64,000 bases of DNA from assembly GCF_014207635.1 (NCBI RefSeq), contig NZ_JACHIE010000007.1, positions 62,001 through 126,000 on the forward strand. Direction: 5' to 3'. The stretch is from Acetobacter lovaniensis. GTDB taxonomy: Bacteria; Pseudomonadota; Alphaproteobacteria; Acetobacterales; Acetobacteraceae. The translations under genes were made by a program, and so were the position numbers. Numbering within the stretch: position 1 is the first letter of the stretch; the number at the start of each line of letters is the position of its first letter. The notes beneath the pieces were generated by a model. That model had not been told where the DNA came from and searched no databases. It saw only the letters and a list, made by a program, of their open reading frames with translations. Below, piece after piece: positions 1 to 64,000 of the stretch.

Positions 1-782
1 AGAATGCCCCCGTTAATGGCCAGAGCTGGCATGATGGCGATTCCTAGACCCAGTTCCACCATTTCCGCCATGCTGTGGAGGGACATGGCGGTAAAGGTGG
101 GTTCGCTCTCCCCTTCCGCGCCACTGCGGCTGGGGCTTTGGCGGCAGATGGCCAGTGTCTGCTCGCGCAGGCAGTGCCCATCTTCCATCATGACCATATT
201 GTATTCGGACAACCGCTCCACGGGCACGCTCTCCAGTGCCGCAAAGGGGTGATTGGAGGGCATGATCACATAAAAGGGGTCCTGCCACAGGGGGTGGGTT
301 TCCGTGCCATCACACAGGCAGGGCATGGCCAGCACCAGCATGTCCAGCTGCCCAAGGGAGAGCTTTTCCAGCAGATGTTCTGTGGTGTCTTCTGTCAGGG
401 ACAAAAGCAGGCGGGGGAAGTGCTCGCGCAGGATATGCACCGTGCGGGGGATAAGGAACGGGCCAATGGTGGGAATAACCCCGAGTCGTAATGGGCCAGT
501 CAAAGGGGTGCGGGCGGCTGCGGCCAGTTGGGGCACGGCCTCCAGCGCGGCCAGTGCCTGCCGGGCTTTGAGTGCGATCTCGTGCCCCAGAGGGGTAAAA
601 ACCACTTTTTTGCCCACGGTGCGGTCCAGCAACGGGGTATCCAGCTGGCGCTCCAGTGTCATAATCCCGGCAGACAGGGTGGACTGGGTTACGGCACAGG
701 CCGCCGCGGCCCGGCCAAAGTGGCGCAGTTCGGAAAGGGCGATCAGGTAGCGGAGCTGCTGTGCGGAGGGGAGGGGAAGCAT
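1..782 (-). CDS. oxyR: Peroxide-sensing LysR-family regulator OxyR (3' end outside window)
   Basis: About 260 codons are visible, read leftward from an ATG at 782; the C-terminus lies beyond the window edge. The N-terminal 60 residues form a LysR winged helix-turn-helix and the rest is the periplasmic-binding-protein-like sensor domain. The redox motif GHCLREQ is present, with Cys204 and a second Cys213 nine residues later. This is the same spacing as the Cys199/Cys208 disulfide pair of E. coli OxyR, so the protein should sense peroxide by disulfide formation. It diverges from ahpC, its classical target, which makes OxyR far likelier than another LysR regulator. The product acts in the cytoplasm as a DNA-binding activator. 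Confidence 0.93.
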   Translation of the reverse strand, partial: MLPLPSAQQLRYLIALSELRHFGRAAAACAVTQSTLSAGIMTLERQLDTPLLDRTVGKKVVFTPLGHEIALKARQALAALEAVPQLAAAARTPLTGPLRLGVIPTIGPFLIPRTVHILREHFPRLLLSLTEDTTEHLLEKLSLGQLDMLVLAMPCLCDGTETHPLWQDPFYVIMPSNHPFAALESVPVERLSEYNMVMMEDGHCLREQTLAICRQSPSRSGAEGESEPTFTAMSLHSMAEMVELGLGIAIMPALAINGGI

Positions 783-948
783 GGCCAAGTCCTACCTGAA
801 AACCAGAGAATGGTTAATCGATACCTTCAATTGTTCTTATATAAAATATTCATTGGATTAAATGAAAAAGGCGGGTCATACATACCTGCACCGCCTGACC
901 CAGCCTGAAGCAGGGTCAGGCACTGTGCCAGAAACAAGGAGCAAACAT
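783..948. promoter_or_regulatory. Divergent oxyR/ahpC control region with 5' leader hairpin
   Basis: This 166-bp divergent intergenic region holds an AT-rich patch (about 805-870) where the two promoters and an OxyR site would be expected; I could not define a clear OxyR consensus. An 8-bp perfect inverted repeat, CCTGACCC (894-901) and GGGTCAGG (913-920) with an 11-nt loop, lies 28 bp before the ahpC start. It would form a hairpin in the ahpC leader. AAGGAG at 936-941 is the ahpC ribosome-binding site. Confidence 0.6.
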
Positions 949-1491
949 ATGCTGACCGTTGGCGATAAGTTTCCCAGCTTTGATCTGACCGCCGTTCCGG
1001 GTGGGCCGGAAGGCCTGAAGGGCGAATTCGTTCAGATTTCCGACAAATCCGATGCCGGTAAGTGGAAAGTGGTGTTCTTCTGGCCGAAGGACTTCACCTT
1101 TGTCTGCCCGACCGAAATCGTGGCTTTTGGCAAGATGTCCAAGGACTTCGCAGACCGTGATGCGGTTGTGTATGGCGTGTCCATCGACAGCGAGTTCGTG
1201 CATCTCAACTGGCGCCTGCACCACGCTGACCTGAAGGATCTGCCGATCCCGATGCTGGCTGACATCAAGCGCGAACTGACCGAAGGCACGGGCGTGATGG
1301 CAAAGGACGCTGGCGTTGCCCTGCGTGCCACCTTCATTGTCGACCCGCACGGCGTGATCCGTCATGTGTCCGTCAACGACCTGTCCGTTGGTCGTAACCC
1401 GCAGGAAATCCTGCGTATCCTTGACGGTCTGCAGAGCGATGAGCTGTGTCCGTGCAACTGGAAAAAGGGCGAAGACTTTATCAAAGTCTGA
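949..1491 (+). CDS. ahpC: Alkyl hydroperoxide reductase AhpC (2-Cys peroxiredoxin)
   Basis: This 180-residue thiol peroxidase reduces H2O2, organic peroxides and peroxynitrite in the cytoplasm. The peroxidatic cysteine sits in FVCPTE (Cys53) after FFWPKDFT, and the C-terminal DELCPCNW carries Cys167 and Cys169 for resolution. The extra C-terminal cysteine and the wording of the motifs resemble the mycobacterial AhpC subgroup, which is recycled by AhpD rather than AhpF. The ahpD gene follows 200 bp downstream. The start at 949 is chosen over an in-frame ATG at 862 because AAGGAG lies 7 bp upstream and the family begins with MLTVGDKFP. It is probably activated by OxyR, encoded divergently. Confidence 0.96.
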   Translation: MLTVGDKFPSFDLTAVPGGPEGLKGEFVQISDKSDAGKWKVVFFWPKDFTFVCPTEIVAFGKMSKDFADRDAVVYGVSIDSEFVHLNWRLHHADLKDLPIPMLADIKRELTEGTGVMAKDAGVALRATFIVDPHGVIRHVSVNDLSVGRNPQEILRILDGLQSDELCPCNWKKGEDFIKV

Positions 1492-1691
1492 GTCTGACGC
1501 ACGACCCGGTTCGCGTTTGCGGGCCGGGAGTGGTTGCGGTGGCATACCTGCGTATTCTGCCGCACCCGCTCACTCTTCTGTCGGGGCTTTCTGGCCCGCT
1601 TCCAGCCGTTTTCAGGCTGTGCCTTGTGCTCCAGGTTCCATGTATTGGTCTGGCACAGATTTTTCCAAAATAAATCATGACGGAAAAAGCC

Positions 1692-2219
1692 ATGTCTATA
1701 GATGCACTCAAAGACCGTATTCCCGATTACGCCAAGGATCTGCGCCTGAATCTGGGGTCACTGGCGAGCGATATTACCCTGACCCCGCAGCAGCTTGGCG
1801 GCACGTTCATTGCCTCCGCCCTTGCCGCGCGGAATGATGATGTGACGCGTGAAATTGTGGCCCAGTTCCGCGATACGCTGTCCGAGCAGGCATTGGCTGC
1901 CGCGCAGTCTGCCAACGCCATTATGGGCATGAACAATATTTACTACCGCTTTGTGCATATGGCGGGTGGCGAATACACCAAGATGCCAGCACAGCTACGC
2001 ATGAGCGTGATTGGCAACCCCGGCGTGGATAAAGCGGATTTTGAGCTGTGGTGTCTGGCCGTGTCGATCATCAACGGATGTGACATGTGCGTGACCAGCC
2101 ACGAAAAAATCGTGCGAGATGCGCTTGGCGCGGCTGCGGTGCAGACTGCGGCACGGATTGCCGCAACAGTGCATGCAGTTGCTGTAACCTTGCAGGGTGC
2201 GGATGCCTTGCAGCAGTAA
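1692..2219 (+). CDS. ahpD: Alkylhydroperoxidase AhpD
   Basis: This 175-residue protein is the partner reductase that re-reduces oxidised AhpC, in mycobacteria using electrons from the lipoamide/dihydrolipoamide dehydrogenase system. The catalytic CxxC is in [11 protein letters not shown]: Cys130, Cys133 and His137, with Glu118 in DFELW. This is the same numbering as the M. tuberculosis enzyme. Start 1692 (MSIDALKDR) matches the family N-terminus and has GGA about 8 bp upstream; an ATG at 1677 is an alternative. It lies downstream of ahpC on the same strand, probably in one transcript. No ahpF is seen in the window. Confidence 0.94.
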
Positions 2220-2244
2220 GCACGACCCAGCGTAAGGGCAGTGT

Positions 2245-2274
2245 ATAAAAAACCGGTCGTTCTGGCGGCCGGTT
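2245..2274 (-). terminator. Intrinsic terminator downstream of tRNA-Asp
   Basis: Read on the minus strand, AACCGGCC and GACCGGTT form an 8-bp stem (one G-U pair) with an 8-nt loop, followed directly by a run of T (plus-strand AAAAAA at 2247-2252). It lies about 75 nt downstream of the tRNA-Asp 3' end and 25 bp past the convergent ahpD stop, so it may serve both. Confidence 0.6.
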
Positions 2275-2348
2275 ACAGGGGGTTTTGTGGGGGGGCGCAA
2301 AGGGGCGCTCGACGCCACTTTCTGATACGATAAATATGTAAAGGAAAG

Positions 2349-2425
<77 letters not shown>

Positions 2426-2583
2426 ATTTTCCAACGCTCATCAGTCATGTGCGTCGGTATGTGGGGCTTTATAACGATGTTTTTTGCTTTGGCAACAGGC
2501 ATTTCATAAAAAAATGCAGAGAAGTGCATTTTTGCCCGAGCCGTCTTGTACGGCCGTATAAAATTGGCCGCACAAGAGCCGCT

Positions 2584-3414
2584 TCAACCAAAACGGTAGC
2601 CCGAGAGCGCCTTGCCCAGCACTGTATCGCTGTAAATCTGCTGGCCGTAATCCTGCCCGGCTGCACCGGCGGCCACCATCAGCGGGAGCAGATGCTCCTC
2701 GCGGGGGTGGCATAGGCGCGCACCGGGGGCCTGTGCCCAGTGGGTCAACTGCGCGGTGCGCTCTGGCGGTGGCGCGCAGACGCTACGGGTCAGCCACGCA
2801 TCAAATGCCTTTGCAGGCGCGTCGGTTACGGGTGAACCGCTCATGAAATGGGACAGGTTATGGTAGCTCAGGCCCGTGCCCACGATCAGCACGTTGTCTG
2901 CCCGCAGGGGGGCCAATGCTGCGCCAATGGCCAGATGCTCGGCCGGGTCCAGCGCCTTTTGCAACGAGAACTCTACAACGGGAATATCAGCCTGAGGAAA
3001 AGCCAGCATGAATGGGATGAACACACCGTGGTCAAACCCCCGTTCGGCATTTTCGGCACTGGCAAAGCCTGCCTGCTCCAGCAGGGTACGCATGTGGGCT
3101 GCCAGTGCGGGGCTGCCGGGGGCAGGGTATTGCAGCGTGTAGGTATGGGCGGGAAAACCGTAATAATCGTAGATCAGGCCCGGTTTTGCACCGGACATGA
3201 GCGTGGGCACCTGCTCCTCCCAATGGCCGGAAACCACCACAATGGCATCTGGTTTTTGTGGGAGCGTGGCGCTTAGTCCGCGCAAAAAGGCGGCCATGTG
3301 GTCCCATGTCTGTGGCCAGTCCATAAAAAAGCACGGACCACCCCCATGGGGGATGAACAGGGTTGGCTGTTTGGGGGGCGTTGCGGCAGCAGGGGCAGGC
3401 ATGAACATCACCAT
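2584..3414 (-). CDS. Class III extradiol-type dioxygenase, LigB/DODA family (YgiD-like)
   Basis: This protein of about 277 residues resembles the 4,5-DOPA dioxygenase/YgiD group of the LigB superfamily, cytosolic metal-dependent ring-opening oxygenases. Visible family features are IPHGGGPCFF near the N-terminus, VVSGHWEE, YDYYGFP, the histidine-containing ERGFDHGVF and GTGLSYHN. Histidines in these segments are the expected metal ligands. The open frame extends upstream to 3546, but that extension crosses a long inverted repeat and has no family similarity. The start is therefore placed at MVMFMPAPA (3414) or six bases later. The natural substrate cannot be read from the sequence. The upstream gene on the same strand is ppa. 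Confidence 0.85.
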   Translation of the reverse strand: MVMFMPAPAAATPPKQPTLFIPHGGGPCFFMDWPQTWDHMAAFLRGLSATLPQKPDAIVVVSGHWEEQVPTLMSGAKPGLIYDYYGFPAHTYTLQYPAPGSPALAAHMRTLLEQAGFASAENAERGFDHGVFIPFMLAFPQADIPVVEFSLQKALDPAEHLAIGAALAPLRADNVLIVGTGLSYHNLSHFMSGSPVTDAPAKAFDAWLTRSVCAPPPERTAQLTHWAQAPGARLCHPREEHLLPLMVAAGAAGQDYGQQIYSDTVLGKALSGYRFG

Positions 3415-3533
3415 GACAGAATGAAAGGGTCGGAGGTGTTGTTCACAGCATGGAGCAAAACTGGTGGGCTGATAATCCGCGCTATACGGAATATATTTCA
3501 CACTCAGGGTGTGATGCCGGGTGTGCAGGTACG

Positions 3534-3576
3534 CTGCAACAGGCATGGCGCACCGTAGCGGCCATGCCTGTTGCAG
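3534..3576. repeat. 16-bp perfect inverted repeat between ppa and the dioxygenase gene
   Basis: The arms are CTGCAACAGGCATGGC (3534-3549) and its exact reverse complement (3561-3576), separated by 11 nt. The repeat begins 18 bp past the ppa stop codon. A strong RNA hairpin is expected, but no T-run follows on either strand, so it is not a textbook intrinsic terminator. It may act as a 3'-end stabiliser, an attenuator or a protein-binding site. Confidence 0.75.
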
Positions 3577-3594
3577 GTCAGGAGAAAGCGCGCC

Positions 3595-4122
3595 TTATTT
3601 GGCTTTTGCGGCTTCCAGAGCCTTGAGAATAAAGTCCCCGGCCTCTTCCTTCGTGCCCCAGCCGGTCACTTTAACCCACTTGCCTTTTTCAAGGTCCTTG
3701 TAGCGGGTGAAAAAGTGCTCAATGGCCTTGATCGTGATTTCGGGCAGGTCGTCCGTGGTTTCAACCTTGGAGAATTCAGGATGCACCTTGTCGTGCGGGA
3801 CGCAGATGATTTTTTCGTCCTGACCGGATTCGTCTTCCATCTTCAGCACGCCAATGGGGCGGGCCCGGATCACGCTGCCCGGCACCACGTTTGTGGGGGT
3901 CAGGACCAGAGCATCCGTGGGGTCACCATCGGCTGCGAGCGTGTTGGGGATAAAACCGTAAGCCGTGGGGTAGGCCATGGGCGTGAACAGGAAGCGGTCC
4001 ACGAACAGAGCGCCGCTTTCCTTGTCAATTTCGTATTTGACTGAGGAACCCTGCGGGATTTCAATAACAACGTTAATGTCGAACGGCACGTCCTTGCCGG
4101 GGGAAAGTTTGGAAACGTCCAT
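3595..4122 (-). CDS. ppa: Inorganic pyrophosphatase (family I)
   Basis: This 175-residue soluble enzyme hydrolyses pyrophosphate to two phosphates and so drives nucleic-acid, protein and lipid synthesis. The family I signature is clear: EIPQGSSVKYEIDK, DRFLFTPMAYPTAYGFIPNT, and the metal-binding DGDPTDALVL with its three aspartates, followed by DKVHPEF and the basic C-terminal EKGKWVKV. Start 4122 (MDVSKLSPG) has GGAG 8 bp upstream; an in-frame GTG at 4128 is less likely. It is transcribed leftward and followed by a long inverted repeat. Confidence 0.96.
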   Translation of the reverse strand: MDVSKLSPGKDVPFDINVVIEIPQGSSVKYEIDKESGALFVDRFLFTPMAYPTAYGFIPNTLAADGDPTDALVLTPTNVVPGSVIRARPIGVLKMEDESGQDEKIICVPHDKVHPEFSKVETTDDLPEITIKAIEHFFTRYKDLEKGKWVKVTGWGTKEEAGDFILKALEAAKAK

Positions 4123-4279
4123 GAACACTGCTCCAACCGATAAACAAAGGGAATGCAGCAGACCCTATCCGCCCACCTGCGGCTTGCCAAGAGCCGGATT
4201 TTAAACGGGCGATATATGGATTTTCCTGCCCCAGACCCTTGCCAAATGGCTCTGGTTGCGTAATCAGATACTCGCCTGC

Positions 4280-4353
4280 GCGCCCGTAGCTCAATTGGTT
4301 AGAGCGGGCCGCTCATAACGGCTTGGTTGCGGGTTCAAGTCCTGCCGGGCGCA
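4280..4353 (+). tRNA. tRNA with CAT anticodon, probably tRNA-Ile2 (lysidine-modified)
   Basis: The acceptor stem is GCGCCCG/CGGGCGC, the D arm GCTC...GAGC, the anticodon stem GGCCG/CGGCT with loop CTCATAA, and the T arm GCGGG-TTCAAGT-CCTGC. The discriminator is A and CCA is not encoded. It is not an initiator tRNA-Met, because the first acceptor pair is matched. The CTCATAA loop with the following CTTGGTTGC variable/T region and TTCAAGT resembles tRNA-Ile(CAT) more than elongator tRNA-Met. A test against TilS identity elements would settle it. Confidence 0.85.
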
Positions 4354-4429
4354 GGCTGTCCCAGCCGGCAGCGCACCCTGTAGCCGCTTCATTTTTTCAG
4401 TTTATTCCGCATAACGGGAGTTCATCATC

Positions 4430-6109
4430 ATGGCATCCTATCAATACGTCTATGTGATGAAGGATCTTACAAAATCCTATCCCGGTGGGCGCGAAGTGTT
4501 CAAGGGCATCACCCTGTCCTTCATGCCGGGTGCCAAAATTGGGATTCTGGGCGTTAACGGCGCTGGTAAGTCCACCCTGCTCAAGATCATGGCGGGGATT
4601 GATAAGGAATACGGCGGCGAGGCCTGGGCGGCTGAAGGCGTGCGGGTTGGCTATCTGGAGCAGGAACCCCAGCTCGACCCCAAACTGACCGTGGGCGAAA
4701 ACGTTGCTCTGGGCTTTGGCGACCTGAAAAAGGCAGTTGATCGTTTTAACGAGATTTCTGCCCGTTTTGCCGAGCCCATGGAAGACGATGAAATGAACGC
4801 CCTGCTGGCCGAACAGGCTGAACTGCAGGAAAAAATTGACGCAGGCGACGGCTGGGAGCTGGATCGCAAGCTGGAAATCGCGCTGGACGCCCTGCGCTGC
4901 CCGCCTGCTGACAGCTCGGTAGAAAAACTCTCCGGGGGGGAATGCCGCCGCGTGGCCCTGTGCCGCCTGCTGCTGGAAAAACCCGACCTGCTGCTGCTTG
5001 ACGAACCCACCAACCATCTGGACGCGGAAAGCGTTGCATGGCTGGAAACAACCCTGCGGGATTACGACGGCACGGTTATGGTCATCACCCATGACCGTTA
5101 CTTCCTGGATAACGTGACCAACTGGATTTTGGAAATCGAGCGCGGTCGCGGTATTCCGTTTGAAGGCAATTACTCCTCCTGGCTGGAACAGAAGCGCAAG
5201 CGCCTGTCGCAGGAAGAAAAGGAAGAAAGCTCCCGTCAGCGTGCTCTTGCCGCCGAGCAGGAGTGGATTAACGCCAGCCCCAAGGCCCGCCAGAGCAAAA
5301 GCAAGGCCCGTATTGCCAAATATGAGGAAATGCTGGCCGCCAGTGCGGAAAAAGTGGGTGGTGTGGCTGATATTGTCATTCCCCCCGGTCCCCGCCTTGG
5401 CGGCACGGTTATCGAGGCCGACAACCTGACCAAAGGGTTTGGGGACCGGCTGTTGATTGATAACCTCAGCTTCAAACTGCCACCGGGCGGTATTGTGGGG
5501 GTTATCGGGCCAAACGGTGCTGGTAAGTCCACCCTGTTCAAAATGATCATCGGGCAGGACAAGCCAGATTCAGGCGAGCTGAAAATCGGGGAAACCGTAA
5601 AGCTCGGCTACGTTGACCAGTCGCGTGATGACCTGTCCCCCGATAAAACCGTGTGGGAAGAAATTTCAGGCGGGACGGATGTCATCTATCTGGGCAAGCG
5701 GGCCGTGCCGTCGCGTGCCTATGTGGGAGCCTTCAACTTCAAAGGGTCCGACCAGCAGAAAAAGGTTGGCGTCCTTTCGGGGGGTGAGCGTAACCGCGTG
5801 CATCTGGCCAAGATGCTCCGGCAGGAAAGCAACGTGATTCTGCTCGACGAACCGACCAACGATCTGGACGTGGATACCCTGCGTGCGCTTGAAGAGGCAC
5901 TGGCCGAGTTTGCCGGTTGCGCCGTGGTTATCTCCCATGACCGCTGGTTCCTTGACCGTCTGGCCACCCATATTCTGGCGTTTGAAGGTGATTCCCACGT
6001 TGAGTGGTTTGAAGGTAACTTTCAGGCTTATGAAGAAGACAAGCGCCGCCGCCTTGGCCCGGATGCGACCGAGCCGGGCCGCATCCATTACAAACCGCTT
6101 GCCCGTTAA
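4430..6109 (+). CDS. ettA: Energy-dependent translational throttle protein EttA (ABC-F)
   Basis: This 559-residue ABC-F ATPase lacks membrane segments. EttA binds the ribosomal E site and gates the first elongation step according to the ATP/ADP ratio. Two nucleotide-binding domains are seen: Walker A GVNGAGKS at 41-48, signature LSGGE at 167-171 and Walker B ending DEPTNHLD near 198; the second has [17 protein letters not shown] and LDEPTNDLD. The acidic arm insertion at about 95-140 and the charged linker with [18 protein letters not shown] between the domains are the EttA-type features. The ORF starts at ATG 4430 with GGGAG about 10 bp upstream. The CAT tRNA gene lies just upstream on the same strand. 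Confidence 0.96.
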
Positions 6110-6167
6110 CGGCATGCCTGTGCGAAGGCTTCCCTGTGGAGCCTTCCACTGTTACGGGGGCTGAGCG

Positions 6168-6665
6168 GTGGATTTACGCTCGGTCCGCACACCCCGCCTG
6201 CTTCTTCAGCCCGTGACATGGCGGGATATGGAAGATATGGCACGCCTGAAGGCCGATGGCGGCGCTTTTGGCCAGATGCTGGGGGGTGTTTGTACCCGCC
6301 AGCAGGCCGAGCGTGAGATGGCGGATGACATTGCTTTCTGGGCCTGTCATCGCGTCGGTATTTTTACCATTCATGAAAATAACAAGTTTGTCGGCATGAC
6401 CGGTATCCACGATCGGCCAGATGGTCGCGGGTTCGGGTTACGCTTTGCCCTGTTTGCCAGCGCAAGAGGGCGTGGTATTGCGCGTGAGGCTGCCAACGCG
6501 GCCCTTAACTTTGCGCATGATGCCGGTTTGCACCGGGTTATTGCCGTGGCATCGGAAAGCAATGTGGCATCGCGTACCATTCTGGGCAGTATCGGGATGC
6601 ATGTCTGCGAGACATTTGCCAGAAATGGGCAGACAATGATGGTGTATGAAAGCAAGCGGGCATAA
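6168..6665 (+). CDS. GNAT-family N-acetyltransferase (RimJ/RimL-like)
   Basis: This 165-residue acyl-CoA-dependent acetyltransferase has a RimJ/RimL-type layout: an RTPRLLLQP N-terminal strand, a central FVGMTGIHDRPDGRGFGLRFAL, the acetyl-CoA loop RGRGIAREAANAAL and a C-terminal HRVIAVASESNVASRTILGSIGM. The start is a GTG at 6168 (VDLRSVRTP) with a G-rich site upstream. The substrate is unknown; relatives acetylate ribosomal protein N-termini or small molecules. It follows ettA after 58 bp and may share its transcript. A terminator follows directly. Confidence 0.85.
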   Translation: MDLRSVRTPRLLLQPVTWRDMEDMARLKADGGAFGQMLGGVCTRQQAEREMADDIAFWACHRVGIFTIHENNKFVGMTGIHDRPDGRGFGLRFALFASARGRGIAREAANAALNFAHDAGLHRVIAVASESNVASRTILGSIGMHVCETFARNGQTMMVYESKRA

Positions 6666-6690
6666 AAAAGGCACCCCGATGGGTGCCTTT
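6665..6690. terminator. Bidirectional intrinsic terminator between the GNAT gene and mlaC
   Basis: GGCACCC (6670-6676) and GGGTGCC (6681-6687) form a 7-bp GC stem with a 4-nt loop, flanked by AAAAAA on the left and TTT on the right. It is strongest for the leftward mlaA-mlaC transcript, which would end in six U, and it lies between two convergent genes. Confidence 0.85.
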
Positions 6691-6733
6691 CCGCCAGACC
6701 GGGGGTTGCCCCGCTAGATCGGGCTTTAGCGGT

Positions 6734-7357
6734 TCAGTTGGTGGACTGGTTGTGGCGGTCCAGCTGCTTTTGCAGGGCGGAAAGCAGTGCCGCCACGCTA
6801 TCACCATTCCGGGCGATAAAGGAGGAGTAGTCGTTACGCTGCGTCAGGCGCAGGCTGGCACCTTCCCCGATAACGTCCACAACCTGCGGCTGCCCGTTTT
6901 CGTAACCGACAATCCACTGCATGGAGGCTGGTGGCTGCTGCGGGCGCGTCAGAATGGCGTTTACGGAATCTTCATTGCCGGATCTGGTGACATCACCAAT
7001 GGTAAAGCTGACACCGCGGTATTCACCCAGCTTGTCGGTAATGGCATTGACCAGCACTTCATGGAAAAGGGCCTGATAACGCTGCTTCTGTTCAGGTGTG
7101 GCAATTTTCCAGTAGCGACCAAGGCAGTAGCGGCCGATACCATCAATATCCACGTTCTTCTGAACCAGAGGAAGAACCTTGATCTTTTTTTCAGACAGGG
7201 GGACGGGGCTGTTAACAATGGCAACAAGCTGGGTGCCAAAGCTCTGAATGAACTGCTTGGCGTTATCCGCCGCACGGGCAGGCAGGGCAAACAGTCCGCT
7301 GGCGCATGTCAGGGCCAGAGTGGCAAGAACAATACGGCGACCAGAAAGGAGTCTCAT
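6734..7357 (-). CDS. mlaC: MlaC-type periplasmic phospholipid-binding protein (Ttg2D/Tol-tolerance family)
   Basis: This 207-residue secreted protein opens with the signal peptide MRLLSGRRIVLATLAL and an ALPARA cleavage region near residue 29. The mature part has the MlaC family layout, including FIQSFGTQLVAIVN, VDIDGIGRYCLGRYWKIATPEQ, YQALFHEVLVN and VDVIGEGASLRLTQRNDYSSFI. MlaC shuttles phospholipids across the periplasm between the outer-membrane MlaA and the inner-membrane MlaFEDB complex. It lies 25 bp downstream of mlaA in the same direction, so the two are probably cotranscribed. A separate mlaD is found at 23.8 kb; mlaE and mlaF are not in the window. Confidence 0.9.
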   Translation of the reverse strand: MRLLSGRRIVLATLALTCASGLFALPARAADNAKQFIQSFGTQLVAIVNSPVPLSEKKIKVLPLVQKNVDIDGIGRYCLGRYWKIATPEQKQRYQALFHEVLVNAITDKLGEYRGVSFTIGDVTRSGNEDSVNAILTRPQQPPASMQWIVGYENGQPQVVDVIGEGASLRLTQRNDYSSFIARNGDSVAALLSALQKQLDRHNQSTN

Positions 7358-7382
7358 GTTTGCGCTACCTTCTTGTTGTTAG

Positions 7383-8231
7383 TTATTGATACCAGTCAGG
7401 CACGGTGGCGCGGCGGTCATTCCTGATGGCCTCGGCCTGTGCTTTCCGCTGCTGCTGGTAAGCGCTGCGAATGGTGGCGTATGGGTCCAGAGCATCGCGC
7501 TGGAGGGCATCCAGATCTTCCAGATGCTCGGAGCGGCCATGCACGACCCCCATCATGTTATAGGCCCAGTTGAAACTGACAAGCCCGTAACCACGTGGCA
7601 CGTAATCCCAGGGGGAAAGCCCCTGATCAATGCCGTAACCAATCCCGTCACGGAAGGAAGATGGCCCCATGGGCAGGAATAGATAAGGCCCGGAGGAAAT
7701 GCCCCAGTTGGCCATGGTCAGGCCCGCATCGTTATCGTGGTGGGGAAAGCCCGCCATTTTGGCAACGTCAATCAGCCCGCCAACGCCTGCGGTCATGTTA
7801 ATGCACCAGCGTACGAACGAGTCCCCCGCGCGGCGCGGCTTGCCAGCCCCGACGTCGTTAAAGAAGACGGAGGGTTCGTTCATGGTCGTAATCATGTTGC
7901 CAAGAGAGTTGCGTACGGGCCGGGGCACGGCCCACACATAGGCTTTGGCAACCGGGCGGAGAGCCCATTTATCGAACTTCATGGTCATGTTGAACATTTT
8001 ACGGTTCAACGGTTCATACGGATCGTTCGCGGCCTTGTATTCGGCCAGAGCGTCGGGGTCCGTAGGCACAGGGGCTTTCATGGAACTACATCCGGTGGCG
8101 CCGAGCAGCACCAGACCAAGGCAGAGTGTTCCCAGACGGAAACGGCGATGTACCGAGGAACCTTCCCGCGCCTGATCGTGCTGATCCTGTGCGCGAGGGC
8201 GGAGCCATGAGCCGTTCCGTCCTGAAATCAT
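7383..8231 (-). CDS. mlaA: MlaA/VacJ outer-membrane lipoprotein
   Basis: This 282-residue lipoprotein has the lipobox LLGATGC near residue 48. MlaA sits with porin trimers in the outer membrane and removes mislocalised phospholipids from the outer leaflet, passing them to MlaC. Family features are NDPYEPLNRKMF, VPRPVRNSLGNMITTMNEPSVFFND, AGVGGLIDVAKMAGFP, GPYLFLPMGPSSFRDG and a C-terminal ALDPYATIRSAYQQQR. The 27 residues before the basic part of the signal peptide make the n-region unusually long, but no internal start codon in this frame explains it away. It is first in the mlaA-mlaC pair. Confidence 0.93.
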   Translation of the reverse strand: MISGRNGSWLRPRAQDQHDQAREGSSVHRRFRLGTLCLGLVLLGATGCSSMKAPVPTDPDALAEYKAANDPYEPLNRKMFNMTMKFDKWALRPVAKAYVWAVPRPVRNSLGNMITTMNEPSVFFNDVGAGKPRRAGDSFVRWCINMTAGVGGLIDVAKMAGFPHHDNDAGLTMANWGISSGPYLFLPMGPSSFRDGIGYGIDQGLSPWDYVPRGYGLVSFNWAYNMMGVVHGRSEHLEDLDALQRDALDPYATIRSAYQQQRKAQAEAIRNDRRATVPDWYQ

Positions 8232-8472
8232 TGCCGCCTTTACCTTTACCTTGTGACGTCCGCATGGCCTGCCGGGCAGACCTGTTTATTGCTGCCTTCT
8301 CTACCATGAGAAACGCAGGGTGCAATGGCAGGGCTTCTCTGCGTAGAGGGCAGGGGACAAAAATTGCCCTTTGCATGTTACCTTTTTGCCGGGAAGAATA
8401 GATTTTTGCAATCTCTGTTGCCATAAAGTCGCACATCCTGCCCGGGATGTGATGGGCACAGGGAATCCGGTG

Positions 8473-9300
8473 TTACAGTCCGCGCTCGCGTTTGATGATG
8501 TCCCATGCGGCATTGATTCTGGATATGCGGACCGAGGCAACCTGCACCTCCTCGGGGCTGGCGTTGCGCGCGGCCATGACATCCGGATGGTACTGCCGGA
8601 CGAGTTTTTTCCAGTGCGCACGCAGTTCCTCGTTGGAGAGGGAGGCGCTCACCCCCATAGCGGTATAGGCGTCATCTTCCCCCATGGCCGCGCGGGCCCG
8701 GCCCTGTTCGGCCCGTTCCCACGCTCCGCGCCCCAGCCCGAACAGGGCATGCACACGTTTGAGAAAACGCAGCTCCTCCGGGGCAAGGGGTTCATCCGCC
8801 GCCAGATCGGCGCGGGCAATGGCGAACAGAATCCCCATCAGATCTTCCAGCGGGGGCTTGTCCGTGCCGTAAGCCTGCCCGAGTTCACGGGCAAAGGCTT
8901 CGTAATCGTCTGTTCTCTGGCGGGCCATGTCAAACAGGCGGCCAATGTCGCGCATGTTCTCGTCGGGCACACGGAAGCGGGTTTTGAAGGCGTTGATCTC
9001 CCGCCGGTTAACCGGGGCATCGCACTTGGCCAGTTTGGCGCACAGAATAACGCAGGTCAGCCCGTAAAGCTGGTCTTTTTTGCCCAGTGTGGCAGCCAGT
9101 TTGGCAGCGACAAAGGCTGCCGCGCCGTTGGGGTCGGGGCGCGCGCGGGCAGCCCATCGGTCGCTCCAGCCAACAGCGGGTGGTTGCAGCAATGTGCCGC
9201 TGTCCGCGGCATGGCCCAAAGCCGTGCCCAACGCCGCACCTAGTGGACCGCCAACGGCAAAGCCGGTTACGCCACCAAATATTTTGCCCCATATCGCCAT
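8473..9300 (-). CDS. djlA: DjlA-like co-chaperone with TerB and J domains
   Basis: This 275-residue protein has a glycine-rich N-terminal hydrophobic stretch (GGVTGFAVGGPLGAALGTALG), a TerB-like helical domain at about 55-190 (VILCAKLAKCDAPVNRREINAFK) and a C-terminal J domain at about 210-275 with the essential HPD motif in RQYHPDVMAA. DjlA proteins anchor in the inner membrane and stimulate the ATPase of DnaK. It diverges from the PanE-like gene across 117 bp. Confidence 0.88.
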   Translation of the reverse strand: MAIWGKIFGGVTGFAVGGPLGAALGTALGHAADSGTLLQPPAVGWSDRWAARARPDPNGAAAFVAAKLAATLGKKDQLYGLTCVILCAKLAKCDAPVNRREINAFKTRFRVPDENMRDIGRLFDMARQRTDDYEAFARELGQAYGTDKPPLEDLMGILFAIARADLAADEPLAPEELRFLKRVHALFGLGRGAWERAEQGRARAAMGEDDAYTAMGVSASLSNEELRAHWKKLVRQYHPDVMAARNASPEEVQVASVRISRINAAWDIIKRERGL

Positions 9301-9417
9301 AAGGGTCTTTTATCATGTTCTGGAGCGGAACCCTAGCCTGTGCCGGGTGGGTGCCAGAGCTTGGCAGCAATGTGCCAATATCGCATTGGCTGCAAACAGT
9401 ACCAGAAAGGACAAGGC

Positions 9418-10347
9418 ATGCGCACAAACACACCCTCTGAGCAGGCGCCTGCGCCGCTCGCCGTTGCCCTGATTGGCGCAGGGGCGGTCGGGCTTGTTGT
9501 GGCCGCAGCCTTTGCCCGCGCTGGGTGGGGGGTATGGATCTGTGGTGCGCGCAGCCCGTTTGCACACCTTCATGTGCAGGAGGCCGGGCAGGAGGCGGAA
9601 TACCCGGTCCGGCATGCCCGCAGCCCGGCCGAGCTTGGCCCGTGCACAGTGGCCGTGGTGGCGGTCAAGGCGTATCAGACAGGTGATGTGGCGGAGTGGA
9701 TTGCGGCATTCAACCGGCCGGATGCGCGTATTCTGGCTGTGCAGAATGGTCTGGAACACCGTGAGCGGATTGCTGCCTATGCGCCTGTGGCCGTGGCATT
9801 GCCTGTCATTGCCTATTTTAATGCACAGCGGTCGGCTCCGGGGTGTTCGGTCCTGCGCCGAATCGGCCCGGTGGATATGTGCCTTCCCGCGGATGCTCCT
9901 GTTCAGGACGTGGCAGCGGCTTTGCAGGCAGGCGGGTTACGGGTTGTGCTTGCCGCGGATATGGTGAGTGCGGTCTGGATCAAACTGCTGGCGAACAGTG
10001 CCGCCAACCCGCTGACTGCCCTGTGCGGCAGGCGTACGGGGGTTATGCGTGAGCCAGCCTGTGCGGCCAATGCCCGGCAGGTCATGGCCGAAGTGGTGCG
10101 GGTCGGGCAGGCCGAAGGGGCCGCCCTTACGGCGCAACATGTAGAGGAGGCCATGACATGGCTCCAGAGCGTGCCGCCAGAGAGTGCTACATCCATGTTG
10201 CAGGACCGGCAGGCAGGTCGCCCTCTGGAGTATGATGCCATAACCGGGGCTATTGTCCGCGCAGCAGACCGGCATGGTCTGGATGTACCGCTTAATCGCT
10301 TTGTTCTGGGCCTGCTATCGGCCATAAAACCCATGCAGCCTTCATAA
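9418..10347 (+). CDS. Ketopantoate reductase family protein (PanE/ApbA-like)
   Basis: This protein of about 309 residues has an N-terminal NADP-binding Rossmann fold (ALIGAGAVGLVVAAAFARAG) and a C-terminal helical domain with the substrate-side KLLANSAANPLTAL and the conserved end ATSMLQDRQAGRPLEYDAITGAI. PanE reduces 2-dehydropantoate to pantoate for coenzyme A synthesis. Paralogues with other substrates are common, so the symbol is withheld. The start at 9418 is supported by AAGG 8-12 bp upstream; a longer frame begins at 9340. A phzF-like gene follows in the same direction after 54 bp. Confidence 0.85.
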   Translation: MRTNTPSEQAPAPLAVALIGAGAVGLVVAAAFARAGWGVWICGARSPFAHLHVQEAGQEAEYPVRHARSPAELGPCTVAVVAVKAYQTGDVAEWIAAFNRPDARILAVQNGLEHRERIAAYAPVAVALPVIAYFNAQRSAPGCSVLRRIGPVDMCLPADAPVQDVAAALQAGGLRVVLAADMVSAVWIKLLANSAANPLTALCGRRTGVMREPACAANARQVMAEVVRVGQAEGAALTAQHVEEAMTWLQSVPPESATSMLQDRQAGRPLEYDAITGAIVRAADRHGLDVPLNRFVLGLLSAIKPMQPS

Positions 10348-10401
10348 GCATGGCCTCTACCGGCGGAGCATTGCCAACTTCGAATTCAGGCGAGAACTCT
10401 C

Positions 10402-11274
10402 ATGCAACGTACTTACAAAGTTGTGGATGTTTTTACAAAAGTGCCGTTTGCGGGCAATCCGGTTGCCGTCGTGCTGGACGCGCAGGGGCTGGATACACAG
10501 GCCATGCAGGCCATTGCCAGTTGGACAAACCTGTCGGAAACCACGTTTCTGCTTCCCGCACAAAGCGATAAGGCAGATTATCAGCTGCGTATTTTTACCC
10601 CCCGGAACGAGCTGCCGTTTGCAGGCCACCCCACACTGGGCAGTGCGCACGCTGCACTGGAGGCAGGGCGCGTCGTGCCAAGGCAGGGGCAACTGGTGCA
10701 GGAATGCGGGGTTGGCCTTGTGACGCTGCACGTTAATGGCAGTGGGGAAGATCGCTTTCTGTCTTTTGCTTTGCCGCCCGCCCGGCACGTTACGCTGGAT
10801 GAAGCCGATAGAGCGGAACTGGAAGCTATTCTGGGTGTGCCCGTGGATCACACGGCCCCACCGATGATGGTGGATGTCGGGCCGGTCTGGATTGTAGCGC
10901 GCGTGAGCCGTGTGGAACAGCTTCTGGCGCTTCGGCCGGATTTTGGGCGTTCGCAGGTTTTTGAGCAGCGTCTTGGCGCAACCGGGATCAGTGTTTTTGC
11001 AGCCCATGACCCTGACGGTGTGGATATTGAGGTGCGCTCCTTTGCTCCATCGCAGGGTGTGAACGAGGACCCGGTTTGTGGTAGCGGCAATGGCAGCGTG
11101 GCCGTGTTCCGCCATGTGCAGGGTCTTCTGCCGTCTGGGCAAGGGCAGTATCTGGCTACGCAGGGGGGCTGCGTTGGGCGCGCGGGCCGTATTTCTGTGC
11201 GCGTTGGCGCAGATGGTGCGGTGGACGTGGGCGGGCAGTGCGTGACCACCGTGGAAGGCCGTCTGGCTGGTTAG
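10402..11274 (+). CDS. PhzF-family isomerase/epimerase-like protein
   Basis: This 290-residue protein has the twin-domain PhzF/diaminopimelate-epimerase-like fold: VVDVFTKVPFAGNPVAVVLDA at the start, the catalytic-glutamate motif NLSETTFLLP, FAGHPTLGSAHA, and in the second half NEDPVCGSGNGSVAVF. PhzF of phenazine synthesis isomerises DHHA, but most bacterial relatives, including YddE, have no known substrate. No phenazine genes are nearby. It ends 40 bp before the convergent ribbon-helix-helix gene. Confidence 0.88.
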   Translation: MQRTYKVVDVFTKVPFAGNPVAVVLDAQGLDTQAMQAIASWTNLSETTFLLPAQSDKADYQLRIFTPRNELPFAGHPTLGSAHAALEAGRVVPRQGQLVQECGVGLVTLHVNGSGEDRFLSFALPPARHVTLDEADRAELEAILGVPVDHTAPPMMVDVGPVWIVARVSRVEQLLALRPDFGRSQVFEQRLGATGISVFAAHDPDGVDIEVRSFAPSQGVNEDPVCGSGNGSVAVFRHVQGLLPSGQGQYLATQGGCVGRAGRISVRVGADGAVDVGGQCVTTVEGRLAG

Positions 11275-11316
11275 CCGTGCAGGGGGCTTCGCGCCTGTGT
11301 GCGGGCAATGCGTGGG

Positions 11317-11565
11317 TTAGAGCGGCTCTTTTAGGCTCTGGCTCTGTATGTGCTGTTGCAGCCATTCCACAGCATGGACCCGCAGGGCGGAGGCAAGGGA
11401 CTGGTCGGGCACACGGGTTGCATCCACCTGTGTTACCAGTTGGACCAGCGTGACATTCTGGTGGGCAATCATGCGTTCCAGCACGGTCCAGAAGGCGGGC
11501 TCCAGCGCTACACTTGTGTCATGCCCGGCCAGTATCAGGCTGCGTTTGCGCAAATGTCTGCTCAT
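11317..11565 (-). CDS. Ribbon-helix-helix domain protein (RHH_4 type)
   Basis: This 82-residue protein has an N-terminal ribbon-helix-helix resembling the RHH_4 group: a strand of alternating residues (KRSLILAGHDTSVALEP) followed by the helices FWTVLERMIAHQNVTLVQLVTQVDATR. It ends SLASALRVHAVEWLQQ. Such proteins usually bind DNA as dimers and regulate transcription, but members of this group are mostly uncharacterised. Its ATG overlaps the queG stop (ATGA), so it is translationally coupled as the last gene of the queuosine operon. There is no toxin-like partner beside it. Confidence 0.8.
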   Translation of the reverse strand: MSRHLRKRSLILAGHDTSVALEPAFWTVLERMIAHQNVTLVQLVTQVDATRVPDQSLASALRVHAVEWLQQHIQSQSLKEPL

Positions 11566-12674
11566 GCTGTGGGGCTTTCAAGCTGTGTCATGGCCCAGTC
11601 TGCGGCATCGCGCACAACCGGGTCTGGGTCTGTGGTCAGGGCACGGACGTGGGGTAACAGGTGTGCCCTGCCGGAATTACCCATGGCAACCAGCACATTG
11701 CGGATAAAGCGGTTGCGCCCGATCCGCTTGATGGGGGAGCCTGAAAACAGGGCTCTGAACGCTGCATCGTCAAGCTGGCTGAGGGTGGCAAGGTCCGGGG
11801 CTATCAGGTCTGCTCTGGGCTGGAGTTTGATGGTGCTGGCCATTTTGGCAAACCTGTTCCACGGGCACACGGCCAGGCAGTCATCACATCCGTAAATATG
11901 GGTGCCCATCAGGGGGCGCAGGGGCAGGGGTATGGGGCCTGCGTGTTCTATGGTCAGGTAGGAAATGCACCGCCGTGCATCCATCTGGTACGGGGCGGGA
12001 AAAGCCTGTGTGGGGCAGGCGTTCAGGCAGCGGGTGCAACTGCCACATCCCCCGCCGGAGGGTGGGGAGGCTGGCAGGTCGAGCGTTGTGTAGATTTCGC
12101 CCAGAAACAGCCAGCTCCCGTGCTGGCGGGAGACAAGGTTGGTATGCTTGCCCTGCCACCCCAGCCCGGCCTTGTGCGCCAGAGGTTTTTCGGCCACGGG
12201 GGCGGTATCCACAAAGACCTTGACCTCCGGAGCGGCCGGATGGGCCTGCCTGCCCTCGCGCACGACAAACTGGGCCAGATGTTTGAGCATGCCCTTGAGC
12301 ACATCATGGTAATCCCGGTGGCGGGCATAGACGGAAATATTGCCACAGTCGGGGTTTTGCAAGGTGGCCAGCGCATCGCCCTCCGGGGCGTAGGACAGGC
12401 CAAGGGCAATAACCGTGCGGGCTTCGGGCCATAGGGCCGTAGGCTGGCTGCGCTGCTCCGTACGGTCGGCCAGCCAGTCCATTTCGCCGTGGTATCCGTT
12501 TGCCAGAAAATCCTGCAGGCGCACACGCGCCTCCGGTCCCAGTGTGGCCGGGCAGAAGCCAATGGCGTCAAACCCCAGTTCCAGCGCCTTGTCCCGGATG
12601 CGCGCACTCAGGCGGCTGCCCGGATGCAGAGTGCTGGTCTGGGGGGCTGGGGCGGAAGGTGTGGCCTCTGTCAT
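11562..12674 (-). CDS. queG: Epoxyqueuosine reductase QueG
   Basis: This 370-residue iron-sulfur and cobalamin enzyme performs the last step of queuosine synthesis, reducing epoxyqueuosine to queuosine in tRNAs with GUN anticodons. Two ferredoxin-like clusters are visible, CGSCTRCLNACPTQAF and CDDCLAVCPWNRF, along with the conserved LGLSYAP, DTAPVAEKPLAHKAGLGWQGKHTN and LGEIYTTLDLP. The C-terminal 50 residues form a HEAT-like helical pair (LLPHVRALTTDPDPVVRDAA). It is third in queA-tgt-queG, 45 bp after tgt. Epoxyqueuosine reduction by QueG needs cobalamin. Confidence 0.96.
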   Translation of the reverse strand: MTEATPSAPAPQTSTLHPGSRLSARIRDKALELGFDAIGFCPATLGPEARVRLQDFLANGYHGEMDWLADRTEQRSQPTALWPEARTVIALGLSYAPEGDALATLQNPDCGNISVYARHRDYHDVLKGMLKHLAQFVVREGRQAHPAAPEVKVFVDTAPVAEKPLAHKAGLGWQGKHTNLVSRQHGSWLFLGEIYTTLDLPASPPSGGGCGSCTRCLNACPTQAFPAPYQMDARRCISYLTIEHAGPIPLPLRPLMGTHIYGCDDCLAVCPWNRFAKMASTIKLQPRADLIAPDLATLSQLDDAAFRALFSGSPIKRIGRNRFIRNVLVAMGNSGRAHLLPHVRALTTDPDPVVRDAADWAMTQLESPTA

Positions 12675-12719
12675 GCGTAAAGGGCTGGTTCGGAGAGGAA
12701 GGTCAGGGGGATGCGTGCT

Positions 12720-13880
12720 TTAGGGAATGGGCGGAATGTAGGGTTGTGGCATGTCATCTTCCGTCCAGTCCTGTGCTGCCCATTCGCTGCGTATGCGCGC
12801 GGCTGTGGCTTCCAGATTTTTGTCCATGATCGCCTCACGGATCTGGCGCATGAGCCGCTGGTAATAGGCAATATTATGCCATGTCAGCAGCATGGGGCCT
12901 AAAATTTCGTTCGCACGGAACAGGTGGTGCAGATAGGCGCGGCTGTGGCGCGTACAGGCCAGACAGTCACAATGGGGGGAAATGGGGCGGGCATCCGTGG
13001 CGTGGCGGGCATTGCGCAGGTTGAGTGTGCCCCGCTCGGTGTAAGCGCGCGCGGTGCGGCCTGCTCGGGTGGGCATAACGCAGTCAAACATGTCCACGCC
13101 GCGCTGCACGCTGCCGAGCAGGTCGTCTGGCGTGCCAACCCCCATAAGGTAGCGTGGCTTGTCCTGCGGCATAAGCGGGGTTGTGGTGTCCAGTGTTGCA
13201 AACATGAGCTCCTGCCCCTCGCCCACGGCAAGGCCACCAATGGCGTAGCCTTCAAACCCGATATCGGTCAGGGCTTTTACGCTTTCAGCGCGCAGGTCGC
13301 CTTCCGTGCCGCCTTGCACAATGCCAAACTGGCCATAGCCCGTACGCTGCACATAGGCCTCGCGCGAGCGGGCGGCCCAGCGCATGGACAGGCGCATGGA
13401 TGCGGCAATAGCCTCGGGTGGGGCTGGCAGGGCCGGGCATTCATCAAAACACATGGTGATGGTGGCATCCAGATCATGCTGGATGCCGGTCGAACTTTCT
13501 GGTGTCAGTCGGTGTTCGGAACCATCAATATGCGAGCGGAAGGTGACGCCATCCTGGTCCAGCCGCCGCAGTGCTCCGAGCGACATGACCTGAAAGCCCC
13601 CCGAATCGGTCAGGATCGGGCCGGACCAGTCCATAAAGCGGTGCAGCCCCCCCAGTGCCCGCACCCGTGCCGCGCCGGGGCGGAGCATAAGGTGGTAGGT
13701 ATTGCCCAGCACAATGCCCGCACCGGTGGAGCGCACGGCATCCATGGTCATGGCCTTGACCGTGCCCACCGTGCCTACGGGCATAAAGGTGGGGGTAGCC
13801 ACGGGGCCGTGGGCTGTATGCAGCATGCCTGCGCGGGCTGCGCCATCGGTGCTTTCACACGTCCAGTGGAAACGGCTCAT
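12720..13880 (-). CDS. tgt: tRNA-guanine transglycosylase
   Basis: This 386-residue TIM-barrel enzyme exchanges guanine 34 for preQ1 in tRNA-Asp, -Asn, -His and -Tyr. Family motifs are [24 protein letters not shown] with the catalytic aspartate, [48 protein letters not shown], and the zinc site [17 protein letters not shown]. It lies 36 bp downstream of queA in the same direction. One of its tRNA substrates, tRNA-Asp(GTC), is encoded at 2.4 kb in this window. Confidence 0.97.
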
Positions 13881-13916
13881 CGGGTGGTCCTTGCTGGGTG
13901 GAACGGAGGTAGGGGG

Positions 13917-14978
13917 TTAGCGGGCATGGATGCTGCTTGCGCATTCAAGCAGGCAGGCATCGCCGTAGGAATAAAAACGGTAGCCGGTGTTCAGCGCATG
14001 GGCATAAACCGCCTTTGCACGCTCCTGCCCCGCAAAGGCGCAGACCAGCATGAACAGGGTGGAGCGTGGCAGATGGAAGTTGGTCATCAGCACATCCACC
14101 GCCCGGAAGCGGTAGCCGGGACGGATGAAAATGGCCGTCTCCCCCGCAAAGGGGTGCACAATGCCGTGCTCGTCGGCCGCACTTTCCAAAACGCGCAGGG
14201 TGGTGGTGCCTATGGCAATAATGCGCCCCCCCGTAGCCCGTGTTGCGTTAATGCGCTCGGCAGTCTGGGGGGTGATGACCCCGTGTTCGGAATGCATGTG
14301 GTGGTGGGCAATATCATCCGCGCGCACGGGCAGGAATGTGCCTGCCCCTACGTGCAGCGTTAAGGTGCAGCGCTCGGCCCCTGTGGCGTCCACTGCGTCC
14401 AGCAGGTCTGGCGTAAAGTGCAGCCCGGCGGTGGGTGCTGCCACGGCCCCTTTGTAACGCTCGAAAATGGTGGCGTAGTCCTTGCTGTCCTGCGCCGTGG
14501 GGCCATTGGGGCGGTGGATGTAGGGCGGGAGTGCCAGCGCTCCTGCAGTTTGCAAAAACGTATCAAACGCATCGCCCTCGCATGAAAAGCGCAGGTTGGC
14601 CCCCCCGCCGGGTTCCAGAGCCACAACCTGCGCTGTCTGGTCCGAGTGGGCGAAGGTAAGCGTATCCCCCACCCTGAGCCTGCGGGCGTTACGCACCAGA
14701 ACATGCCATGTGCCATCGGGACGGATCTGGTCGAGGGTAATGCCAATTCTGGCCTCCCCCCGCAGGGCGTGCAGTTGTGCCCGGATAACCGCGGTATTGT
14801 TGGCCACCAGCAGATCACCCCTGCGCAGCAGGGTGGGCAGGTCGCGCACATGGCGGTCAACCAGCGTGTGCGGGGTTGTTGCATCCAGCAGGCGTGCGGA
14901 TTCACGCGGGCGGGCAGGCTCCTGCGCGATCAGGGATTCGGGGAGGTGGAAGTCAAAATCTTCGGTGCGGTTGCTCAT
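13917..14978 (-). CDS. queA: S-adenosylmethionine:tRNA ribosyltransferase-isomerase QueA
   Basis: This 353-residue enzyme transfers and isomerises the ribosyl group of AdoMet onto preQ1-tRNA to give epoxyqueuosine. Recognisable motifs are FDFHLPESLIAQEPARPRE, LRRGDLLVANNTAVI, the AAPTAGLHFTPDLL segment, LHVGAGTFLPVRADDI, and MTNFHLPRSTLFMLVCAFAG. It starts the queA-tgt-queG-RHH operon. No preQ1-synthesis genes (queCDEF) occur in the window. Confidence 0.97.
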   Translation of the reverse strand: MSNRTEDFDFHLPESLIAQEPARPRESARLLDATTPHTLVDRHVRDLPTLLRRGDLLVANNTAVIRAQLHALRGEARIGITLDQIRPDGTWHVLVRNARRLRVGDTLTFAHSDQTAQVVALEPGGGANLRFSCEGDAFDTFLQTAGALALPPYIHRPNGPTAQDSKDYATIFERYKGAVAAPTAGLHFTPDLLDAVDATGAERCTLTLHVGAGTFLPVRADDIAHHHMHSEHGVITPQTAERINATRATGGRIIAIGTTTLRVLESAADEHGIVHPFAGETAIFIRPGYRFRAVDVLMTNFHLPRSTLFMLVCAFAGQERAKAVYAHALNTGYRFYSYGDACLLECASSIHAR

Positions 14979-15092
14979 GGTGTGCCGGGTTTACGCAATA
15001 GGGCAGCGCAATGCCAGAGGGAAAGGGAGGGCAGCCTCCACCCGGCAGGGGCTTGCGCTGATGGCTGCACAGGGCCAGATTCTACTCCACAC

Positions 15093-15116
15093 CGCCAGAG
15101 CACTTCCACTCTGGCG
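15093..15116. promoter_or_regulatory. 8-bp perfect dyad between queA and the 70-residue ORF
   Basis: CGCCAGAG (15093-15100) and its exact complement CTCTGGCG (15109-15116) flank an 8-nt spacer. The dyad sits in the divergent region, 115 bp upstream of queA and 31 bp before the small ORF. It could be an operator or a leader hairpin. No preQ1 riboswitch pattern was recognised here. Confidence 0.45.
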
Positions 15117-15146
15117 CACAGGTATGATTTAAGGAGACGTTCCAGC

Positions 15147-15359
15147 ATGTCCTATGCTCTGCTCGATGCCGCCCGCGTGGCCAAGGCTTCCGGTGTTTCG
15201 CTTGGTGTTCTTAAAACCAGTGCTGAAACATCCGAAGCACATGTCCGCAAGGTGATCATGATTGAACGGATTGAAGCGCTGGCCAGTGCGGCCGCCGACT
15301 CTGGCGAGCGCGTGACCCTGACATCCGAAGAGTTCTGGCTGATCAGCAAGAACTGGTAA
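15147..15359 (+). CDS. 70-residue conserved-looking protein of unknown function
   Basis: This small cytosolic protein begins MSYALLDAARVAKASG. It starts at ATG 15147, with a strong AAGGAG ribosome-binding site at 15131-15136, and ends at 15359. It has no signal peptide, cysteine pair or membrane segment. The middle (SEAHVRKVIMIERIEALASAAADSGE) should form a long amphipathic helix, followed by LTSEEFWLISKNW. I do not recognise the family. The good start context and its position directly before the PEBP gene (14 bp gap) support a real gene, possibly cotranscribed with it. Confidence 0.65.
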   Translation: MSYALLDAARVAKASGVSLGVLKTSAETSEAHVRKVIMIERIEALASAAADSGERVTLTSEEFWLISKNW

Positions 15360-15373
15360 GAGGGGCTTTGGGC

Positions 15374-15868
15374 ATGGCATTTGTTCTGACAAGTCCGGCT
15401 TTTGCCAATGGGGATGTCCTCCCTCAGGCTCAGGTTTACAATGGTATGGGCCAGAGCGGGCAGAACCTCTCCCCCGCCTTGCAGTGGCATGGCGCGCCGC
15501 AGGGGACCAAAAGCTTTGTGATTACGGTTTATGACCCCGATGCCCCAACCGGTTCTGGCTGGTGGCACTGGGTTGTGGTGAATGTGCCCCCAACCGTAAC
15601 ATCTCTGCCTCAGGGAGCGGGTTCGGGCAAAGCTGGCCTGCCCGATGGAGCCGTGCAGGTCCGCACGGACTTTGGCGTACCCGGTTATGGCGGGGCCGCA
15701 CCGCCAGCAGGGCGGGTGCACCGTTATGTGTTTACAGTTTATGCGCTGGACGTGCCCACGCTGGACGTAACAGCAGATGCAAGCCCTGCTCTGGTCGGGT
15801 TTATGGTGCACCACCACCAGTTGGCTTCGGCCAGCCTGACTGCCCTGTACGGTAGCAGCAAACATTAA
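15374..15868 (+). CDS. YbhB/YbcL-family PEBP protein
   Basis: This 164-residue protein belongs to the bacterial phosphatidylethanolamine-binding/Raf-kinase-inhibitor-like family. The ligand pocket signature is present: NLSPALQWHGAPQGTKSFVITVYDPDAPT followed by GWWHWVVVNVPP, and later the glycine-rich DFGVPGYGGAAPPAGRVHRYVFTVYALD. It starts at ATG 15374 with GAGGGG 9-14 bp upstream. A signal peptide is not clear. Bacterial members have no settled function. Convergent with the large gene at 15910. Confidence 0.9.
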   Translation: MAFVLTSPAFANGDVLPQAQVYNGMGQSGQNLSPALQWHGAPQGTKSFVITVYDPDAPTGSGWWHWVVVNVPPTVTSLPQGAGSGKAGLPDGAVQVRTDFGVPGYGGAAPPAGRVHRYVFTVYALDVPTLDVTADASPALVGFMVHHHQLASASLTALYGSSKH

Positions 15869-15909
15869 CCCCCTGTGTATGGCTGGCCCGCATGTTGCGG
15901 GCTGGCCAG

Positions 15910-18057
15910 TCAGGCGTTTGGTGGGGGGAGTTTTGCGGGTCTGCGGGGCGTGTGTACCGCCAGATCATGCAGGACATCCGCCTGCGAAACCAGCATCGCG
16001 CTGGAGGCAATGCTCCCTGCTGGCATGACCAGAATATCTGGTCCTTCGTTCAGGAACCGGATGGATAGCTCGTTCCACCGGGGCAGAATGAAGTGGCGCA
16101 GCATTTGCGCCAGCGCGCAGCGGTCCATGGCGGTATGGGCCATGCTGCGGGGTGTATAAACGGTGTTCAGGTAATCACTCATGAACGCCGCAATGGCTGG
16201 CAGGCGTTCGGGTTCGCCAAAATAGGCGGTGTCCGTGCCAATGCTCCATGGTGTGCCGCTGTGCTGGCGGCCATTCTGGTCGAACAGGGGCAGATCAAAC
16301 CCGTAAGAGGCCGTGTTTTTGAGCGTGCGCAGCAATGTGGCCGTATTGGCGGGAAAATACCCGGCACAATCCCCCGTAAGCACAGGGCAGCGGAAGCGGG
16401 CCACAATGTCGGGCAGAATTAAGTAACGCAATGCGGGTTCAAGGGCTGTGTCCTGCTCGGCTGCGGGGCCATGGCCAAAGCTCAGGCGCAGGCTGGTGGC
16501 GTAGAGTTCCAGCCAGTCGGCAATGGTGCGTAAAAAAGCCAGCTGCTCGGCATTGGGGTTGGCAATGCCAATGCAAAGCTGCACAGGCCCGCAGGAACGA
16601 TCCTGCCGGTATGCCTGAAGCAGGGACAGGATAAGACCGGGCAAATGGTGGAAGTGTGCACTGTCGCACGCAAAGACCAGACACAGGGCAGGGGGTACTT
16701 CCGCCCTGCCAAACTGCCACTCCCAGCGGGAAACACCCGTGCGGTCGGGTACGGCACGGCTGGCAAGCTGGCGGCATTCCTGCGCCCCCAGCCAGGAAAA
16801 AATCCCAGTATTGTCCGGCGCTGGCATGGCTCCTTCCTGCAAGGCCAGACGGCGGGCAATGGCATAGTGGGCATCGGCCTCGGCCATAAGCCCGGCCAGC
16901 CAGCTTGTGTGGCCCATGGCGGTTTCTGTCCACCAGCTCAGGCCGTTCAGGCGGGCTTCTGTTTCCAGCAGGCGCAGGTCCTTGGTGGTGTTGAGCCGCT
17001 GGTAGGCGTTTTCGAACAGCATGGCGTAGATCTGGCGGATGTCCGGGCCATTGCTGGCGGCCAGCCGCATGGGCACCAGCAGGGTGTCAAACCGCTCGTC
17101 AAAACCGGGCAGGTCGTGCTCGTACAGCATGTCGGGGATCAGGAGCAGCGCATCCTCGCCTTGTCGCAGGCGTGTCAGGAGTGCGGGGAGTGTGTCCGAA
17201 AAATCATGTCTGGGGTAGCGCTCACGCAGCGCAAGGGCCAGCAGGTCTGCCGCGCGCTCATGGTCGTGCAGGCGCAGGGCTATAAGGGCCTGCAACCACA
17301 CCAGATCGGCGATCTGGGCAAAAGACTGCGCATAGGCTGCAAATTGCGCGCCCAGTTCCCCCTGCCCGAACTGGCAGCAGAGCTGGGCCAGACCAATACA
17401 TGGAGCAATGGCCGAAGGGGTAATGCTGAGTTTAAGCACCTGTTCGTGCACGTCATCCACCGTGGCCCAGGGGCTGAGTGCGTGGCGGAAGGCCCCGATC
17501 TCCAGCAGGTCGGTCACGTTTTCGATCAGGTTTTCCAAAGCGCGGGACGGGCATACCCGCAGCGCAACCCGCCGGGGGGCCGCATGGGTCCACAGGGTGA
17601 GTGTGTCGGCCCGGATTTCGGCCTGTAGCTGCTCCACGGGCCATGTGTGCGGGCCAAGCCGCAGTTCATGGCCGGTGCAGGTGGGTTGCCCCACAAAGGT
17701 CTGGCCATCATGCCAGGTGCTGCGCAGCAGGGTGCGGAGCAGGTCAGCACTTTCGGGGGAGATGAGCAGAAAATGCTCCCATGTGGCGCACAGGGGAACA
17801 ACATCAAACTGGGTAGGGCTTCGGCTGGAAAGATACGCATTGCCAGCTCTGAGTGCGACCAGAGGGCGCGTGTGGGCCGCCGTACCCAGTGGCTGGGCGC
17901 GCACAAAGGCTCCGCCGGGGGTAAGCGTGTTGTGCTGCATGTCCAGCGCAACAGGGGCGGTTGTGCGGCTTGTGCCCATTGTGGGGCAGAGCGGGTGCAG
18001 GCGCTGGCCGGTAAAGCCAACCAGAGCGCCATGAAAGGAGAGAAGATAAAACGCCAT
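15910..18057 (-). CDS. Orphan 715-residue protein with glycosyltransferase-like C-terminal domain
   Basis: No family is recognised over most of its length. The start at 18057 (MAFYLLSFHG) is preferred over an upstream ATG at 18243, because that extension would run into the preceding gene and looks like shadow sequence. Residues about 200-480 are alpha-helical and leucine/alanine-rich with TPR-like spacing (GQGELGAQFAAYAQSFAQIADLVWLQALIALRLHDHERAADLLA and AGLMAEADAHYAIARRLA). The last 170 residues look like a degenerate GT-A glycosyltransferase: a hydrophobic strand CLVFACDS, then YLILPDIVARF with PVLTGDCAGYF near residue 560 where a DxD motif would be expected, and a late TAMDRCALAQML. There is no signal peptide. 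It lies 73 bp downstream of the MTHFR-like gene. Confidence 0.7.
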   Translation of the reverse strand: MAFYLLSFHGALVGFTGQRLHPLCPTMGTSRTTAPVALDMQHNTLTPGGAFVRAQPLGTAAHTRPLVALRAGNAYLSSRSPTQFDVVPLCATWEHFLLISPESADLLRTLLRSTWHDGQTFVGQPTCTGHELRLGPHTWPVEQLQAEIRADTLTLWTHAAPRRVALRVCPSRALENLIENVTDLLEIGAFRHALSPWATVDDVHEQVLKLSITPSAIAPCIGLAQLCCQFGQGELGAQFAAYAQSFAQIADLVWLQALIALRLHDHERAADLLALALRERYPRHDFSDTLPALLTRLRQGEDALLLIPDMLYEHDLPGFDERFDTLLVPMRLAASNGPDIRQIYAMLFENAYQRLNTTKDLRLLETEARLNGLSWWTETAMGHTSWLAGLMAEADAHYAIARRLALQEGAMPAPDNTGIFSWLGAQECRQLASRAVPDRTGVSRWEWQFGRAEVPPALCLVFACDSAHFHHLPGLILSLLQAYRQDRSCGPVQLCIGIANPNAEQLAFLRTIADWLELYATSLRLSFGHGPAAEQDTALEPALRYLILPDIVARFRCPVLTGDCAGYFPANTATLLRTLKNTASYGFDLPLFDQNGRQHSGTPWSIGTDTAYFGEPERLPAIAAFMSDYLNTVYTPRSMAHTAMDRCALAQMLRHFILPRWNELSIRFLNEGPDILVMPAGSIASSAMLVSQADVLHDLAVHTPRRPAKLPPPNA

Positions 18058-18130
18058 GCCTACCCCGTTGCTCCTAGTGGCCTGCCCGGCACCACACATG
18101 TTAAACGCTTGTCGGGAACAGTGCGCCTGT

Positions 18131-18880
18131 TCAGGCCACCGCATCAAGCAGGGCGGGCAGGTAGTGTTCGAGTTTAACGCGTACGGGCATAAGGTAGGCC
18201 GATCCCTTGTCCTGCCCAAGTTCGCGTAGGACAGTCTGGGCAAAGGCTATGTTGGATTCAAGCGTTGTGGAAAAATCCTTCGGGAACACAATGTGGTTTG
18301 TGGTTTCCCAGTATGAGCGTGAACGCGGGCCAATAACGGGGGACAGACCCCAGAACACGTTTTCGCCCTGCAACCATTCGCGGCACAGGTCGAACAGTTT
18401 GTAGTCAAAGACCGGCTGGGTGAAAAAACCGCAGGCTCCAGCTTCCTTTTTGCGGGCTACGTCCTCCAGCTCCTTCCACGGCGCGCGGCGGTAGGGGTCG
18501 AACGCGGCATAAACATTCAGGTGCGGCGCTTCCTTACGGTAGCGGCGGATAATGCTTTCCGTGCTGTTGGGGTATGTGCGCATGGACAGGTCGGCCGGAG
18601 GGTCCCCGTGCACGACCAGAATTTCCTCCAGCCCGTCCTGCCCGGCTCCGGGCAGGGGGGCGTGGGGGGCAATGTCTATGGCGCGGATATGCGGAATAAC
18701 ACGGGGGAAGACCGGGCGCAGAAGGGCTGCGGCATCCCAGCTGCGCAGGGGAAAGCGCATGAGGTCGGGCACATTGAGCGTATCCGCCGCGGGAAAAACC
18801 GTCTGAACAGTTTTTACGTCCTGCTCCAGAGAGTCTGCGGAGCGGGGGATCAGTTCAACGCACAGGCGGTTCAGGCTCAT
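18131..18880 (-). CDS. Methylenetetrahydrofolate reductase-family protein
   Basis: This 249-residue protein has the MTHFR/MetF TIM-barrel pattern in shortened form: an N-terminal [16 protein letters not shown], the folate-side VHGDPP (compare the RGDPP of MetF), [28 protein letters not shown] and WGLSPVIG. E. coli MetF is about 296 residues and this one is clearly shorter. Its ATG overlaps the folD stop by 4 bp, so the two are translationally coupled. That supports a role in moving one-carbon units from 5,10-methylene-THF, but true MetF activity is not proven. Confidence 0.82.
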
Positions 18881-19788
18881 TCGGTTTTTCCCTCGATCTG
18901 CATCTGGGCCGCGGTGAGTGTGTTTTTGAGCAGGCAGGCAATGGTCATGGGGCCAACGCCCCCCGGCACGGGTGTAATGCGCCCGGCAATCTTTACGGCC
19001 TCGTCAAATGCCACGTCCCCCACAAGGCGGCTTTTACCACTTGCAGTCTGGGTGCGGGTAATGCCCACGTCAATCACCGTGGCACCGGGTTTGATCCAGT
19101 CGCCCCGCACCAGCTCGCGGCAGCCGGTTGCCACAACCAGAATATCCGCCTCGCGGGCAAGGGCTGCGGTATCGCGCGTGTGAATATGGGCGATGGTGAC
19201 CGTGCAGCCTTCTGCCAGCAGCAGCAGCGCCATGGGTTTGCCCACAAGGTTGGATGCGCCAATAACCACGGCGTGCTGGCCCTTCATGTCCCCCAGCTGG
19301 TCGCGCAGCAGCATCAGGCAGCCCAGCGGGGTGCAGGGCACAATGCCGGGCAGGTTTACGGCCAGACGGCCAGCATTGACCTCGCCCAGACCATCCACAT
19401 CCTTTTCAGGCAGAATGGCGTTGGTAATGCGGCGTGCATCCAGCCCGTTGGGCAGGGGGAGCTGCACCAGAATGCCATGAATTTCCGGGTCGTTGTTCAG
19501 CCGCCCGATCAGGGTCAGCAGTTCGGTCTCGGACGTGGTTTCGGGCAACATGTGCATAAAGGAGCGCATGCCGGCATGATGTGTCTGGATCGCCTTGTTT
19601 TTAACGTACACCTCGCTCGCCGGGTCGTTGCCAACCAGAATAACAGCCAGTCCGGGGGTTACGCCGTGCTGGTCATGGAAGGCCAGAACATCCTCACGGA
19701 TCTGCTGGCGCACGGTTGCGGCAAACGCCTTGCCATCAATCAGGCTGGCCTGATGTTCGGGGGGGAGGGTGTGGGATGTGCTGCTCAT
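18877..19788 (-). CDS. folD: Bifunctional methylene-THF dehydrogenase/methenyl-THF cyclohydrolase FolD
   Basis: This 303-residue enzyme interconverts 5,10-methylene- and 10-formyl-THF with NADP. Signatures are [14 protein letters not shown] with the catalytic lysine, [40 protein letters not shown], the NADP-binding [25 protein letters not shown] and the C-terminal [15 protein letters not shown]. The start is set at [13 protein letters not shown] (19788). An open extension to 19899 has no family similarity. It is followed by the overlapping MTHFR-like gene. Confidence 0.95.
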
Positions 19789-19921
19789 CAGTTCTGTGCC
19801 GGTCCGGTCGCGTAAACAGGTGGGAAAAGGGTCAGGCGGGCATACGCAAAAAAACACCTGCCGACAATGTTTGCAACCCTTGCCCGCCCGCTTTGCCAAG
19901 GGGCCGGGAAGGGCCTGAGTA

Positions 19922-21082
19922 CTAGGGGTTCTGAGGCGGGAGGTCCTGCCTGTAGGGGGTTAACGTGCTCAGGGCCTGTGCTTCGGCCAGTATGGCGGGG
20001 CGTTCGGCCTGCAAAAAACGGTCCACCGCATTGCGCAGGCCGGGGCTTTGCAGCCAGTGGGCGGAGTGGGTGAGGGTTGGCTCGTAGCCACGCTGGATTT
20101 TGTGCTCTCCCTGCGCGCCTGCCTCCACCCGTTGCAGGCCGTGGGTAATGGCAAAATCTATGGCGCGGTAATAGCAGAGTTCAAAATGCAGGAAGGGCCA
20201 GTTGCCTTCGCACCCCCAGTTGCGGCCATAGAGCGTATGGGTACCCATCAGGTTCAGGGCCGCGGCCACGGGGGTTGAGCCGTTGCGCGCCAGCATAAGC
20301 ACGACCCGCTCGCCCAGCCGTTGCGCCATAAGCGGGAAGAACTCGGCACTCAGGTAAGCGCTGCCCCATTTGCGGTCGATCGTATTGCGGTAGAACTGGT
20401 AAAACGCCTGCCAGTCCGCCTGCGTTATGCTGGCTCCTTGCAGGGTTTCAAACGTTAGTCCTGCGGCGTTGGCATCCCGTCGTTCGCGTTTGATGCTCTT
20501 GCGCTTGCGGGCGGAGAGAGTGGCCAGAAAATCGTCAAACGTTGCATAGCCCCTGTTGTGCCAGTGGTATTGCAGGCCAAGGCGGGGCAGCCAGCCCTGC
20601 TGGTGCAGGGCCGTACTTTCTGCTTCGGTGCAGAAGGTCACATGGGCGGAGGACAGGCCCGTATCCGTACAGATCTGGCGCAGGGCATCAGCCATAACGG
20701 CGGTGGTCTGCGGTGGGGCATTGGGGTGGAGGAGCACGCGGGGGCCGGGTACGGGGGTAAAGGGGATGGCAATCTGGAGCTTGGGGTAGTAGCGGCCCCC
20801 CGCGGCTTCAAACGCACGGGCCCAGCCCTGATCAAAGACGTATTCGCCCCATGAATGGCCTTTAAGGTAGGCGGGGCAGACAGCGGCCAGTTGCCCATCG
20901 GGGCTATGCAGGCGCACATGCCGTGGCACCCACCCGCTTTGTTGGCCGGTGGAGCCGCTGTCTTCCAGTGCGCTTAAAAACGCATGACTGACAAAAGGGT
21001 TATCCGGCCCTGCGCATTGCGCCCATTCCGCAGCGGGAATGTCGTGAATGCTGTTGTGCAGGGTAACGGACCAGTCAGCCAT
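19922..21082 (-). CDS. FemAB-like GNAT protein (DUF482 / peptidoglycan-recognition-like)
   Basis: This 386-residue protein has the double-GNAT layout of the FemAB-like family once called DUF482: [32 protein letters not shown] at the start, [37 protein letters not shown], the basic [33 protein letters not shown] and [33 protein letters not shown]. Function is unknown; relation to FemAB suggests aminoacyl or acyl transfer. It is widespread in Alphaproteobacteria. Located 18 bp downstream of ridA in the same direction. Confidence 0.88.
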
Positions 21083-21100
21083 GAGTTTTTTTCCGCTTGG

Positions 21101-21562
21101 TCAGGCGATCTCGAACAGGCCTTCCACTTCCACCGGGGCATCCAGCGGCAGGGAGGGTACGCCAACGGTGGAGCGGGCGTGGCGTCCGGCATCCCCAAAG
21201 ACGGCTACAGCCAGATCAGACGCCCCGTTCATGACGGAAGCATGGGCCGTAAAATCTGGCGTGCAGGCAATAAAGCCGCCCAGACGTACCACGCGCTTGA
21301 CGCGGGAGAGGTCACCCACTGCCGCTTTAACCTGCGCGATCACGTTGATCATGCTGTAACGCGCGGCTTCCACCGCTGTTTCCACACTCACGGCGTCCCC
21401 CAGCTTGCCGGTGGCGAACAGCTTGCCATTGTGCAACGGCAACTGGCCTGAAACCACAAGGAGCGAGCCTGTCTGCACACAGGCGACGTAATTGGCCACG
21501 GGGGCTGCGGGTGTGGGCAGGTCAATACCCAGTTCGGCCAGACGGGATTGGGGGGTGCTCAT
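21101..21562 (-). CDS. RidA-family protein (YjgF/UK114)
   Basis: This 153-residue protein belongs to the YjgF_endoribonc branch of the Rid superfamily: LGIDLPTPAAPVANYVACVQTGSLLVVSGQLPL, an EAARYSMINVIAQVKAAVGDLSRVKRVVRLGGFIA core and the C-terminal VGVPSLPLDAPVEVEGLFEIA. Canonical RidA deaminates reactive enamine/imine intermediates of PLP enzymes. The arginine that binds the carboxylate in RidA is not obvious in this branch, where PVEVEGLFEIA replaces it, so the activity may differ. It sits between the TSCPD and FemAB-like genes. Confidence 0.9.
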   Translation of the reverse strand: MSTPQSRLAELGIDLPTPAAPVANYVACVQTGSLLVVSGQLPLHNGKLFATGKLGDAVSVETAVEAARYSMINVIAQVKAAVGDLSRVKRVVRLGGFIACTPDFTAHASVMNGASDLAVAVFGDAGRHARSTVGVPSLPLDAPVEVEGLFEIA

Positions 21563-21598
21563 GGCGTTGTGTTCCGTTCCTTGTAAAAAAACCGGGAC

Positions 21599-23137
21599 CT
21601 AGCAGACCAGACGCAGGTTGCGCCGTGGGCGTGTGGGTTGCGTATCATCTCCATCCGGCAGGTCCAGCGGGAGCAGCGGGTCCGGTTCGGACGTGCTGTC
21701 CTGATGGGGGCCGTCGGGCAGGCGTCTGTCCAGATAGGTGTCGGACAGGGCTCTGAAGGCATAGTCCAGCATGGAAGTGGCGTAGGAGGCAACCGGGTCG
21801 CCCTCTACCGTGCCAGCCGGACCAAAGCAGGAATAGGCAAAGTTTTCCACATAGGCTTCCAGCGGCGCGCCGTATTGCAGGCCAATGCTTACGGCATCCC
21901 CAAAGCTTTCCATCAGCCCGCGCACCATACCACTTTCCCGCGTGGGGGTCAGGGACAACTCACCCAGTGTGCCGTCTTCATACTCCCCTGTGCGCATGAA
22001 CAGGCGGTGCCCGCCAATGGTGGTTTTTTGTGTAAAACCGCCATGCCGTGCGGGCAGAATCCGCCGCATGCCCCGTTCGAGCCGGAGTTTGACAGGGGTG
22101 GGCAGGGTTTCGGGGCGGGCGGGCATGCGGTCCGCAAAGCCGGTAAGCGCGCGGTACATGGCCAGATGCGCCTTGGGGCCGGGCTGGGGCAGCACAGTCT
22201 CGCCCGCAAGGGCTGCGGCCAGCGCGGTTTCCACTGTAAAGCCACGTGCATCCAGCCGTTGCCGGGTGCTGTTGGCCAGCCGTCCATCAGGCCGGAGCAT
22301 GGAAAAAACAGGGGCCAGACCGCACGCTTCCACCCCAAGCAGCCCATCTATGGGGTTGGGGGTGGAAAACCCTGTTTCGATCGGGGCCAGAGGGGCATCG
22401 GTTTCCACCGCAGCTTCGTTCCAGACCGCGCGCAGGGTCTCGCCCAGTCCGGGCAGCACGGTGCGTACGGGCGGCAGGGGCAGGGACTCCGGGCCACGGC
22501 CCGCATGGGCGGTCAGCGTGGCCAGTGCGGTAATGGCACAGGCGGCGGCGCGGCCATCTTCGCTGTCATAATCCAGACCAACACCGGCAAGGCAGGCATC
22601 CATGTTGGTCAGCAGGATGTCCCCCGCTGTTGCGGCCTGCATGGGGGGGGCATCTGTGCCAGCGGAGGGGGTAGGCACAAACAGGTCGGGCAGCAGCAGG
22701 TCGCCATTGCGCTGGTCGGCCATGTTGCGTGCCGTCTGGCGCAGTACCGCGCAGATCAGCTTGAGTGCGGCAACAAAGGTGCGTGCGGCAAACCCTTCCC
22801 CGGGGGAGACAAAGGCCGCCAGATTGACCACAAAGCCCGCAGGGCGGTCGAACGCGCAGTGCCACACGGCTTCCACCGGGGCGGCCTGGCGCGTTAGCAG
22901 CAGCCATACCAGCGAGCGGGCAGAGGCCTCGTCCAGCGCAAGGGCCGTAATCCAGCGTGACGCAAGAGTAGGCAGGTCAAGCGGGCCGTCGCCCGGCATA
23001 AGCTGGGCGAGTGCGGACGCGGCATCCACATCCCACTCTGCGGGCAGCGTTACGGAGCGGAGCGGTGCGTCCGGGTCTGCTGCGGCGTCCAGTGTGCTCA
23101 TCAGCACACCGTTCCAATGGCGTCTGGCTGTTGTCAT
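21599..23137 (-). CDS. TSCPD-domain protein related to the C-terminal part of B12-dependent ribonucleotide reductase
   Basis: This protein of about 512 residues has a C-terminal TSCPD domain at roughly 350-460: KTTIGGHRLFMRTGEYEDGTLGEL, ESFGDAVSIGLQYGAPLEAYVENFAYSCFGPAGTVEGDPVASYATSMLDYAFR. This closely follows the region found near the C-terminus of NrdJ. No NrdJ catalytic barrel (radical and active-site cysteines) is present, so it cannot itself be a reductase. The N-terminal half is alanine-rich with no recognised fold. Several in-frame starts exist (23182, 23161, 23137, 23098). It diverges from the NDUFA12 gene. Confidence 0.75.
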   Translation of the reverse strand: MTTARRHWNGVLMSTLDAAADPDAPLRSVTLPAEWDVDAASALAQLMPGDGPLDLPTLASRWITALALDEASARSLVWLLLTRQAAPVEAVWHCAFDRPAGFVVNLAAFVSPGEGFAARTFVAALKLICAVLRQTARNMADQRNGDLLLPDLFVPTPSAGTDAPPMQAATAGDILLTNMDACLAGVGLDYDSEDGRAAACAITALATLTAHAGRGPESLPLPPVRTVLPGLGETLRAVWNEAAVETDAPLAPIETGFSTPNPIDGLLGVEACGLAPVFSMLRPDGRLANSTRQRLDARGFTVETALAAALAGETVLPQPGPKAHLAMYRALTGFADRMPARPETLPTPVKLRLERGMRRILPARHGGFTQKTTIGGHRLFMRTGEYEDGTLGELSLTPTRESGMVRGLMESFGDAVSIGLQYGAPLEAYVENFAYSCFGPAGTVEGDPVASYATSMLDYAFRALSDTYLDRRLPDGPHQDSTSEPDPLLPLDLPDGDDTQPTRPRRNLRLVC

Positions 23138-23324
23138 GAGTGGCATGTTACTGCTGCGCATACACGCCGCGTAACCCGACAAAACACGTCTGGCACGCCG
23201 TTATCACCCTGCAAAGTGAGGATATGGGGGATAACTTTTGTCTCTTCCCGCTCGCGCGCGGTTGATCGGAGACTTTGCGATAAAACATGGACCGCGGGGG
23301 GCGCGGAGTCCTATCATCACTTCC

Positions 23325-23705
23325 ATGGCAAATTTCGGAACATGGCTGCATACGCGCCGGAAGGGTCGGCTGTTTGGCAAGGATGCCGATGGCCGCTGTT
23401 ATTACGAATCCACCGGCCCGGCCCGCAAGGGTGGGGGCACGGAGCGCCCTGAGCGCTGGGTCATCTACCTGAAAGGGGAGGATGCCTCCGCCGTGCCGCC
23501 GGAATGGTGGGGCTGGCTGCACCATACGCTTGACGCCCCGATTGCCGAGGCGGAGCGCAAGCCCTGGCAACTGCCCCATCAGGCCAACATGACGGGTACC
23601 GCACAGGCCTATCACCCGCAGGGCAGCCTGTACGCAACGGGCCAGCACCCGCCCGCAACCGGTGATTATGAGGCGTGGACACCCGAGGGTGTTCCCAAGG
23701 CGTGA
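23325..23705 (+). CDS. NDUFA12/B17.2-family complex I accessory protein
   Basis: This 126-residue protein matches the B17.2 accessory subunit/assembly factor of NADH:ubiquinone oxidoreductase found in Alphaproteobacteria and mitochondria: GTWLHTRRKGRLFGKDADGRCYYES, RPERWVIYLKG, VPPEWWGWLHHTLDAPI, WQLPHQANMTGTAQAYHP. It should bind the peripheral arm of complex I at the membrane. Start 23325 fits the family; an open frame continues upstream to 23238. It is followed by mlaD and DUF2155, a common alphaproteobacterial arrangement. Confidence 0.92.
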   Translation: MANFGTWLHTRRKGRLFGKDADGRCYYESTGPARKGGGTERPERWVIYLKGEDASAVPPEWWGWLHHTLDAPIAEAERKPWQLPHQANMTGTAQAYHPQGSLYATGQHPPATGDYEAWTPEGVPKA

Positions 23706-23761
23706 TTTACGGCACATTCCCTGCTAGAGTGGTTTGTCTTATCAGGGAGTGTACGTAGTTC

Positions 23762-24298
23762 ATGGCATCGGCAATGGCGGAAAGATCACGGCGCAGTCTG
23801 GCGGAGCTTCTGACTGGCGCAGCCGTGCTGGTGGCTCTGGCAGGGATGCTGGCCGCAGCGGTGGTCGGCGAAGGCCGCAAGACAGATACGGTGGGCTACC
23901 AGCTTGGGGCCGACTTCTCGCATGTGGACGGGTTGAGTGTTGGTTCGGATGTGCGGCTGGCCGGGGTAACGATTGGCACCGTGCAGAGCGAGAGCGTAAA
24001 CCCGCAGACCTTCAGGGCGCATGTGGTTTTTACTGTCCGCCCGGATATTCATCTCTCGGCTGATACGGCGGCGATCATTACCAGCGACAGCCTGCTTGGT
24101 GGCAAATATATTGCCCTTTCCCCCGGTGGGGATGACAAAACCCTGCCCGCAGGTGGCACCATCAGCCAGACACAGGGTTCGATCAGTCTGGAACAGCTCC
24201 TGAGCAAATTCATTTTCTCTGTGACGGATACGCTGACCCGCGCCAACAAGAGTGCCGTAGCCGGGCAGAATGAGGGCAATGGCGCAAATCTGCCCTGA
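23762..24298 (+). CDS. mlaD: MlaD-type MCE-domain protein
   Basis: This 178-residue inner-membrane anchored protein has one N-terminal transmembrane helix (about 14-36, LLTGAAVLVALAGMLAAAVVG) and one MCE domain: FSHVDGLSVGSDVRLAGVTIGTV, TADTAAIITSDSLLGGKYIALSPGG. The C-terminal helix SISLEQLLSKFIFSV is the usual MlaD hexamer pore region. It is the substrate-binding part of the MlaFEDB transporter for phospholipid transport between membranes. Its operon partners mlaF/mlaE are not adjacent, whereas mlaA-mlaC lie 16 kb away. Confidence 0.93.
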   Translation: MASAMAERSRRSLAELLTGAAVLVALAGMLAAAVVGEGRKTDTVGYQLGADFSHVDGLSVGSDVRLAGVTIGTVQSESVNPQTFRAHVVFTVRPDIHLSADTAAIITSDSLLGGKYIALSPGGDDKTLPAGGTISQTQGSISLEQLLSKFIFSVTDTLTRANKSAVAGQNEGNGANLP

Positions 24299-24330
24299 AA
24301 CAGACATAAAAACGGTTTAGCAAGACGAAC

Positions 24331-24564
24331 ATGATTGAGGCGGACACAATGACGGCGCTGCGCATATGGCCGCAAGAAGACGGGCAACCCGTTACGTGCC
24401 AGGAAAAACTGCGCATGCTGGAAGAAAACTGGCAGGAAGTACAGCAGGTTCTGGCCGACGCGTTTGAGGATGCGGTGCTCATGGGGGTCAGTGAGCGGGT
24501 TATGCGTGAACGTCTGGCAGAGCTTGTTACCTCTCTTTCCTCTCCCAAGGTGGTGGGAGCATGA
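24331..24564 (+). CDS. Small protein of unknown function between mlaD and DUF2155
   Basis: This 77-residue, mostly helical, acidic protein (EKLRMLEENWQEVQQVLADAFEDAVLMGVSERVMRERLAELV) has no signal peptide or membrane span. It starts at 24331 or at the ATG at 24349. The stop overlaps the next ATG by 4 bp, so it is translationally coupled to the DUF2155 gene. The family is not recognised. Confidence 0.65.
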   Translation: MIEADTMTALRIWPQEDGQPVTCQEKLRMLEENWQEVQQVLADAFEDAVLMGVSERVMRERLAELVTSLSSPKVVGA

Positions 24565-25220
24565 TGTTGCTCCTCCGGGGGCGGTGTGCCCATATGCTGG
24601 CAGCAGGTCTGTCTGGGCTGGCTGGTTATGGCGGTGTGGCCTGTGCCACAGGTACGCCACTTGCTCCCCCAGCCGTTTACCCGGCTGGTACATGGCAGGG
24701 TAAGGGTACAGCCGTTGTGCGCGTTCTGGATCGGCTGGACGCCCATGTAGAGGTCCTGTCCGTGCCGGTTGGGAGCGAGGCGATACATTACAAAAATCTG
24801 GATATTCTGGCCCGCCGCTGCCTTCAGCGCCCGCCAACCCGGGCGCCCGATGCCGCCGCATGGCTGGAAATACAGGACACACATCCCGGAGGGGCCTCTT
24901 TTAAAGGCTGGATGCTGGCGGCCGAACCGGGGATCGGGGTGCTGGAAAGTTCGGTGTATGATGTGCGGATGGTCAAATGTGCAGGGGATGACATGGCGCC
25001 GTTCCTTCCCGCCCTGCCCAAGCCCGTCGTCCCTTCACCTTTGCCAGAGGCGGCTCCGGTTGATGGCGGCGCAGGCACGGGCCAGAATACGCAGACCCTG
25101 CCTGCCCAGCCAGTTCCGCCGGGTCTCGTAGCACCTCCTGTAGCACCCCCTGTCGCTCCGCGTCCGGCCACGCCGAATAACGCCAATCCGTTCCAGCCGG
25201 ATAGTGATGGAGCATATTAA
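24561..25220 (+). CDS. DUF2155-domain exported protein
   Basis: This 219-residue protein has an N-terminal export signal (about 1-30), then the DUF2155 domain: AVVRVLDRLDAHVEVLSVPVGSEAIHYKNLDILARRCLQRPP, AAWLEIQD, FKGWMLAAEPGIGVLESSVYDVRMVKC. A proline-rich low-complexity tail (about 150-219, repeats of PPVAPPVAP type) would span the periplasm or wall. The function of DUF2155 is unknown, but the family is nearly always beside NDUFA12 in Alphaproteobacteria. Confidence 0.87.
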   Translation: MMLLLRGRCAHMLAAGLSGLAGYGGVACATGTPLAPPAVYPAGTWQGKGTAVVRVLDRLDAHVEVLSVPVGSEAIHYKNLDILARRCLQRPPTRAPDAAAWLEIQDTHPGGASFKGWMLAAEPGIGVLESSVYDVRMVKCAGDDMAPFLPALPKPVVPSPLPEAAPVDGGAGTGQNTQTLPAQPVPPGLVAPPVAPPVAPRPATPNNANPFQPDSDGAY

Positions 25221-25312
25221 GGCGGCGGACAAAAACCATTTTCATTGCGTAGCGCAACACACGGCATGCGGGTTTTGCCCAGCGCTGCGAACAGACAATA
25301 AAGAGGTGCGTT

Positions 25313-26056
25313 GTGTTTGGTTCCTCCTTTGCGCAGGATAGCCGTTTTAAAATTCCCCCATTGAGCCAGACCGCTTTTTTGCTGGATTTTGATGGCACAC
25401 TGGTGGACATAGCCCCAACGCCCGAAGCCGTGGTGGTCCCCCCCGATCTGCTGGAAACCTTAAGCCGCCTGCGTGCGGCCTGTGGGGATGCGCTGGCAGT
25501 TATTTCTGGCCGCCCGATTGATCAGATCGACCAGTTTCTGGGCGATGTTCCGTTTGCGGTTGCGGGTGAGCATGGTGTGACCATCCGCCACCGCCCCGGT
25601 GGTCCTGTTGAACGCGCTGTACTGCCAAGCATGCCGCAGCGCTGGCTTGTGCAGGCCTCTGACCTGCTGGCGACCCTGCCGGGCACACGGCTGGAGCATA
25701 AGCAGGGTGGCTTTGTGCTGCATTACCGCGCAGCGCCCGAAAAAGCCGAAGTATTGCGCCAGACAGCCGAGCGCTGGGTCAGGGAATCTGATGGAGCCTT
25801 TACGCTTCAACCCGCAAAAATGGCATGGGAAATCCGCCCGACCGGGGTGGATAAAGGCTATGCTGTCTCGCTGCTGATGGAAACTGCACCCTTTGCCGGG
25901 CGTAAACCTGTTTTTGTGGGGGACGACGTAACGGATGAGGACGGTATGGCCGCAGTTCACCGTATGGGCGGGACCTTCTTCCGTATTCCTGCGGATTTTC
26001 CAACACCGGCGGTGCTCAGGGCCTGGCTGGCGTCCCTTGTCGCGGGACGGGGGTGA
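25313..26056 (+). CDS. otsB: Trehalose-6-phosphate phosphatase OtsB
   Basis: This 247-residue HAD phosphatase removes phosphate from trehalose-6-phosphate. HAD motif I is LLDFDGTLVDI (nucleophile Asp25), motif II is AVISGRPIDQID, and the cap region carries GEHGVTIRH. WEIRPTGVDKGYAV supplies the motif III lysine region and VFVGDDVTDEDGM is motif IV. The start is GTG 25313 with GAGG about 8 bp upstream. It comes 3 bp before otsA, and the pair makes trehalose as an osmotic and ethanol/acid stress protectant. Confidence 0.95.
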   Translation: MFGSSFAQDSRFKIPPLSQTAFLLDFDGTLVDIAPTPEAVVVPPDLLETLSRLRAACGDALAVISGRPIDQIDQFLGDVPFAVAGEHGVTIRHRPGGPVERAVLPSMPQRWLVQASDLLATLPGTRLEHKQGGFVLHYRAAPEKAEVLRQTAERWVRESDGAFTLQPAKMAWEIRPTGVDKGYAVSLLMETAPFAGRKPVFVGDDVTDEDGMAAVHRMGGTFFRIPADFPTPAVLRAWLASLVAGRG

Positions 26057-26059
26057 GGC

Positions 26060-27403
26060 ATGCAGAGGCTGGTCATTGTTTCCAACAGGGTACCAGCAGT
26101 ACGTGACCGCAAACAGCCAGCAGGTGGTCTGGCTGTGGCACTCAGGGCTGCTGTTCAGGACCATCCCTGCCTGTGGTTTGGGTGGTCCGGCCAGCAGATA
26201 GGCGGAGATGGTGCGGACAGGGCACTCGGTGTGGATACGGTGGGTCACGTAACCTATGCCACCATAGGGTTGACCCATAAGGAATATAACGGGTTTTATC
26301 AGGGATATTCCAACGCTGTCCTGTGGCCTTTGTGCCATTACCGGGCCGGGTTTATGAACTATAACCGGCATGACCAGCAGGTTTATGCCAGCGTGAACAC
26401 CCTGTTCGCCACCAGACTGGCCCCCATGCTTAAACCCGACGATATGGTCTGGGTGCATGATTACCACCTGTTCCCGCTCGGCAAGGCCCTGCGTGATTTA
26501 AAAGTCAAAGCGCGGATCGGTTTTTTTCTGCATATTCCTTTCCCGCCGTGGAGCCTGATGCGTGCCCTGCCGGAAGCCCCGGCCCTGATGCGCGACTTAC
26601 GGGCTTATGATGTGATTGGCGTGCAGACCGAGGATGATGCACGGAATATGAATGAGGCTTTCGCGGTTCTGGGGATTCCCGCCAGAGCCCGCGTTTTTCC
26701 CATAGGTATTGATCCGGACAGTTTTTTCGCCTGTGCGTGCGAAGGACAGAATCTGCCACAGGTGCAGCGCCTGCGTCAGGACCTGCGCGGCCTGCCGCTG
26801 ATTATTGGCGTGGACCGCATGGATTACTCCAAAGGCCTGCTGGAGCGGCTGCGCGGGTATGATACGTTCCTCAAGCGCTATCCTGAATACAGGGGCAAAG
26901 TCACGTATCTGCAGATCACACCGGTTTCACGCGGGAGCGTGCCTGAATACCAGAGCCTGCGAGCCGAACTGGACCAGATTGTGGGGCATATTAACGGCAC
27001 CTATGGCGCGTTCGACTGGACCCCCGTGCGCTACCTGACCCACCCGCTCCCGCGGGAACTGCTGGCGGCTTTTTTCCAGCTTTCCAGTGCCGCACTTGTC
27101 ACCCCCCTGCGCGACGGGATGAACCTTGTAGCCAAGGAATATGTGGCTGCCCAAGTCCCGGAAAATCCCGGCACGCTCATTTTGTCCCGTTTTGCCGGGG
27201 CCGCGGCGGATATGGAGGATGCCCTGCTGGTCAACCCGCATGATTCGGATGAAATTGCGGCTGCCCTGCACAAGGCGTTAAGTCTATCCGGTTCCGAGCG
27301 GCGGGTGCGCTGGGAGCGTCTGCGGGCGGAAGTATGGCGGGTGACGGCGGCAGGCTGGGCGCGGTCGTTTATTGCGGCGATGTCAGAGGTAAGAACGACA
27401 TGA
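26060..27403 (+). CDS. otsA: Trehalose-6-phosphate synthase OtsA
   Basis: This 447-residue GT20 glycosyltransferase joins glucose from UDP-glucose (or another NDP-glucose) to glucose-6-phosphate. Motifs include VIVSNRVPA, the GGLAVAL glycine loop, WFGWSGQQIGGD, VWVHDYHLFPLGKAL, GFFLHIPFPPWSLMRALP, IIGVDRMDYSKGLLERL and TPLRDGMNLVAKEYVAAQ. It is shorter at the C-terminus than many alphaproteobacterial enzymes but all catalytic segments are present. It overlaps the dsbB-like gene by 4 bp. Confidence 0.96.
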   Translation: MQRLVIVSNRVPAVRDRKQPAGGLAVALRAAVQDHPCLWFGWSGQQIGGDGADRALGVDTVGHVTYATIGLTHKEYNGFYQGYSNAVLWPLCHYRAGFMNYNRHDQQVYASVNTLFATRLAPMLKPDDMVWVHDYHLFPLGKALRDLKVKARIGFFLHIPFPPWSLMRALPEAPALMRDLRAYDVIGVQTEDDARNMNEAFAVLGIPARARVFPIGIDPDSFFACACEGQNLPQVQRLRQDLRGLPLIIGVDRMDYSKGLLERLRGYDTFLKRYPEYRGKVTYLQITPVSRGSVPEYQSLRAELDQIVGHINGTYGAFDWTPVRYLTHPLPRELLAAFFQLSSAALVTPLRDGMNLVAKEYVAAQVPENPGTLILSRFAGAAADMEDALLVNPHDSDEIAAALHKALSLSGSERRVRWERLRAEVWRVTAAGWARSFIAAMSEVRTT

Positions 27404-27906
27404 AAAAAAACATGCGGCTGAGCACGGTTGCGTTTTTTGTGATTCTGGCTGGTTTTGCCGCACTTGGCGTTGCCTGGTGGACGCAGCACAGGCTTGGAAT
27501 CATGCCGTGTGAGCTATGTCTGTGGGAACGCTGGCCCTGGCGGGTGCTGATTGTGCTGGGGGTTGTGGCCCCGTTGCTGCCAACCCGCATGGGGCGTGGT
27601 ACCTTGTGGTTATGTGTGCCAGTCCTGCTTGTGGCGGAAGGTCTTGCAATCTGCCATGCGGGAGTTGAGTGGAAGTGGTGGCCAAGTCCATTCCCCGCCT
27701 GCCATGCAGCTCATGTTGTGGGGCATACACTGGCTGAGCGCTGGGCTTCCATGCCACTGGTGCCATCCAAACCGTGCGATGCCCCTACATATCTGATCCC
27801 CGGCCTGCCTGTTTCCATGGCGGTCATGGGGGCTGTGTTTGCACTGCTTGTGCTCGCCGGGTTGTGTGTGGGCATGGGGCGGATTAAAAAAAGCAACTGG
27901 ATTTAA
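27400..27906 (+). CDS. dsbB: DsbB-family disulfide bond formation protein
   Basis: This 168-residue inner-membrane protein has four predicted helices. The quinone-side pair is CELC (Cys37 and Cys40) in MPCELCLWERWPWR, and the DsbA-interacting pair is Cys101 (FPACHAAH) and Cys126 (PSKPCDAP). This matches the four essential cysteines of E. coli DsbB (41, 44, 104, 130). It should re-oxidise a periplasmic DsbA with ubiquinone. Its ATG overlaps the otsA stop, an odd functional pairing that may reflect envelope-stress coexpression. DsbA is not in the window. Confidence 0.92.
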   Translation: MKKNMRLSTVAFFVILAGFAALGVAWWTQHRLGIMPCELCLWERWPWRVLIVLGVVAPLLPTRMGRGTLWLCVPVLLVAEGLAICHAGVEWKWWPSPFPACHAAHVVGHTLAERWASMPLVPSKPCDAPTYLIPGLPVSMAVMGAVFALLVLAGLCVGMGRIKKSNWI

Positions 27907-28020
27907 GGTTTTTTTTCGAATATTTTCCGCATATTCCATGCGGTGTTGAAAAGCCCTGTGTTCAAAAGCAGATGTCTGGTTCTGGTGTATGCAGCGCGCG
28001 TTGTTCTGGATACTGGTTTT

Positions 28021-28473
28021 TCAGGAAGGTGTCTGTGCCTGCATGATGGTTTGCGCAAGTGTGTGCAGGCGCGCGCTGGCTTTTGGGCCAAGCTGGGCGA
28101 TTTCCTCATAACTGAACCACCGCACTTCCCGCGCATCATCCCCTGCAATGGGGGTGGTCAACGCTGGTTGTGGCTCGGTGCAGAGCACGGCAAGAATAAG
28201 ATAGTGAAAGACAAGTGCGCCATCGGGCGCGTAATGCATGCTATCAAACACATCCACCAAAGATGTTGCGTGGGCCTGTAAGGACGTTTCTTCCAGAAGT
28301 TCCCGTTCCGCAGCGTGGAAAAAGGTTTCTCCCCCCTCCACCTTGCCACCGGGAAAGCCCCATAAGCCCGCATCGGGGGCATTGGCACGCCGGACAAGCA
28401 GAAAATCGCAGCCACGGCGCACAATGGCCAGCACACCAGCACGGGGAAAAGCAGGAAGGGAGGCAGCATTCAT
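28021..28473 (-). CDS. NUDIX hydrolase
   Basis: This protein of about 150 residues has a complete Nudix box, GKVEGGETFFHAAERELLEETSL (GX5EX7REUXEEXGU pattern with Ser for Gly near the end), preceded by the typical LWGFPG and followed by DSMHYAPDGALVFHYLILAVLC. Longer starts exist at 28500 and 28530. The substrate is unknown; Nudix enzymes cleave nucleoside diphosphates linked to another group. It diverges from the aldo/keto reductase gene. Confidence 0.87.
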   Translation of the reverse strand: MNAASLPAFPRAGVLAIVRRGCDFLLVRRANAPDAGLWGFPGGKVEGGETFFHAAERELLEETSLQAHATSLVDVFDSMHYAPDGALVFHYLILAVLCTEPQPALTTPIAGDDAREVRWFSYEEIAQLGPKASARLHTLAQTIMQAQTPS

Positions 28474-28625
28474 GGCCCTGTAGTCTATGAGGGTGTGCAT
28501 GCAGGTCAACCCATCTTTGCTGTAAAACACTGCATCTCTATTCCGATAGGGTGTTTAATGGGTAAGGTGTGGCAATGGTGCCGTAACTGGCCTGTTGGTG
28601 CAGAACATAGTCAAGGAGAGTAAAC

Positions 28626-29609
28626 GTGACGGCGGAATTTATAAAAATTGAAGGTATTCCCAAACCGGCCTCGCGTATTGCCTTGGGCACATGGGCCATG
28701 GGTGGCTTCATGTGGGGCGGCCCTGATGATGCCAATGCCGCAAAAACAATAGATAAGGCACTCGATGTTGGCATAAACCTGATTGATACGGCACCGGTCT
28801 ACGGGTTTGGCCATTCGGAGGAAATTCTGGGCAAGGCGCTGGAAGGGCGGCGTGACCGGGTGGTGCTGGCAACCAAGGTAGGTTTGGACTGGCAGGATGG
28901 CCACGTGTTCCGCGATAGCAGAAAAGCACGGATTGAAGCGGAACTGGACGCATCGCTCAAGCGGTTACGCACGGACCATATCGACCTTTATCAGGTGCAT
29001 TGGCCAGACCCCAAAACCCCGTTTGAGGAAACCGCGCGCGCACTGGAAAAAAGTGTACAGAGCGGCAAGGTTCGCGCCCTCGGGTTAAGTAATTTCTCCC
29101 CCGAACAGATGGATGAATTTCGGAAGTTCGCACCGGTTGCGGCCATTCAGCCCCCCTATAATCTGTTTGAAAGGGAGATTGAAAAAGACGTTCTTCCTTA
29201 TGCCGTAAGCAATAATCTGGTTGTTCTGGCCTATGGTCCGCTCTGCCGGGGACTTTTGTCTGGTAAAATGACAGCAGACCACGTGTTTACAGGGGATGAT
29301 CTGCGCAAGGTGGACCCCAAGTTCCAGCAGCCCCGCTTTGCCCAGTATCTGAACGCGGTGGAAGGGCTTAAAACCATTGCCGAGCAGCACGGCAAAAGTC
29401 TGCTCGCTCTGGCTATTCGCTGGGTGCTGGACCGGGGCCCAACCATTGCCCTGTGGGGTGCCAGAAAACCCGAGCAGATTACCGGCGTGCAGGATGCTTT
29501 TGGCTGGACACTCAGCAAGGACGATATGGCCGCCATTGATGCCATTCTGGACAAAGCCATTACCGACCCTGTGGGGCCGGAATTTATGGCGCCACCAGCC
29601 CGCGCATAA
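28626..29609 (+). CDS. Aldo/keto reductase
   Basis: This 327-residue NADPH-dependent TIM-barrel oxidoreductase carries the catalytic tetrad in NLIDTAPVYGFG (Asp, Tyr), VLATKVGLDW (Lys) and DLYQVHWPD (His). The C-terminal cofactor segment is PTIALWGARKPEQITGVQDAFGW. The start is GTG 28626 with AAGGAG 9 bp upstream. It resembles the AKR11/AKR13-type general stress and aldehyde reductases of acetic acid bacteria, but the substrate is not readable from sequence. Confidence 0.92.
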   Translation: MTAEFIKIEGIPKPASRIALGTWAMGGFMWGGPDDANAAKTIDKALDVGINLIDTAPVYGFGHSEEILGKALEGRRDRVVLATKVGLDWQDGHVFRDSRKARIEAELDASLKRLRTDHIDLYQVHWPDPKTPFEETARALEKSVQSGKVRALGLSNFSPEQMDEFRKFAPVAAIQPPYNLFEREIEKDVLPYAVSNNLVVLAYGPLCRGLLSGKMTADHVFTGDDLRKVDPKFQQPRFAQYLNAVEGLKTIAEQHGKSLLALAIRWVLDRGPTIALWGARKPEQITGVQDAFGWTLSKDDMAAIDAILDKAITDPVGPEFMAPPARA

Positions 29610-29615
29610 AACCAG

Positions 29616-29698
29616 ACCTGTGTCCTTGCCTAAGGTGGGGGCACAGGTGCTGCTCTGGTGCAAATGCAGGGGAGGGGGCATCTTCCCCTTTCCTGCAT
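29616..29698. other. Two consecutive long hairpins between the aldo/keto reductase gene and uvrB
   Basis: Hairpin 1 pairs ACCTGTG (29616-29622) with CACAGGT (29642-29648) and contains a nested CCTT/AAGG. Hairpin 2 pairs ATGCAGG (29664-29670) with CCTGCAT (29692-29698), continued inward by two G-U pairs and AGGGG/CCCCT, giving about 14 bp around a 7-nt loop. No T-run follows, so simple intrinsic termination is doubtful. They may end the upstream transcript with help or structure the uvrB leader. Confidence 0.55.
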
Positions 29699-29768
29699 GG
29701 AGTATTGTGGAATTGTGCGGGGTCGTTACCGCTGCTCTCTTGCATAGGGGAGCAGAGTTGCCCATCTT

Positions 29769-32033
29769 GTGGGCATGGGTGCTTCATCTTCTTCCGCCAC
29801 GCCGCTCGCGCGGGGCAAAAAACGGGCTTCTCTGAGCGAGCGGGCAGCAAGCCTGCCGCCTGTTACGTTTGTGCCGGAGCAGCAGCCCGCCCGCCCGCGT
29901 TTGCGCCGGATGGAGGTTGTCTCCGAATATGAACCGGCAGGGGACCAGCCGCAGGCGATCAAGGAACTGGTCGCGGGGGTGGAAGGGCAGGAGCGCGATC
30001 AGGTTCTGCTCGGGGTTACCGGTTCGGGCAAAACCTTCAGTATGGCCAAGGTGATCGAGGCCACCCAGAAGCCCACCCTTATTCTTGCACCCAATAAAAC
30101 ACTGGCCGCGCAGCTTTATGGGGAGATGAAGCAGTTCTTCCCCAATAATGCCGTGGAGTATTTTGTCAGCTATTACGACTACTATCAGCCCGAGGCTTAC
30201 GTGCCGCGTTCTGATACGTATATTGAAAAAGACAGCCAGATTAACGAGCAGATCGACCGCATGCGGCATGCTGCCACACAGGCGCTGCTTGAACGTAATG
30301 ATGTGATTATTGTTGCCTCTGTCTCGTGCATTTACGGTATTGGCTCGGTCGAGACTTACTCCCGCATGGTGGTCAAGCTGGAACTGGGGGGCGAAATTGA
30401 CCGCGACAAGCTGATTAAAAGTCTGGTGGAACTGCAATACCGCCGGAACGATGCAGCCTTTGCACGCGGGGCGTTCCGTGTGCGGGGGGAAAGTGTGGAT
30501 ATTTTCCCTGTCCAGAACGAAGACAGGGCCTGGCGCGTCTCCCTTTTTGGCGATGAGGTGGACGGCATTATAGAGTTTGACCCGCTGACAGGTGATAAAA
30601 CGGCTGATTTGCAGGAAATCACCATTTACGCCAACAGTCATTACGTTACGCCCCGGCCCACGCTTAATCAGGCCATAAAAGGCATAAAGCACGAGCTGCG
30701 CACCCGGCTGGATGAGTTTACCCATGCAGGCAAACTGCTGGAGGCCGAAAGGCTGGACCAGCGCACCACGTTTGATCTGGAAATGCTGGAAACAACAGGT
30801 GTGTGCAAGGGGATTGAGAATTACTCACGCTACCTCTCCGGGCGCAAACCGGGTGATCCCCCGCCAACCCTGTTTGAATACCTGCCAGAAGATGCGTTGC
30901 TGATTGTGGATGAAAGCCACGTGACCGTGCCCCAGATCGGCGGCATGGAGCGGGGGGACTTTGCCCGTAAATCCATTCTGTCGGAGTTCGGGTTTCGGCT
31001 TCCGTCCTGTCTGGATAACCGGCCGCTTAATTTTGCGGAGTGGGACAAGTTCCGCCCCCAGACCATTTTTGTCAGCGCCACCCCCGGCCCGTGGGAAATG
31101 GAGCGTACGGGCGGTGTGTTTGCAGAGCAGGTTATTCGCCCCACGGGCCTGATCGACCCTGTAACGGTTATCCGTCCTGTGGAACATCAGGTGGACGACC
31201 TGCTGGCCGAATGCCGCGAGACCATAGCCAAGGGCAGCCGCGTGCTGGTAACCACCCTGACCAAACGCATGGCCGAAGACCTGACCGACTACATGAACGA
31301 AGCCGGTATTCGGGTCCGTTACCTCCATTCCGATGTGGATACGCTGGAGCGGATTGAAATTATCCGTGACCTGCGTATGGGCGCGTTTGATGTGCTGATC
31401 GGCATTAACCTGCTGCGCGAAGGGCTGGATATTCCCGAATGTGCGCTCGTGGCCATTCTGGATGCGGATAAGGAAGGCTTTTTGCGCTCGCGTACATCGC
31501 TCATCCAGACCATAGGCCGCGCTGCGCGTAATGTGGATGGGCGCGTGCTGCTGTATGCCGATAAAATGACCGACTCCCTGACGTATGCCGTGGAGGAAAC
31601 TGCGCGCCGCAGGGAAAAGCAGATGGCCTGGAACACAGAGCACGGCATTACGCCCCAGAGTGTGCGCAAGCATATTGGTGATATTGTAGGCTCCGTGTTC
31701 GAGCAGGATTACGTGACCATCGCCCCTGATAAAGAAACCGGAGTGACCGAGTTTGTGGGGCAGGACCTGAGTGCTACCATTGCCGGGCTGGAAAAGCGGA
31801 TGCGTGATGCCGCAGCCGAACTGGAGTTTGAAACGGCAGGCCGCCTGCGTGATGAAATCAAAAGGCTGGAAGCCCTGCAACTCGGGCTGGACGTGCCTCC
31901 TGCCTCTCCGGCGACCAAAGCCGGGATGGGGCGTAGGGGGGCAGGTAAAGAGCCGGTCCCGCGTCCCTTGGGGCCGGGTGGCGGGGGGTATGAGCCAAAA
32001 CCCGGAAAGGGCCGCAGTAAACGGCGCTCGTAA
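29769..32033 (+). CDS. uvrB: Excinuclease ABC subunit B
   Basis: This 754-residue DNA-damage recognition helicase-like subunit is loaded by UvrA and recruits UvrC. Walker A GVTGSGKT, the beta-hairpin region [21 protein letters not shown], the DESH-type motif [37 protein letters not shown] and a C-terminal UVR motif ([31 protein letters not shown] type, near 660-700) are all present. It is longer than E. coli UvrB (673) because of about 45 extra N-terminal residues and a basic, glycine/proline-rich C-terminal tail. The start is uncertain (GTG 29769 or ATG 29775). I found no LexA site upstream. Confidence 0.97.
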
Positions 32034-32111
32034 TGGCTGGCTCTTGTTTATACCGCGCAACCCTTCTACCGTTTCGGCGGTTAACAGGTTCACTTTTGCG
32101 GACAACAGGGT

Positions 32112-32771
32112 ATGACCACGTCAGAATCCACCATCCGGCCCGATTATGCGGCATTAACGCAGGCGCCTGTCTGCGCAGAGCCGTTTACGCATATTATGGT
32201 GCCGCACTTTATTCGTCAGGATGACTTGCCCAGACTGTTCGCCAGTCTGCCTGCCATTCATTCGGGCGGGTCTTTTCCTCCGCAATCGCTCGGGCTTAGC
32301 CCGCTGATGCAGGCACTGGTGCGGGAGATGGAAGGCCCGGAGATGCGGCAGATCATTGCCCAAAAGCTGAACCTTGATCTGGATACAGCCCCTTCCATGC
32401 TGACCATTCGTGGCCGCACGCGGGAGAAGGATGGCCGCATCCATACGGACTCTCTGGCCAAGCGTGTGACCATTCTGCTCTACCTGAATCCCGCAGGCCC
32501 CCATTGGGAAAAGCAGGAAGGCTGCCTGCGCCTGCTGCGTGGCCCGCATGATATTGAGGACTACGCAAAGGAAGTGCAGCCTGTGGATGGCACACTGCTC
32601 ATCTTCCCCAACGGGCCGACCACATGGCACGGGCACAAGCAGTTTGTGGGGGAACGTTATACCATTCAGCTCAATTACATGACCGAGGACGCCAAGGCCC
32701 GTTCCGAACTGCGGCGGCACAAGCTGTCGGCCTTTGCCAAAAAGCTGCACTTGCCTGCCATGGGGTACTAG
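32112..32771 (+). CDS. 2-oxoglutarate/Fe(II)-dependent oxygenase family protein
   Basis: This 219-residue cytosolic protein has a double-stranded beta-helix. The iron facial triad is visible as His111 and Asp113 (RIHTDS) and His173 (TWHGHK), with Arg182 (ERYTIQLNY) placed to bind 2-oxoglutarate. YLNPAGPHWEKQEGCLRLLRG is the usual central segment of the 2OG-FeII_Oxy_3 group. The substrate is unknown; relatives hydroxylate prolines or small molecules. It lies 78 bp after uvrB on the same strand and 42 bp before the M16 protease gene. Confidence 0.88.
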   Translation: MTTSESTIRPDYAALTQAPVCAEPFTHIMVPHFIRQDDLPRLFASLPAIHSGGSFPPQSLGLSPLMQALVREMEGPEMRQIIAQKLNLDLDTAPSMLTIRGRTREKDGRIHTDSLAKRVTILLYLNPAGPHWEKQEGCLRLLRGPHDIEDYAKEVQPVDGTLLIFPNGPTTWHGHKQFVGERYTIQLNYMTEDAKARSELRRHKLSAFAKKLHLPAMGY

Positions 32772-32813
32772 GCATTTTTCCTTTGCCGTTTTCCACAGGA
32801 CACAGGATTTTTC

Positions 32814-35555
32814 ATGATTTTCCGTAAAATGACCATCTCCCGTGCGCGTGGTGTCGCTTTGGTTGCCGGGCTGGCTCTGTGTGGCAGTGCGCTCTCGCCC
32901 GTTGGTGCGTTTGCACAGGCGGCACCACCTTCCATGCCATCGGAACTGGTGCCGCCATCGCTCAGTAGTGCTCAGGTCGTGCGGGCGACCCTGCCCAATG
33001 GCTTGCGGGTTGTGATCGTGCCCAACAAGCTCGCACCGGTGGTTACGACGGAAATCAACTATCTGGTTGGGTCAGCTGAGGTGCCAAAGGGTTTTCCCGG
33101 CACGGCGCATGCGCTGGAACATATGATGTTCCGTGGCAGCAAGGGGCTGGACAAGGACCAGCTCGCTGCCGTGGGCACACGCCTTGGCGGTAGCTATAAT
33201 GCGGACACGACCGAGGATGTTACCCAGTATTTTTACACCGCTCAGGCGCGTGATCTGCCGGTGCTGCTCAGGATTGAAGCCCTGCGCATGAACGGGCTGA
33301 CCCTGTCCGAGGCAGACTGGAGCAAGGAGCGGGGTGCCATTGAGCAGGAAGTCTCACGCGATCTGTCCAGCCCCGCCTACCGTTATCTTGAGCAGTTGCA
33401 GGCCATTTTGTTCGCAGGCACACCGTACGAGCATGATGCGCTGGGCACGCGCCCGTCGTTTGATAAGACAAAAGCGGCTGACCTGCGTGCATTTTACGAA
33501 AAATGGTACGCGCCCAACAACGCCATTCTGGTGATTGTAGGGGATGTAAACCCGGTTACCGCCCTGCAACAGGTGGAAGACGCTTTTGACGATGTTCCAC
33601 GTAAAACATTGCCTGCACGGCACAAGGTTGCCCCGGTGCCGCCACCAGCCAAAACGCTTGGGCTGGCAACGGACTACCCCGTAGGGTTTGCAACACTTGC
33701 CTTTCCCATGCCCGGTTCTTCCGCTGCGGATTACGCCACGGCGGATATTCTGTCCGATGTGCTGGCCAGCCAGCGTGGGGCATTGTACGACCTTGTGCCA
33801 CAGGGCAAGGCGCTGTTTGCCGGGTTTGAATACGCTCCCAAAAAGGAAGCAGGGTTTGGGCTGGCTCTGGCGGCGTTCCCCAAAGGGGGGGATGCGGCAA
33901 AGGCCATGGCGGATATAAGGGGTGTGCTGGAAGCTATTCGCAAGAATGGCGTTCCGGCTGATCTGGTGGAAGCGGCCAAACGGCGCGAGATTGCCCAAAT
34001 GCAGTTTGCTGCCAATTCGGTCAGCGGTCTGGCTTCTACCTGGTCCACGGCGCTGGCTTTTCAGGGGCTGGACGCACCGGGGGATCTGGTCGCTGCGTAT
34101 CAGGCTGTAACGCCAGAGGCGGTGAACAAACTGGCTGCCACCCTGCTTAACCCGGCCCATGCGGTTTCTGCCGTACTCACGCCGGAAAGTTCGGGTAATC
34201 CTGTGTCGGGCAAAGGGTTTGGCGGGGCTGAGTCCTTTGCGTCTTCCCCCGATAAACCGGTCAAACTGCCGGACTGGGCAGAAAAAGCCCTGCTTACGCT
34301 GGACAGGCCCGAACCCACACCCCAGCCTTATGTGAGCACCCTGTCCAACGGGATCAGGCTGATTGTCTGGCCTGCCCATGTCAGCCATACCATTCAGTTA
34401 AGCGGGCAGGTCCGGCAGACACCCTCCCTCCAGCAGCCCGCAGGGCAGGATGGGGTGAATGATGTCACCGAAGCCCTGTTCTCCTACGGGACCACGCAGT
34501 ATGACCGGCTGGCCTTCCAGAAAGCGCTGGACGATATTCCTGCATGGGAAAGTGCGGGGAGCAGCTTCTCCCTTCAGGTTCTGACACCCGATTTTGCAAA
34601 AGGCGTTGCCCTGCTGGCCGATAACGAACTGCACCCGGCTTTTGCGGACAAGGATTTTCAGGTTGTGCGCCAGCAGACGGCACAGGCACAGGCAGGGGAA
34701 CTGCTCTCGCCAGACCATCTGTTCAGCCGGGCCATAAAAATGGCTGTGCTGCCGCCCAAAGACCCCACTTTGCGCGAGGCCACACCGCAATCCATCATGA
34801 GCGTGACGCGTGATGACGTGCAGACCTATTATAAAAAAGTCTGGCGGCCAGACAGAACAACCATTGTTGTGACCGGGGACGTAACCCCGGAAAAAGCACA
34901 GGCTGTGCTGGAGCAGGCGTTTGGGGGCTGGAAAGCCGATGGCCCCGCACCCGATATTGACCTGCCCGCAGTGCCCCTAAGCAAGGCGTCCCACGCACAG
35001 GTGCCTGATAAGAGCAGTGTGCAGGATGAAGTGGTTCTGGCCGAAACACTGGGCCTGACTGCGGCCCAGCCCGACCACTTCATGCTCCAGTTGGGGAATG
35101 AGGTGCTGGGGGGTGGTCTGTTCTCCTCCCGCCTGTACCGCGACCTGCGGGTTAAAACCGGGTATGTTTACACAGTGGGGAGCGCGTTTGAGTGGGGGCG
35201 CACGCGTGGCCTGTACACAGTCAATTACGGCGCAGACCCCGATAAGGTCGGCAAGGCACAGGCCGCTGCGGTGCGGGACATCAAGGCCATGCAGTCGGCC
35301 CCTCCTTCGGATGATGAACTGGCTCTGGCCAAGGCGTCACTTCTGCGGAGTATTCCTCTGGCCCGCGCCAGTCTGGACCGGATTGCAGCCCAGTACCTGC
35401 ATCTGACCGATCTGGGTCTGCCGCTGGATAACGCGGACCGCGGGGCACTGGCCTATTACAATGCAACCGGTGCAGATGTGCAGGCCGCATTCCGCCAGTG
35501 GATCCGCCCGGATGATCTGGCATCCATTGTCAAGGGGCCTGCTCCGTCTTTGTAA
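32814..35555 (+). CDS. M16-family zinc metalloprotease (two-repeat, exported)
   Basis: This 913-residue periplasmic protease of the pitrilysin/processing-peptidase family has an N-terminal signal peptide ending about GAFAQA (residue 36). The inverted zinc motif HALEH gives His99, Glu102 and His103, and a later glutamate (ERGAIEQEV) is the third ligand. The C-terminal half repeats the M16 fold without a zinc motif (SNGIRLIVWPAHVSHTIQLSGQV, GGGLFSSRLYRDLRVKTGYVYTVGS). This single-chain active plus inactive arrangement is common in bacteria. The gene is followed by a good intrinsic terminator. Confidence 0.93.
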   Translation: MIFRKMTISRARGVALVAGLALCGSALSPVGAFAQAAPPSMPSELVPPSLSSAQVVRATLPNGLRVVIVPNKLAPVVTTEINYLVGSAEVPKGFPGTAHALEHMMFRGSKGLDKDQLAAVGTRLGGSYNADTTEDVTQYFYTAQARDLPVLLRIEALRMNGLTLSEADWSKERGAIEQEVSRDLSSPAYRYLEQLQAILFAGTPYEHDALGTRPSFDKTKAADLRAFYEKWYAPNNAILVIVGDVNPVTALQQVEDAFDDVPRKTLPARHKVAPVPPPAKTLGLATDYPVGFATLAFPMPGSSAADYATADILSDVLASQRGALYDLVPQGKALFAGFEYAPKKEAGFGLALAAFPKGGDAAKAMADIRGVLEAIRKNGVPADLVEAAKRREIAQMQFAANSVSGLASTWSTALAFQGLDAPGDLVAAYQAVTPEAVNKLAATLLNPAHAVSAVLTPESSGNPVSGKGFGGAESFASSPDKPVKLPDWAEKALLTLDRPEPTPQPYVSTLSNGIRLIVWPAHVSHTIQLSGQVRQTPSLQQPAGQDGVNDVTEALFSYGTTQYDRLAFQKALDDIPAWESAGSSFSLQVLTPDFAKGVALLADNELHPAFADKDFQVVRQQTAQAQAGELLSPDHLFSRAIKMAVLPPKDPTLREATPQSIMSVTRDDVQTYYKKVWRPDRTTIVVTGDVTPEKAQAVLEQAFGGWKADGPAPDIDLPAVPLSKASHAQVPDKSSVQDEVVLAETLGLTAAQPDHFMLQLGNEVLGGGLFSSRLYRDLRVKTGYVYTVGSAFEWGRTRGLYTVNYGADPDKVGKAQAAAVRDIKAMQSAPPSDDELALAKASLLRSIPLARASLDRIAAQYLHLTDLGLPLDNADRGALAYYNATGADVQAAFRQWIRPDDLASIVKGPAPSL

Positions 35556-35588
35556 AGGACGTAGAATATAAAGGTATTTTATGCAGGC

Positions 35589-35620
35589 GGCGGAAAGTTT
35601 TCTTTCCGCCGTTCTGTTTT
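35589..35620 (+). terminator. Intrinsic terminator of the M16 protease gene
   Basis: GGCGGAAAG (35589-35597) and CTTTCCGCC (35602-35610) form a perfect 9-bp stem with a TTTT loop, followed by GTTCTGTTTT. It lies between convergent genes and can also serve the outer-membrane protein gene to the right. Confidence 0.85.
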
Positions 35621-35635
35621 GTATTGCATTAAGTA

Positions 35636-36703
35636 TTAGAAGACACTGTTAAACGCAATCTGGGGCGAGACGTTAAAACCCGTGTTGTGGCCAGCAAAAT
35701 AAGTGGATACACCCGCAATAATCCCAAAGCGGGGGGACCAGCTATACTCAATGGCAGGAGCAATCAGCCAGTCACCGGAGGGCGAGGCTACGGTGTCAAC
35801 CTTTTTGCCCGTGGCGGTTGTGCCCCGTAAATGGGAGCCGTTGGACCAGTCCCGTGCAAGATCAAGGGCCAGAACCCATTTCTGGTTAATGCCGAACTCG
35901 AGCGAAAAACCACTCTCGCCATACATGCCCGGCTGTGCCCTGCCTTTAAAACCTGCTGATGTGCCATAGCTGGTTACGTCATGCAGGTGTGCGGTTGTGA
36001 CCGCACGCCGGAAGGTGCTCCATACCCGCAACCGTAGCTCATGCTGGCCGGGCAGGGTGTAGGTGGATTGTTCTGTTAACGCCAGCCGAAAGGTATAGGT
36101 CCCAGCGCCCACACCATCCTGCGCGCGGCCCAGCCTGTTATAATCCCCCGTAGGCATCGCCATGCCCGCAAAAACGCTCAGGGCGGGTATGTAGCGTTTG
36201 GGGTCTGCATCCACATAACGCCACATCAGGTCCACGGGCAGGTCACCAAACTTTAAACCGCTGCTGGTATTGTTCCCCTTTTTCCAGCGGTACTCGATCA
36301 CGGGTGTCAACTGGATACTGATGGCATCCGTGATCGCGTATTTATACAGGGTGAAGTTACTGACCGTCTTTTGCCTTGGATGCAGCGGTTGGCTGACACC
36401 ATTGCTGTTAAACTGCCCCACCGGCTGGCTGTAGGTCATGTAAGGTTCCCACGCGATCATGCCCTTTTGGGTCATGGCTCCCGACGGGGAGACAAGGGAA
36501 CCAGTGTACCACTGGGGTTTTTCCGCCTGCATGCTCTGGCCCTGTGTGGCTGTGGTGCTGTTTGCATCCGCCGCCCAGGTCGGCGTGGCGGCCATGGCAA
36601 GAACTGGCACGCCAAGGGTTGCAGGTAAACGCCAGTGCATGGAGCCGTACAGACAGGTGCGGGCAAAAAGCCGCTTTGCATGCTGTATCAGGGATACGCT
36701 CAT
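35636..36703 (-). CDS. Outer-membrane beta-barrel transporter-like protein (MetA-pathway-of-phenol-degradation type)
   Basis: This protein of about 355 residues has a signal peptide ending ATPTWA and a mature chain rich in alternating aromatic/polar strands. It ends in phenylalanine (FNSVF), typical of outer-membrane barrels. MIAWEPYMTYSQPVGQFN, DLPVDLMWRYVD, FAGMAMPTGDY and WLIAPAIEYSWSPRFGIIAGVSTYFAG suggest the Phenol_MetA_deg-type transporter family; the specific cargo is unknown. Starts at 36703 (MSVSLIQHAK), 36640 (MHWRLPATLG, the most compact signal peptide) and 36841 are possible. A weak promoter-like TATAAG lies at 36851-36856 on this strand. Confidence 0.8.
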   Translation of the reverse strand: MSVSLIQHAKRLFARTCLYGSMHWRLPATLGVPVLAMAATPTWAADANSTTATQGQSMQAEKPQWYTGSLVSPSGAMTQKGMIAWEPYMTYSQPVGQFNSNGVSQPLHPRQKTVSNFTLYKYAITDAISIQLTPVIEYRWKKGNNTSSGLKFGDLPVDLMWRYVDADPKRYIPALSVFAGMAMPTGDYNRLGRAQDGVGAGTYTFRLALTEQSTYTLPGQHELRLRVWSTFRRAVTTAHLHDVTSYGTSAGFKGRAQPGMYGESGFSLEFGINQKWVLALDLARDWSNGSHLRGTTATGKKVDTVASPSGDWLIAPAIEYSWSPRFGIIAGVSTYFAGHNTGFNVSPQIAFNSVF

Positions 36704-37116
36704 GGGGGCGTATGTTGCCCTGTCCCTGCCCGGCAAGTCTGCCAGTGCTGGTCCGGCTTTGTGCCCGCATGGGCGCTTGTGTGCGGCTTTGACTGCGCCA
36801 GTGGGCACGATGGTGGAAAACGGGGAGGGGGGCGCAGTCATTCAGCCAACCTTATAGGAACACTGTTTTGTAATGGAACTGTGTCGGTTGCCCTGAATTG
36901 TCGCGGGTGTAAAGATACTTACGGGGTCAAATTGAGTGTATCGGCAGGGTGTCTGGTTTTGTTGTTTGCGCTGTAGTCTTGGTGTATCCGCAATTTTGGA
37001 GGTGTTTTCCTTATTTTGTGGTAATTTTGACTTTCAATACATTTTGGAATCAAAACATTTTCTGTGCTGTACTGGATGTGGTCAATCTGGCAGCGGATTA
37101 TGCTGCACATGTTGCC
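36704..37116. other. Intergenic region without a supported gene
   Basis: This stretch of about 410 bp upstream of the outer-membrane protein gene is AT-richer than its surroundings at 36870-37080. Short frames on both strands (63 codons at most in the AT-rich part) have no ribosome-binding site or protein-like composition. It probably holds the promoter and a leader of the outer-membrane protein gene and the 3' end of dinB. Confidence 0.5.
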
Positions 37117-38196
37117 TTATGGCAGCAGGGAAAGCTGACGGTCTGCCGCAGGCTGTCCCGCTACACTCAGCCCGGCAAGCGATATGCCCAAAAGCCGGAC
37201 AGGCTTGGCAAGGGGGAGCAGGGGGGCCAGCAGCCGGTTCCCGGCGTCTCGCAAGGCGGCTTCGTTCTGGATGGGATGGGGGAAGGACTGGCTGCGCGTC
37301 AGTTGTGTAAAATCCGAATGGCGGAGTTTGAGTGTGACCGTGCGCCCGCTGATCTCGCGCTTAAGGCAGCCAGCCCAGACCAGCGTTACAAGTTTGTCCA
37401 TCGCCTGTTCCAGCTCGGGGGTGGCATGCAGGTCCTGTAAAAAGGTTGTTTCTTTTCCAAGGGATTTTCTTGGTCTGTTGGGTTCAACAGGTCGGTTGTC
37501 CACGCCGCGGGCAATGCCATGGTAAAACGTGGCGGCCTTGCCAAAATGGTGTTTGAGAATATCCAGAGCACAGGCGCGCAGGTCTGCCCCGGTATGAATG
37601 CCCAGACTGTTCATGCGTCGGGCCGTGGCCGGGCCTATGCCGTGGAAGGTGCCAACTGGCAGAGGTGCTACAAAAGCCTCCCCCTTGCCTGGTGGAATAA
37701 CAAACAGACCGTTGGGTTTGCGGTAGTCCGATGCCAGTTTGGCCAGAAATTTGTTGTAGGAGATCCCGGCCGAGGCGGTTAGCCCGGTCTGTTCAAAAAT
37801 GCTGGCCCGGATTTCCTCCGCAATGGCGGTGGCGGAGGCACGGCGGAGCAAGGGCTGGGTGATGTCCAGATAAGCCTCATCCAGCGAGAGCGGCTGAACA
37901 AGGGATGTATAGCGCGAAAAAATGGCGTGAATCTGGGCCGATACAGCTCTGTAGGCCTCAAACCTTGGGGGAACAAAAATCAGTTCGGGGCATTTGCGCC
38001 GCGCAATCAGGGAGGGCATGGCAGAGCGCACGCCAAATTTGCGGGCTTCGTAACTGGCGGCGGCTACAACGCCACGTTCCTGGCAATGGCCAACGGCAAC
38101 CGGTTGCCCTTTAAGGGCCGGGTTGTCGCGTTGTTCGACCGACGCATAAAATGCATCCATGTCGATGTGGATAATGCGGCGTATGGGCGTAGGCAT
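37117..38196 (-). CDS. dinB: DNA polymerase IV (Y family)
   Basis: This 359-residue translesion polymerase carries the palm motifs DMDAFYASVEQ with the metal aspartate near the N-terminus and SLDEAYLDIT with the catalytic Asp-Glu. Other features are the GVVAAASYEARKFGVRSAM fingers segment, SAGISYNKFLAKLASDYRKPNG, and the helix-hairpin-helix GIGPATARRMNSLGI. The C-terminus is shorter than some and no clear QLxLF beta-clamp motif is seen; the end, ADRQLSLLP, may serve that role. A LexA-type site lies 36 bp upstream, so it should be SOS-induced. Confidence 0.95.
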   Translation of the reverse strand: MPTPIRRIIHIDMDAFYASVEQRDNPALKGQPVAVGHCQERGVVAAASYEARKFGVRSAMPSLIARRKCPELIFVPPRFEAYRAVSAQIHAIFSRYTSLVQPLSLDEAYLDITQPLLRRASATAIAEEIRASIFEQTGLTASAGISYNKFLAKLASDYRKPNGLFVIPPGKGEAFVAPLPVGTFHGIGPATARRMNSLGIHTGADLRACALDILKHHFGKAATFYHGIARGVDNRPVEPNRPRKSLGKETTFLQDLHATPELEQAMDKLVTLVWAGCLKREISGRTVTLKLRHSDFTQLTRSQSFPHPIQNEAALRDAGNRLLAPLLPLAKPVRLLGISLAGLSVAGQPAADRQLSLLP

Positions 38197-38231
38197 GGCT
38201 CGGCCACTATGGCATGAACCGCACCAATATG

Positions 38232-38246
38232 GAACAGAAAGAGAAC
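38232..38246 (-). promoter_or_regulatory. LexA-binding site (alphaproteobacterial SOS box) of dinB
   Basis: The plus strand reads GAAC-AGAAAGA-GAAC, which on the dinB strand is the direct repeat GTTC-N7-GTTC, the known alphaproteobacterial LexA operator. It lies 36-50 bp upstream of the dinB start codon, where it would cover the promoter. Confidence 0.8.
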
Positions 38247-38301
38247 AATTTTTACGGGCTCATTCCCGCGCAGTTCTCTGGCTATGGTGTGCCTGGCAGG
38301 T

Positions 38302-38901
38302 TTAACCTGGGGTGTGTTGTGCAAAATTGCGGCGTGGTGGCGCATAACGCCACGAATGGGCGATGCTCATATCCAGATCATGCCAGCGCGCGACTGAAAG
38401 GGCTGCGGTTGCTGGGTAGGCGGCACGGCTGATGTGCGGCATGGTTACGGGCTGCTGCAAAGGGCGCGCCGCATGGTGGGAGAGCCAGTAGCCCGCTCCC
38501 GCAAGGCATGCGCCCAGAGTGGTCAGGGCCGCCACCATGCGCTGGCGCAGGCGCGCAAAGGGGAGCAGGGGGCTCAGCAGGGCCTGCATGTCCGTTTCCC
38601 GCTCATTCTGTGCGGCTTCGGTGGCGAGGAGAAGATTATACTCGGTGTCGGTCACGGCCAGTGTGCTGCCTGCGCAAATATCCAGTGCGGGCATTTCATG
38701 CGCGGCCATGTCGGTTAGCGCATCCTGAAAAGCCTGGGAGACAGCCATGAACTCCTGCCGGAAGCAGGGCAGGAACAGGCTGCCCGATGCACCGGGCGCT
38801 GCCCCGCAGGGGGGAGGGGCTCCAGCAAGGCGGCGAATGGTCCACAGGGTCAGCCGTTCACTTGCGGCAAGGTCGGTAAGATACACAGGTGTATGCTGCA
38901 T
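38302..38901 (-). CDS. Unknown protein with one membrane segment, downstream of a Fur-like site
   Basis: This 199-residue protein starts at MQHTPVYLTDLAASERLTLW (38901; an ATG at 38919 is an alternative). The middle is acidic and helical (FRQEFMAVSQAFQDALTDMA, ATEAAQNERETDMQALLSPLLPFARLRQR). One hydrophobic helix, MVAALTTLGACLAGAGYWL, at about residue 140 is followed by a proline/arginine-rich tail. It has no signal peptide, so it is likely a tail-side anchored membrane protein with a cytosolic N-terminus. A Fur-like operator lies 59 bp upstream. The family is not recognised; iron-related regulation is inferred from the operator only. Confidence 0.6.
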   Translation of the reverse strand: MQHTPVYLTDLAASERLTLWTIRRLAGAPPPCGAAPGASGSLFLPCFRQEFMAVSQAFQDALTDMAAHEMPALDICAGSTLAVTDTEYNLLLATEAAQNERETDMQALLSPLLPFARLRQRMVAALTTLGACLAGAGYWLSHHAARPLQQPVTMPHISRAAYPATAALSVARWHDLDMSIAHSWRYAPPRRNFAQHTPG

Positions 38902-38959
38902 GGCGTGATCCGGAGGCAACGCCTCCCTCCCTAGCTATCGGTCATGGAGGATTATTAAA

Positions 38960-38974
38960 TGAGAATCACTCTTA
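38960..38974. promoter_or_regulatory. Fur-box-like operator
   Basis: TGAGAATCACTCTTA is a 7-1-7 arrangement in which five of seven arm positions are palindromic. With its flanks it closely resembles the classic Fur site core (AATGAGAATCATTCTCA type). It is 59 bp upstream of the leftward unknown gene and 92 bp upstream of pyrD. Confidence 0.55.
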
Positions 38975-39065
38975 GTTGCAAGTAAAACTTTGAACAATAA
39001 TCGTGTGCTCACGGGGCTGGTTTTTTCTCTTTCCTTAGGGGGCGGCTTGGGGCAGTACAAAGGGC

Positions 39066-40139
39066 ATGTCAGTGCTAGCATCCCTCTCCCTGCCGTTTGT
39101 GCGCAAACTTGACCCCGAAAAAGCGCATGAGCTTGCCATAGATGCCCTTACGCTGGGCATTTCCGTCCCCTTCAAGCGCCCCGAGGACGACCCGGCCCTT
39201 GCCACGCGCGCGCTGGGTCTGCGTTTTTCCAACCCCATTGGCATAGCCGCCGGGTTTGACAAGAACGCCCGCGTGCTGCGCCCGCTTGCCCGTTTGGGCT
39301 TCGGGTTTGTCGAGGCCGGGACCGTGACCCCCCGCCCGCAGCCGGGCAACCCCAAGCCGCGCCTGTTCCGGCTGGAGGAGGACCGGGCGGTTATCAACCG
39401 TATGGGGTTCAATAATCAGGGGATAGACCGCTTTGCCGTGCGCCTTGCGCGCCTGACCCGGCCGCTGCCATCTGGCAGGGCAGGGGGAGCCGGTGTGCCG
39501 GTGGGGGCCAATATTGGCATCAACAAAACCGGTGCGGACCCCGAGCGGGACTATCCGGCTCTTGTGGCGCGGGTCAAACCGTATGTGAATTACATTGTGC
39601 TCAATGTCTCTTCTCCCAATACGCCGGGTCTGCGCGGGTTGCAGGATGCGGCAAAGCTCAAGGGGATTCTGGACGCCATTGCAGCGCGTCACCCCGAACG
39701 CCCGCCCCTGCTGGTCAAGCTGGCCCCGGATCTGGAAGACGATGCCATTGCCCCTATTGTGGAAGCTGCAATTCAGGGTGGTGTGCAGGGGTTGATCATC
39801 AACAACACCACACTGGCCCGTCCCGATAGCCTGCGTAGCCCGCACAAGGGCGAATCCGGTGGGCTTTCCGGCCGTCCGCTGGCCGCCCGCTCGACCCAGA
39901 TGCTGCGGCTGGTCGCCAATATTGCCGCAGGCCGTCTGGCTCTTGTTTCCTGCGGGGGGATCGAGAGCGGGCAGGATATTCTGGACCGCATCCGCCTTGG
40001 GGCTGATCTGGTGCAGGTTTACACGGCCTTCGCTTATGAAGGGCCAGCCCTTATTGCCCGCCTCAAGCGGGAGATGCTTCAGATCATGCGCGCGCAAGGC
40101 ATAGAAGCGCTTGATGATGTGCGTGGGGTGGACCTGTGA
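39066..40139 (+). CDS. pyrD: Dihydroorotate dehydrogenase (quinone), class 2
   Basis: This 357-residue flavoenzyme of pyrimidine synthesis oxidises dihydroorotate and passes electrons to ubiquinone at the inner membrane. The N-terminal helices (LPFVRKLDPEKAHELAIDAL) form the quinone tunnel of class 2 enzymes. FMN/substrate motifs are FSNPIGIAAGFDKNA, FVEAGTVTPRPQPGNPKPRLFRL, NRMGFNNQG, the catalytic-serine region LNVSSPNTPGLR, LLVKLAPDLEDD and GGLSGRPL. It overlaps the next gene by 4 bp and heads a three-gene operon. Confidence 0.96.
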   Translation: MSVLASLSLPFVRKLDPEKAHELAIDALTLGISVPFKRPEDDPALATRALGLRFSNPIGIAAGFDKNARVLRPLARLGFGFVEAGTVTPRPQPGNPKPRLFRLEEDRAVINRMGFNNQGIDRFAVRLARLTRPLPSGRAGGAGVPVGANIGINKTGADPERDYPALVARVKPYVNYIVLNVSSPNTPGLRGLQDAAKLKGILDAIAARHPERPPLLVKLAPDLEDDAIAPIVEAAIQGGVQGLIINNTTLARPDSLRSPHKGESGGLSGRPLAARSTQMLRLVANIAAGRLALVSCGGIESGQDILDRIRLGADLVQVYTAFAYEGPALIARLKREMLQIMRAQGIEALDDVRGVDL

Positions 40140-41011
40140 GCACCATCACAGACTGGTCACTTCCCCAGATTGCCGGGCTGGAAGCGCTGTCTGATCGGTA
40201 TGATGGCTACATCATAGACCTGTGGGGCACCGTGCATGATGGCGTAAACCCTTATCCCGGCGCTCTGGAATGCCTGCATGCACTCCGTAATGCGGGCAAA
40301 CGGGTTGTCATGCTTTCCAACGCGCCCCGGCCTGCTGCGGTGATTGCCACCCAGTTGGAAGGGTTTGGCGTGGACCGTGCCCTTTATAACGGGGTCATGA
40401 CCAGTGGGCAGGAAACCCATCGCCAGATGAAGGAGAAGGCAGACCCGTGGTTTGCCAGCCTTGGCCACAAGGTGCTCCATATTGGCGGTGTGCATGATCT
40501 GGGTCTGTACGAGGGGCTGAACATCCGGCGCGTAACAGAGTTGGAACGGGCTGATTTTGTGATGAACACAGGGCCGGATCTGGAGCGGGGCGTTGCAACG
40601 CTGGACCCCTACCTGCCCGAACTGCGCGCCTGCCTTGCCCGAAACCTGCCCATGATCTGCGCCAACCCCGACAAGGTGGTGGTCAAAGGGGGGAACCGGC
40701 AGATCTGTGCTGGTGCTCTGGCTGCGTTTTATGCCGAGCAGGGTGGGGATGTCCGCTGGATTGGCAAGCCATACCCCGGTGTGTACCAGCCCGTGTTTGA
40801 TATGCTGGACGTGCCCCGCACACGTATTCTGGCCATTGGGGATGCGTTGGGGACAGACATCAGGGGGGCTGCCGCCGTGGGTGTGGACAGCCTGTGGATT
40901 CTGGGCGGCATTCATCAGGAAATGGTGGGCAATGACATGGCTCTGGCCACGGCCGAGGCTCAGGCGGCTGGTCTGCGGCCAACGGCTGCGGTGCACAGGT
41001 TGGTATGGTAA
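40136..41011 (+). CDS. HAD-superfamily class IIA hydrolase (TIGR01459 type)
   Basis: This 291-residue protein has HAD motif I DLWGTVHDGVNPYPGALECL in variant form: the first aspartate is kept (IIDLWGT), giving DxWGT rather than DxDGT. It also has VVMLSNAPRP (motif II), KGGNRQ, and KPYPGVYQPVFDMLD with AIGDALGTDIRGAAAVGVDSL (motif IV). The class IIA cap lies between. The alphaproteobacterial family is uncharacterised; relatives dephosphorylate sugar phosphates or nucleotides. The GTG start overlaps the pyrD stop. Confidence 0.88.
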   Translation: MSTITDWSLPQIAGLEALSDRYDGYIIDLWGTVHDGVNPYPGALECLHALRNAGKRVVMLSNAPRPAAVIATQLEGFGVDRALYNGVMTSGQETHRQMKEKADPWFASLGHKVLHIGGVHDLGLYEGLNIRRVTELERADFVMNTGPDLERGVATLDPYLPELRACLARNLPMICANPDKVVVKGGNRQICAGALAAFYAEQGGDVRWIGKPYPGVYQPVFDMLDVPRTRILAIGDALGTDIRGAAAVGVDSLWILGGIHQEMVGNDMALATAEAQAAGLRPTAAVHRLVW

Positions 41012-41418
41012 CACCCGTGCAGCCAGCGGTTGGGTGTGGCGCGTTTATTCTGCGAGATGGCTGTCTGCTGCTGATCCGGCGGGTCAAGGCGCCAGAGGCC
41101 GGGTGCTGGGGTTTACCCGGTGGCAAGGTGGACCTGTTCGAAACTGCAGCACAGGCCGCCATGCGTGAAGTGCGTGAAGAAGTGGGGCTGGAACTGCAAC
41201 CCGGCCCCCTCCTGTGCGTGGTGGACCAGATTGACCGTGCCGCAGGCACACATTGGGTGGCCCCGGTTTACAGGACAGGCCCCGTGCGGGGCGAACCCCA
41301 GCTATGCGAGCCCCATAAACATGATGGTCTGGGGTGGTTTGCCCTGAACGCCCTGCCACACCCGTTAACCACAGCCACACAGGTTGCCGTGCAGGCATTT
41401 AACACGCAGGCGGAATAG
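41005..41418 (+). CDS. NUDIX hydrolase (MutT-like)
   Basis: This 137-residue protein has a full Nudix box, GKVDLFETAAQAAMREVREEVGL, after CWGLPG and with the N-terminal VGCGAFILRDGCLLLIRRVKAPE. Its ATG overlaps the HAD gene by 7 bp, so it is third in the pyrD-HAD-NUDIX operon. The pairing of two phosphohydrolases with PyrD suggests a nucleotide or nucleotide-sugar housecleaning role, but this is inference. Confidence 0.9.
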   Translation: MVTPVQPAVGCGAFILRDGCLLLIRRVKAPEAGCWGLPGGKVDLFETAAQAAMREVREEVGLELQPGPLLCVVDQIDRAAGTHWVAPVYRTGPVRGEPQLCEPHKHDGLGWFALNALPHPLTTATQVAVQAFNTQAE

Positions 41419-41431
41419 ACCTTGCCACCAG

Positions 41432-41450
41432 CCACCGCAGGACGCGGTGG
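41432..41450. terminator. Stem-loop between convergent NUDIX and ymdB genes
   Basis: CCACCGC (41432-41438) and GCGGTGG (41444-41450) form a 7-bp GC stem with a 5-nt loop, extended by AGC/GCT. It lies between convergent stop codons. No T-run is present, so its efficiency as an intrinsic terminator is doubtful. Confidence 0.45.
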
Positions 41451-41480
41451 GCTGTGTCTGTGGCGGATATCTTTGGCGGT

Positions 41481-42296
41481 TCAGAAATCCGGCAGGGTCT
41501 GGGCCAGCAATCCCCCCTGTCGCAAGGGGGCGAGGCGGCGGGCCAGACCGGTTGCATCGTCCGTTTCCACCATAATGCCGCAGATCGTGGCCTCACCCTC
41601 GGAGGGTTGGAGCCGCTCGCCGGGCATTTTGCGCACAAAGCGGGCAACGGCGGGTTCCTTGGTCATGCCGATCACGCTGTTATAGTCCCCGCACATGCCA
41701 GCATCGGTCTGGAAGGCAGTGCCTGCGGCCAGAATACGGTGGTCTGCGGTGGGGGTGTGGGTATGGGTGCCTACAACAAGGGAGACCCTGCCATCGAGCA
41801 TATGGCCAAAAGCCCATTTTTCGCTGGTGGCTTCGGCATGGATATCCACCACAATGGCATGCACCGTGACCCCCATGCGGTGCTTGCCCAGCAATTCGTT
41901 GGTGCAGCGGAAGGGGTCGTCCAGCGGGTCCATGAACAGCCGCCCCATCACATTGACCACCAGCGCCTTGCGGCCATCGGCCAGCGCCACCACCACACTC
42001 CCCTGCCCCGGCGTTGCCGGGGGATAGTTGAGCGGGCGGATAATGCGGGGTTCGCCATCAATATGGCCGATCAGGTCGCGGCGGTCCCATGCGTGGTTGC
42101 CAAGAGTAATCACATCCACACCGCTTTGCAGCAGGGTTGTGGCAATGGCGGGGGACAGGCCAAAGCCGTGGCTTGCGTTTTCCGCATTGACCACCACAAG
42201 GTCCAGCCCAAGTTGCGTGCGCAGGCCACTCAGGCGGGAAAGAACGCCATCACGCCCGGTGCGGCCGACAATATCGCCCAAAAACAGAATTCTCAC
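41481..42296 (-). CDS. ymdB: YmdB-family metallophosphoesterase (TIGR00282)
   Basis: This 271-residue calcineurin-like phosphoesterase of the YmdB type acts on 2',3'-cyclic nucleotides in Bacillus. Metal-binding motifs are ILFLGDIVGRTGRDG (Asp), NAENASHGFGL, TLGNHAWDRRDL (Asn-His), IVDIHAEATSEKWAFGHMLDGRVSLVVGTHTHTPTAD and the late histidine pairs. The family is widespread; its role in Alphaproteobacteria is unknown. It starts at 42296, 33 bp after the 5-FTHF cyclo-ligase stop, and both run leftward, so they are probably cotranscribed. Confidence 0.93.
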   Translation of the reverse strand: MRILFLGDIVGRTGRDGVLSRLSGLRTQLGLDLVVVNAENASHGFGLSPAIATTLLQSGVDVITLGNHAWDRRDLIGHIDGEPRIIRPLNYPPATPGQGSVVVALADGRKALVVNVMGRLFMDPLDDPFRCTNELLGKHRMGVTVHAIVVDIHAEATSEKWAFGHMLDGRVSLVVGTHTHTPTADHRILAAGTAFQTDAGMCGDYNSVIGMTKEPAVARFVRKMPGERLQPSEGEATICGIMVETDDATGLARRLAPLRQGGLLAQTLPDF

Positions 42297-42329
42297 GCGT
42301 GGGTCTTTCTCACTGTGCAGGGGTGTGGG

Positions 42330-42914
42330 TTAGCCAAAACGAATAACCTCCTTTTCGGTTACAATACAGTTCAGGGGCTGGTCATGGGGGCCACGGGGGA
42401 GGTGCGCCACCTCCTGTGTGGAGGGAGCATAGCCTATGCTGGCGGCATGGGGCAGGGCCGCCAGTGTGCGGTCGTAATAACCACCGCCGTAACCAAGCCG
42501 GTTGCCCCTGCGGTCAAACCCCAGCAGGGGGACCAGCACAAGTGCAGGCTCCATAATCGGGCCATCGGGGTGGTGTGTGCCAAAGCGGCCCGCCAGCATG
42601 GTGGATTCGGGCTGCCACTGGCGAAAAACCAGCGGGGAGCCCCGCGCTGGTGTCTGGGGGAGCACAACGGTTTTACCCGCTTGCGCCAGAGCGTGGCAGA
42701 GCGGGCGCAGGTCCACCTCGTGCGGGAGTGGCCACACGCAGGCAATGGGGCCGGTGCTTGCGCGCAGCAAAGGCTCCAGCCGGTGGATAATTCCCCAATC
42801 CCGCGCATAATCCCGCGTGCGCATGGCTGCAAGGCATTCAACCCGCAGGTTTTTTTTGCGCTGCGCAATATCCGGCGGGTCATTACAGGGGGAAGGAATG
42901 TGCGGAGCCACCAT
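42330..42914 (-). CDS. fau: 5-formyltetrahydrofolate cyclo-ligase
   Basis: This protein of about 194 residues converts 5-formyl-THF to 5,10-methenyl-THF with ATP. Motifs are the N-terminal RKKNLRVECLAAMR, VWPLPHEVDLRPLCHALAQAGKTVVLP and the C-terminal nucleotide/folate segment LVPLLGFDRRGNRLGYGGGYYDRTLA. The start is uncertain: ATG 42914, GTG 42911 and TTG 42932 are all candidates, and all lie at or inside the 3' end of the 6S RNA gene. In many Proteobacteria this gene follows 6S RNA directly and is read through from it. ymdB follows. Confidence 0.92.
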   Translation of the reverse strand: MVAPHIPSPCNDPPDIAQRKKNLRVECLAAMRTRDYARDWGIIHRLEPLLRASTGPIACVWPLPHEVDLRPLCHALAQAGKTVVLPQTPARGSPLVFRQWQPESTMLAGRFGTHHPDGPIMEPALVLVPLLGFDRRGNRLGYGGGYYDRTLAALPHAASIGYAPSTQEVAHLPRGPHDQPLNCIVTEKEVIRFG

Positions 42915-43057
42915 GGACCGTGGGTCTTTCAACCTCCAGGACCTGCTAGTGCAGGTGGGCGCCGGGTAATGTGACCAGGGTCACAACAGAGCCAGCTCCC
43001 TAGGAAGTGCTTATCGGCCCAGGGGATGACTTGCCTCACGCGTCGGGCAGCCCCGCA
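42901..43057 (-). ncRNA. ssrS: 6S RNA
   Basis: Between zapA and the 5-FTHF cyclo-ligase gene, the classical 6S locus, the minus strand folds as 6S RNA. An 11-bp uninterrupted closing stem (with G-U pairs) joins 43046-43056 (GCGGGGCTGCC) to 42902-42912 (GGTGGCTCCGC). Inside are CCCCTGGGCCGATA, much like CCCCUGAGCCGAUA of E. coli 6S, then GGGAGCTGGCTCTG, an apical TGTGAC/GTCACA hairpin, CCCGGCGCCC, and an ACCTGC-ACTA-GCAGGT hairpin in the 3' part of the bubble. The length of about 157 nt is right. It would bind RNA polymerase holoenzyme. The 5' end overlaps the zapA stop and the 3' end the next gene start. Confidence 0.85.
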
Positions 43058-43404
43058 TCTTCTATGTAGGCGCGCTCCATCTCCGCTGCAAGAGATTCCG
43101 CAGTATCGGCCAGATCAGCCAGCCGGGTATTGGTCAGGGCCAGTTCCGCCCGCAGGCGTTCTGCGTCCAGGGCCGCCAGTACCGTGCTCTCTGGCACGCG
43201 GCTGCCTGACAGGTCCTGAATTTCGTCCGCCATCAGCAGTGCGGCCAGTACCAGCACGCGGCTTTCGCCGCTGAATCCCAGATTGCGGACCTGCTGCACA
43301 CGGCGTTCAACCTGATGCGCCATGGCCTGAACGTGGCGTTCCTGCCCGTTTTCGCACCCGACCGTATAGCTGTGACCGTTGATATTGACTGAAACAAGCG
43401 CCAT
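43036..43404 (-). CDS. zapA: Cell division protein ZapA
   Basis: This 122-residue protein promotes FtsZ ring assembly. The N-terminal domain has VSVNINGHSYTVGCENGQERHV and the following helices (MAHQVERRVQQVRNLGFSGESRVLVLAALLMADEIQDL) lead into a C-terminal coiled coil (LRAELALTNTRLADLADTAESLAAEME). It starts at 43404 with GGGAA about 12 bp upstream. Its last seven codons overlap the predicted 5' end of 6S RNA. The upstream coiled-coil gene ends 4 bp before it. Confidence 0.92.
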   Translation of the reverse strand: MALVSVNINGHSYTVGCENGQERHVQAMAHQVERRVQQVRNLGFSGESRVLVLAALLMADEIQDLSGSRVPESTVLAALDAERLRAELALTNTRLADLADTAESLAAEMERAYIEDAGLPDA

Positions 43405-43408
43405 GGGT

Positions 43409-43705
43409 TCAGTTCCCTTCCTCATGCCGGGGCAGGAGCGGGTCGTGGCCGGGTGTGGCCTGGCCTGTCTGGTCCAGAATGTCGCGCACGCGCATGATCA
43501 GCGCATCTATGTTGGCCAGCAGTTCCTCCCGGTTGGTTTCCGGACGGTTCCGTTTTGTCTGCTGCTGCTTATCAAGAGCAAAGGAAATACGCTGCAACGC
43601 ACGGTCCAGCCGGGTAATGGCCTCTTCCGCAGGTCTTGCGCGGGTGTGCATGCTGGCATAGCTGTTGCCCTGGGGTGAGTGCGGCTCCACGTCTTGATCC
43701 TGCAT
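43409..43705 (-). CDS. Small coiled-coil protein upstream of zapA (DUF4164-like)
   Basis: A 98-residue protein if started at MQDQDVEPH (43705), where AAGG-rich sequence lies just upstream. Starts at 43762 or 43801 would overlap the divergent gene. EEAITRLDRALQRISFALDKQQQ and REELLANIDALIMRVRDIL form two amphipathic helices expected to coil. It precedes zapA by 4 bp, the position where Alphaproteobacteria often carry a DUF4164-type gene, suggesting a role beside ZapA in division. The assignment to that family is tentative. Confidence 0.7.
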   Translation of the reverse strand: MQDQDVEPHSPQGNSYASMHTRARPAEEAITRLDRALQRISFALDKQQQTKRNRPETNREELLANIDALIMRVRDILDQTGQATPGHDPLLPRHEEGN

Positions 43706-43760
43706 TCCTTTTCCCTTCTCTTGGGGTAAGGAATCACCTGCAAAAGCGATTGCGTCAAGC

Positions 43761-44276
43761 ATGCTCACGGAAAACAGGCCACTTTTCTCATCTTCTTCCA
43801 CGGGTATCCGCTATGTGTGCGTCCATGACCGTGCTGGTGTGCATGTGGCTTTGCGTGCGGCGGGGCTGGCGGAGTATGGCGGCTGCATTGGCCTGCTCTC
43901 CCCCCCCGGTGCGGTGGCATACATGGGGGTAGGCTGGTGGCATGCCCTGATGAACGACGTCGCAGAATCGGCCCGGCAGGCTTTTGTGCATGTGCTCGAT
44001 TGCGACAATAGTCCTGCAGGTGCGCTCATGGCGTTGCGTTGTGGCCAGCAAACTGCCATTCTGCGCCCGCAAAACCCACAATATGAGACAATCCGGGCCT
44101 TGTATGCACAGGAAAAAGCGGCACTTCTGCCACAACGCCCGCCATCATTTAACCTTATCATGCCGTTAAGTGCCATATCGTCTCTTGTCGGGTATTTCGC
44201 CCACGGTTATTGCCAACACCAGCATCCGGAAAATAATGCGCCGGACACAAGGCAAAAGAAGGACTGTTCCCCATGA
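43761..44276 (+). CDS. Protein of unknown function upstream of fbaB
   Basis: A 171-residue protein with a mixed alpha/beta pattern: VCVHDRAGVHVALRAAGLAEYGGCIGLLSPPGAVAYMGVGWWHALM, then AFVHVLDCDNSPAGALMALRCGQQTAILRPQNPQYETIRALYAQE, and a charged tail. There is no signal peptide or clear catalytic motif. The GLLSPPGAVAYMGVGWW segment looks like a ligand loop. The stop overlaps the fbaB ATG by 4 bp, so the two are coupled. No convincing ribosome-binding site precedes 43761, so the true start may be later. The family is not recognised. Confidence 0.65.
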   Translation: MLTENRPLFSSSSTGIRYVCVHDRAGVHVALRAAGLAEYGGCIGLLSPPGAVAYMGVGWWHALMNDVAESARQAFVHVLDCDNSPAGALMALRCGQQTAILRPQNPQYETIRALYAQEKAALLPQRPPSFNLIMPLSAISSLVGYFAHGYCQHQHPENNAPDTRQKKDCSP

Positions 44277-45187
44277 CGCTTACCCCGCAGGTTAAGGCTA
44301 TTCTCAACCAGTATGAGAGCGATAACCCCGGTACAAAGACGAATCTGGCCCGCCTGCTCAATGCTGGCAAGCTGGGTGGAACCGGCAAAATGGTCATTCT
44401 GCCGGTGGATCAGGGGTTTGAGCATGGTCCTGCCCGCTCTTTCGCAGCCAATCCGGCCGCCTATGACCCGCACTACCATTTCCAGCTTGCGATCGAAGCG
44501 GGGCTGAATGGCTATGCCGCTCCCCTTGGCATGCTCGAATGTGGTGCTGCGACCTTTGCGGGTGAAATTCCGCTGATTCTCAAGTGCAACAGTTCCAACA
44601 GCCTTGCGACTGAAAAAGATCAGGCCGTTACCGGCACCGTGGCGGATGCGCTGCGTCTGGGTTGTGCGGGCATTGGCTTTACCATTTACCCCGGCTCCGA
44701 ATACTGCTTCGACCAGATGGAAGAACTGCGTGAACTGGCGGCTGAAGCCAAGTCCGTGGGTCTGGCCGTGATCGTATGGAGCTACCCGCGTGGCCCGGCA
44801 CTGGACAAGAAGGCCGAGACAGCCGTGGACGTATGCGCCTATGCCGCCCACATGGCCGCCCTGTGTGGTGCCCATATCATCAAGGTCAAACCCCCGACCG
44901 ACGTTGTGGCACTGGATGCCTGCAAGCCTGTGTACGAAAAGAACAAGGTTGATGTGGCAACGCTTGCCGCACGTATCAACCATGTTGTGCAGTCCAGCTT
45001 TGCCGGCCGTCGGATTGTCATCTTCTCCGGTGGTGAACACACGGGCACGGACAACCTGCTGGCCACCATTCAGGGTATTCATGATGGTGGTGGCTTTGGC
45101 TCCATTATCGGTCGTAACGTGTTCCAGCGCCCCAAGGCAGAAGCGCTGGCCCTGCTCGACCAGATTATCACCATCTTCAAGAACTGA
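44273..45187 (+). CDS. fbaB: Class I fructose-bisphosphate aldolase (FbaB/DhnA type)
   Basis: This 304-residue Schiff-base aldolase of the bacterial/archaeal DhnA type, not the metal-dependent class II, carries KMVILPVDQGFEHGP at the start, the acid/base tyrosine region FTIYPGSEYCFDQMEEL, VWSYPRGPALDKK and the lysine AHIIKVKPPTDVVALD. The phosphate-binding end is VIFSGGEHTG...GIHDGGGFGSIIGRNVFQRP. The start at 44273 follows AGAAGGAC. It acts in glycolysis/gluconeogenesis and the Calvin-like pentose routes of acetic acid bacteria. Confidence 0.95.
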   Translation: MTLTPQVKAILNQYESDNPGTKTNLARLLNAGKLGGTGKMVILPVDQGFEHGPARSFAANPAAYDPHYHFQLAIEAGLNGYAAPLGMLECGAATFAGEIPLILKCNSSNSLATEKDQAVTGTVADALRLGCAGIGFTIYPGSEYCFDQMEELRELAAEAKSVGLAVIVWSYPRGPALDKKAETAVDVCAYAAHMAALCGAHIIKVKPPTDVVALDACKPVYEKNKVDVATLAARINHVVQSSFAGRRIVIFSGGEHTGTDNLLATIQGIHDGGGFGSIIGRNVFQRPKAEALALLDQIITIFKN

Positions 45188-45225
45188 GCCCTGCAAATGC
45201 GCATCGTGCGGAAAGGATAGTCGCA

Positions 45226-45810
45226 GTGTCGGACCTTTATCTTGTGACGCCTGCGCTCCTGTATGCCGATGCGTTTTTGCCCGTGATGGAGCAGCGTCTG
45301 GTCAACCACCAGCCAGCAGCATTGCTGCTGCGTCTGGTGGAGGGCATGGACCCTGCCGCAGCCATAGCCCTGATCGAGGCTATTCGCCCGCTTGTGCAGC
45401 ATAAGGGTATTGCCCTTATGCTGGAAAACGCACCCGAACTGGCTGTTCAGACCGGGTGCGACGGGGTTCATCTCTCCCAGTCCTACACGGCGGCCAGTGT
45501 GCGCGACGTACGACGCCGGATTGGTGACGAACTGCAACTTGGTGTGGCCGTAGGCAGCAGCCGCGACGGCGCCATGCGCGCGGGGGAGGAAGGAGCGGAT
45601 TACGTCTGCTTTGCCCCGGATGCTGTGCAGAATGCGGAGGACACACAGGCTGTTCTGGCTCTGGCTCAGTGGTGGTGCATGATGATGGAACTGCCCGCCG
45701 TAGCCTGTGCCGCAACACCCGAAGACGCCCGTGCGCTGGCCGGGTGTGATACGGATTTTGTCATGCCCGATACCAGTTGGTGGGATGACCCTGCCCCGTG
45801 GACTTTTTAA
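45226..45810 (+). CDS. ThiE-like thiamine-phosphate synthase family protein
   Basis: This 194-residue protein has the ThiE TIM-barrel order: DLYLVTPALLYADAF, LLLRLVEGMDP, GIALMLENAPELAVQTGCDGVHLSQSY, ELQLGVAVGSSRDGAMRAGEEGADYVCFAP, then LPAVACAATPEDARALAGCDTDFVM. The usual VHLGQ and glycine-rich IGGI segments are replaced (VHLSQ, ACAAT), so it is a divergent member and catalysis is uncertain. The start is GTG 45226. It directly follows fbaB, a frequent alphaproteobacterial neighbour. Confidence 0.82.
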   Translation: MSDLYLVTPALLYADAFLPVMEQRLVNHQPAALLLRLVEGMDPAAAIALIEAIRPLVQHKGIALMLENAPELAVQTGCDGVHLSQSYTAASVRDVRRRIGDELQLGVAVGSSRDGAMRAGEEGADYVCFAPDAVQNAEDTQAVLALAQWWCMMMELPAVACAATPEDARALAGCDTDFVMPDTSWWDDPAPWTF

Positions 45811-45868
45811 GCCCAGCCAGCCGCCCGGCCAGCCAGTAGCCCTGCGCCATATGGGCGGTATGGGCCAA

Positions 45869-45882
45869 ACCCCTTAAGGGGT
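45869..45882. terminator. Palindrome between convergent thiE-like and fasciclin genes
   Basis: ACCCCTTAAGGGGT is a perfect 14-bp palindrome that includes the stop codon of the fasciclin gene. It is framed by GGGCC (45863-45867) and GGCCC at 45888-45892, so a longer hairpin is possible. It lies between convergent genes without a T-run. Confidence 0.4.
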
Positions 45883-46674
45883 GTTAGGGCCCGGAGCTGC
45901 CTGTTCCGCTGGTGGCAGAACCAGCGCGCGCGTAAAATACAGCACACCGTTGGATTGCGGAATCCCCATGACCCAGAGCGGGCTGCTTTGCCCGTGGGGT
46001 GGGCCGACCATGACCTGCTCTGTTTGTGTGTCCAGCCAGACAGGTAGAGCCTGCCCGCTCAGGGTGGGGAGTGACAGGCTATGGCCCGGTGCGGCAGCAA
46101 GGGCTGCGCGTAGGGCCTTGTGGGGCCATTTTCCGGTGACAATCGTGTAGCCGAGCAGGTTGCGTACCCTGCTGGTGCTGGCCGGGTCCAGAAGCTGGCC
46201 GCCATTTTGTGTGTTATAGGTTTCCAGCGCCGCATTGGGCAGGGCGAATACGGTAAAAGGCCCTGCCTGCTGCAAGGTGGGGAACAGGCCGGTCCTGTCC
46301 AGCAGATGCGTATAGTCGGCCAGTTCGATGGAACTGCGCAGGGTGTCCGACAGGGGGCGGTCGCAGAATGCAGGCGTTTGCGGGTTGCCGTAGGCAACGG
46401 CGCTATCAATCGGATTGCTCTGTCCGGACGTCGGGGAGCCGGATGCGCCACGGAGCCCCTGTGTATATGTGCGTGTGCCAGAGACTGTTGGCATCATATA
46501 CGCACAGGTAGAAATTGGCGTTGTGTATGTATCCTGCCGGGCGGGGCTCTGCGCGCATCCGCCCAGCAGAACCATGCCCGTCAGCATAAGTGCCGGGGCA
46601 GCCAGACACCCATGCCAGCCGTATGGTGCATGGCGTGGAGTGTGGGTACGCAAAGGGGCTTTCTGGGCCGTCAT
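45874..46674 (-). CDS. Fasciclin-domain lipoprotein
   Basis: This protein of about 266 residues has a lipobox LLGGCAQ after a basic n-region, so it is a lipoprotein. The mature chain has one fasciclin (FAS1) domain: DYTHLLDRTGLFPTLQQAGPFTVFALPNAALETY, RNLLGYTIVTGKW and the C-terminal SNGVLYFTRALVLPP. FAS1 domains mediate adhesion or matrix interactions. The start is placed at MTAQKAPLRTH (46674), because an upstream ATG at 46752 would overlap the preceding gene. It is transcribed leftward after the glycine-rich lipoprotein gene. Confidence 0.85.
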   Translation of the reverse strand: MTAQKAPLRTHTPRHAPYGWHGCLAAPALMLTGMVLLGGCAQSPARQDTYTTPISTCAYMMPTVSGTRTYTQGLRGASGSPTSGQSNPIDSAVAYGNPQTPAFCDRPLSDTLRSSIELADYTHLLDRTGLFPTLQQAGPFTVFALPNAALETYNTQNGGQLLDPASTSRVRNLLGYTIVTGKWPHKALRAALAAAPGHSLSLPTLSGQALPVWLDTQTEQVMVGPPHGQSSPLWVMGIPQSNGVLYFTRALVLPPAEQAAPGPNTP

Positions 46675-46724
46675 GGCGTTAAATGGTACAGGCAGGTCGG
46701 CAGGCACGGCACGATGTATGCGCC

Positions 46725-47138
46725 CTAGCAGCCATCGCCCCGCATTGTCCAACTGATGACAAGGCCCTTGACCAGTTCAAAATTGGTCTGGCAGCTATAG
46801 GTGTACGCGGTGCCCATGCCGCCGCCCCAGCCGCCGCCATAACCCCAGCCACCGTAGCCCCAGCCACCATAACCGCCCCAGCCGTCTCCCCATCCGGGGC
46901 CATACCCCCAGCCACCGCCCATGGGCATGGTGGTGTAGTCGGTCTCCTGCGTGATGTAGGCAAGAAAAGTGTGATCCCCCGTGGTGAACTGGCGCGTAGG
47001 TACACCAAAGGTGCGGATAACATCCACGGTTGGTCGCCCGATCATGGAATCGAGCTTGCGCCGCTGCTCCGCACTGGGAACCTGGCAGGCGGCAAGGGCT
47101 AGAAGCCCGATCAGTAAAACTCTGTTTGCGTATGTCAT
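46725..47138 (-). CDS. Small glycine/tryptophan/tyrosine-rich lipoprotein
   Basis: This 137-residue lipoprotein starts at MTYANRVLLIGLLALAAC, where LALAAC is the lipobox. Residues about 35-70 (RRKLDSMIGRPTVDVIRTFGVPTRQF) look like a SmpA/BamE-type helix pair. They are followed by TTGDHTFLAYITQ and a stretch of GGWGYG-type repeats (about 80-110) before a short C-terminal strand with two cysteines. The mixture suggests an outer-membrane or periplasmic structural protein. A frame extending upstream to 47414 is not credible, since it would run into epmA. Confidence 0.75.
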   Translation of the reverse strand: MTYANRVLLIGLLALAACQVPSAEQRRKLDSMIGRPTVDVIRTFGVPTRQFTTGDHTFLAYITQETDYTTMPMGGGWGYGPGWGDGWGGYGGWGYGGWGYGGGWGGGMGTAYTYSCQTNFELVKGLVISWTMRGDGC

Positions 47139-47232
47139 GGCACCGACTTGCCCCTTGGTGGAATACGCCTGCGGTATGCGTCGTACGAGTGGAAGATAAG
47201 CAAAAACACCTGTCAGGGCCAAATGTTGCAGA

Positions 47233-48258
47233 CTAATCCTGTATCCACAAGACATCCTGTATCTGGCGTGCGCCACTGGCCAGCATGACCAGCCGGTCAA
47301 ACCCCAGCGCAATGCCCGAACAGGGAGGCATGTGGGGCAGGGCGTGGAGCAGTTTTTCATCCATTGGCCAGGTGGGGCGGGTGGGGTAAAGCTGCTGGCG
47401 TTCGGTCCTGTCATGGGTAAAACGCTGGCGCTGTTCTACAGGGTCTGTCAGCTCTTCAAACGCATTGGCCAGTTCCATGCCTGCGGCATAAAGTTCAAAC
47501 CGCAGGGCCACGCGCGGGTCTGTGGGGTCCCTGCGCGCCAGTGCGGCCTGACTTGCAGGCCAGTGGGTTAAAAATGTGGGGCAGGTCTGGCCAATGGCAG
47601 GTTCGATTCGTTCCAGCAACAAGCGGAAAAACAGGTCTTCCCAGTGTTCACCGTCGCGCAGGGTGCAGCCTGCCGCATGGGCCAGTGCCTGCGCATTGCC
47701 TTGGGTTGGAAGCAGGTCAACACCAGCATGGTGGCGGAATGCGTCCTCCATGCTTAGTCGTTCAAAGGGCTGGCTCAGGTCCAGCGTGCAGGTGTTGCGG
47801 TGCACAACAGGGGGCAGAACGGCCTTGAGCAGGGCTTCTGTCTCGTCCATCAGGCCGCTCAGGGGCATGCCGGGCTGGTACCATTCCAGCATGGTAAACT
47901 CGGGGGCATGGGTGCCGCTGGCCTCACCATTGCGCCAGACACGGGCAAACTGGAACAGCGGCAGCCCGGTGGCGGCGATAATCCGCTTCATGGCGAATTC
48001 GGGGCTGGTGTGCAAAAACAGCGGTTGGCGCTGGCCGTCGGGTGTTTCCCGCTCGGTCTGGAAGGGGAGCAGATGCACCTCTTCCCCCGGCACGGGCACG
48101 GCGCAGGGGGTTTCCACCTCTACGCAGCCGCGGGATTCCAAAAACGCGCGCACACCCCGCATGGTCAGGTTGCGGCGGATTAAAAATGGCAGCCGGTCGC
48201 GAATACGCTCGGGGTCCGGGCCACCAAAGGACAGATGAGATGTTGCAGACACAGACAT
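47233..48258 (-). CDS. epmA: EF-P beta-lysine ligase EpmA (GenX/PoxA)
   Basis: This 341-residue lysyl-tRNA-synthetase-like enzyme lacks an anticodon-binding domain. EpmA attaches beta-lysine to elongation factor P. Class II motifs are visible: FLIRRNLTMRGVRAFLESRGCVEVETP (motif 1), FLHTSPEFAMKRIIAATGLPLFQFARVWRNGEASGTHAPEFTMLEWYQ (motif 2) and the C-terminal CSGIALGFDRLVML (motif 3). It diverges by 20 bp from epmB, which makes the (R)-beta-lysine. EF-P itself is not in the window. Confidence 0.95.
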   Translation of the reverse strand: MSVSATSHLSFGGPDPERIRDRLPFLIRRNLTMRGVRAFLESRGCVEVETPCAVPVPGEEVHLLPFQTERETPDGQRQPLFLHTSPEFAMKRIIAATGLPLFQFARVWRNGEASGTHAPEFTMLEWYQPGMPLSGLMDETEALLKAVLPPVVHRNTCTLDLSQPFERLSMEDAFRHHAGVDLLPTQGNAQALAHAAGCTLRDGEHWEDLFFRLLLERIEPAIGQTCPTFLTHWPASQAALARRDPTDPRVALRFELYAAGMELANAFEELTDPVEQRQRFTHDRTERQQLYPTRPTWPMDEKLLHALPHMPPCSGIALGFDRLVMLASGARQIQDVLWIQD

Positions 48259-48278
48259 GGGCAGAGTAGAGCCGGTAC

Positions 48279-49328
48279 ATGTCTTTCCCGGTCAAGCCCC
48301 CTTTTGCGACCAGCCGAACGCTGCGCACCCCAGATGACCTGATTGCCGCCGGTATGGCCACGCCCGCGCAGAAAGCGGACCTGCAAGCCATAGCCCGGCA
48401 GTATGCTACGGCCATACCGCCCGCTTTTGCGGAGCTGATGCACAGTCTGGACGACCCGATTGGCGTGCAGGTTGTGCCCACCATGCAAGAACTGGTGGTC
48501 ACGCCGGAGGAGCGCTCCGACCCGATTGGAGATGATGCGCTCTCCCCCGTGCCCGGTATTGTGCACCGCTACGCGGACCGCGCCTTGCTTAAGCCCCTGC
48601 TGGTATGCCCGTTATACTGCCGGTTCTGCTTCCGGCGGGAGCATGTGGGGCCAGATGGCGGCGTGCTGGATGATGAAGCCCTGAGCCGCGCGCTGGACTG
48701 GCTCCGCACGCATGAGCAGATCCGCGAGGTTATTCTGACCGGGGGGGACCCGCTCATGCTCTCGCCCCGGCGGCTGGGGGAGATTGTGCAGGCCCTTTCC
48801 GGCATGGCGCATGTAACCACCATCCGGGTGCATACGCGCGTGCCAGTAGCCGCACCCGAGCGTGTGACAGACGCATTGCTGGATGCGCTGGAAACGGACA
48901 AAGCCATGTGGATGGCCGTACACATCAACCATGCGCGGGAAATGGCTCCCCCCGCACGGAGCAGCCTGCGCCGTATTGCCCGGCGGGGCATACCGCTGCT
49001 GGGGCAGTCGGTGCTGTTGCGGGGTGTGAATGACAGCGAGGAAGCGCTGGAAGACCTGTTCCGCACCATGGTGGAAAACCGTATGCGGCCATACTACCTG
49101 CACCAGCTCGACCCTGCGCCGGGTACGGCCCATTTTCATGTGCCGGTCGCACAGGGCCAGCGTCTGCTGGCAGGTCTGCGGGGGCGTGTTACGGGGCTTG
49201 CCTGGCCCATTTACGTGCTGGATATTCCCGGAGGCTACGGCAAGGTTCCTCTGGGGCCGGAGTATATTACGGGCGAGCGGCAGGTGCGTGACCCACAGGG
49301 CGGCACCCATACTCTGGACCGCCTGTAA
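48279..49328 (+). CDS. epmB: EF-P lysine 2,3-aminomutase EpmB (radical SAM)
   Basis: This 349-residue radical SAM, PLP-dependent aminomutase carries the iron-sulfur motif CPLYCRFCFRR (Cys110, Cys114, Cys117). TGGDPLMLSPRRLGEIV, RVHTRVPVAAPERVTDALL, HINHAREM and the PLP-lysine region GGYGKVPLGPEYI follow the KamA/EpmB family. It is shorter than clostridial lysine 2,3-aminomutase. Together with the divergent epmA it provides the beta-lysylation of EF-P needed at polyproline stretches. Confidence 0.95.
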   Translation: MSFPVKPPFATSRTLRTPDDLIAAGMATPAQKADLQAIARQYATAIPPAFAELMHSLDDPIGVQVVPTMQELVVTPEERSDPIGDDALSPVPGIVHRYADRALLKPLLVCPLYCRFCFRREHVGPDGGVLDDEALSRALDWLRTHEQIREVILTGGDPLMLSPRRLGEIVQALSGMAHVTTIRVHTRVPVAAPERVTDALLDALETDKAMWMAVHINHAREMAPPARSSLRRIARRGIPLLGQSVLLRGVNDSEEALEDLFRTMVENRMRPYYLHQLDPAPGTAHFHVPVAQGQRLLAGLRGRVTGLAWPIYVLDIPGGYGKVPLGPEYITGERQVRDPQGGTHTLDRL

Positions 49329-49340
49329 GCAGTGTGGAGG

Positions 49341-49358
49341 AGGGGAGCTTACTCCCCT
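49341..49358. terminator. Bidirectional hairpin between epmB and the gamma-glutamyltransferase gene
   Basis: AGGGGAG (49341-49347) and CTCCCCT (49352-49358) form a 7-bp stem with a 4-nt loop, overlapping the stop codon of the leftward gene and 13 bp after the epmB stop. No T-run is present. Confidence 0.5.
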
Positions 49359-51148
49359 ATAGCCGCTCCGCCGGGGTGGCGGTGGTCGGCCCCACCATAA
49401 AAACGGGCAGGCCCGTGGCTGTTCAGGCTGGGGCCACCTACCAGAATCCCTTCGGGAATACCCCACGGCGCATGCAGGACAAAGCTGTAGCCCTCCTGTT
49501 CCAGCGTTTGCTTTACCTGCGGGGTCAGGGCGTTTGCCTCAACCTCCACACTCTGTGGCATCCACTGTTCGTGCAGGCGGGGCAGGTCTATGGCCTGCTG
49601 GATGTTCAGCCCGTAATCCACAACGCCCAGAATAACAGAGAGTATAATGGTGGGAATGCGCGACCCGCCGGGGCTGCCAATGACCATGACCGGCCTGTCA
49701 TCGCGCGAGATAATGGTCGGCGCCATGGAGGAAAGGGGCGTTTTGCCCGGTGCAATGACGTTGGCCGTACTGCCGGGAATGCCAAACATGTTCAGCGCTC
49801 CGGGTTTGATGGAAAAATCATCCATTTCATCATTCATAATGATCCCGGTGTCCCCTCCCATCACCTTGGCGCCAAACCAGCCGTTCAGCGTATAGGTGGT
49901 GGAAATGGCAAACCCGTTCTGGTCGATCACCGAAAACTGGGTGGTTTCGGGTTTTTCGGGCGAGGCCACACCTGCACGCAGGTCAGCCGAGGGAATGGCC
50001 CTGTCGGGGGGAATATGCGCGCGTATGCTGGCAATATAGGCCGGGTCCAGCAGGCTGCTGACCGGGTTATGGATAAAAGCCGGGTCGCCCAGATCCCGCC
50101 GGTCGGAATAGGCATGGCGCATGGCCTCGATCTCACGCTGGAGAGCGGGGGCTGAGTGCAGGCCAAGGGCGTGCATGTCATACCCGGCCAGAATTTCCAG
50201 CATTTCGCACAGGGCTATGCCACCTGCACTGGGGGGCGGGGCTGTTTCCACCAGCAATCCACGGTAGGTGCAGCTTATGGGGGCCAGTGTGCGGGGCTGG
50301 TAGCGCTCAAAATCCGTGGCCTGCAAAATGCCGCCATGGGCTTTGGACTGCTCCAGAATACTGGCGGCAATGGGTCCTTTGTAGAATGCGGCCGCCCCGT
50401 TCTGTGCGATCAGTTCGAGCGAGTGCGCCAGATTTTTCTGCACCAGCCTGTCACCGGGCTGGAAGGGGGAGCCATCGGGGCGTAGGAAAATCCTGCGGGC
50501 ATAGGGGTCCTGCGCCAGCGCCGCGGTGGAGGTGTTCAGGAGTTCCACATCCCCTTCCTCCAGCACAAAGCCATCGCGGGCGAGTTGAATGGCAGGGGCC
50601 ATGACCACTTTTCGGGGCAGGTGGCCCCAGCGTTCATGCACGGCATCCAGCCCGGCCACAGTGCCGGGTACGGCTACAGCCTTCCAGCCCAGAAGGGACA
50701 AGTCGGGAATAACATTGCCCTTGCTGTCCAAAAACATATCCGGCGTGGCGGCCAGAGGAGCCTTTTCCCGAAAATCGAAAAAAATCGCAGATTTGCCGGG
50801 TGGGCGCAGCATCATAAATCCGCCACCCCCCAGATTGCCCGCAGCTGGGTACACAACAGCCAGCGTATATCCCATGGCTACGGCGGCATCGGCCGCATTG
50901 CCGCCTTTGGCCAGAATGCGCGCCCCCACTTCCGAGGCCAGTTTCTGGGCGGAAACCACCATGCCATGCTGCCCGGCCACAGGGGTGGCAACGGACGCAG
51001 CAGCCGACAGTGCGGTGCCATAGGCCAGCGGGTCAGCCACTGGTGCCGCGTGGGCGGGTAGGACTATAAGGCCTGTGCTCAGGCAACAGGCCACCCGTCC
51101 CACATAACGCGCAACACGGGAGAACAGCGTGGTTGGGGCGGCCAGCAT
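49349..51148 (-). CDS. ggt: Gamma-glutamyltransferase (exported)
   Basis: This 599-residue Ntn hydrolase precursor transfers or hydrolyses gamma-glutamyl groups (glutathione) in the periplasm. The N-terminal signal peptide ends about LPAHA. Large-subunit motifs include VVSAQKLASEVGARILAKGGNAADAAVAMGYTL, NLGGGGFMML and DFREKAPLA; small-subunit motifs are TYTLNGWFG, GIIMNDEMDDFS and PLSSMAPTI. Autoprocessing should occur before Thr402 in the sequence TTQFSV. The residue two after this nucleophile is Gln404, where many family members have His. The stop and the epmB end share a hairpin. It starts 4 bp downstream of map, so the two are probably cotranscribed. Confidence 0.93.
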   Translation of the reverse strand: MLAAPTTLFSRVARYVGRVACCLSTGLIVLPAHAAPVADPLAYGTALSAAASVATPVAGQHGMVVSAQKLASEVGARILAKGGNAADAAVAMGYTLAVVYPAAGNLGGGGFMMLRPPGKSAIFFDFREKAPLAATPDMFLDSKGNVIPDLSLLGWKAVAVPGTVAGLDAVHERWGHLPRKVVMAPAIQLARDGFVLEEGDVELLNTSTAALAQDPYARRIFLRPDGSPFQPGDRLVQKNLAHSLELIAQNGAAAFYKGPIAASILEQSKAHGGILQATDFERYQPRTLAPISCTYRGLLVETAPPPSAGGIALCEMLEILAGYDMHALGLHSAPALQREIEAMRHAYSDRRDLGDPAFIHNPVSSLLDPAYIASIRAHIPPDRAIPSADLRAGVASPEKPETTQFSVIDQNGFAISTTYTLNGWFGAKVMGGDTGIIMNDEMDDFSIKPGALNMFGIPGSTANVIAPGKTPLSSMAPTIISRDDRPVMVIGSPGGSRIPTIILSVILGVVDYGLNIQQAIDLPRLHEQWMPQSVEVEANALTPQVKQTLEQEGYSFVLHAPWGIPEGILVGGPSLNSHGPARFYGGADHRHPGGAAIGE

Positions 51149-51152
51149 GAGC

Positions 51153-51953
51153 TTATCCTTTCATCGGGTAGGGGGGGCAGTCATACCCGGCGGGAGAGAG
51201 GGTAAAAATCTCATACCCTGTCTGGGTGACAGCCAGCATATGTTCAAACTGCGCGGACAGAGAGCGGTCACGCGTGACGGCGGTCCACCCGTCTTCAAGA
51301 ATTTTGACTTCGGGTTTGCCAATGTTGAGCATGGGCTCAATGGTAAACACCATACCGGCCTTCAGTTTCATGCCCTCGCCGGGGCGACCGTAATGCAGGA
51401 CGTTGGGTTCGGCATGGAAAACCTGCCCGATCCCGTGTCCGCAAAAATCTTCCACAATGGAGTAACGGTGTTTTTCGGCATGGCTCTGAATGGCGTAGCC
51501 AATGTCACCCAGAGTGGCGCCGGGACGTACAACCTCAACACCGCGCATCAGGCATTCGTAAGTGGTGGTGATCAGCTTGGCGGCCTTGATGGACACCTTG
51601 CCCACGGCGTACATGCGACTGGTATCTCCAAACCAGCCGTTCAGCTTGGGGGTGACGTCGATATTGACGATATCGCCCTCAACCAGCGGCCGGTCACCCG
51701 GAATGCCGTGGCACACAACATGATTGACCGAAATACAGCACGACTTGGGGTAGCCTCGGTAGTTCAGCGGGCCGGGGGTGGCGCCATGTTCAAGCGTGTA
51801 GGCGTGAATAATGCGGTCCAGCTCGCCCGTGGTTACGCCGGGTTTGACGTAAGGCGTGATCATGTCCAGCGTAGCCGCGGCCAACTGGCCAGCCGCACGC
51901 AGGTATTTGAAGTCTTCTTCGGTATGGAGAACGATACCGCCTCTGCCCGCCAT
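51153..51953 (-). CDS. map: Methionine aminopeptidase, type I
   Basis: This 266-residue dimetal enzyme removes N-terminal methionine from new proteins. Metal ligands lie in VNIDVTPKLNGWFGDTSRMY (two Asp), CGHGIGQVFH (His), VFTIEPMLN (Glu) and SAQFEHMLAV (Glu); substrate histidine CHGIPGDR is present. The start is set at MAGRGGIVLH (51953) with GAGGA 8 bp upstream; an ATG at 51968 precedes it. The gamma-glutamyltransferase gene follows 4 bp later. Confidence 0.95.
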   Translation of the reverse strand: MAGRGGIVLHTEEDFKYLRAAGQLAAATLDMITPYVKPGVTTGELDRIIHAYTLEHGATPGPLNYRGYPKSCCISVNHVVCHGIPGDRPLVEGDIVNIDVTPKLNGWFGDTSRMYAVGKVSIKAAKLITTTYECLMRGVEVVRPGATLGDIGYAIQSHAEKHRYSIVEDFCGHGIGQVFHAEPNVLHYGRPGEGMKLKAGMVFTIEPMLNIGKPEVKILEDGWTAVTRDRSLSAQFEHMLAVTQTGYEIFTLSPAGYDCPPYPMKG

Positions 51954-52068
51954 TCTGCACTTCCTCATCGTTGTTGATACTTTTTAGTAAAGCAGCAAGA
52001 TGAAGAGTGCAGACCACAAAGGCAACCCGCTTTGGTTACAACGGGCGGCCTAAATGGTCAGAAAATAT

Positions 52069-53202
52069 TCAGGTCCGGTTGTGGGCGGTCGTGTGGCGGA
52101 CCATGCTGCGGGAGATGGCGGGGGTGGCAATGGTGTGAACCTTGGCACCAATAACCGTAGTATGACGGCCGTGGCTGACATTGGTAATCGCTGCATGACG
52201 GCGGTGTGTCGTGGGGGCTTCCGCCACTTCAAGTGGTGTGTGCCTGTGGCTGGCATCCGCCATGATCAGCGTACCACGGTGGCTGCGGTGGCGCTGGCTG
52301 CTGCTGGCCTGCGCTACAACAAGCGGGCGGGCGACGGGGGCCACGCCTTCGGCGTCAAAACCGTGATCAAGCTGGTTGGCCATAACCAGCGAGCGCTGGG
52401 TGTTGCTGGACGCACCCAGAACAACGCCAACCAGCCGCACATTGTCACGCAGGGCGGAGGTAACAAGGTTGCGTCCGGCCTCCTGCGTGTATCCCGTCTT
52501 CATGCCATCTGCCCCGGCATAGACTTTAAGCATGGGGTTATGGTTGGGAATGTAGCGGCCATGGAAACGGAATGCCGGGGTGGCGAAATAGTGATAATAT
52601 TCCGGAAAATCGGCAATCAGGCGGCGACCAAGAGTGGCCAGGTCCCGCGCGGTTGTCATCTGGTCCGGGTCCGGCAGGCCTGAGGCGTTGCGGAACTGGG
52701 TTCTGGACATGCCCAAGGCGTGGGCCTGCTGGGTCATCATGGCGGCAAACTGGGGTTCGCTCCCACCCCCGATCAACTCGCCCAGAGCACAGGCGGCATC
52801 GTTGGCGGATTTGGTGACCAGTGCCAGCACGGCCTGTTCAACAGTCAGGTGAGTGCCGGGAACCAGCCCGAGCTTGGAAGGTTCCATGGTGGACGCATGA
52901 ATGGAGACCGGCACGGACTGGGTAAGGGATATGGTCCCTGCGCGCAGTGCGTTGAAGGTCATGTACAGCGTCATCAGTTTTGTCAGGCTGGCCGGGTAGC
53001 GCCGCAGGTCCGGATCGGTCTGGGAGAGGACAGCACCGGTTTTGGCGTCCATGACAATGGAGCTGATCTGCCCGGCATACTGGGCGCGGGCCTGACTGGC
53101 CGTGGTGAACGCCGCCAGAGTTACACCTGCAAAAAGGCCTGCCCATTTGCGCAGGCGCAGGGGTTTTGCATTGCCAGATGTTAGTCTGCTCTGTTCTGTC
53201 AT
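52069..53202 (-). CDS. D-alanyl-D-alanine carboxypeptidase (PBP5/6 type)
   Basis: This 377-residue penicillin-binding protein trims stem pentapeptides of peptidoglycan. The catalytic triad motifs are Ser72-Leu-Thr-Lys75 (ASLTKLM), Ser132-Ala-Asn134 (KSANDA) and Lys235-Thr-Gly (MKTGYT). The start at 53202 gives a standard signal peptide (KPLRLRKWAGLFAGVTLAAFTTASQARAQ). The PBP5 beta-rich domain and amphipathic anchor are missing. Instead, the last 80 residues are low-complexity, rich in His, Arg and Ser/Thr (HRSHRG, SHRHTP, THRRHAA), a basic tail that could contact the wall or envelope. Confidence 0.93.
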   Translation of the reverse strand: MTEQSRLTSGNAKPLRLRKWAGLFAGVTLAAFTTASQARAQYAGQISSIVMDAKTGAVLSQTDPDLRRYPASLTKLMTLYMTFNALRAGTISLTQSVPVSIHASTMEPSKLGLVPGTHLTVEQAVLALVTKSANDAACALGELIGGGSEPQFAAMMTQQAHALGMSRTQFRNASGLPDPDQMTTARDLATLGRRLIADFPEYYHYFATPAFRFHGRYIPNHNPMLKVYAGADGMKTGYTQEAGRNLVTSALRDNVRLVGVVLGASSNTQRSLVMANQLDHGFDAEGVAPVARPLVVAQASSSQRHRSHRGTLIMADASHRHTPLEVAEAPTTHRRHAAITNVSHGRHTTVIGAKVHTIATPAISRSMVRHTTAHNRT

Positions 53203-53520
53203 CTGCCGTAACGCCGGTTTGTCTGCCACTGCTACCCCCACCTGTGCCGTATGGAGCACTATTCCGCCTACTGTCAGGAATCGCAAGAGCATGGCGGCAA
53301 AAAACTGGAACTCTGGCGCACGGAATCCAAATAAGCAGCTCCGGCATCCACCCTGCCATGTGGTGTTCATGTGTGGCATAAATATGGCGCGCTGGTTCCA
53401 TATTGGGCACGCACACCAGCTATTCTGTCATTCCGCTCTCTTTTATTGTACTTTGGCTTTGCCAATATGGTGGTAAGGAACACCACTCGTTTTTCACCCT
53501 GCCTCGGGAGTTTGGTTGCC
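53203..53520. other. Divergent intergenic region between dacC-like gene and clpS
   Basis: This 318-bp stretch has no supported gene. Open frames continue upstream from both flanking genes but lose protein-like composition. An AT-richer patch at about 53435-53480 is the likely clpS promoter region, and CGGGAG at 53503-53508 is the clpS ribosome-binding site. Confidence 0.5.
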
Positions 53521-53898
53521 ATGGCCTCGTTTCATCTTCCTGTTCTGCATACAGGCAACGGGCCGTCGCGGCGTGATGGAGGCATGGATTCGGACCGGGA
53601 TGATGCGGAAATCGGCGTGGTTGTGCGGGCCAAGCCCAAAACCCGCAAACCCGCCATGTACAAAGTGCTCATGCTCAACGATGACTACACCCCCATGGAG
53701 TTTGTGGTGTACGTCCTTGAGCGCTTTTTCCAGAAGAATCGTGAAGAAGCGACAGACATCATGCTCAACGTCCACCGCAAGGGTGTGGGCGTCTGTGGTG
53801 TGTTTACGTATGAGGTGGCGGAGACCAAGGTGTCTCAGGTCATGGATCTGGCACGCCAGAACCAGCACCCCTTGCAGTGCACCATAGAAAAAGACTGA
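53521..53898 (+). CDS. clpS: ATP-dependent Clp protease adaptor ClpS
   Basis: This 125-residue adaptor delivers N-degron substrates to ClpAP. The core is clear: [28 protein letters not shown] with the Asn-Asp-Asp N-degron pocket, [24 protein letters not shown] with the ClpA-contact histidine, and a C-terminal [10 protein letters not shown]. The N-terminal about 45 residues are a flexible extension. The start at 53521 is preferred over frames reaching to 53371. clpA follows 353 bp downstream. Confidence 0.93.
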
Positions 53899-54251
53899 TA
53901 CCAGCACCTCTGCCGTTTTCCTGAACACGGTTCGGCTGCCAGCAGCACTCTGCGGCGTGTGCGTCTGCGCGAGCCCGTGGCCGATGGGGTGTCGGTCGCG
54001 TTTCTGGCCTGCAGATGCGGCTTTGCAGGCAGGGCACGCATATTTCTGCGCTTGGTCGGGCTTGGTAAAAAGCGCGGAAAACCAGCATTTTTATCAGAGA
54101 TGCTAACGAAAAATGCGTGAACATGTGTTTTTTGCGTGGTTATGACTCGCATTTCCTGCCGAAGCAGCCAAATATGATTGCAGGGCACCCGATCATGGTC
54201 CCGTGGTTGTTTTACCGTGGTCGGAAAGTCCGGGGAAAGGAGCGTCTCGTC
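53899..54251. other. clpS-clpA intergenic region
   Basis: No gene is supported in this 353-bp stretch. CCTGCA/TGCAGG (about 54010-54032) and GCATTTTT/AAAAATGC (about 54084-54115) can form hairpins, and the second could be a weak terminator or leader element. AAAGGAG at 54237-54243 is the clpA ribosome-binding site. Confidence 0.45.
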
Positions 54252-56597
54252 ATGTTGTCACGCAATCTTGAGCAGACGCTGCATCGGGCGCTTATTCTGG
54301 CCGGAGAACGGCATCATGAATATGCCACGCTAGAGCATCTGCTTCTTGCCCTGGTTGATGATGCGGATGCCGTAACGGTGTTCCGCGCCTGTGGGGTTGA
54401 TCTGGACCGGTTGCGGACAGACCTGACAGGCTTTCTCGACAAGGACCTTGCCGGTCTGGCGTCTGAGCGCCCGACCGAACCCAAACCAACAGCCGCATTC
54501 CAGCGCGTTATCCAGCGCGCAGCCATTCATGTGCAGTCCACCGGGCGCGATGAGGTGACAGGCGCTAACGTACTGGTCGCCCTGTTTGCCGAGCGTGAAA
54601 GCCACGCCGTGTACTTCCTGCAACTGCAGGACATGACACGTCTGGACGCCGTGAACTTTCTCTCCCACGGGATTGCCAAAGCCCCCGACCGCGCCACCCG
54701 GCGCCCGGTTGCAGGCAGCAATACCGGTGCGGAAAAAGGGGAAGAACCCGAACGGGCCGAAACCAAGGCACAGAAAAGCCAGGATGCGCTGTCCACCTAC
54801 TGCGTCAATCTGAACGACAAGGCGCTGGCTGGTAAGGTTGACCCGCTGATCGGGCGGGATACCGAAATTGAACGCACGATCCAGATTCTGTGCCGCCGTA
54901 CCAAAAACAACCCGCTGTATGTCGGCGATCCCGGTGTAGGCAAAACCGCCATTGCGGAAGGGCTTGCCCGCCGGATTGTGGAAGGCAGCGTGCCTGAAGT
55001 GCTGCTTAAATCCACCATCTATTCGCTGGATATGGGCGCATTGCTGGCTGGCACCCGCTACCGCGGCGATTTTGAGGAACGCCTCAAAGCCGTTGTAACG
55101 GAGCTGGATCAGGACCCGCACGCCATTCTGTTTATTGATGAAATCCATACCGTTATCGGTGCGGGTGCAACATCGGGCGGGGCCATGGATGCGTCCAACC
55201 TGCTCAAACCCGCTCTGGCGGCTGGCACGCTGCGGTGCATTGGTTCGACCACCTACAAGGAGTTCCGCCAGCACTTTGAAAAAGATCGCGCGCTTGTCAG
55301 GCGGTTCCAGAAGATTGATGTGCCCGAACCCAGCATTGATGATGCGGTCAAGATCCTGCGCGGCCTGAAGGGCAGCTACGAAAAGCACCACAAGGTCCGC
55401 TACACGGAAGAAGCTATTCGTGGGGCTGTGGAACTGTCCGCCCGCTATATTCATGACCGTAAATTGCCCGACAAGGCGATTGACGTGATTGATGAGGTCG
55501 GGGCTTCGCGCATGCTCCAGCCTGAAGGCCGCCGCCGCAAGACGGTCAACCTGAAGGATGTGGAAGACATTATCGCCCGCATTGCCCGCATTCCGCCCAA
55601 AAGCATTTCTGCTGATGACAAGGAAGTGCTGCGTTCTCTGGAGCGTGACCTCAAGGGTATGGTGTTCGGGCAGGATCAGGCGATTGACGCACTTTCCGCC
55701 GCCATCAAACTGGCGCGTGCTGGCCTGCGTGATCCGGAAAAGCCGATTGGCAACTATCTGTTCTCCGGTCCCACAGGGGTTGGTAAAACGGAAGTGGCCC
55801 GCCAGCTTGCCAACGCGCTGGGTATTGAGCTGATCCGCTTTGATATGTCCGAATACATGGAGCGGCATTCCATCTCCCGCCTGCTGGGTGCGCCTCCGGG
55901 GTATGTCGGGTTTGATCAGGGCGGTCTGCTGACCGATTCCATCGACCAGCATCCTCATGCCGTGCTGCTGCTGGATGAGATCGAAAAAGCCCATCCCGAC
56001 CTGTACAATGTGCTGCTACAGGTTATGGATAACGGCCGCCTGACGGACCATAACGGCAAAACGGTCGATTTCAGGAATGTTATCCTGATCATGACCACCA
56101 ATGCCGGTGCGTCCGACATGAGCAAGGAAGCCGTAGGCTTTGGCCGCAAGGTGCGTGAAGGCGAGGATGAAGAGGCCATCAAGCGCCTGTTCACCCCCGA
56201 GTTCCGCAACCGGCTGGATGCGGTTATTCCCTTTGCTCATCTGACGCAGGAAATTGTCGGGCAGGTTGTTGAAAAGTTCGTGCTGCAGCTTGAAGCACAG
56301 CTGGCTGACCGGCATGTGACCATTGAACTGTCTTCGGCAGCCAAGGAGTGGCTGGCGGAAAAAGGGTATGACCGCCTGTATGGTGCCCGTCCGCTGGGTC
56401 GGGTTATTCAGGAATCCATCAAAAAACCTCTGGCTGAGGAACTGCTGTTCGGGCGTCTGGCCAAAGGGGGGGCCGTTAAGATCGGCCTCAAGAATGGTGA
56501 ACTGGCGTTTGATATTGTGGAGAGCAATGCCAACGCTGCCTCCAGCTCTGGCGAGGATGAACGCGGGAGCGAAAAGGAAGAGGAAGCCGCAGACTAG
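54252..56597 (+). CDS. clpA: ATP-dependent Clp protease ATP-binding subunit ClpA
   Basis: This 781-residue AAA+ unfoldase works with ClpP and ClpS. The N-terminal Clp repeats ([37 protein letters not shown]) are followed by AAA domain 1 (Walker [14 protein letters not shown], Walker [15 protein letters not shown]) and AAA domain 2 ([27 protein letters not shown]). A ClpP-binding IGL-type loop is expected in domain 2. It ends in an acidic tail ([17 protein letters not shown]). The start is ATG 54252 with AAAGGAG 8 bp upstream. An intrinsic terminator follows. Confidence 0.97.
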
Positions 56598-56626
56598 TTT
56601 TTGCGCGGATTTTGAAAAACATATTT

Positions 56627-56658
56627 GGCTGGCCAGTTTTTCTGGCCAGCCATTTTTT
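56627..56658 (+). terminator. Intrinsic terminator of clpA
   Basis: GGCTGGCCAG (56627-56636) and CTGGCCAGCC (56642-56651) form a perfect 10-bp GC-rich stem with a 5-nt T loop, followed by ATTTTTT. It sits between convergent clpA and the DUF3465 gene. Confidence 0.93.
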
Positions 56659-56660
56659 GT

Positions 56661-57161
56661 TCAGTCGTATTTTGTGCCGTTGACAATAACGTAGCCCGGA
56701 ATGCCCCAGGAGCGGCCAGTGCCACGGTGTGTCCAGTCCACGCCCTGCTGGCGGGCTGAATCATAATAATACCGTCCTACCACTTCGACCTTGTCGCCCT
56801 TGGCGACCCACGGCCAGGCGGGGGTATGCATTTCGTCCAGGTTGGTCACAATGCGGATGGAAATATTGGGTGCGACCGTTATGTAAAAATAGCCATGTCG
56901 GCCGCTGCGGGTCTGTCTGGCTATTCTGGAAAGAGTCAGAACAGTTCCGCAAATATGCACTGCGGCATCGGTTTTGGGGCCACCGTTTTCAAACGCCTGC
57001 TGCTTGTTCAGAAAATCCTGATTATCGCATGAGGCAGATACGGAGGTGGGCTGGTCTGTATCTGCATGTCTGTGCCGGGCCTGTGCCGGGGTGTTCAGGG
57101 TGGGGAGGGCCAATCCGGCGCATAAGGCCAGCAAGGGCATGCGGCGTGTTAAATGGAGCAT
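56661..57161 (-). CDS. DUF3465-like exported protein
   Basis: This 166-residue protein has a signal peptide (PLLALCAGLALPTLNTPAQA). The mature domain resembles DUF3465: FLNKQQAFENGGPKTDAAVHICGTVLTLSRI, the HGYFYITVAPNISIRIVTNLDE strands, WVAKGDKVEVVGRYYYD, and the diagnostic GVDWTHRGTGRSWGIPGYVIVNGTKYD. It should be periplasmic with an OB-like fold. Function is unknown. Two cysteines (CDNQ and HICGT) may form a disulfide. Confidence 0.82.
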   Translation of the reverse strand: MLHLTRRMPLLALCAGLALPTLNTPAQARHRHADTDQPTSVSASCDNQDFLNKQQAFENGGPKTDAAVHICGTVLTLSRIARQTRSGRHGYFYITVAPNISIRIVTNLDEMHTPAWPWVAKGDKVEVVGRYYYDSARQQGVDWTHRGTGRSWGIPGYVIVNGTKYD

Positions 57162-57327
57162 GGGAATCCTTGTGAGCGGTCAAAGGGTTTGTCTGTTTGT
57201 GTTCATGACCGGACGGTTACACCGTGTCAAATGCGCGTGATGGAGGTGGAATAGCTTCATAATCAGGAGTTTACAGGTTCTGATAATTTAGGCAGAACAG
57301 AAAGACACAGCATGTTCTGCTGTTGTT

Positions 57328-58410
57328 ATGGCGAAAATGGTTATGTGTCCCATTACGTCATATTGTTTCGATTCCGGATTGAAAGACATATCCCGCATGC
57401 AAGATGATATCCTGAAACTTGCTTACGAAGTCTCTCAGATGACGCGGGAGAAAATTCATCTGATTGCCTCAGTCATGAACGAAGCCAAGTTCCTTGCCAT
57501 CAACACACGCATCGAAGCGGCGCGGGTTGGGCAGGCGGGTGCGGCTTTTGGCCTGCTGGCAGATGAAATGGGTCGTATCTCCACCCGCATTGTTGGTATT
57601 GCCTCCGAATTGCGCGTTGCAACGGACAACAGTACCGAGCGTCTGTTAAAAGCAGGGAACGATCTGCTGTTGCGTGGCAGGGGGGAACGCCTGACCGATC
57701 TGGCGCTGAATGTTGTGGACCTGATCGACCGCAATCTGTACGAGCGTTCGTGCGACGTAAGGTGGTGGGCAACCGATAGTGCCGTTGTGGAGGCGCTGGA
57801 GAAGCGCACTCCCCAAGCCTACCAGTATGCCGCGGGGCGTCTGGCAACAATTTTAAAATCCTACACTGTTTATCTTGATCTTTTTATTGTGGATCTTTCC
57901 GGCAAGGTCGTGGCTTGTGGCCGCCCGCAGACACACCGCGCTCTGGAAGGGAGTGATATGTCGGGCGAGGCATGGTTCACAAAGGCCATGCGCACGCAAA
58001 GTGGGGAGGAATATGCTGTAGCGGATGTCAGCCGCGTGCAGGCGCTTAATAATGAACAGGCTGCCATTTACAGCACCGCCATTCGCGCAGGGGGTGAAGC
58101 GCGCGGGCAGGTGCTGGGTGTTCTGGGCATTGCGTTTGACTGGGCACCGCAGGCCGAAGCCATAGTCAAGGGCGTGCGTCTGTCCAATACGGAACGGGAG
58201 CAGACGCGTGTTATGCTGGTGGATGCCCAGAAGCGTATTATTGCATCATCTGACGGTAATGGCGCATCTGACGAGTATTGCAAATTCACACCACAGGCGG
58301 AACGTGGCTACTACGTGAACGGGGACACGCTGATTGCCTATGCCCATACTCCGGGGTACGAAACCTACAAAGGTCTGGGCTGGTACGGGGTGTTGGAAAC
58401 AACCCTGTAA
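57328..58410 (+). CDS. Soluble chemoreceptor-like protein with N-terminal signalling hairpin and C-terminal sensor domain
   Basis: This 360-residue protein has no transmembrane segment. Residues about 30-110 resemble the MCP hairpin tip: NEAKFLAINTRIEAARVGQAGAAFGLLADEMGRIS, close to the [26 protein letters not shown] consensus. Residues 125-350 look like a Cache/PAS-type sensor: NLYERSCDVRWWATD, LDLFIVDLSGKVVACGRP, GEEYAVADVSR, AIYSTAIRAGGEARGQVLGVLGIAFDW and VMLVDAQKRIIASSDG. The order is reversed relative to normal MCPs. There are no che genes in the window. The start is 57328 or ATG 57343. Confidence 0.78.
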   Translation: MAKMVMCPITSYCFDSGLKDISRMQDDILKLAYEVSQMTREKIHLIASVMNEAKFLAINTRIEAARVGQAGAAFGLLADEMGRISTRIVGIASELRVATDNSTERLLKAGNDLLLRGRGERLTDLALNVVDLIDRNLYERSCDVRWWATDSAVVEALEKRTPQAYQYAAGRLATILKSYTVYLDLFIVDLSGKVVACGRPQTHRALEGSDMSGEAWFTKAMRTQSGEEYAVADVSRVQALNNEQAAIYSTAIRAGGEARGQVLGVLGIAFDWAPQAEAIVKGVRLSNTEREQTRVMLVDAQKRIIASSDGNGASDEYCKFTPQAERGYYVNGDTLIAYAHTPGYETYKGLGWYGVLETTL

Positions 58411-58452
58411 AACATAAGAGTTTATACGGGTTCGCTCATTTTCCAGCGAGTT

Positions 58453-58483
58453 CCCCCATTGGGGTCTATGGTCCCGATGGGGG
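58453..58483. terminator. Long stem-loop between convergent chemoreceptor-like and ppk2 genes
   Basis: CCCCCATTGGG (58453-58463) and CCCGATGGGGG (58473-58483) pair over 11 bp (one G-U) with a 9-nt loop, between convergent stops. Only a distant TTTTT follows on the plus strand. A terminator is likely, perhaps bidirectional. Confidence 0.65.
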
Positions 58484-58489
58484 AGTGTC

Positions 58490-59386
58490 TCAGGGTTTTT
58501 CCTGCAACAGGCGTGTGCGATAGTCATCAAGCTGATGCATCACGTCGGGGCTGGGCTGAGGCGTGACCTGCCGCAGATTGTGCAAGGCCCGGATAATGGT
58601 GCCAATCACGACAAGGCGCGCATACCATTTATGATTGGCCGGCACGATAATCCAGGGGGCATGTGGGCGCGCAGTCTGGGCAATGGCGTCCTGGTAAGCG
58701 GTTGCGTAGTCATCCCAGTATTCCCGCTCATGCAGGTCCGAAGGTGAGAACTTCCAGCGTTTTTCAGGAATGTCCAGTCTGGCCAGCAGGCGTTCGCGCT
58801 GCTCCTCGCGCGAGATGTTCAGGAAAAATTTGAGTACGACTGTGCCCTGTCTGCTCAGGTAGTGTTCAAGGTGGCGGATATCGCTATAGCGGCCTTCCCA
58901 GAATTCGGGAGTGTTGAGTGCTCCGGGAACATGCCCGTTTTTAAGCAGGTCAGGGTGGACACGGCTGACCAGAACATCCTCATACTGGCTGCGGTTGAAA
59001 ATGACGATGCGTCCGGCCTGCGGTGCCGCGGCATGGATGCGCCACAGAAAACCATGCAGCAGATCGGTCGGGCCGGGCTGCTTGAATGAGGTCACGGCAA
59101 CGCCTTGCGGGTTTACGCCGGACATGACGTGCTTGATCGTGCCATCCTTGCCCGCGGCATCCATCCCCTGCAGAATGATCAGGAGTGAGTGGGTCTGGTT
59201 GGCGTACAGAAGTTCCTGAAGGTCCTGCAACAGACCCTTGACCTGCCTGAGCAGGTTTTTGCCCATGTCCTTGTCCAGTCCCAGATGCCCATCATCATCG
59301 GGGTTGTGGTCGGCAAGCCGGAACTGGCTGCCGTCCGATATCTTGTAACTGTCGAGTGCATTCAGAAAACGGGAGAGGGTGTTCAT
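58490..59386 (-). CDS. ppk2: Polyphosphate kinase 2 family protein
   Basis: This 298-residue P-loop kinase uses polyphosphate to phosphorylate nucleotides. Motifs are ILQGMDAAGKDGTIKHVMSGVNPQGV (Walker A), NRSQYEDVLVSRVHP (Walker B/lid), KFFLNISREEQRERLLARLDIPEKRWKFSPSDL and the tail YDRL-like region APWIIVPANHKWYARLVV. The short, single-domain layout fits the PPK2 classes that phosphorylate NMP or NDP; the exact class cannot be set by eye. The start is 59386 (MNTLSRFLNAL), with AGGA 9 bp upstream. It diverges from yqgE. Confidence 0.92.
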   Translation of the reverse strand: MNTLSRFLNALDSYKISDGSQFRLADHNPDDDGHLGLDKDMGKNLLRQVKGLLQDLQELLYANQTHSLLIILQGMDAAGKDGTIKHVMSGVNPQGVAVTSFKQPGPTDLLHGFLWRIHAAAPQAGRIVIFNRSQYEDVLVSRVHPDLLKNGHVPGALNTPEFWEGRYSDIRHLEHYLSRQGTVVLKFFLNISREEQRERLLARLDIPEKRWKFSPSDLHEREYWDDYATAYQDAIAQTARPHAPWIIVPANHKWYARLVVIGTIIRALHNLRQVTPQPSPDVMHQLDDYRTRLLQEKP

Positions 59387-59495
59387 GGACATGTGTCCTG
59401 AAAATTGAGCAATATGTGTCGGATGCATAGAATTACAGACAACAGTTGTGCTGGCAATCTTGCCAAAAAAGGAAGTGTTTCTCATATCTTGGGAG

Positions 59496-60104
59496 ATGGC
59501 ATTCGCAAACACTCCCCAACTCGCCCCCGCTGTTATGGATAACGGCCTTTCACTGGCAGGTATGCTGCTGGTGGCAACGCCCATGCTTGGGGGTACCCTG
59601 TTTGGGCAATCCCTTATTTACATGTGCAGCCATACGCCAGATGGAGGGGCCATGGGGCTTGTGATCAACAAGCGCCTGCCCCGTCCCGATTTTGATGACC
59701 TGCTGGAGCAGTTGCATATTACTCCTGTGCCCCCGGTACGGCGGATTGGCCTGTGTGCTGGTGGCCCGGTGGAGGAAGGGCACGGCCTTGTCCTGCATTC
59801 TGCGGAGTGGAGTGGTCAGGACAGCCTGCGCATTACCGAAAATGTTACACTCACCTCCAGTATGGATGTGTTGCAGGACATAGCTAAGGGGGACGGCCCG
59901 CAGGACGCCCTGCTGGCTATGGGGTACGCGGGCTGGTCTGCGGGGCAGCTTGAGCAGGAAATTTTCCAGCATGATGCATGGCTGGTCGTGCCTGCCACGC
60001 GCGAGCTGATTTTTGGTATGGATCATACCGTCAAATGGCGGCGGGCTCTGGCGTCCATCAATATTGATCCCGCCCGTCTGAGCGGGCAGGCGGGCCATGC
60101 CTGA
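59496..60104 (+). CDS. YqgE/AlgH family protein (UPF0301)
   Basis: This protein of about 202 residues has the UPF0301 fold: LSLAGMLLVATPMLGGTLFGQSLIYMCSHTPDGGAMGLVINK near the start, GLCAGGPVEEGHGLVLHSAEW, MDVLQDIAKGDGPQDALLAMGYAGWSAGQLEQEIFQHDAWLVVPA, and FGMDHTVKWRRALASINIDPARLSGQAGHA. Its function is unresolved (AlgH in Pseudomonas affects alginate). The start could also be 59535 (MDNGLSLAG). It is convergent with rapZ. Confidence 0.9.
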   Translation: MAFANTPQLAPAVMDNGLSLAGMLLVATPMLGGTLFGQSLIYMCSHTPDGGAMGLVINKRLPRPDFDDLLEQLHITPVPPVRRIGLCAGGPVEEGHGLVLHSAEWSGQDSLRITENVTLTSSMDVLQDIAKGDGPQDALLAMGYAGWSAGQLEQEIFQHDAWLVVPATRELIFGMDHTVKWRRALASINIDPARLSGQAGHA

Positions 60105-60124
60105 GCGCATGGGTATGGGCTAAA

Positions 60125-60149
60125 AGCCATGCCAGATTAAGGCATGGTT
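60125..60149. terminator. Hairpin between convergent yqgE and rapZ
   Basis: AGCCATGCC (60125-60133) and GGCATGGTT (60141-60149) pair over 9 bp (one G-U) with a 7-nt loop between convergent stops. No T-run is present. Confidence 0.5.
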
Positions 60150-60162
60150 ACAGGCGGGTTAC

Positions 60163-61128
60163 TCAGTACTGTTCGACCCGTGTGGTTTCGGTCGGTTTTC
60201 TGGCCCAGCGCCAGGCACTTATGCCCTGCCGCGCCAGTTCGCGGTGCATGAGCATGATCGGCCATTGGCCAGAGCCCTTGTAATGACCCATGCCATCAGG
60301 AGCGGACAGGCGCTTGGCCAGTGCCTCCACCAGTGTAACCGAGCGGTGCCGACCGCCGGAGCAGCCAATGGCGATGGTGGCGTATTTTTTGCCTTCCTGC
60401 ACAAAGCGCGGCAGCACAAGCTGGAGCATGGCGTGGATCTGGTTCAGAAAAGGCAGGTAATCCGGGTCGTGGGTTACGTAGGCCGCGACATCCTCATCCA
60501 GCCCGGTTTTTGGGGCCAGTTCGGCTACGTAGTGCGGGTTACGCAGGAAGCGTGCGTCAAACACGATATCCGCCTCCCGTGGCAGGCCCGCAGGGTAGGC
60601 GAAGGACATAAGGGTTACAGTCAGCCCTTCGCTCGCGCCTCCAACCCACGGGCTAAACCGGCTTTCCACAAACTGCCGCAGGTCCGGTGGGGGCATATCG
60701 GTGGTGTCGATCACCAGATCGGCTGCGGCGCGCAGGGGGGCAGTCAGGGCTACTTCGGCCTCTATGCCTTCCTTTATGCTGCTATGGGGGGCAAGGGGGT
60801 GCCGCCGCCGGGTGGCGGTATAGCGGCGGAGGAGCACACTTTCGTCCGCTGTGGCGTAAATCAGTTCCACGCGCAGGTGGGGATTAACCCGCAGGCGGGC
60901 AAGAGCCGCCAGCACGGCGGAGGCATCAAACCCTCTTGTGCGGGAATCGACCCCTATGGCCACGGGCCGTTCTGCGCGGGCTACAATGTCATCCAGCATG
61001 CCAAGTGGCGGGTTGTCGATCACCTCGTGGTCAAGGTCTTCCAGAATCCGCAGGATGGAAGACTTGCCCGCCCCGGACAGACCAGACACCAGCAGAATGC
61101 GGCGCGGAACAGACGTATCATCCGCCAT
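60163..61128 (-). CDS. rapZ: RNase adapter protein RapZ (YvcJ/YhbJ family)
   Basis: This 321-residue nucleotide-binding protein has Walker A VSGLSGAGKSSILRILEDLDHEVIDNPPLGML at the N-terminus and the C-terminal sensor domain VTLMSFAYPAGLPREADIVFDARFLRNPHYVAELAPKTGLDEDVAAYV ... IAIGCSGGRHRSVTLVEALAKRL. In E. coli RapZ guides RNase E to the GlmZ small RNA, controlling GlmS and so amino-sugar supply. In Alphaproteobacteria it normally lies beside hprK and pts genes; here neither is present. It starts at 61128 (MADDTSVPRR); an ATG at 61134 is an alternative. Confidence 0.94.
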   Translation of the reverse strand: MADDTSVPRRILLVSGLSGAGKSSILRILEDLDHEVIDNPPLGMLDDIVARAERPVAIGVDSRTRGFDASAVLAALARLRVNPHLRVELIYATADESVLLRRYTATRRRHPLAPHSSIKEGIEAEVALTAPLRAAADLVIDTTDMPPPDLRQFVESRFSPWVGGASEGLTVTLMSFAYPAGLPREADIVFDARFLRNPHYVAELAPKTGLDEDVAAYVTHDPDYLPFLNQIHAMLQLVLPRFVQEGKKYATIAIGCSGGRHRSVTLVEALAKRLSAPDGMGHYKGSGQWPIMLMHRELARQGISAWRWARKPTETTRVEQY

Positions 61129-61377
61129 GTGCATGGCCGACTCTTCCTTTTTATTGTCCGAACAGAGGCGCGCCCCTAACGGGCTGTTGGTGGCCTCCGG
61201 CGCGCAATTCGGATGCCGCTCGAGTTTAAAGCAGTTTCATGCGGAAAGAGAAGGCATTCTGCTCAGACCAGCTATACCGGATGCTAAGGAATGAGGCCAA
61301 CAGGCGCAAGGTCGTGCATTTGTTACGAAAGGGAAAATTGCGGTTCCTGTTCCGCTGCCTTACATCATCATTCCGTG

Positions 61378-61776
61378 ATGAAAGATAAAACCCTGACACG
61401 GCCTCCACGTTCCGTCGCCAGTCGTCCGCAGGTCGTGCAAACGGCTGGGGGCTTTGAGCTTGCCGGGCTGCATGCCCCCCAGTTCCGGGGGGTAGACCTT
61501 GCCGACCAGTGCCGGGCTGCCTTTGAAGAGGCAATAAGTTTGCTGGAGCCGCATGACCTGACATTGCGCGATGTCAGCCGCATTGTCTGCCATATTGCGG
61601 ATGCGGATGAATTTCCTGCCAGTTTTCCGGTTTTCCGCCAGTTTTTTCCCGCCACATCACCGGGTATGACCATGATGTGGCTTAAGGATGCCCCCTCTTC
61701 GGCACCCAAGATCATGGTTGATCTGATTATCAGCCTGCCGGAAGAGGAAGACATGGGGGTGGCGGCCGGGTTCTGA
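61378..61776 (+). CDS. Rid-superfamily protein (YjgF/RidA-like)
   Basis: This 132-residue protein carries GGFELAGLHAPQFRGVDLADQCRAAFEEAISLLEPHDLTLRDVSRIVCHIADADEFPASFPVFRQFFPATSPGMTMMWL, matching the Rid pattern of a helix, dVv..tvyl.d..dF and a fFp..sPa strand. The ending KIMVDLIISLPEE has an acidic rather than RidA-type end, and the carboxylate-binding arginine is not obvious, so activity is uncertain. It starts at 61378 or GTG 61375. Convergent with chvG, it stands where hprK usually is in related genomes. Confidence 0.8.
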   Translation: MKDKTLTRPPRSVASRPQVVQTAGGFELAGLHAPQFRGVDLADQCRAAFEEAISLLEPHDLTLRDVSRIVCHIADADEFPASFPVFRQFFPATSPGMTMMWLKDAPSSAPKIMVDLIISLPEEEDMGVAAGF

Positions 61777-61797
61777 CCTTGCAGGACCTGTCCTTGT

Positions 61798-63579
61798 CTA
61801 GCGTGGCGGCAGGCTGAGCACGCGGGGAAGTTCAATAATGAACCGGGCCCCGCTTATGCCCCCCTTGCGGTCATGCAGGTTTTCCACCGCAATGCTGCCG
61901 TGCAATGCCTCTATGATCTGGCGGCTGATGGACAGGCCAAGGCCCGAATGCTGGCCAAAGTTCTCGCTTTTGGGGCGTTCTGAATAAAAGCGGTCAAAAA
62001 TGGAATCCAGCTTGGCCTGAGGAATCCCCGGCCCCTGATCCGAGACGGAAATACGGACCATTTTACCATTGGCCGCGGCATGCAGGGTAATCTGCCCATT
62101 GGGTGGAGAAAACGATATGGCATTGCCGATCAGGTTACGCAGCACCTGCACCAGACGGTCTTCTACCGCCAGAGCGGTCAACGGGTGTTCGGGGGTGTCA
62201 TCGTGCACATCAGTCACCATGACCGGCTGCCCGTCCTGACGGGTGGCCTGATGAATTTCCGTCAGAACAGCCAGCAGCGGGCCAACTGCTACGGGGCGGG
62301 CCTTGGCGCGCGACATTTCCGCATCCAGTCGGCTGGCGTCGGAAATATCGGTAATCAGCCGGTCCAGCCTGCGCACGTCATCATTGATAATGGTCAGCAG
62401 GCGGCGCTGCTGGTTGAGGTCCTCTATGCGCAGCAGGGTTTCGATCGCGGAGCGGATGGAGGTCAGCGGATTTTTGATCTCGTGGCTGACATCAGCCGCA
62501 AAGCGTTCAATGGCATCCATGCGCTTCCACAACGCCTGTGCGCTGGCCTGCAGGGCGCGGGCGACATCACCAATTTCGTCCCGTCGGGCCAGCAGGCGCG
62601 CGGGCACCGTGCCTGTGCGCCCCGTGGTGTCCCGCATGACCTGTGCCGAGGCCGCCAGTCGCAGCAAGGGCCGCGCAATGGTGAGCGACAGATACCACGA
62701 CAGCAGGACCGTCAGCACCAGAGCCAGAAAGAAGAGCGAGAGAATGGTCGAGCGGATGGCAAATAACGAGCGATCGACCTGCGAGGCCACACGGGTCAGC
62801 TGGATCACGCCAACTGTCCAGCCATCGCGCATGACGGGTTCAGCCACCGTAATAATCAGCCTGCCGCGGGATGTGCGGCGGATATAGGGCGGGGCTTCAG
62901 GCGGTGGGTGGTCCGTGCCGTCAAGGCGCTGTGGGCGGTCCGGGCGGTCGGGAATATCTTCCTCATCGGTATTGAGGGTGACAATGCTCGGATTATGGCC
63001 AGACCACAGCCACGTTAAAAACCGCTCGTAAATGCCGGGCTGGAACGCGGGGGGGAAGGGAATGGTATGGGAGTGGAAGTGGTGTGGCTCCGGTGGCGTG
63101 TCCAGCGTGTCGGCTACATCGATCAGATTGTCCGCGACCAGCCGCCCATCGGGGCCAAACAGGCGGGCATGCGCGTTGGGGCTTGGTTCAGTCAGGCGCT
63201 GAAGGAGGGGGCGGGCCAGTGCCGCTTCCAGTTCATACCCACGGTCCTGTAGCTGGGCGGCGTGGGGGTGGATGGCGCGTACAGCACTCTGCCCCAGCGC
63301 TCCGGCGTAAATGCGGGCCTGCTCGCGCAGGGCGGTGACCTCGGTCGTCAGCAGGCTGTTGCGGAACTGGTTAAGGAACAGCACCGTAAGCCCCAGCAAG
63401 GCCAGTGGCAGGATATTGACCAGCAGCACACGGCGCATGAGGGGAGAAATCAGCCGGGTGCGGGACGCCTGATAGGCCGCCGTGGCTTCCACCCCGCCAT
63501 TATGCGGACGCTGGCCGGGTATGCGCAGGCTGCGGGCCTGCGCATACAGATGCGTCAGCAGGGGGGGGCGGTTGCTCAT
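61798..63579 (-). CDS. chvG: Sensor histidine kinase ChvG (ExoS-type)
   Basis: This 593-residue inner-membrane kinase has an N-terminal cytosolic tail, a first helix (VLLVNILPLALLGLTVLFL), a periplasmic sensor domain of about 200 residues, a second helix (STILSLFFLALVLTVLLSWYLSL) and a HAMP region. The H box is ADVSHEIKNPLTSIRSAIETL, with the N, G1 and G2 boxes NLIGNAISFSPP, VSDQGPGIPQAKLDSIFDRFY and GLGLSISRQI. ChvG/ChvI responds to acid and envelope stress in Alphaproteobacteria. Its stop lies 21 bp from the convergent Rid gene. Confidence 0.94.
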   Translation of the reverse strand: MSNRPPLLTHLYAQARSLRIPGQRPHNGGVEATAAYQASRTRLISPLMRRVLLVNILPLALLGLTVLFLNQFRNSLLTTEVTALREQARIYAGALGQSAVRAIHPHAAQLQDRGYELEAALARPLLQRLTEPSPNAHARLFGPDGRLVADNLIDVADTLDTPPEPHHFHSHTIPFPPAFQPGIYERFLTWLWSGHNPSIVTLNTDEEDIPDRPDRPQRLDGTDHPPPEAPPYIRRTSRGRLIITVAEPVMRDGWTVGVIQLTRVASQVDRSLFAIRSTILSLFFLALVLTVLLSWYLSLTIARPLLRLAASAQVMRDTTGRTGTVPARLLARRDEIGDVARALQASAQALWKRMDAIERFAADVSHEIKNPLTSIRSAIETLLRIEDLNQQRRLLTIINDDVRRLDRLITDISDASRLDAEMSRAKARPVAVGPLLAVLTEIHQATRQDGQPVMVTDVHDDTPEHPLTALAVEDRLVQVLRNLIGNAISFSPPNGQITLHAAANGKMVRISVSDQGPGIPQAKLDSIFDRFYSERPKSENFGQHSGLGLSISRQIIEALHGSIAVENLHDRKGGISGARFIIELPRVLSLPPR

Positions 63580-63588
63580 GCCCTTGGG

Positions 63589-64000
63589 TCAGTCTTCCTT
63601 GTAGCGGTAGCCAATGCCGTACAGGGTTTCGATCTGGTTGAAATCATCATCCACCTGCCGGAATTTTTTGCGGACCCGCTTGATGTGGCTATCAATGGTG
63701 CGGTCATCCACATACACGGTGTCTCCGTAGGCCGCATCAATCAACTGGTCGCGGGATTTGACCAGACCGGGGCGCTGCGCAAGGGTCTTGACCAGCAGGA
63801 ACTCGGTTACGGTCAGGGGGACATCCTCCCCTTTCCATGTGCATTTGTGGCGCAGTTCATCAAGCGAGAGATTGCCGCGTGTGAGTGCGCCCCCGCCTGT
63901 GGGCGCGCCATTGGCTTCCGCCCGGCTGACCTCGTTGCGGCGCAGCAGGGCGCGAATGCGCTCCAGCAGCAGGCGCTGGGAGAAGGGCTTGGTAATATAG
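63589..64000 (-). CDS. chvI: Response regulator ChvI, C-terminal part (gene enters from the right edge)
   Basis: Only the C-terminal part of about 136 codons is visible. It begins in the receiver domain end, where [21 protein letters not shown] carries the KPF lysine motif, and ends in an OmpR/PhoB-type winged-helix DNA-binding domain: [49 protein letters not shown] and [42 protein letters not shown]. It is cotranscribed with chvG, its partner kinase, 10 bp away. The aspartate phosphorylation site lies outside the window. Confidence 0.93.

Follow-up and report, generated by a model that had tools for sequence, protein, structure and literature searches.

A 6S RNA gene that overlaps zapA and, most likely, the start of fau in Acetobacter lovaniensis

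The stretch of DNA analysed here (hereafter the window: 64,000 nucleotides from Acetobacter lovaniensis) carries on its minus strand, in this order, zapA, a 6S RNA gene (ssrS) and fau, the gene for 5-formyltetrahydrofolate cyclo-ligase (Table 1). 6S RNA is a small regulator of RNA polymerase, and the hallmarks of 6S RNAs generally are binding of the sigma70 holoenzyme, templating of pRNAs and accumulation in stationary phase. ZapA was recognised by PF05164 (59.7 bits, cut-off 23.8) and Fau by the equivalog model TIGR02727 (136.7 bits, cut-off 84.9) together with PF01812 (107.9 bits); when a second fau was looked for across the whole genome, this single match was the only one returned. Two other frames lie close by. 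An ORF of 130 aa (43409–43801, minus strand) immediately precedes zapA, overlaps the listed zapA start and has no match in Pfam or NCBIfam; an open frame of 506 codons on the plus strand (41454–42974), antisense to fau and to a metallophosphoesterase gene, is probably a shadow of the coding bias of the other strand.

Table 1. Features of the zapA–6S RNA–fau locus (window positions; negative numbers in the fau and 3′ arm rows are counted from the 3′ end of the 6S RNA).
Feature	Position	Strand	Remarks
zapA ORF	43036..43425	-	PF05164; start 43404 also possible; last 21 nt inside 6S RNA
Predicted -35 box TTGCAG	43086..43091	-	6S promoter, within zapA
Predicted -10 box TACATA	43063..43068	-	17 nt after -35 box; 6 nt before RNA start
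6S RNA (ssrS)	42901..43056	-	156 nt; RF00013 match and predicted rod
Closing helix, 5′ arm	43046..43056	-	RNA nt 1-11; in this Acetobacter clade also zapA end
zapA stop codon TGA	43036..43038	-	6S nt 19-21
Alternative fau start TTG	42930..42932	-	-32, in 6S RNA, directly adjoining GGAGG; in frame
Most likely fau start AUG	42912..42914	-	-14
Closing helix, 3′ arm	42902..42912	-	-12 to -2; part of fau codons 1-5
Alternative fau start GTG	42909..42911	-	-11, in closing helix; in frame
fau, 5-formyltetrahydrofolate cyclo-ligase	42330..42914	-	Taken from ATG 42914; TIGR02727, PF01812

The RF00013 covariance model matched the minus strand at 43056–42901 with 66.5 bits (gathering cut-off 46.4, E-value 6.3e-11), and the match spans the full model (1–187) without truncation. 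The initial annotation had proposed a 6S RNA gene on this strand at 42901..43057; the covariance search bore out the gene, its strand and its 3′ end, and placed the 5′ end at 43056 rather than 43057. It had also described the RNA as squeezed into about 157 nt, and here it was mistaken. The window 6S RNA is not shortened, because its 156 nt fall within the 154–162 nt spanned by 178 fetched loci of the family, a range that rules out an unusually short 6S RNA; it is a normal member of its RNA family. In the predicted fold (minimum free energy −74.1 kcal/mol), the RNA forms a long rod interrupted by internal loops and closed by a stem. The closing helix comprises 11 bp, formed by 43056–43046 with 42902–42912, and the proposal that this stem is built from the end of zapA and the beginning of fau agrees with the predicted helix. 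Nine of the eleven pairs form in 174–178 of the 178 loci; for the outermost two, the counts are 162 and 161. Some pairs vary on both sides, as at pair 2, which is C-G in 126 loci and T-A in 28.

RF00013 matches were found in 48 of 49 Acetobacter genomes and in 188 of 200 sampled Acetobacteraceae genomes. The comparative sample consists of 178 loci, including that of the window, from about 232 genomes with matches (48 from the genus and 188 from the family, four of them shared), and is weighted towards stronger 6S matches. Profile searches for the neighbouring genes detected fau at 168 of the 178 loci and zapA at 167, leaving ten and eleven loci, respectively, without a detected copy; the gene order zapA–6S–fau, which the initial annotation had called the classical one, was thereby borne out. 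Three family genomes of 99–100% completeness (G172, G144 and G220) gave no 6S match under strict filters and have congeners with one; divergence, loss or an effect of the filters may account for this.

At its 5′ end, the RNA overlaps zapA as had been claimed, the zapA stop codon (43038–43036) lying 21 nt inside the 6S RNA. Among the 167 loci with zapA, the coding sequence ends at +21 relative to the 6S start in 21, at +57 in 11 and between −5 and −10 in 105. The overlap occurs in 32 of 48 Acetobacter loci and nowhere else in the sample, so that we reject it as a general feature: the 32 overlapping loci of the 167 all belong to Acetobacter. In the predicted fold, the middle base of the window’s zapA stop codon, G20 of the 6S RNA, has a C of the 3′ side as its partner. 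This G stands opposite C in 20 of the 21 loci of the +21 group, whereas RNA position 20 and its partner are C and A in 11 of 11 loci of the +57 group and in 116 of the 146 other loci. Gain of the TGA stop codon thus coincides with gain of a new base pair in the RNA.

The promoter of the 6S RNA appears to lie within zapA. The predicted −35 box of the window, TTGCAG, recurs at −35 to −30 from the RNA start in 62 of the 178 loci, with TTGCGG, TTGCCG and similar hexamers in others. Where zapA is in register (118 of the 167 loci), the codon that supplies the first bases of this box has the form xTT in 107 loci; where the overlapping codon encodes Ile it is ATT in 81 of 81 cases, against 134 of 576 Ile codons in the rest of these ORFs, a bias that suggests constraint at the DNA level. 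The codon choice thus supports placement of the 6S promoter in the zapA coding sequence. As for the −10 box, the triplet at −12 to −10 is TAG in 43, TAA in 32 and TAC in 35 of the 167 loci, and in 72 of the 75 loci with TAG or TAA this triplet is the zapA stop codon. In these 72 of 167 loci, a minority, the stop codon of zapA thus forms the first part of the probable −10 box of the 6S promoter. Where zapA overlaps the RNA, the triplet is TAC (31 of 32 loci) or TAT (one). The clade of the window therefore has TAC in place of a stop, so that zapA runs on into the RNA, and in the 32 overlap loci ZapA gains a C-terminal tail encoded by the 5′ side of the 6S RNA. In PMC5756330, promoters of Gluconobacter oxydans are described as lax, with ttGnnn at −35 and nAtnnn at −10 (Tatnnn in abundant transcripts), and the proposed 6S boxes fit the pattern given there. 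A scan with a strict consensus missed the proposed 6S promoter, because the sixth base of its second hexamer had to be T.

At the other end of the locus, the start of the Fau domain falls near 42857, and every in-frame ATG, GTG or TTG that precedes it (42932, 42914 and 42911) lies within the 6S RNA. The claim of the initial annotation that fau starts inside the RNA, at one of these three codons, is supported by the comparative counts given below. Between the zapA stop codon and the fau start lie 121 nt if that start is ATG 42914 and 103 nt if it is TTG 42932. In the predicted fold, the A and U of AUG 42914 lie in an internal loop and its G opens the closing helix. A GGAGG motif, located by eye, sits 18 nt 5′ of this AUG, which has no well-spaced Shine-Dalgarno sequence; spacings of 3–14 nt are given for G. 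oxydans in PMC5756330. Relatives carry GTG or GCG at the −11 position. If AUG 42914 is the start of fau, the 3′ arm of the closing helix also encodes the first Fau residues, MVAPH, and the protein would begin (M)VAPHIPSP. Comparison between loci gives good support for a fau reading frame that begins in the 6S RNA, with AUG 42914 as its most probable first codon.

Across the family, 129 of 168 loci have fau in the frame of position −14 (positions for fau are counted throughout from the 3′ end of the 6S RNA). ATG occupies −14 in 99 of these 129, in eight of the 21 loci with fau in the second frame and in seven of the 18 with fau in the third; thus at 15 of the 114 loci with this ATG, fau is in another frame, and the triplet must be kept for other reasons too. 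Start codons were counted in the 159 loci where the Fau domain begins 0–130 nt from the 6S end, nine others being left out. An in-frame ATG at −14 is present in 96 of these 159; A. tropicalis, A. cerevisiae and A. thailandicus are three of the counted loci with ATG at this position. An in-frame GTG occupies −14 in two loci, and an in-frame TTG in all four of the named Gluconobacter loci that we looked at. Komagataeibacter saccharivorans exemplifies species whose only ATG is downstream: it has ACG at −14 and ATG at +10. At one locus (L047, genome G021), the 6S RNA is one base shorter near its 3′ end, the AUG is out of frame with fau and no canonical start is present; this may reflect a sequencing error or a decaying gene.

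Presence of the −14 start goes with absence of a later one. No ATG, GTG or TTG occurs between the 6S end and the Fau domain in 66 of the 159 loci, and in 63 of these 66 the final 32 nt of the RNA supply such a codon. Among the 96 loci with an in-frame ATG at −14, 59 lack and 37 have such a downstream start, as against seven and 56, respectively, of the 63 loci without it (Fisher’s exact test, kinship ignored, P = 1.2e-10 for 159 loci); counting ATG alone, 79 of the 96 have no other one between RNA end and domain. The association also appears when kinship is taken into account: in 37 independent sister pairs that differ in the −14 ATG, drawn on a single-gene (Fau) tree, a mean of 19.4 pairs show the expected difference in the downstream start and a mean of 0.5 the reverse, the rest being ties; with ATG as the only downstream start considered, the corresponding figures are 15.1 and 1.4. 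On the same tree, the state of the −14 ATG requires 37 Fitch changes, compared with a mean of 49.8 after shuffling, and such frequent changes make it a trait only moderately tied to descent.

Substitution patterns in the fau leader also bear on where translation begins. For the 59 loci with no downstream start, a group that includes the window locus, 16 closest-relative pairs were compared. Between the RNA end and the domain, 41 of 92 changed codons are synonymous in the fau frame, and the two shifted frames give 5 of 82 and 8 of 82; over +1 to +16 alone, the counts are 15 of 51 in frame versus 2 of 47 and 4 of 47. Since +1 to +16 evolves as coding sequence, translation seems to enter from inside the RNA in this group. 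For the 37 loci that have both the −14 ATG and a downstream start, ten pairs yielded no coding signal over +1 to +16 (7 of 31 in frame versus 7 of 33 and 4 of 32) and one over +16 to +31 (15 of 24 versus 2 of 23 and 2 of 22). The −14 ATG is therefore probably not used everywhere, and in many loci of this two-start group translation probably enters at the downstream codon. The control on non-coding spacers comprised three pairs only.

Beyond the family, other families of Alphaproteobacteria supplied about 195 loci, of which we considered the best 68 (28 + 40, strongest matches first); the 6S RNAs of these 68 share the RNA family of the window and are of similar size. A fau gene was detectable at 60 of these 68, and 51 had zapA upstream and fau downstream in the fetched stretch. 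An in-frame ATG occurs at −14 in one of the 60 (L314) and at −13 in two (L292 and L325). The arrangement, present in 96 of 159 loci within Acetobacteraceae and rare outside, is thus mainly a feature of the window’s own family, with rare parallels; the in-frame ATGs of L325, L292 and L314 are possibly of independent origin. In L325, no later start precedes the estimated start of the domain among the starts listed.

Escherichia coli K-12 has zapA, ssrS and fau (ygfA) in the same order and orientation as the window, and the annotated gaps there are 41 nt between zapA and ssrS and 75 nt between ssrS and fau; in the window, by contrast, both genes overlap the 6S RNA and the start of fau appears to lie inside the closing helix. 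According to PMC7641849 (citing Chae 2011; Kim and Lee 2004), a dicistronic ssrS-fau transcript is processed to 6S RNA in E. coli, and PMC9130861 records that ygfA adjoins 6S RNA in alpha- and gammaproteobacteria. No report of a fau start inside 6S RNA appeared in the titles or abstract openings among the matches listed in a literature search, and an earlier description may exist; the main text of PMC5756330 contains none of the terms ‘6S RNA’, ‘ssrS’, ‘zapA’ or ‘cyclo-ligase’.

The shared architecture—a 6S RNA, its overlaps and a fau start within the RNA—is well supported by the comparative data. We consider it likely that the locus holds an ordinary 6S RNA gene fused at both ends with its neighbours, whose closing stem doubles as the initiation region of fau. 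Structured leaders that mask a start codon are familiar from translational riboswitches and RNA thermometers. The predicted situation here would be alike in principle, with a stable helix closing over an initiation region; unlike in those systems, the masking structure in the window is itself an independent regulatory RNA.

Read-through from the promoter of the 6S RNA (or of zapA) would be the simplest source of the fau message. In a transcript of that kind, the folded 6S RNA would cover the initiation region of fau with its closed helix, maturation of the 6S RNA by trimming would sever the fau message within codon 5, and translation from AUG 42914 would need the helix to be open. One transcript could then act as 6S RNA or as fau message, and the two uses would compete: because the closing stem is also the initiation region, a read-through transcript could not easily be both. 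The suggestion of the initial annotation that 6S folding and fau translation may exclude one another would fit the anatomy of the locus and the predicted folding. In predictions for the 96 loci, the mean unpaired probability over −14 to −1 is 0.216 for the intact RNA and 0.383 without its first 25 nt, and the region is less open in the intact RNA in 86 of the 96 sequences; adding 60 nt of fau leaves the predicted fold of the window unchanged. A scan of the same strand between 6S and fau detected no terminator-like site, which is weak evidence because shuffled sequence yields only 0.3 such sites on average. We tentatively entertain, at somewhat less than even chances, the further possibility that the 6S precursor of Acetobacteraceae is bifunctional, with each read-through molecule becoming either a regulator of RNA polymerase (helix closed, 3′ end trimmed) or a Fau message (helix opened and the adjacent AUG used). 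The suggested coupling between RNA polymerase regulation and folate metabolism would be compatible with the gene order and with the single fau in the genome. The start codon itself may go back to a substitution within one of the RNA's internal loops and have been exchanged repeatedly with downstream starts.

Competition would not arise if the overlap were an accident of compact gene order and the fau message came from a separate transcript, internal or leaderless, without the 5′ arm of the 6S RNA. This would suit an AUG without a well-spaced Shine-Dalgarno sequence and the greater predicted openness of the region once the first 25 nt are removed (the 86 of 96 sequences above), and leaderless mRNAs are known in alphaproteobacteria (PMC5756330; PMC4117421). 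Against it, no promoter-like site for fau was found inside the 6S RNA on this strand (42750–43250 scanned), a weak objection since the strict pattern used also misses the 6S promoter, and the 61 leaderless mRNAs reported for G. oxydans are a small share of its genes (PMC5756330). We regard such a separate transcript as rather unlikely.

Initiation of Fau downstream of the 6S RNA at some non-canonical codon, such as ATT at +1 or +31, with the AUG at −14 kept only as RNA sequence, seems improbable to us. The 15 loci that keep the ATG out of the fau frame and the 37 that keep it beside a downstream start would suit such an arrangement, but the 59-locus group, unlike the two-start group, evolves like coding sequence over +1 to +16, canonical downstream starts appear in 56 of the 63 loci without the ATG, and the in-frame GTG (two loci) and TTG (four named Gluconobacter) at −14 are start codons in the same place. 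That the 6S match is a pseudogene or chance hit in plain sequence between zapA and fau can be dismissed almost entirely, nothing having been found in its favour and given a score well above the cut-off (66.5 against 46.4 bits), RF00013 matches in nearly all Acetobacter and other Acetobacteraceae genomes searched and a conserved closing helix.

To our knowledge, 6S RNA and fau are conserved neighbours across proteobacteria, an association for which we know of no accepted reason. Our likely reading, of a closing stem that doubles as the fau initiation region, suggests an RNA structure that dictates the first residues of an enzyme, and the promoter comparisons suggest a zapA stop codon that forms part of a promoter. 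Gene callers that bar overlap with non-coding RNAs could misplace fau starts in these genomes. If the precursor is indeed bifunctional, Fau output would report inversely on 6S maturation. A family with a shared helix, found beside sister lineages in which fau starts downstream, offers a natural comparison for asking whether maturation of 6S RNA controls Fau.
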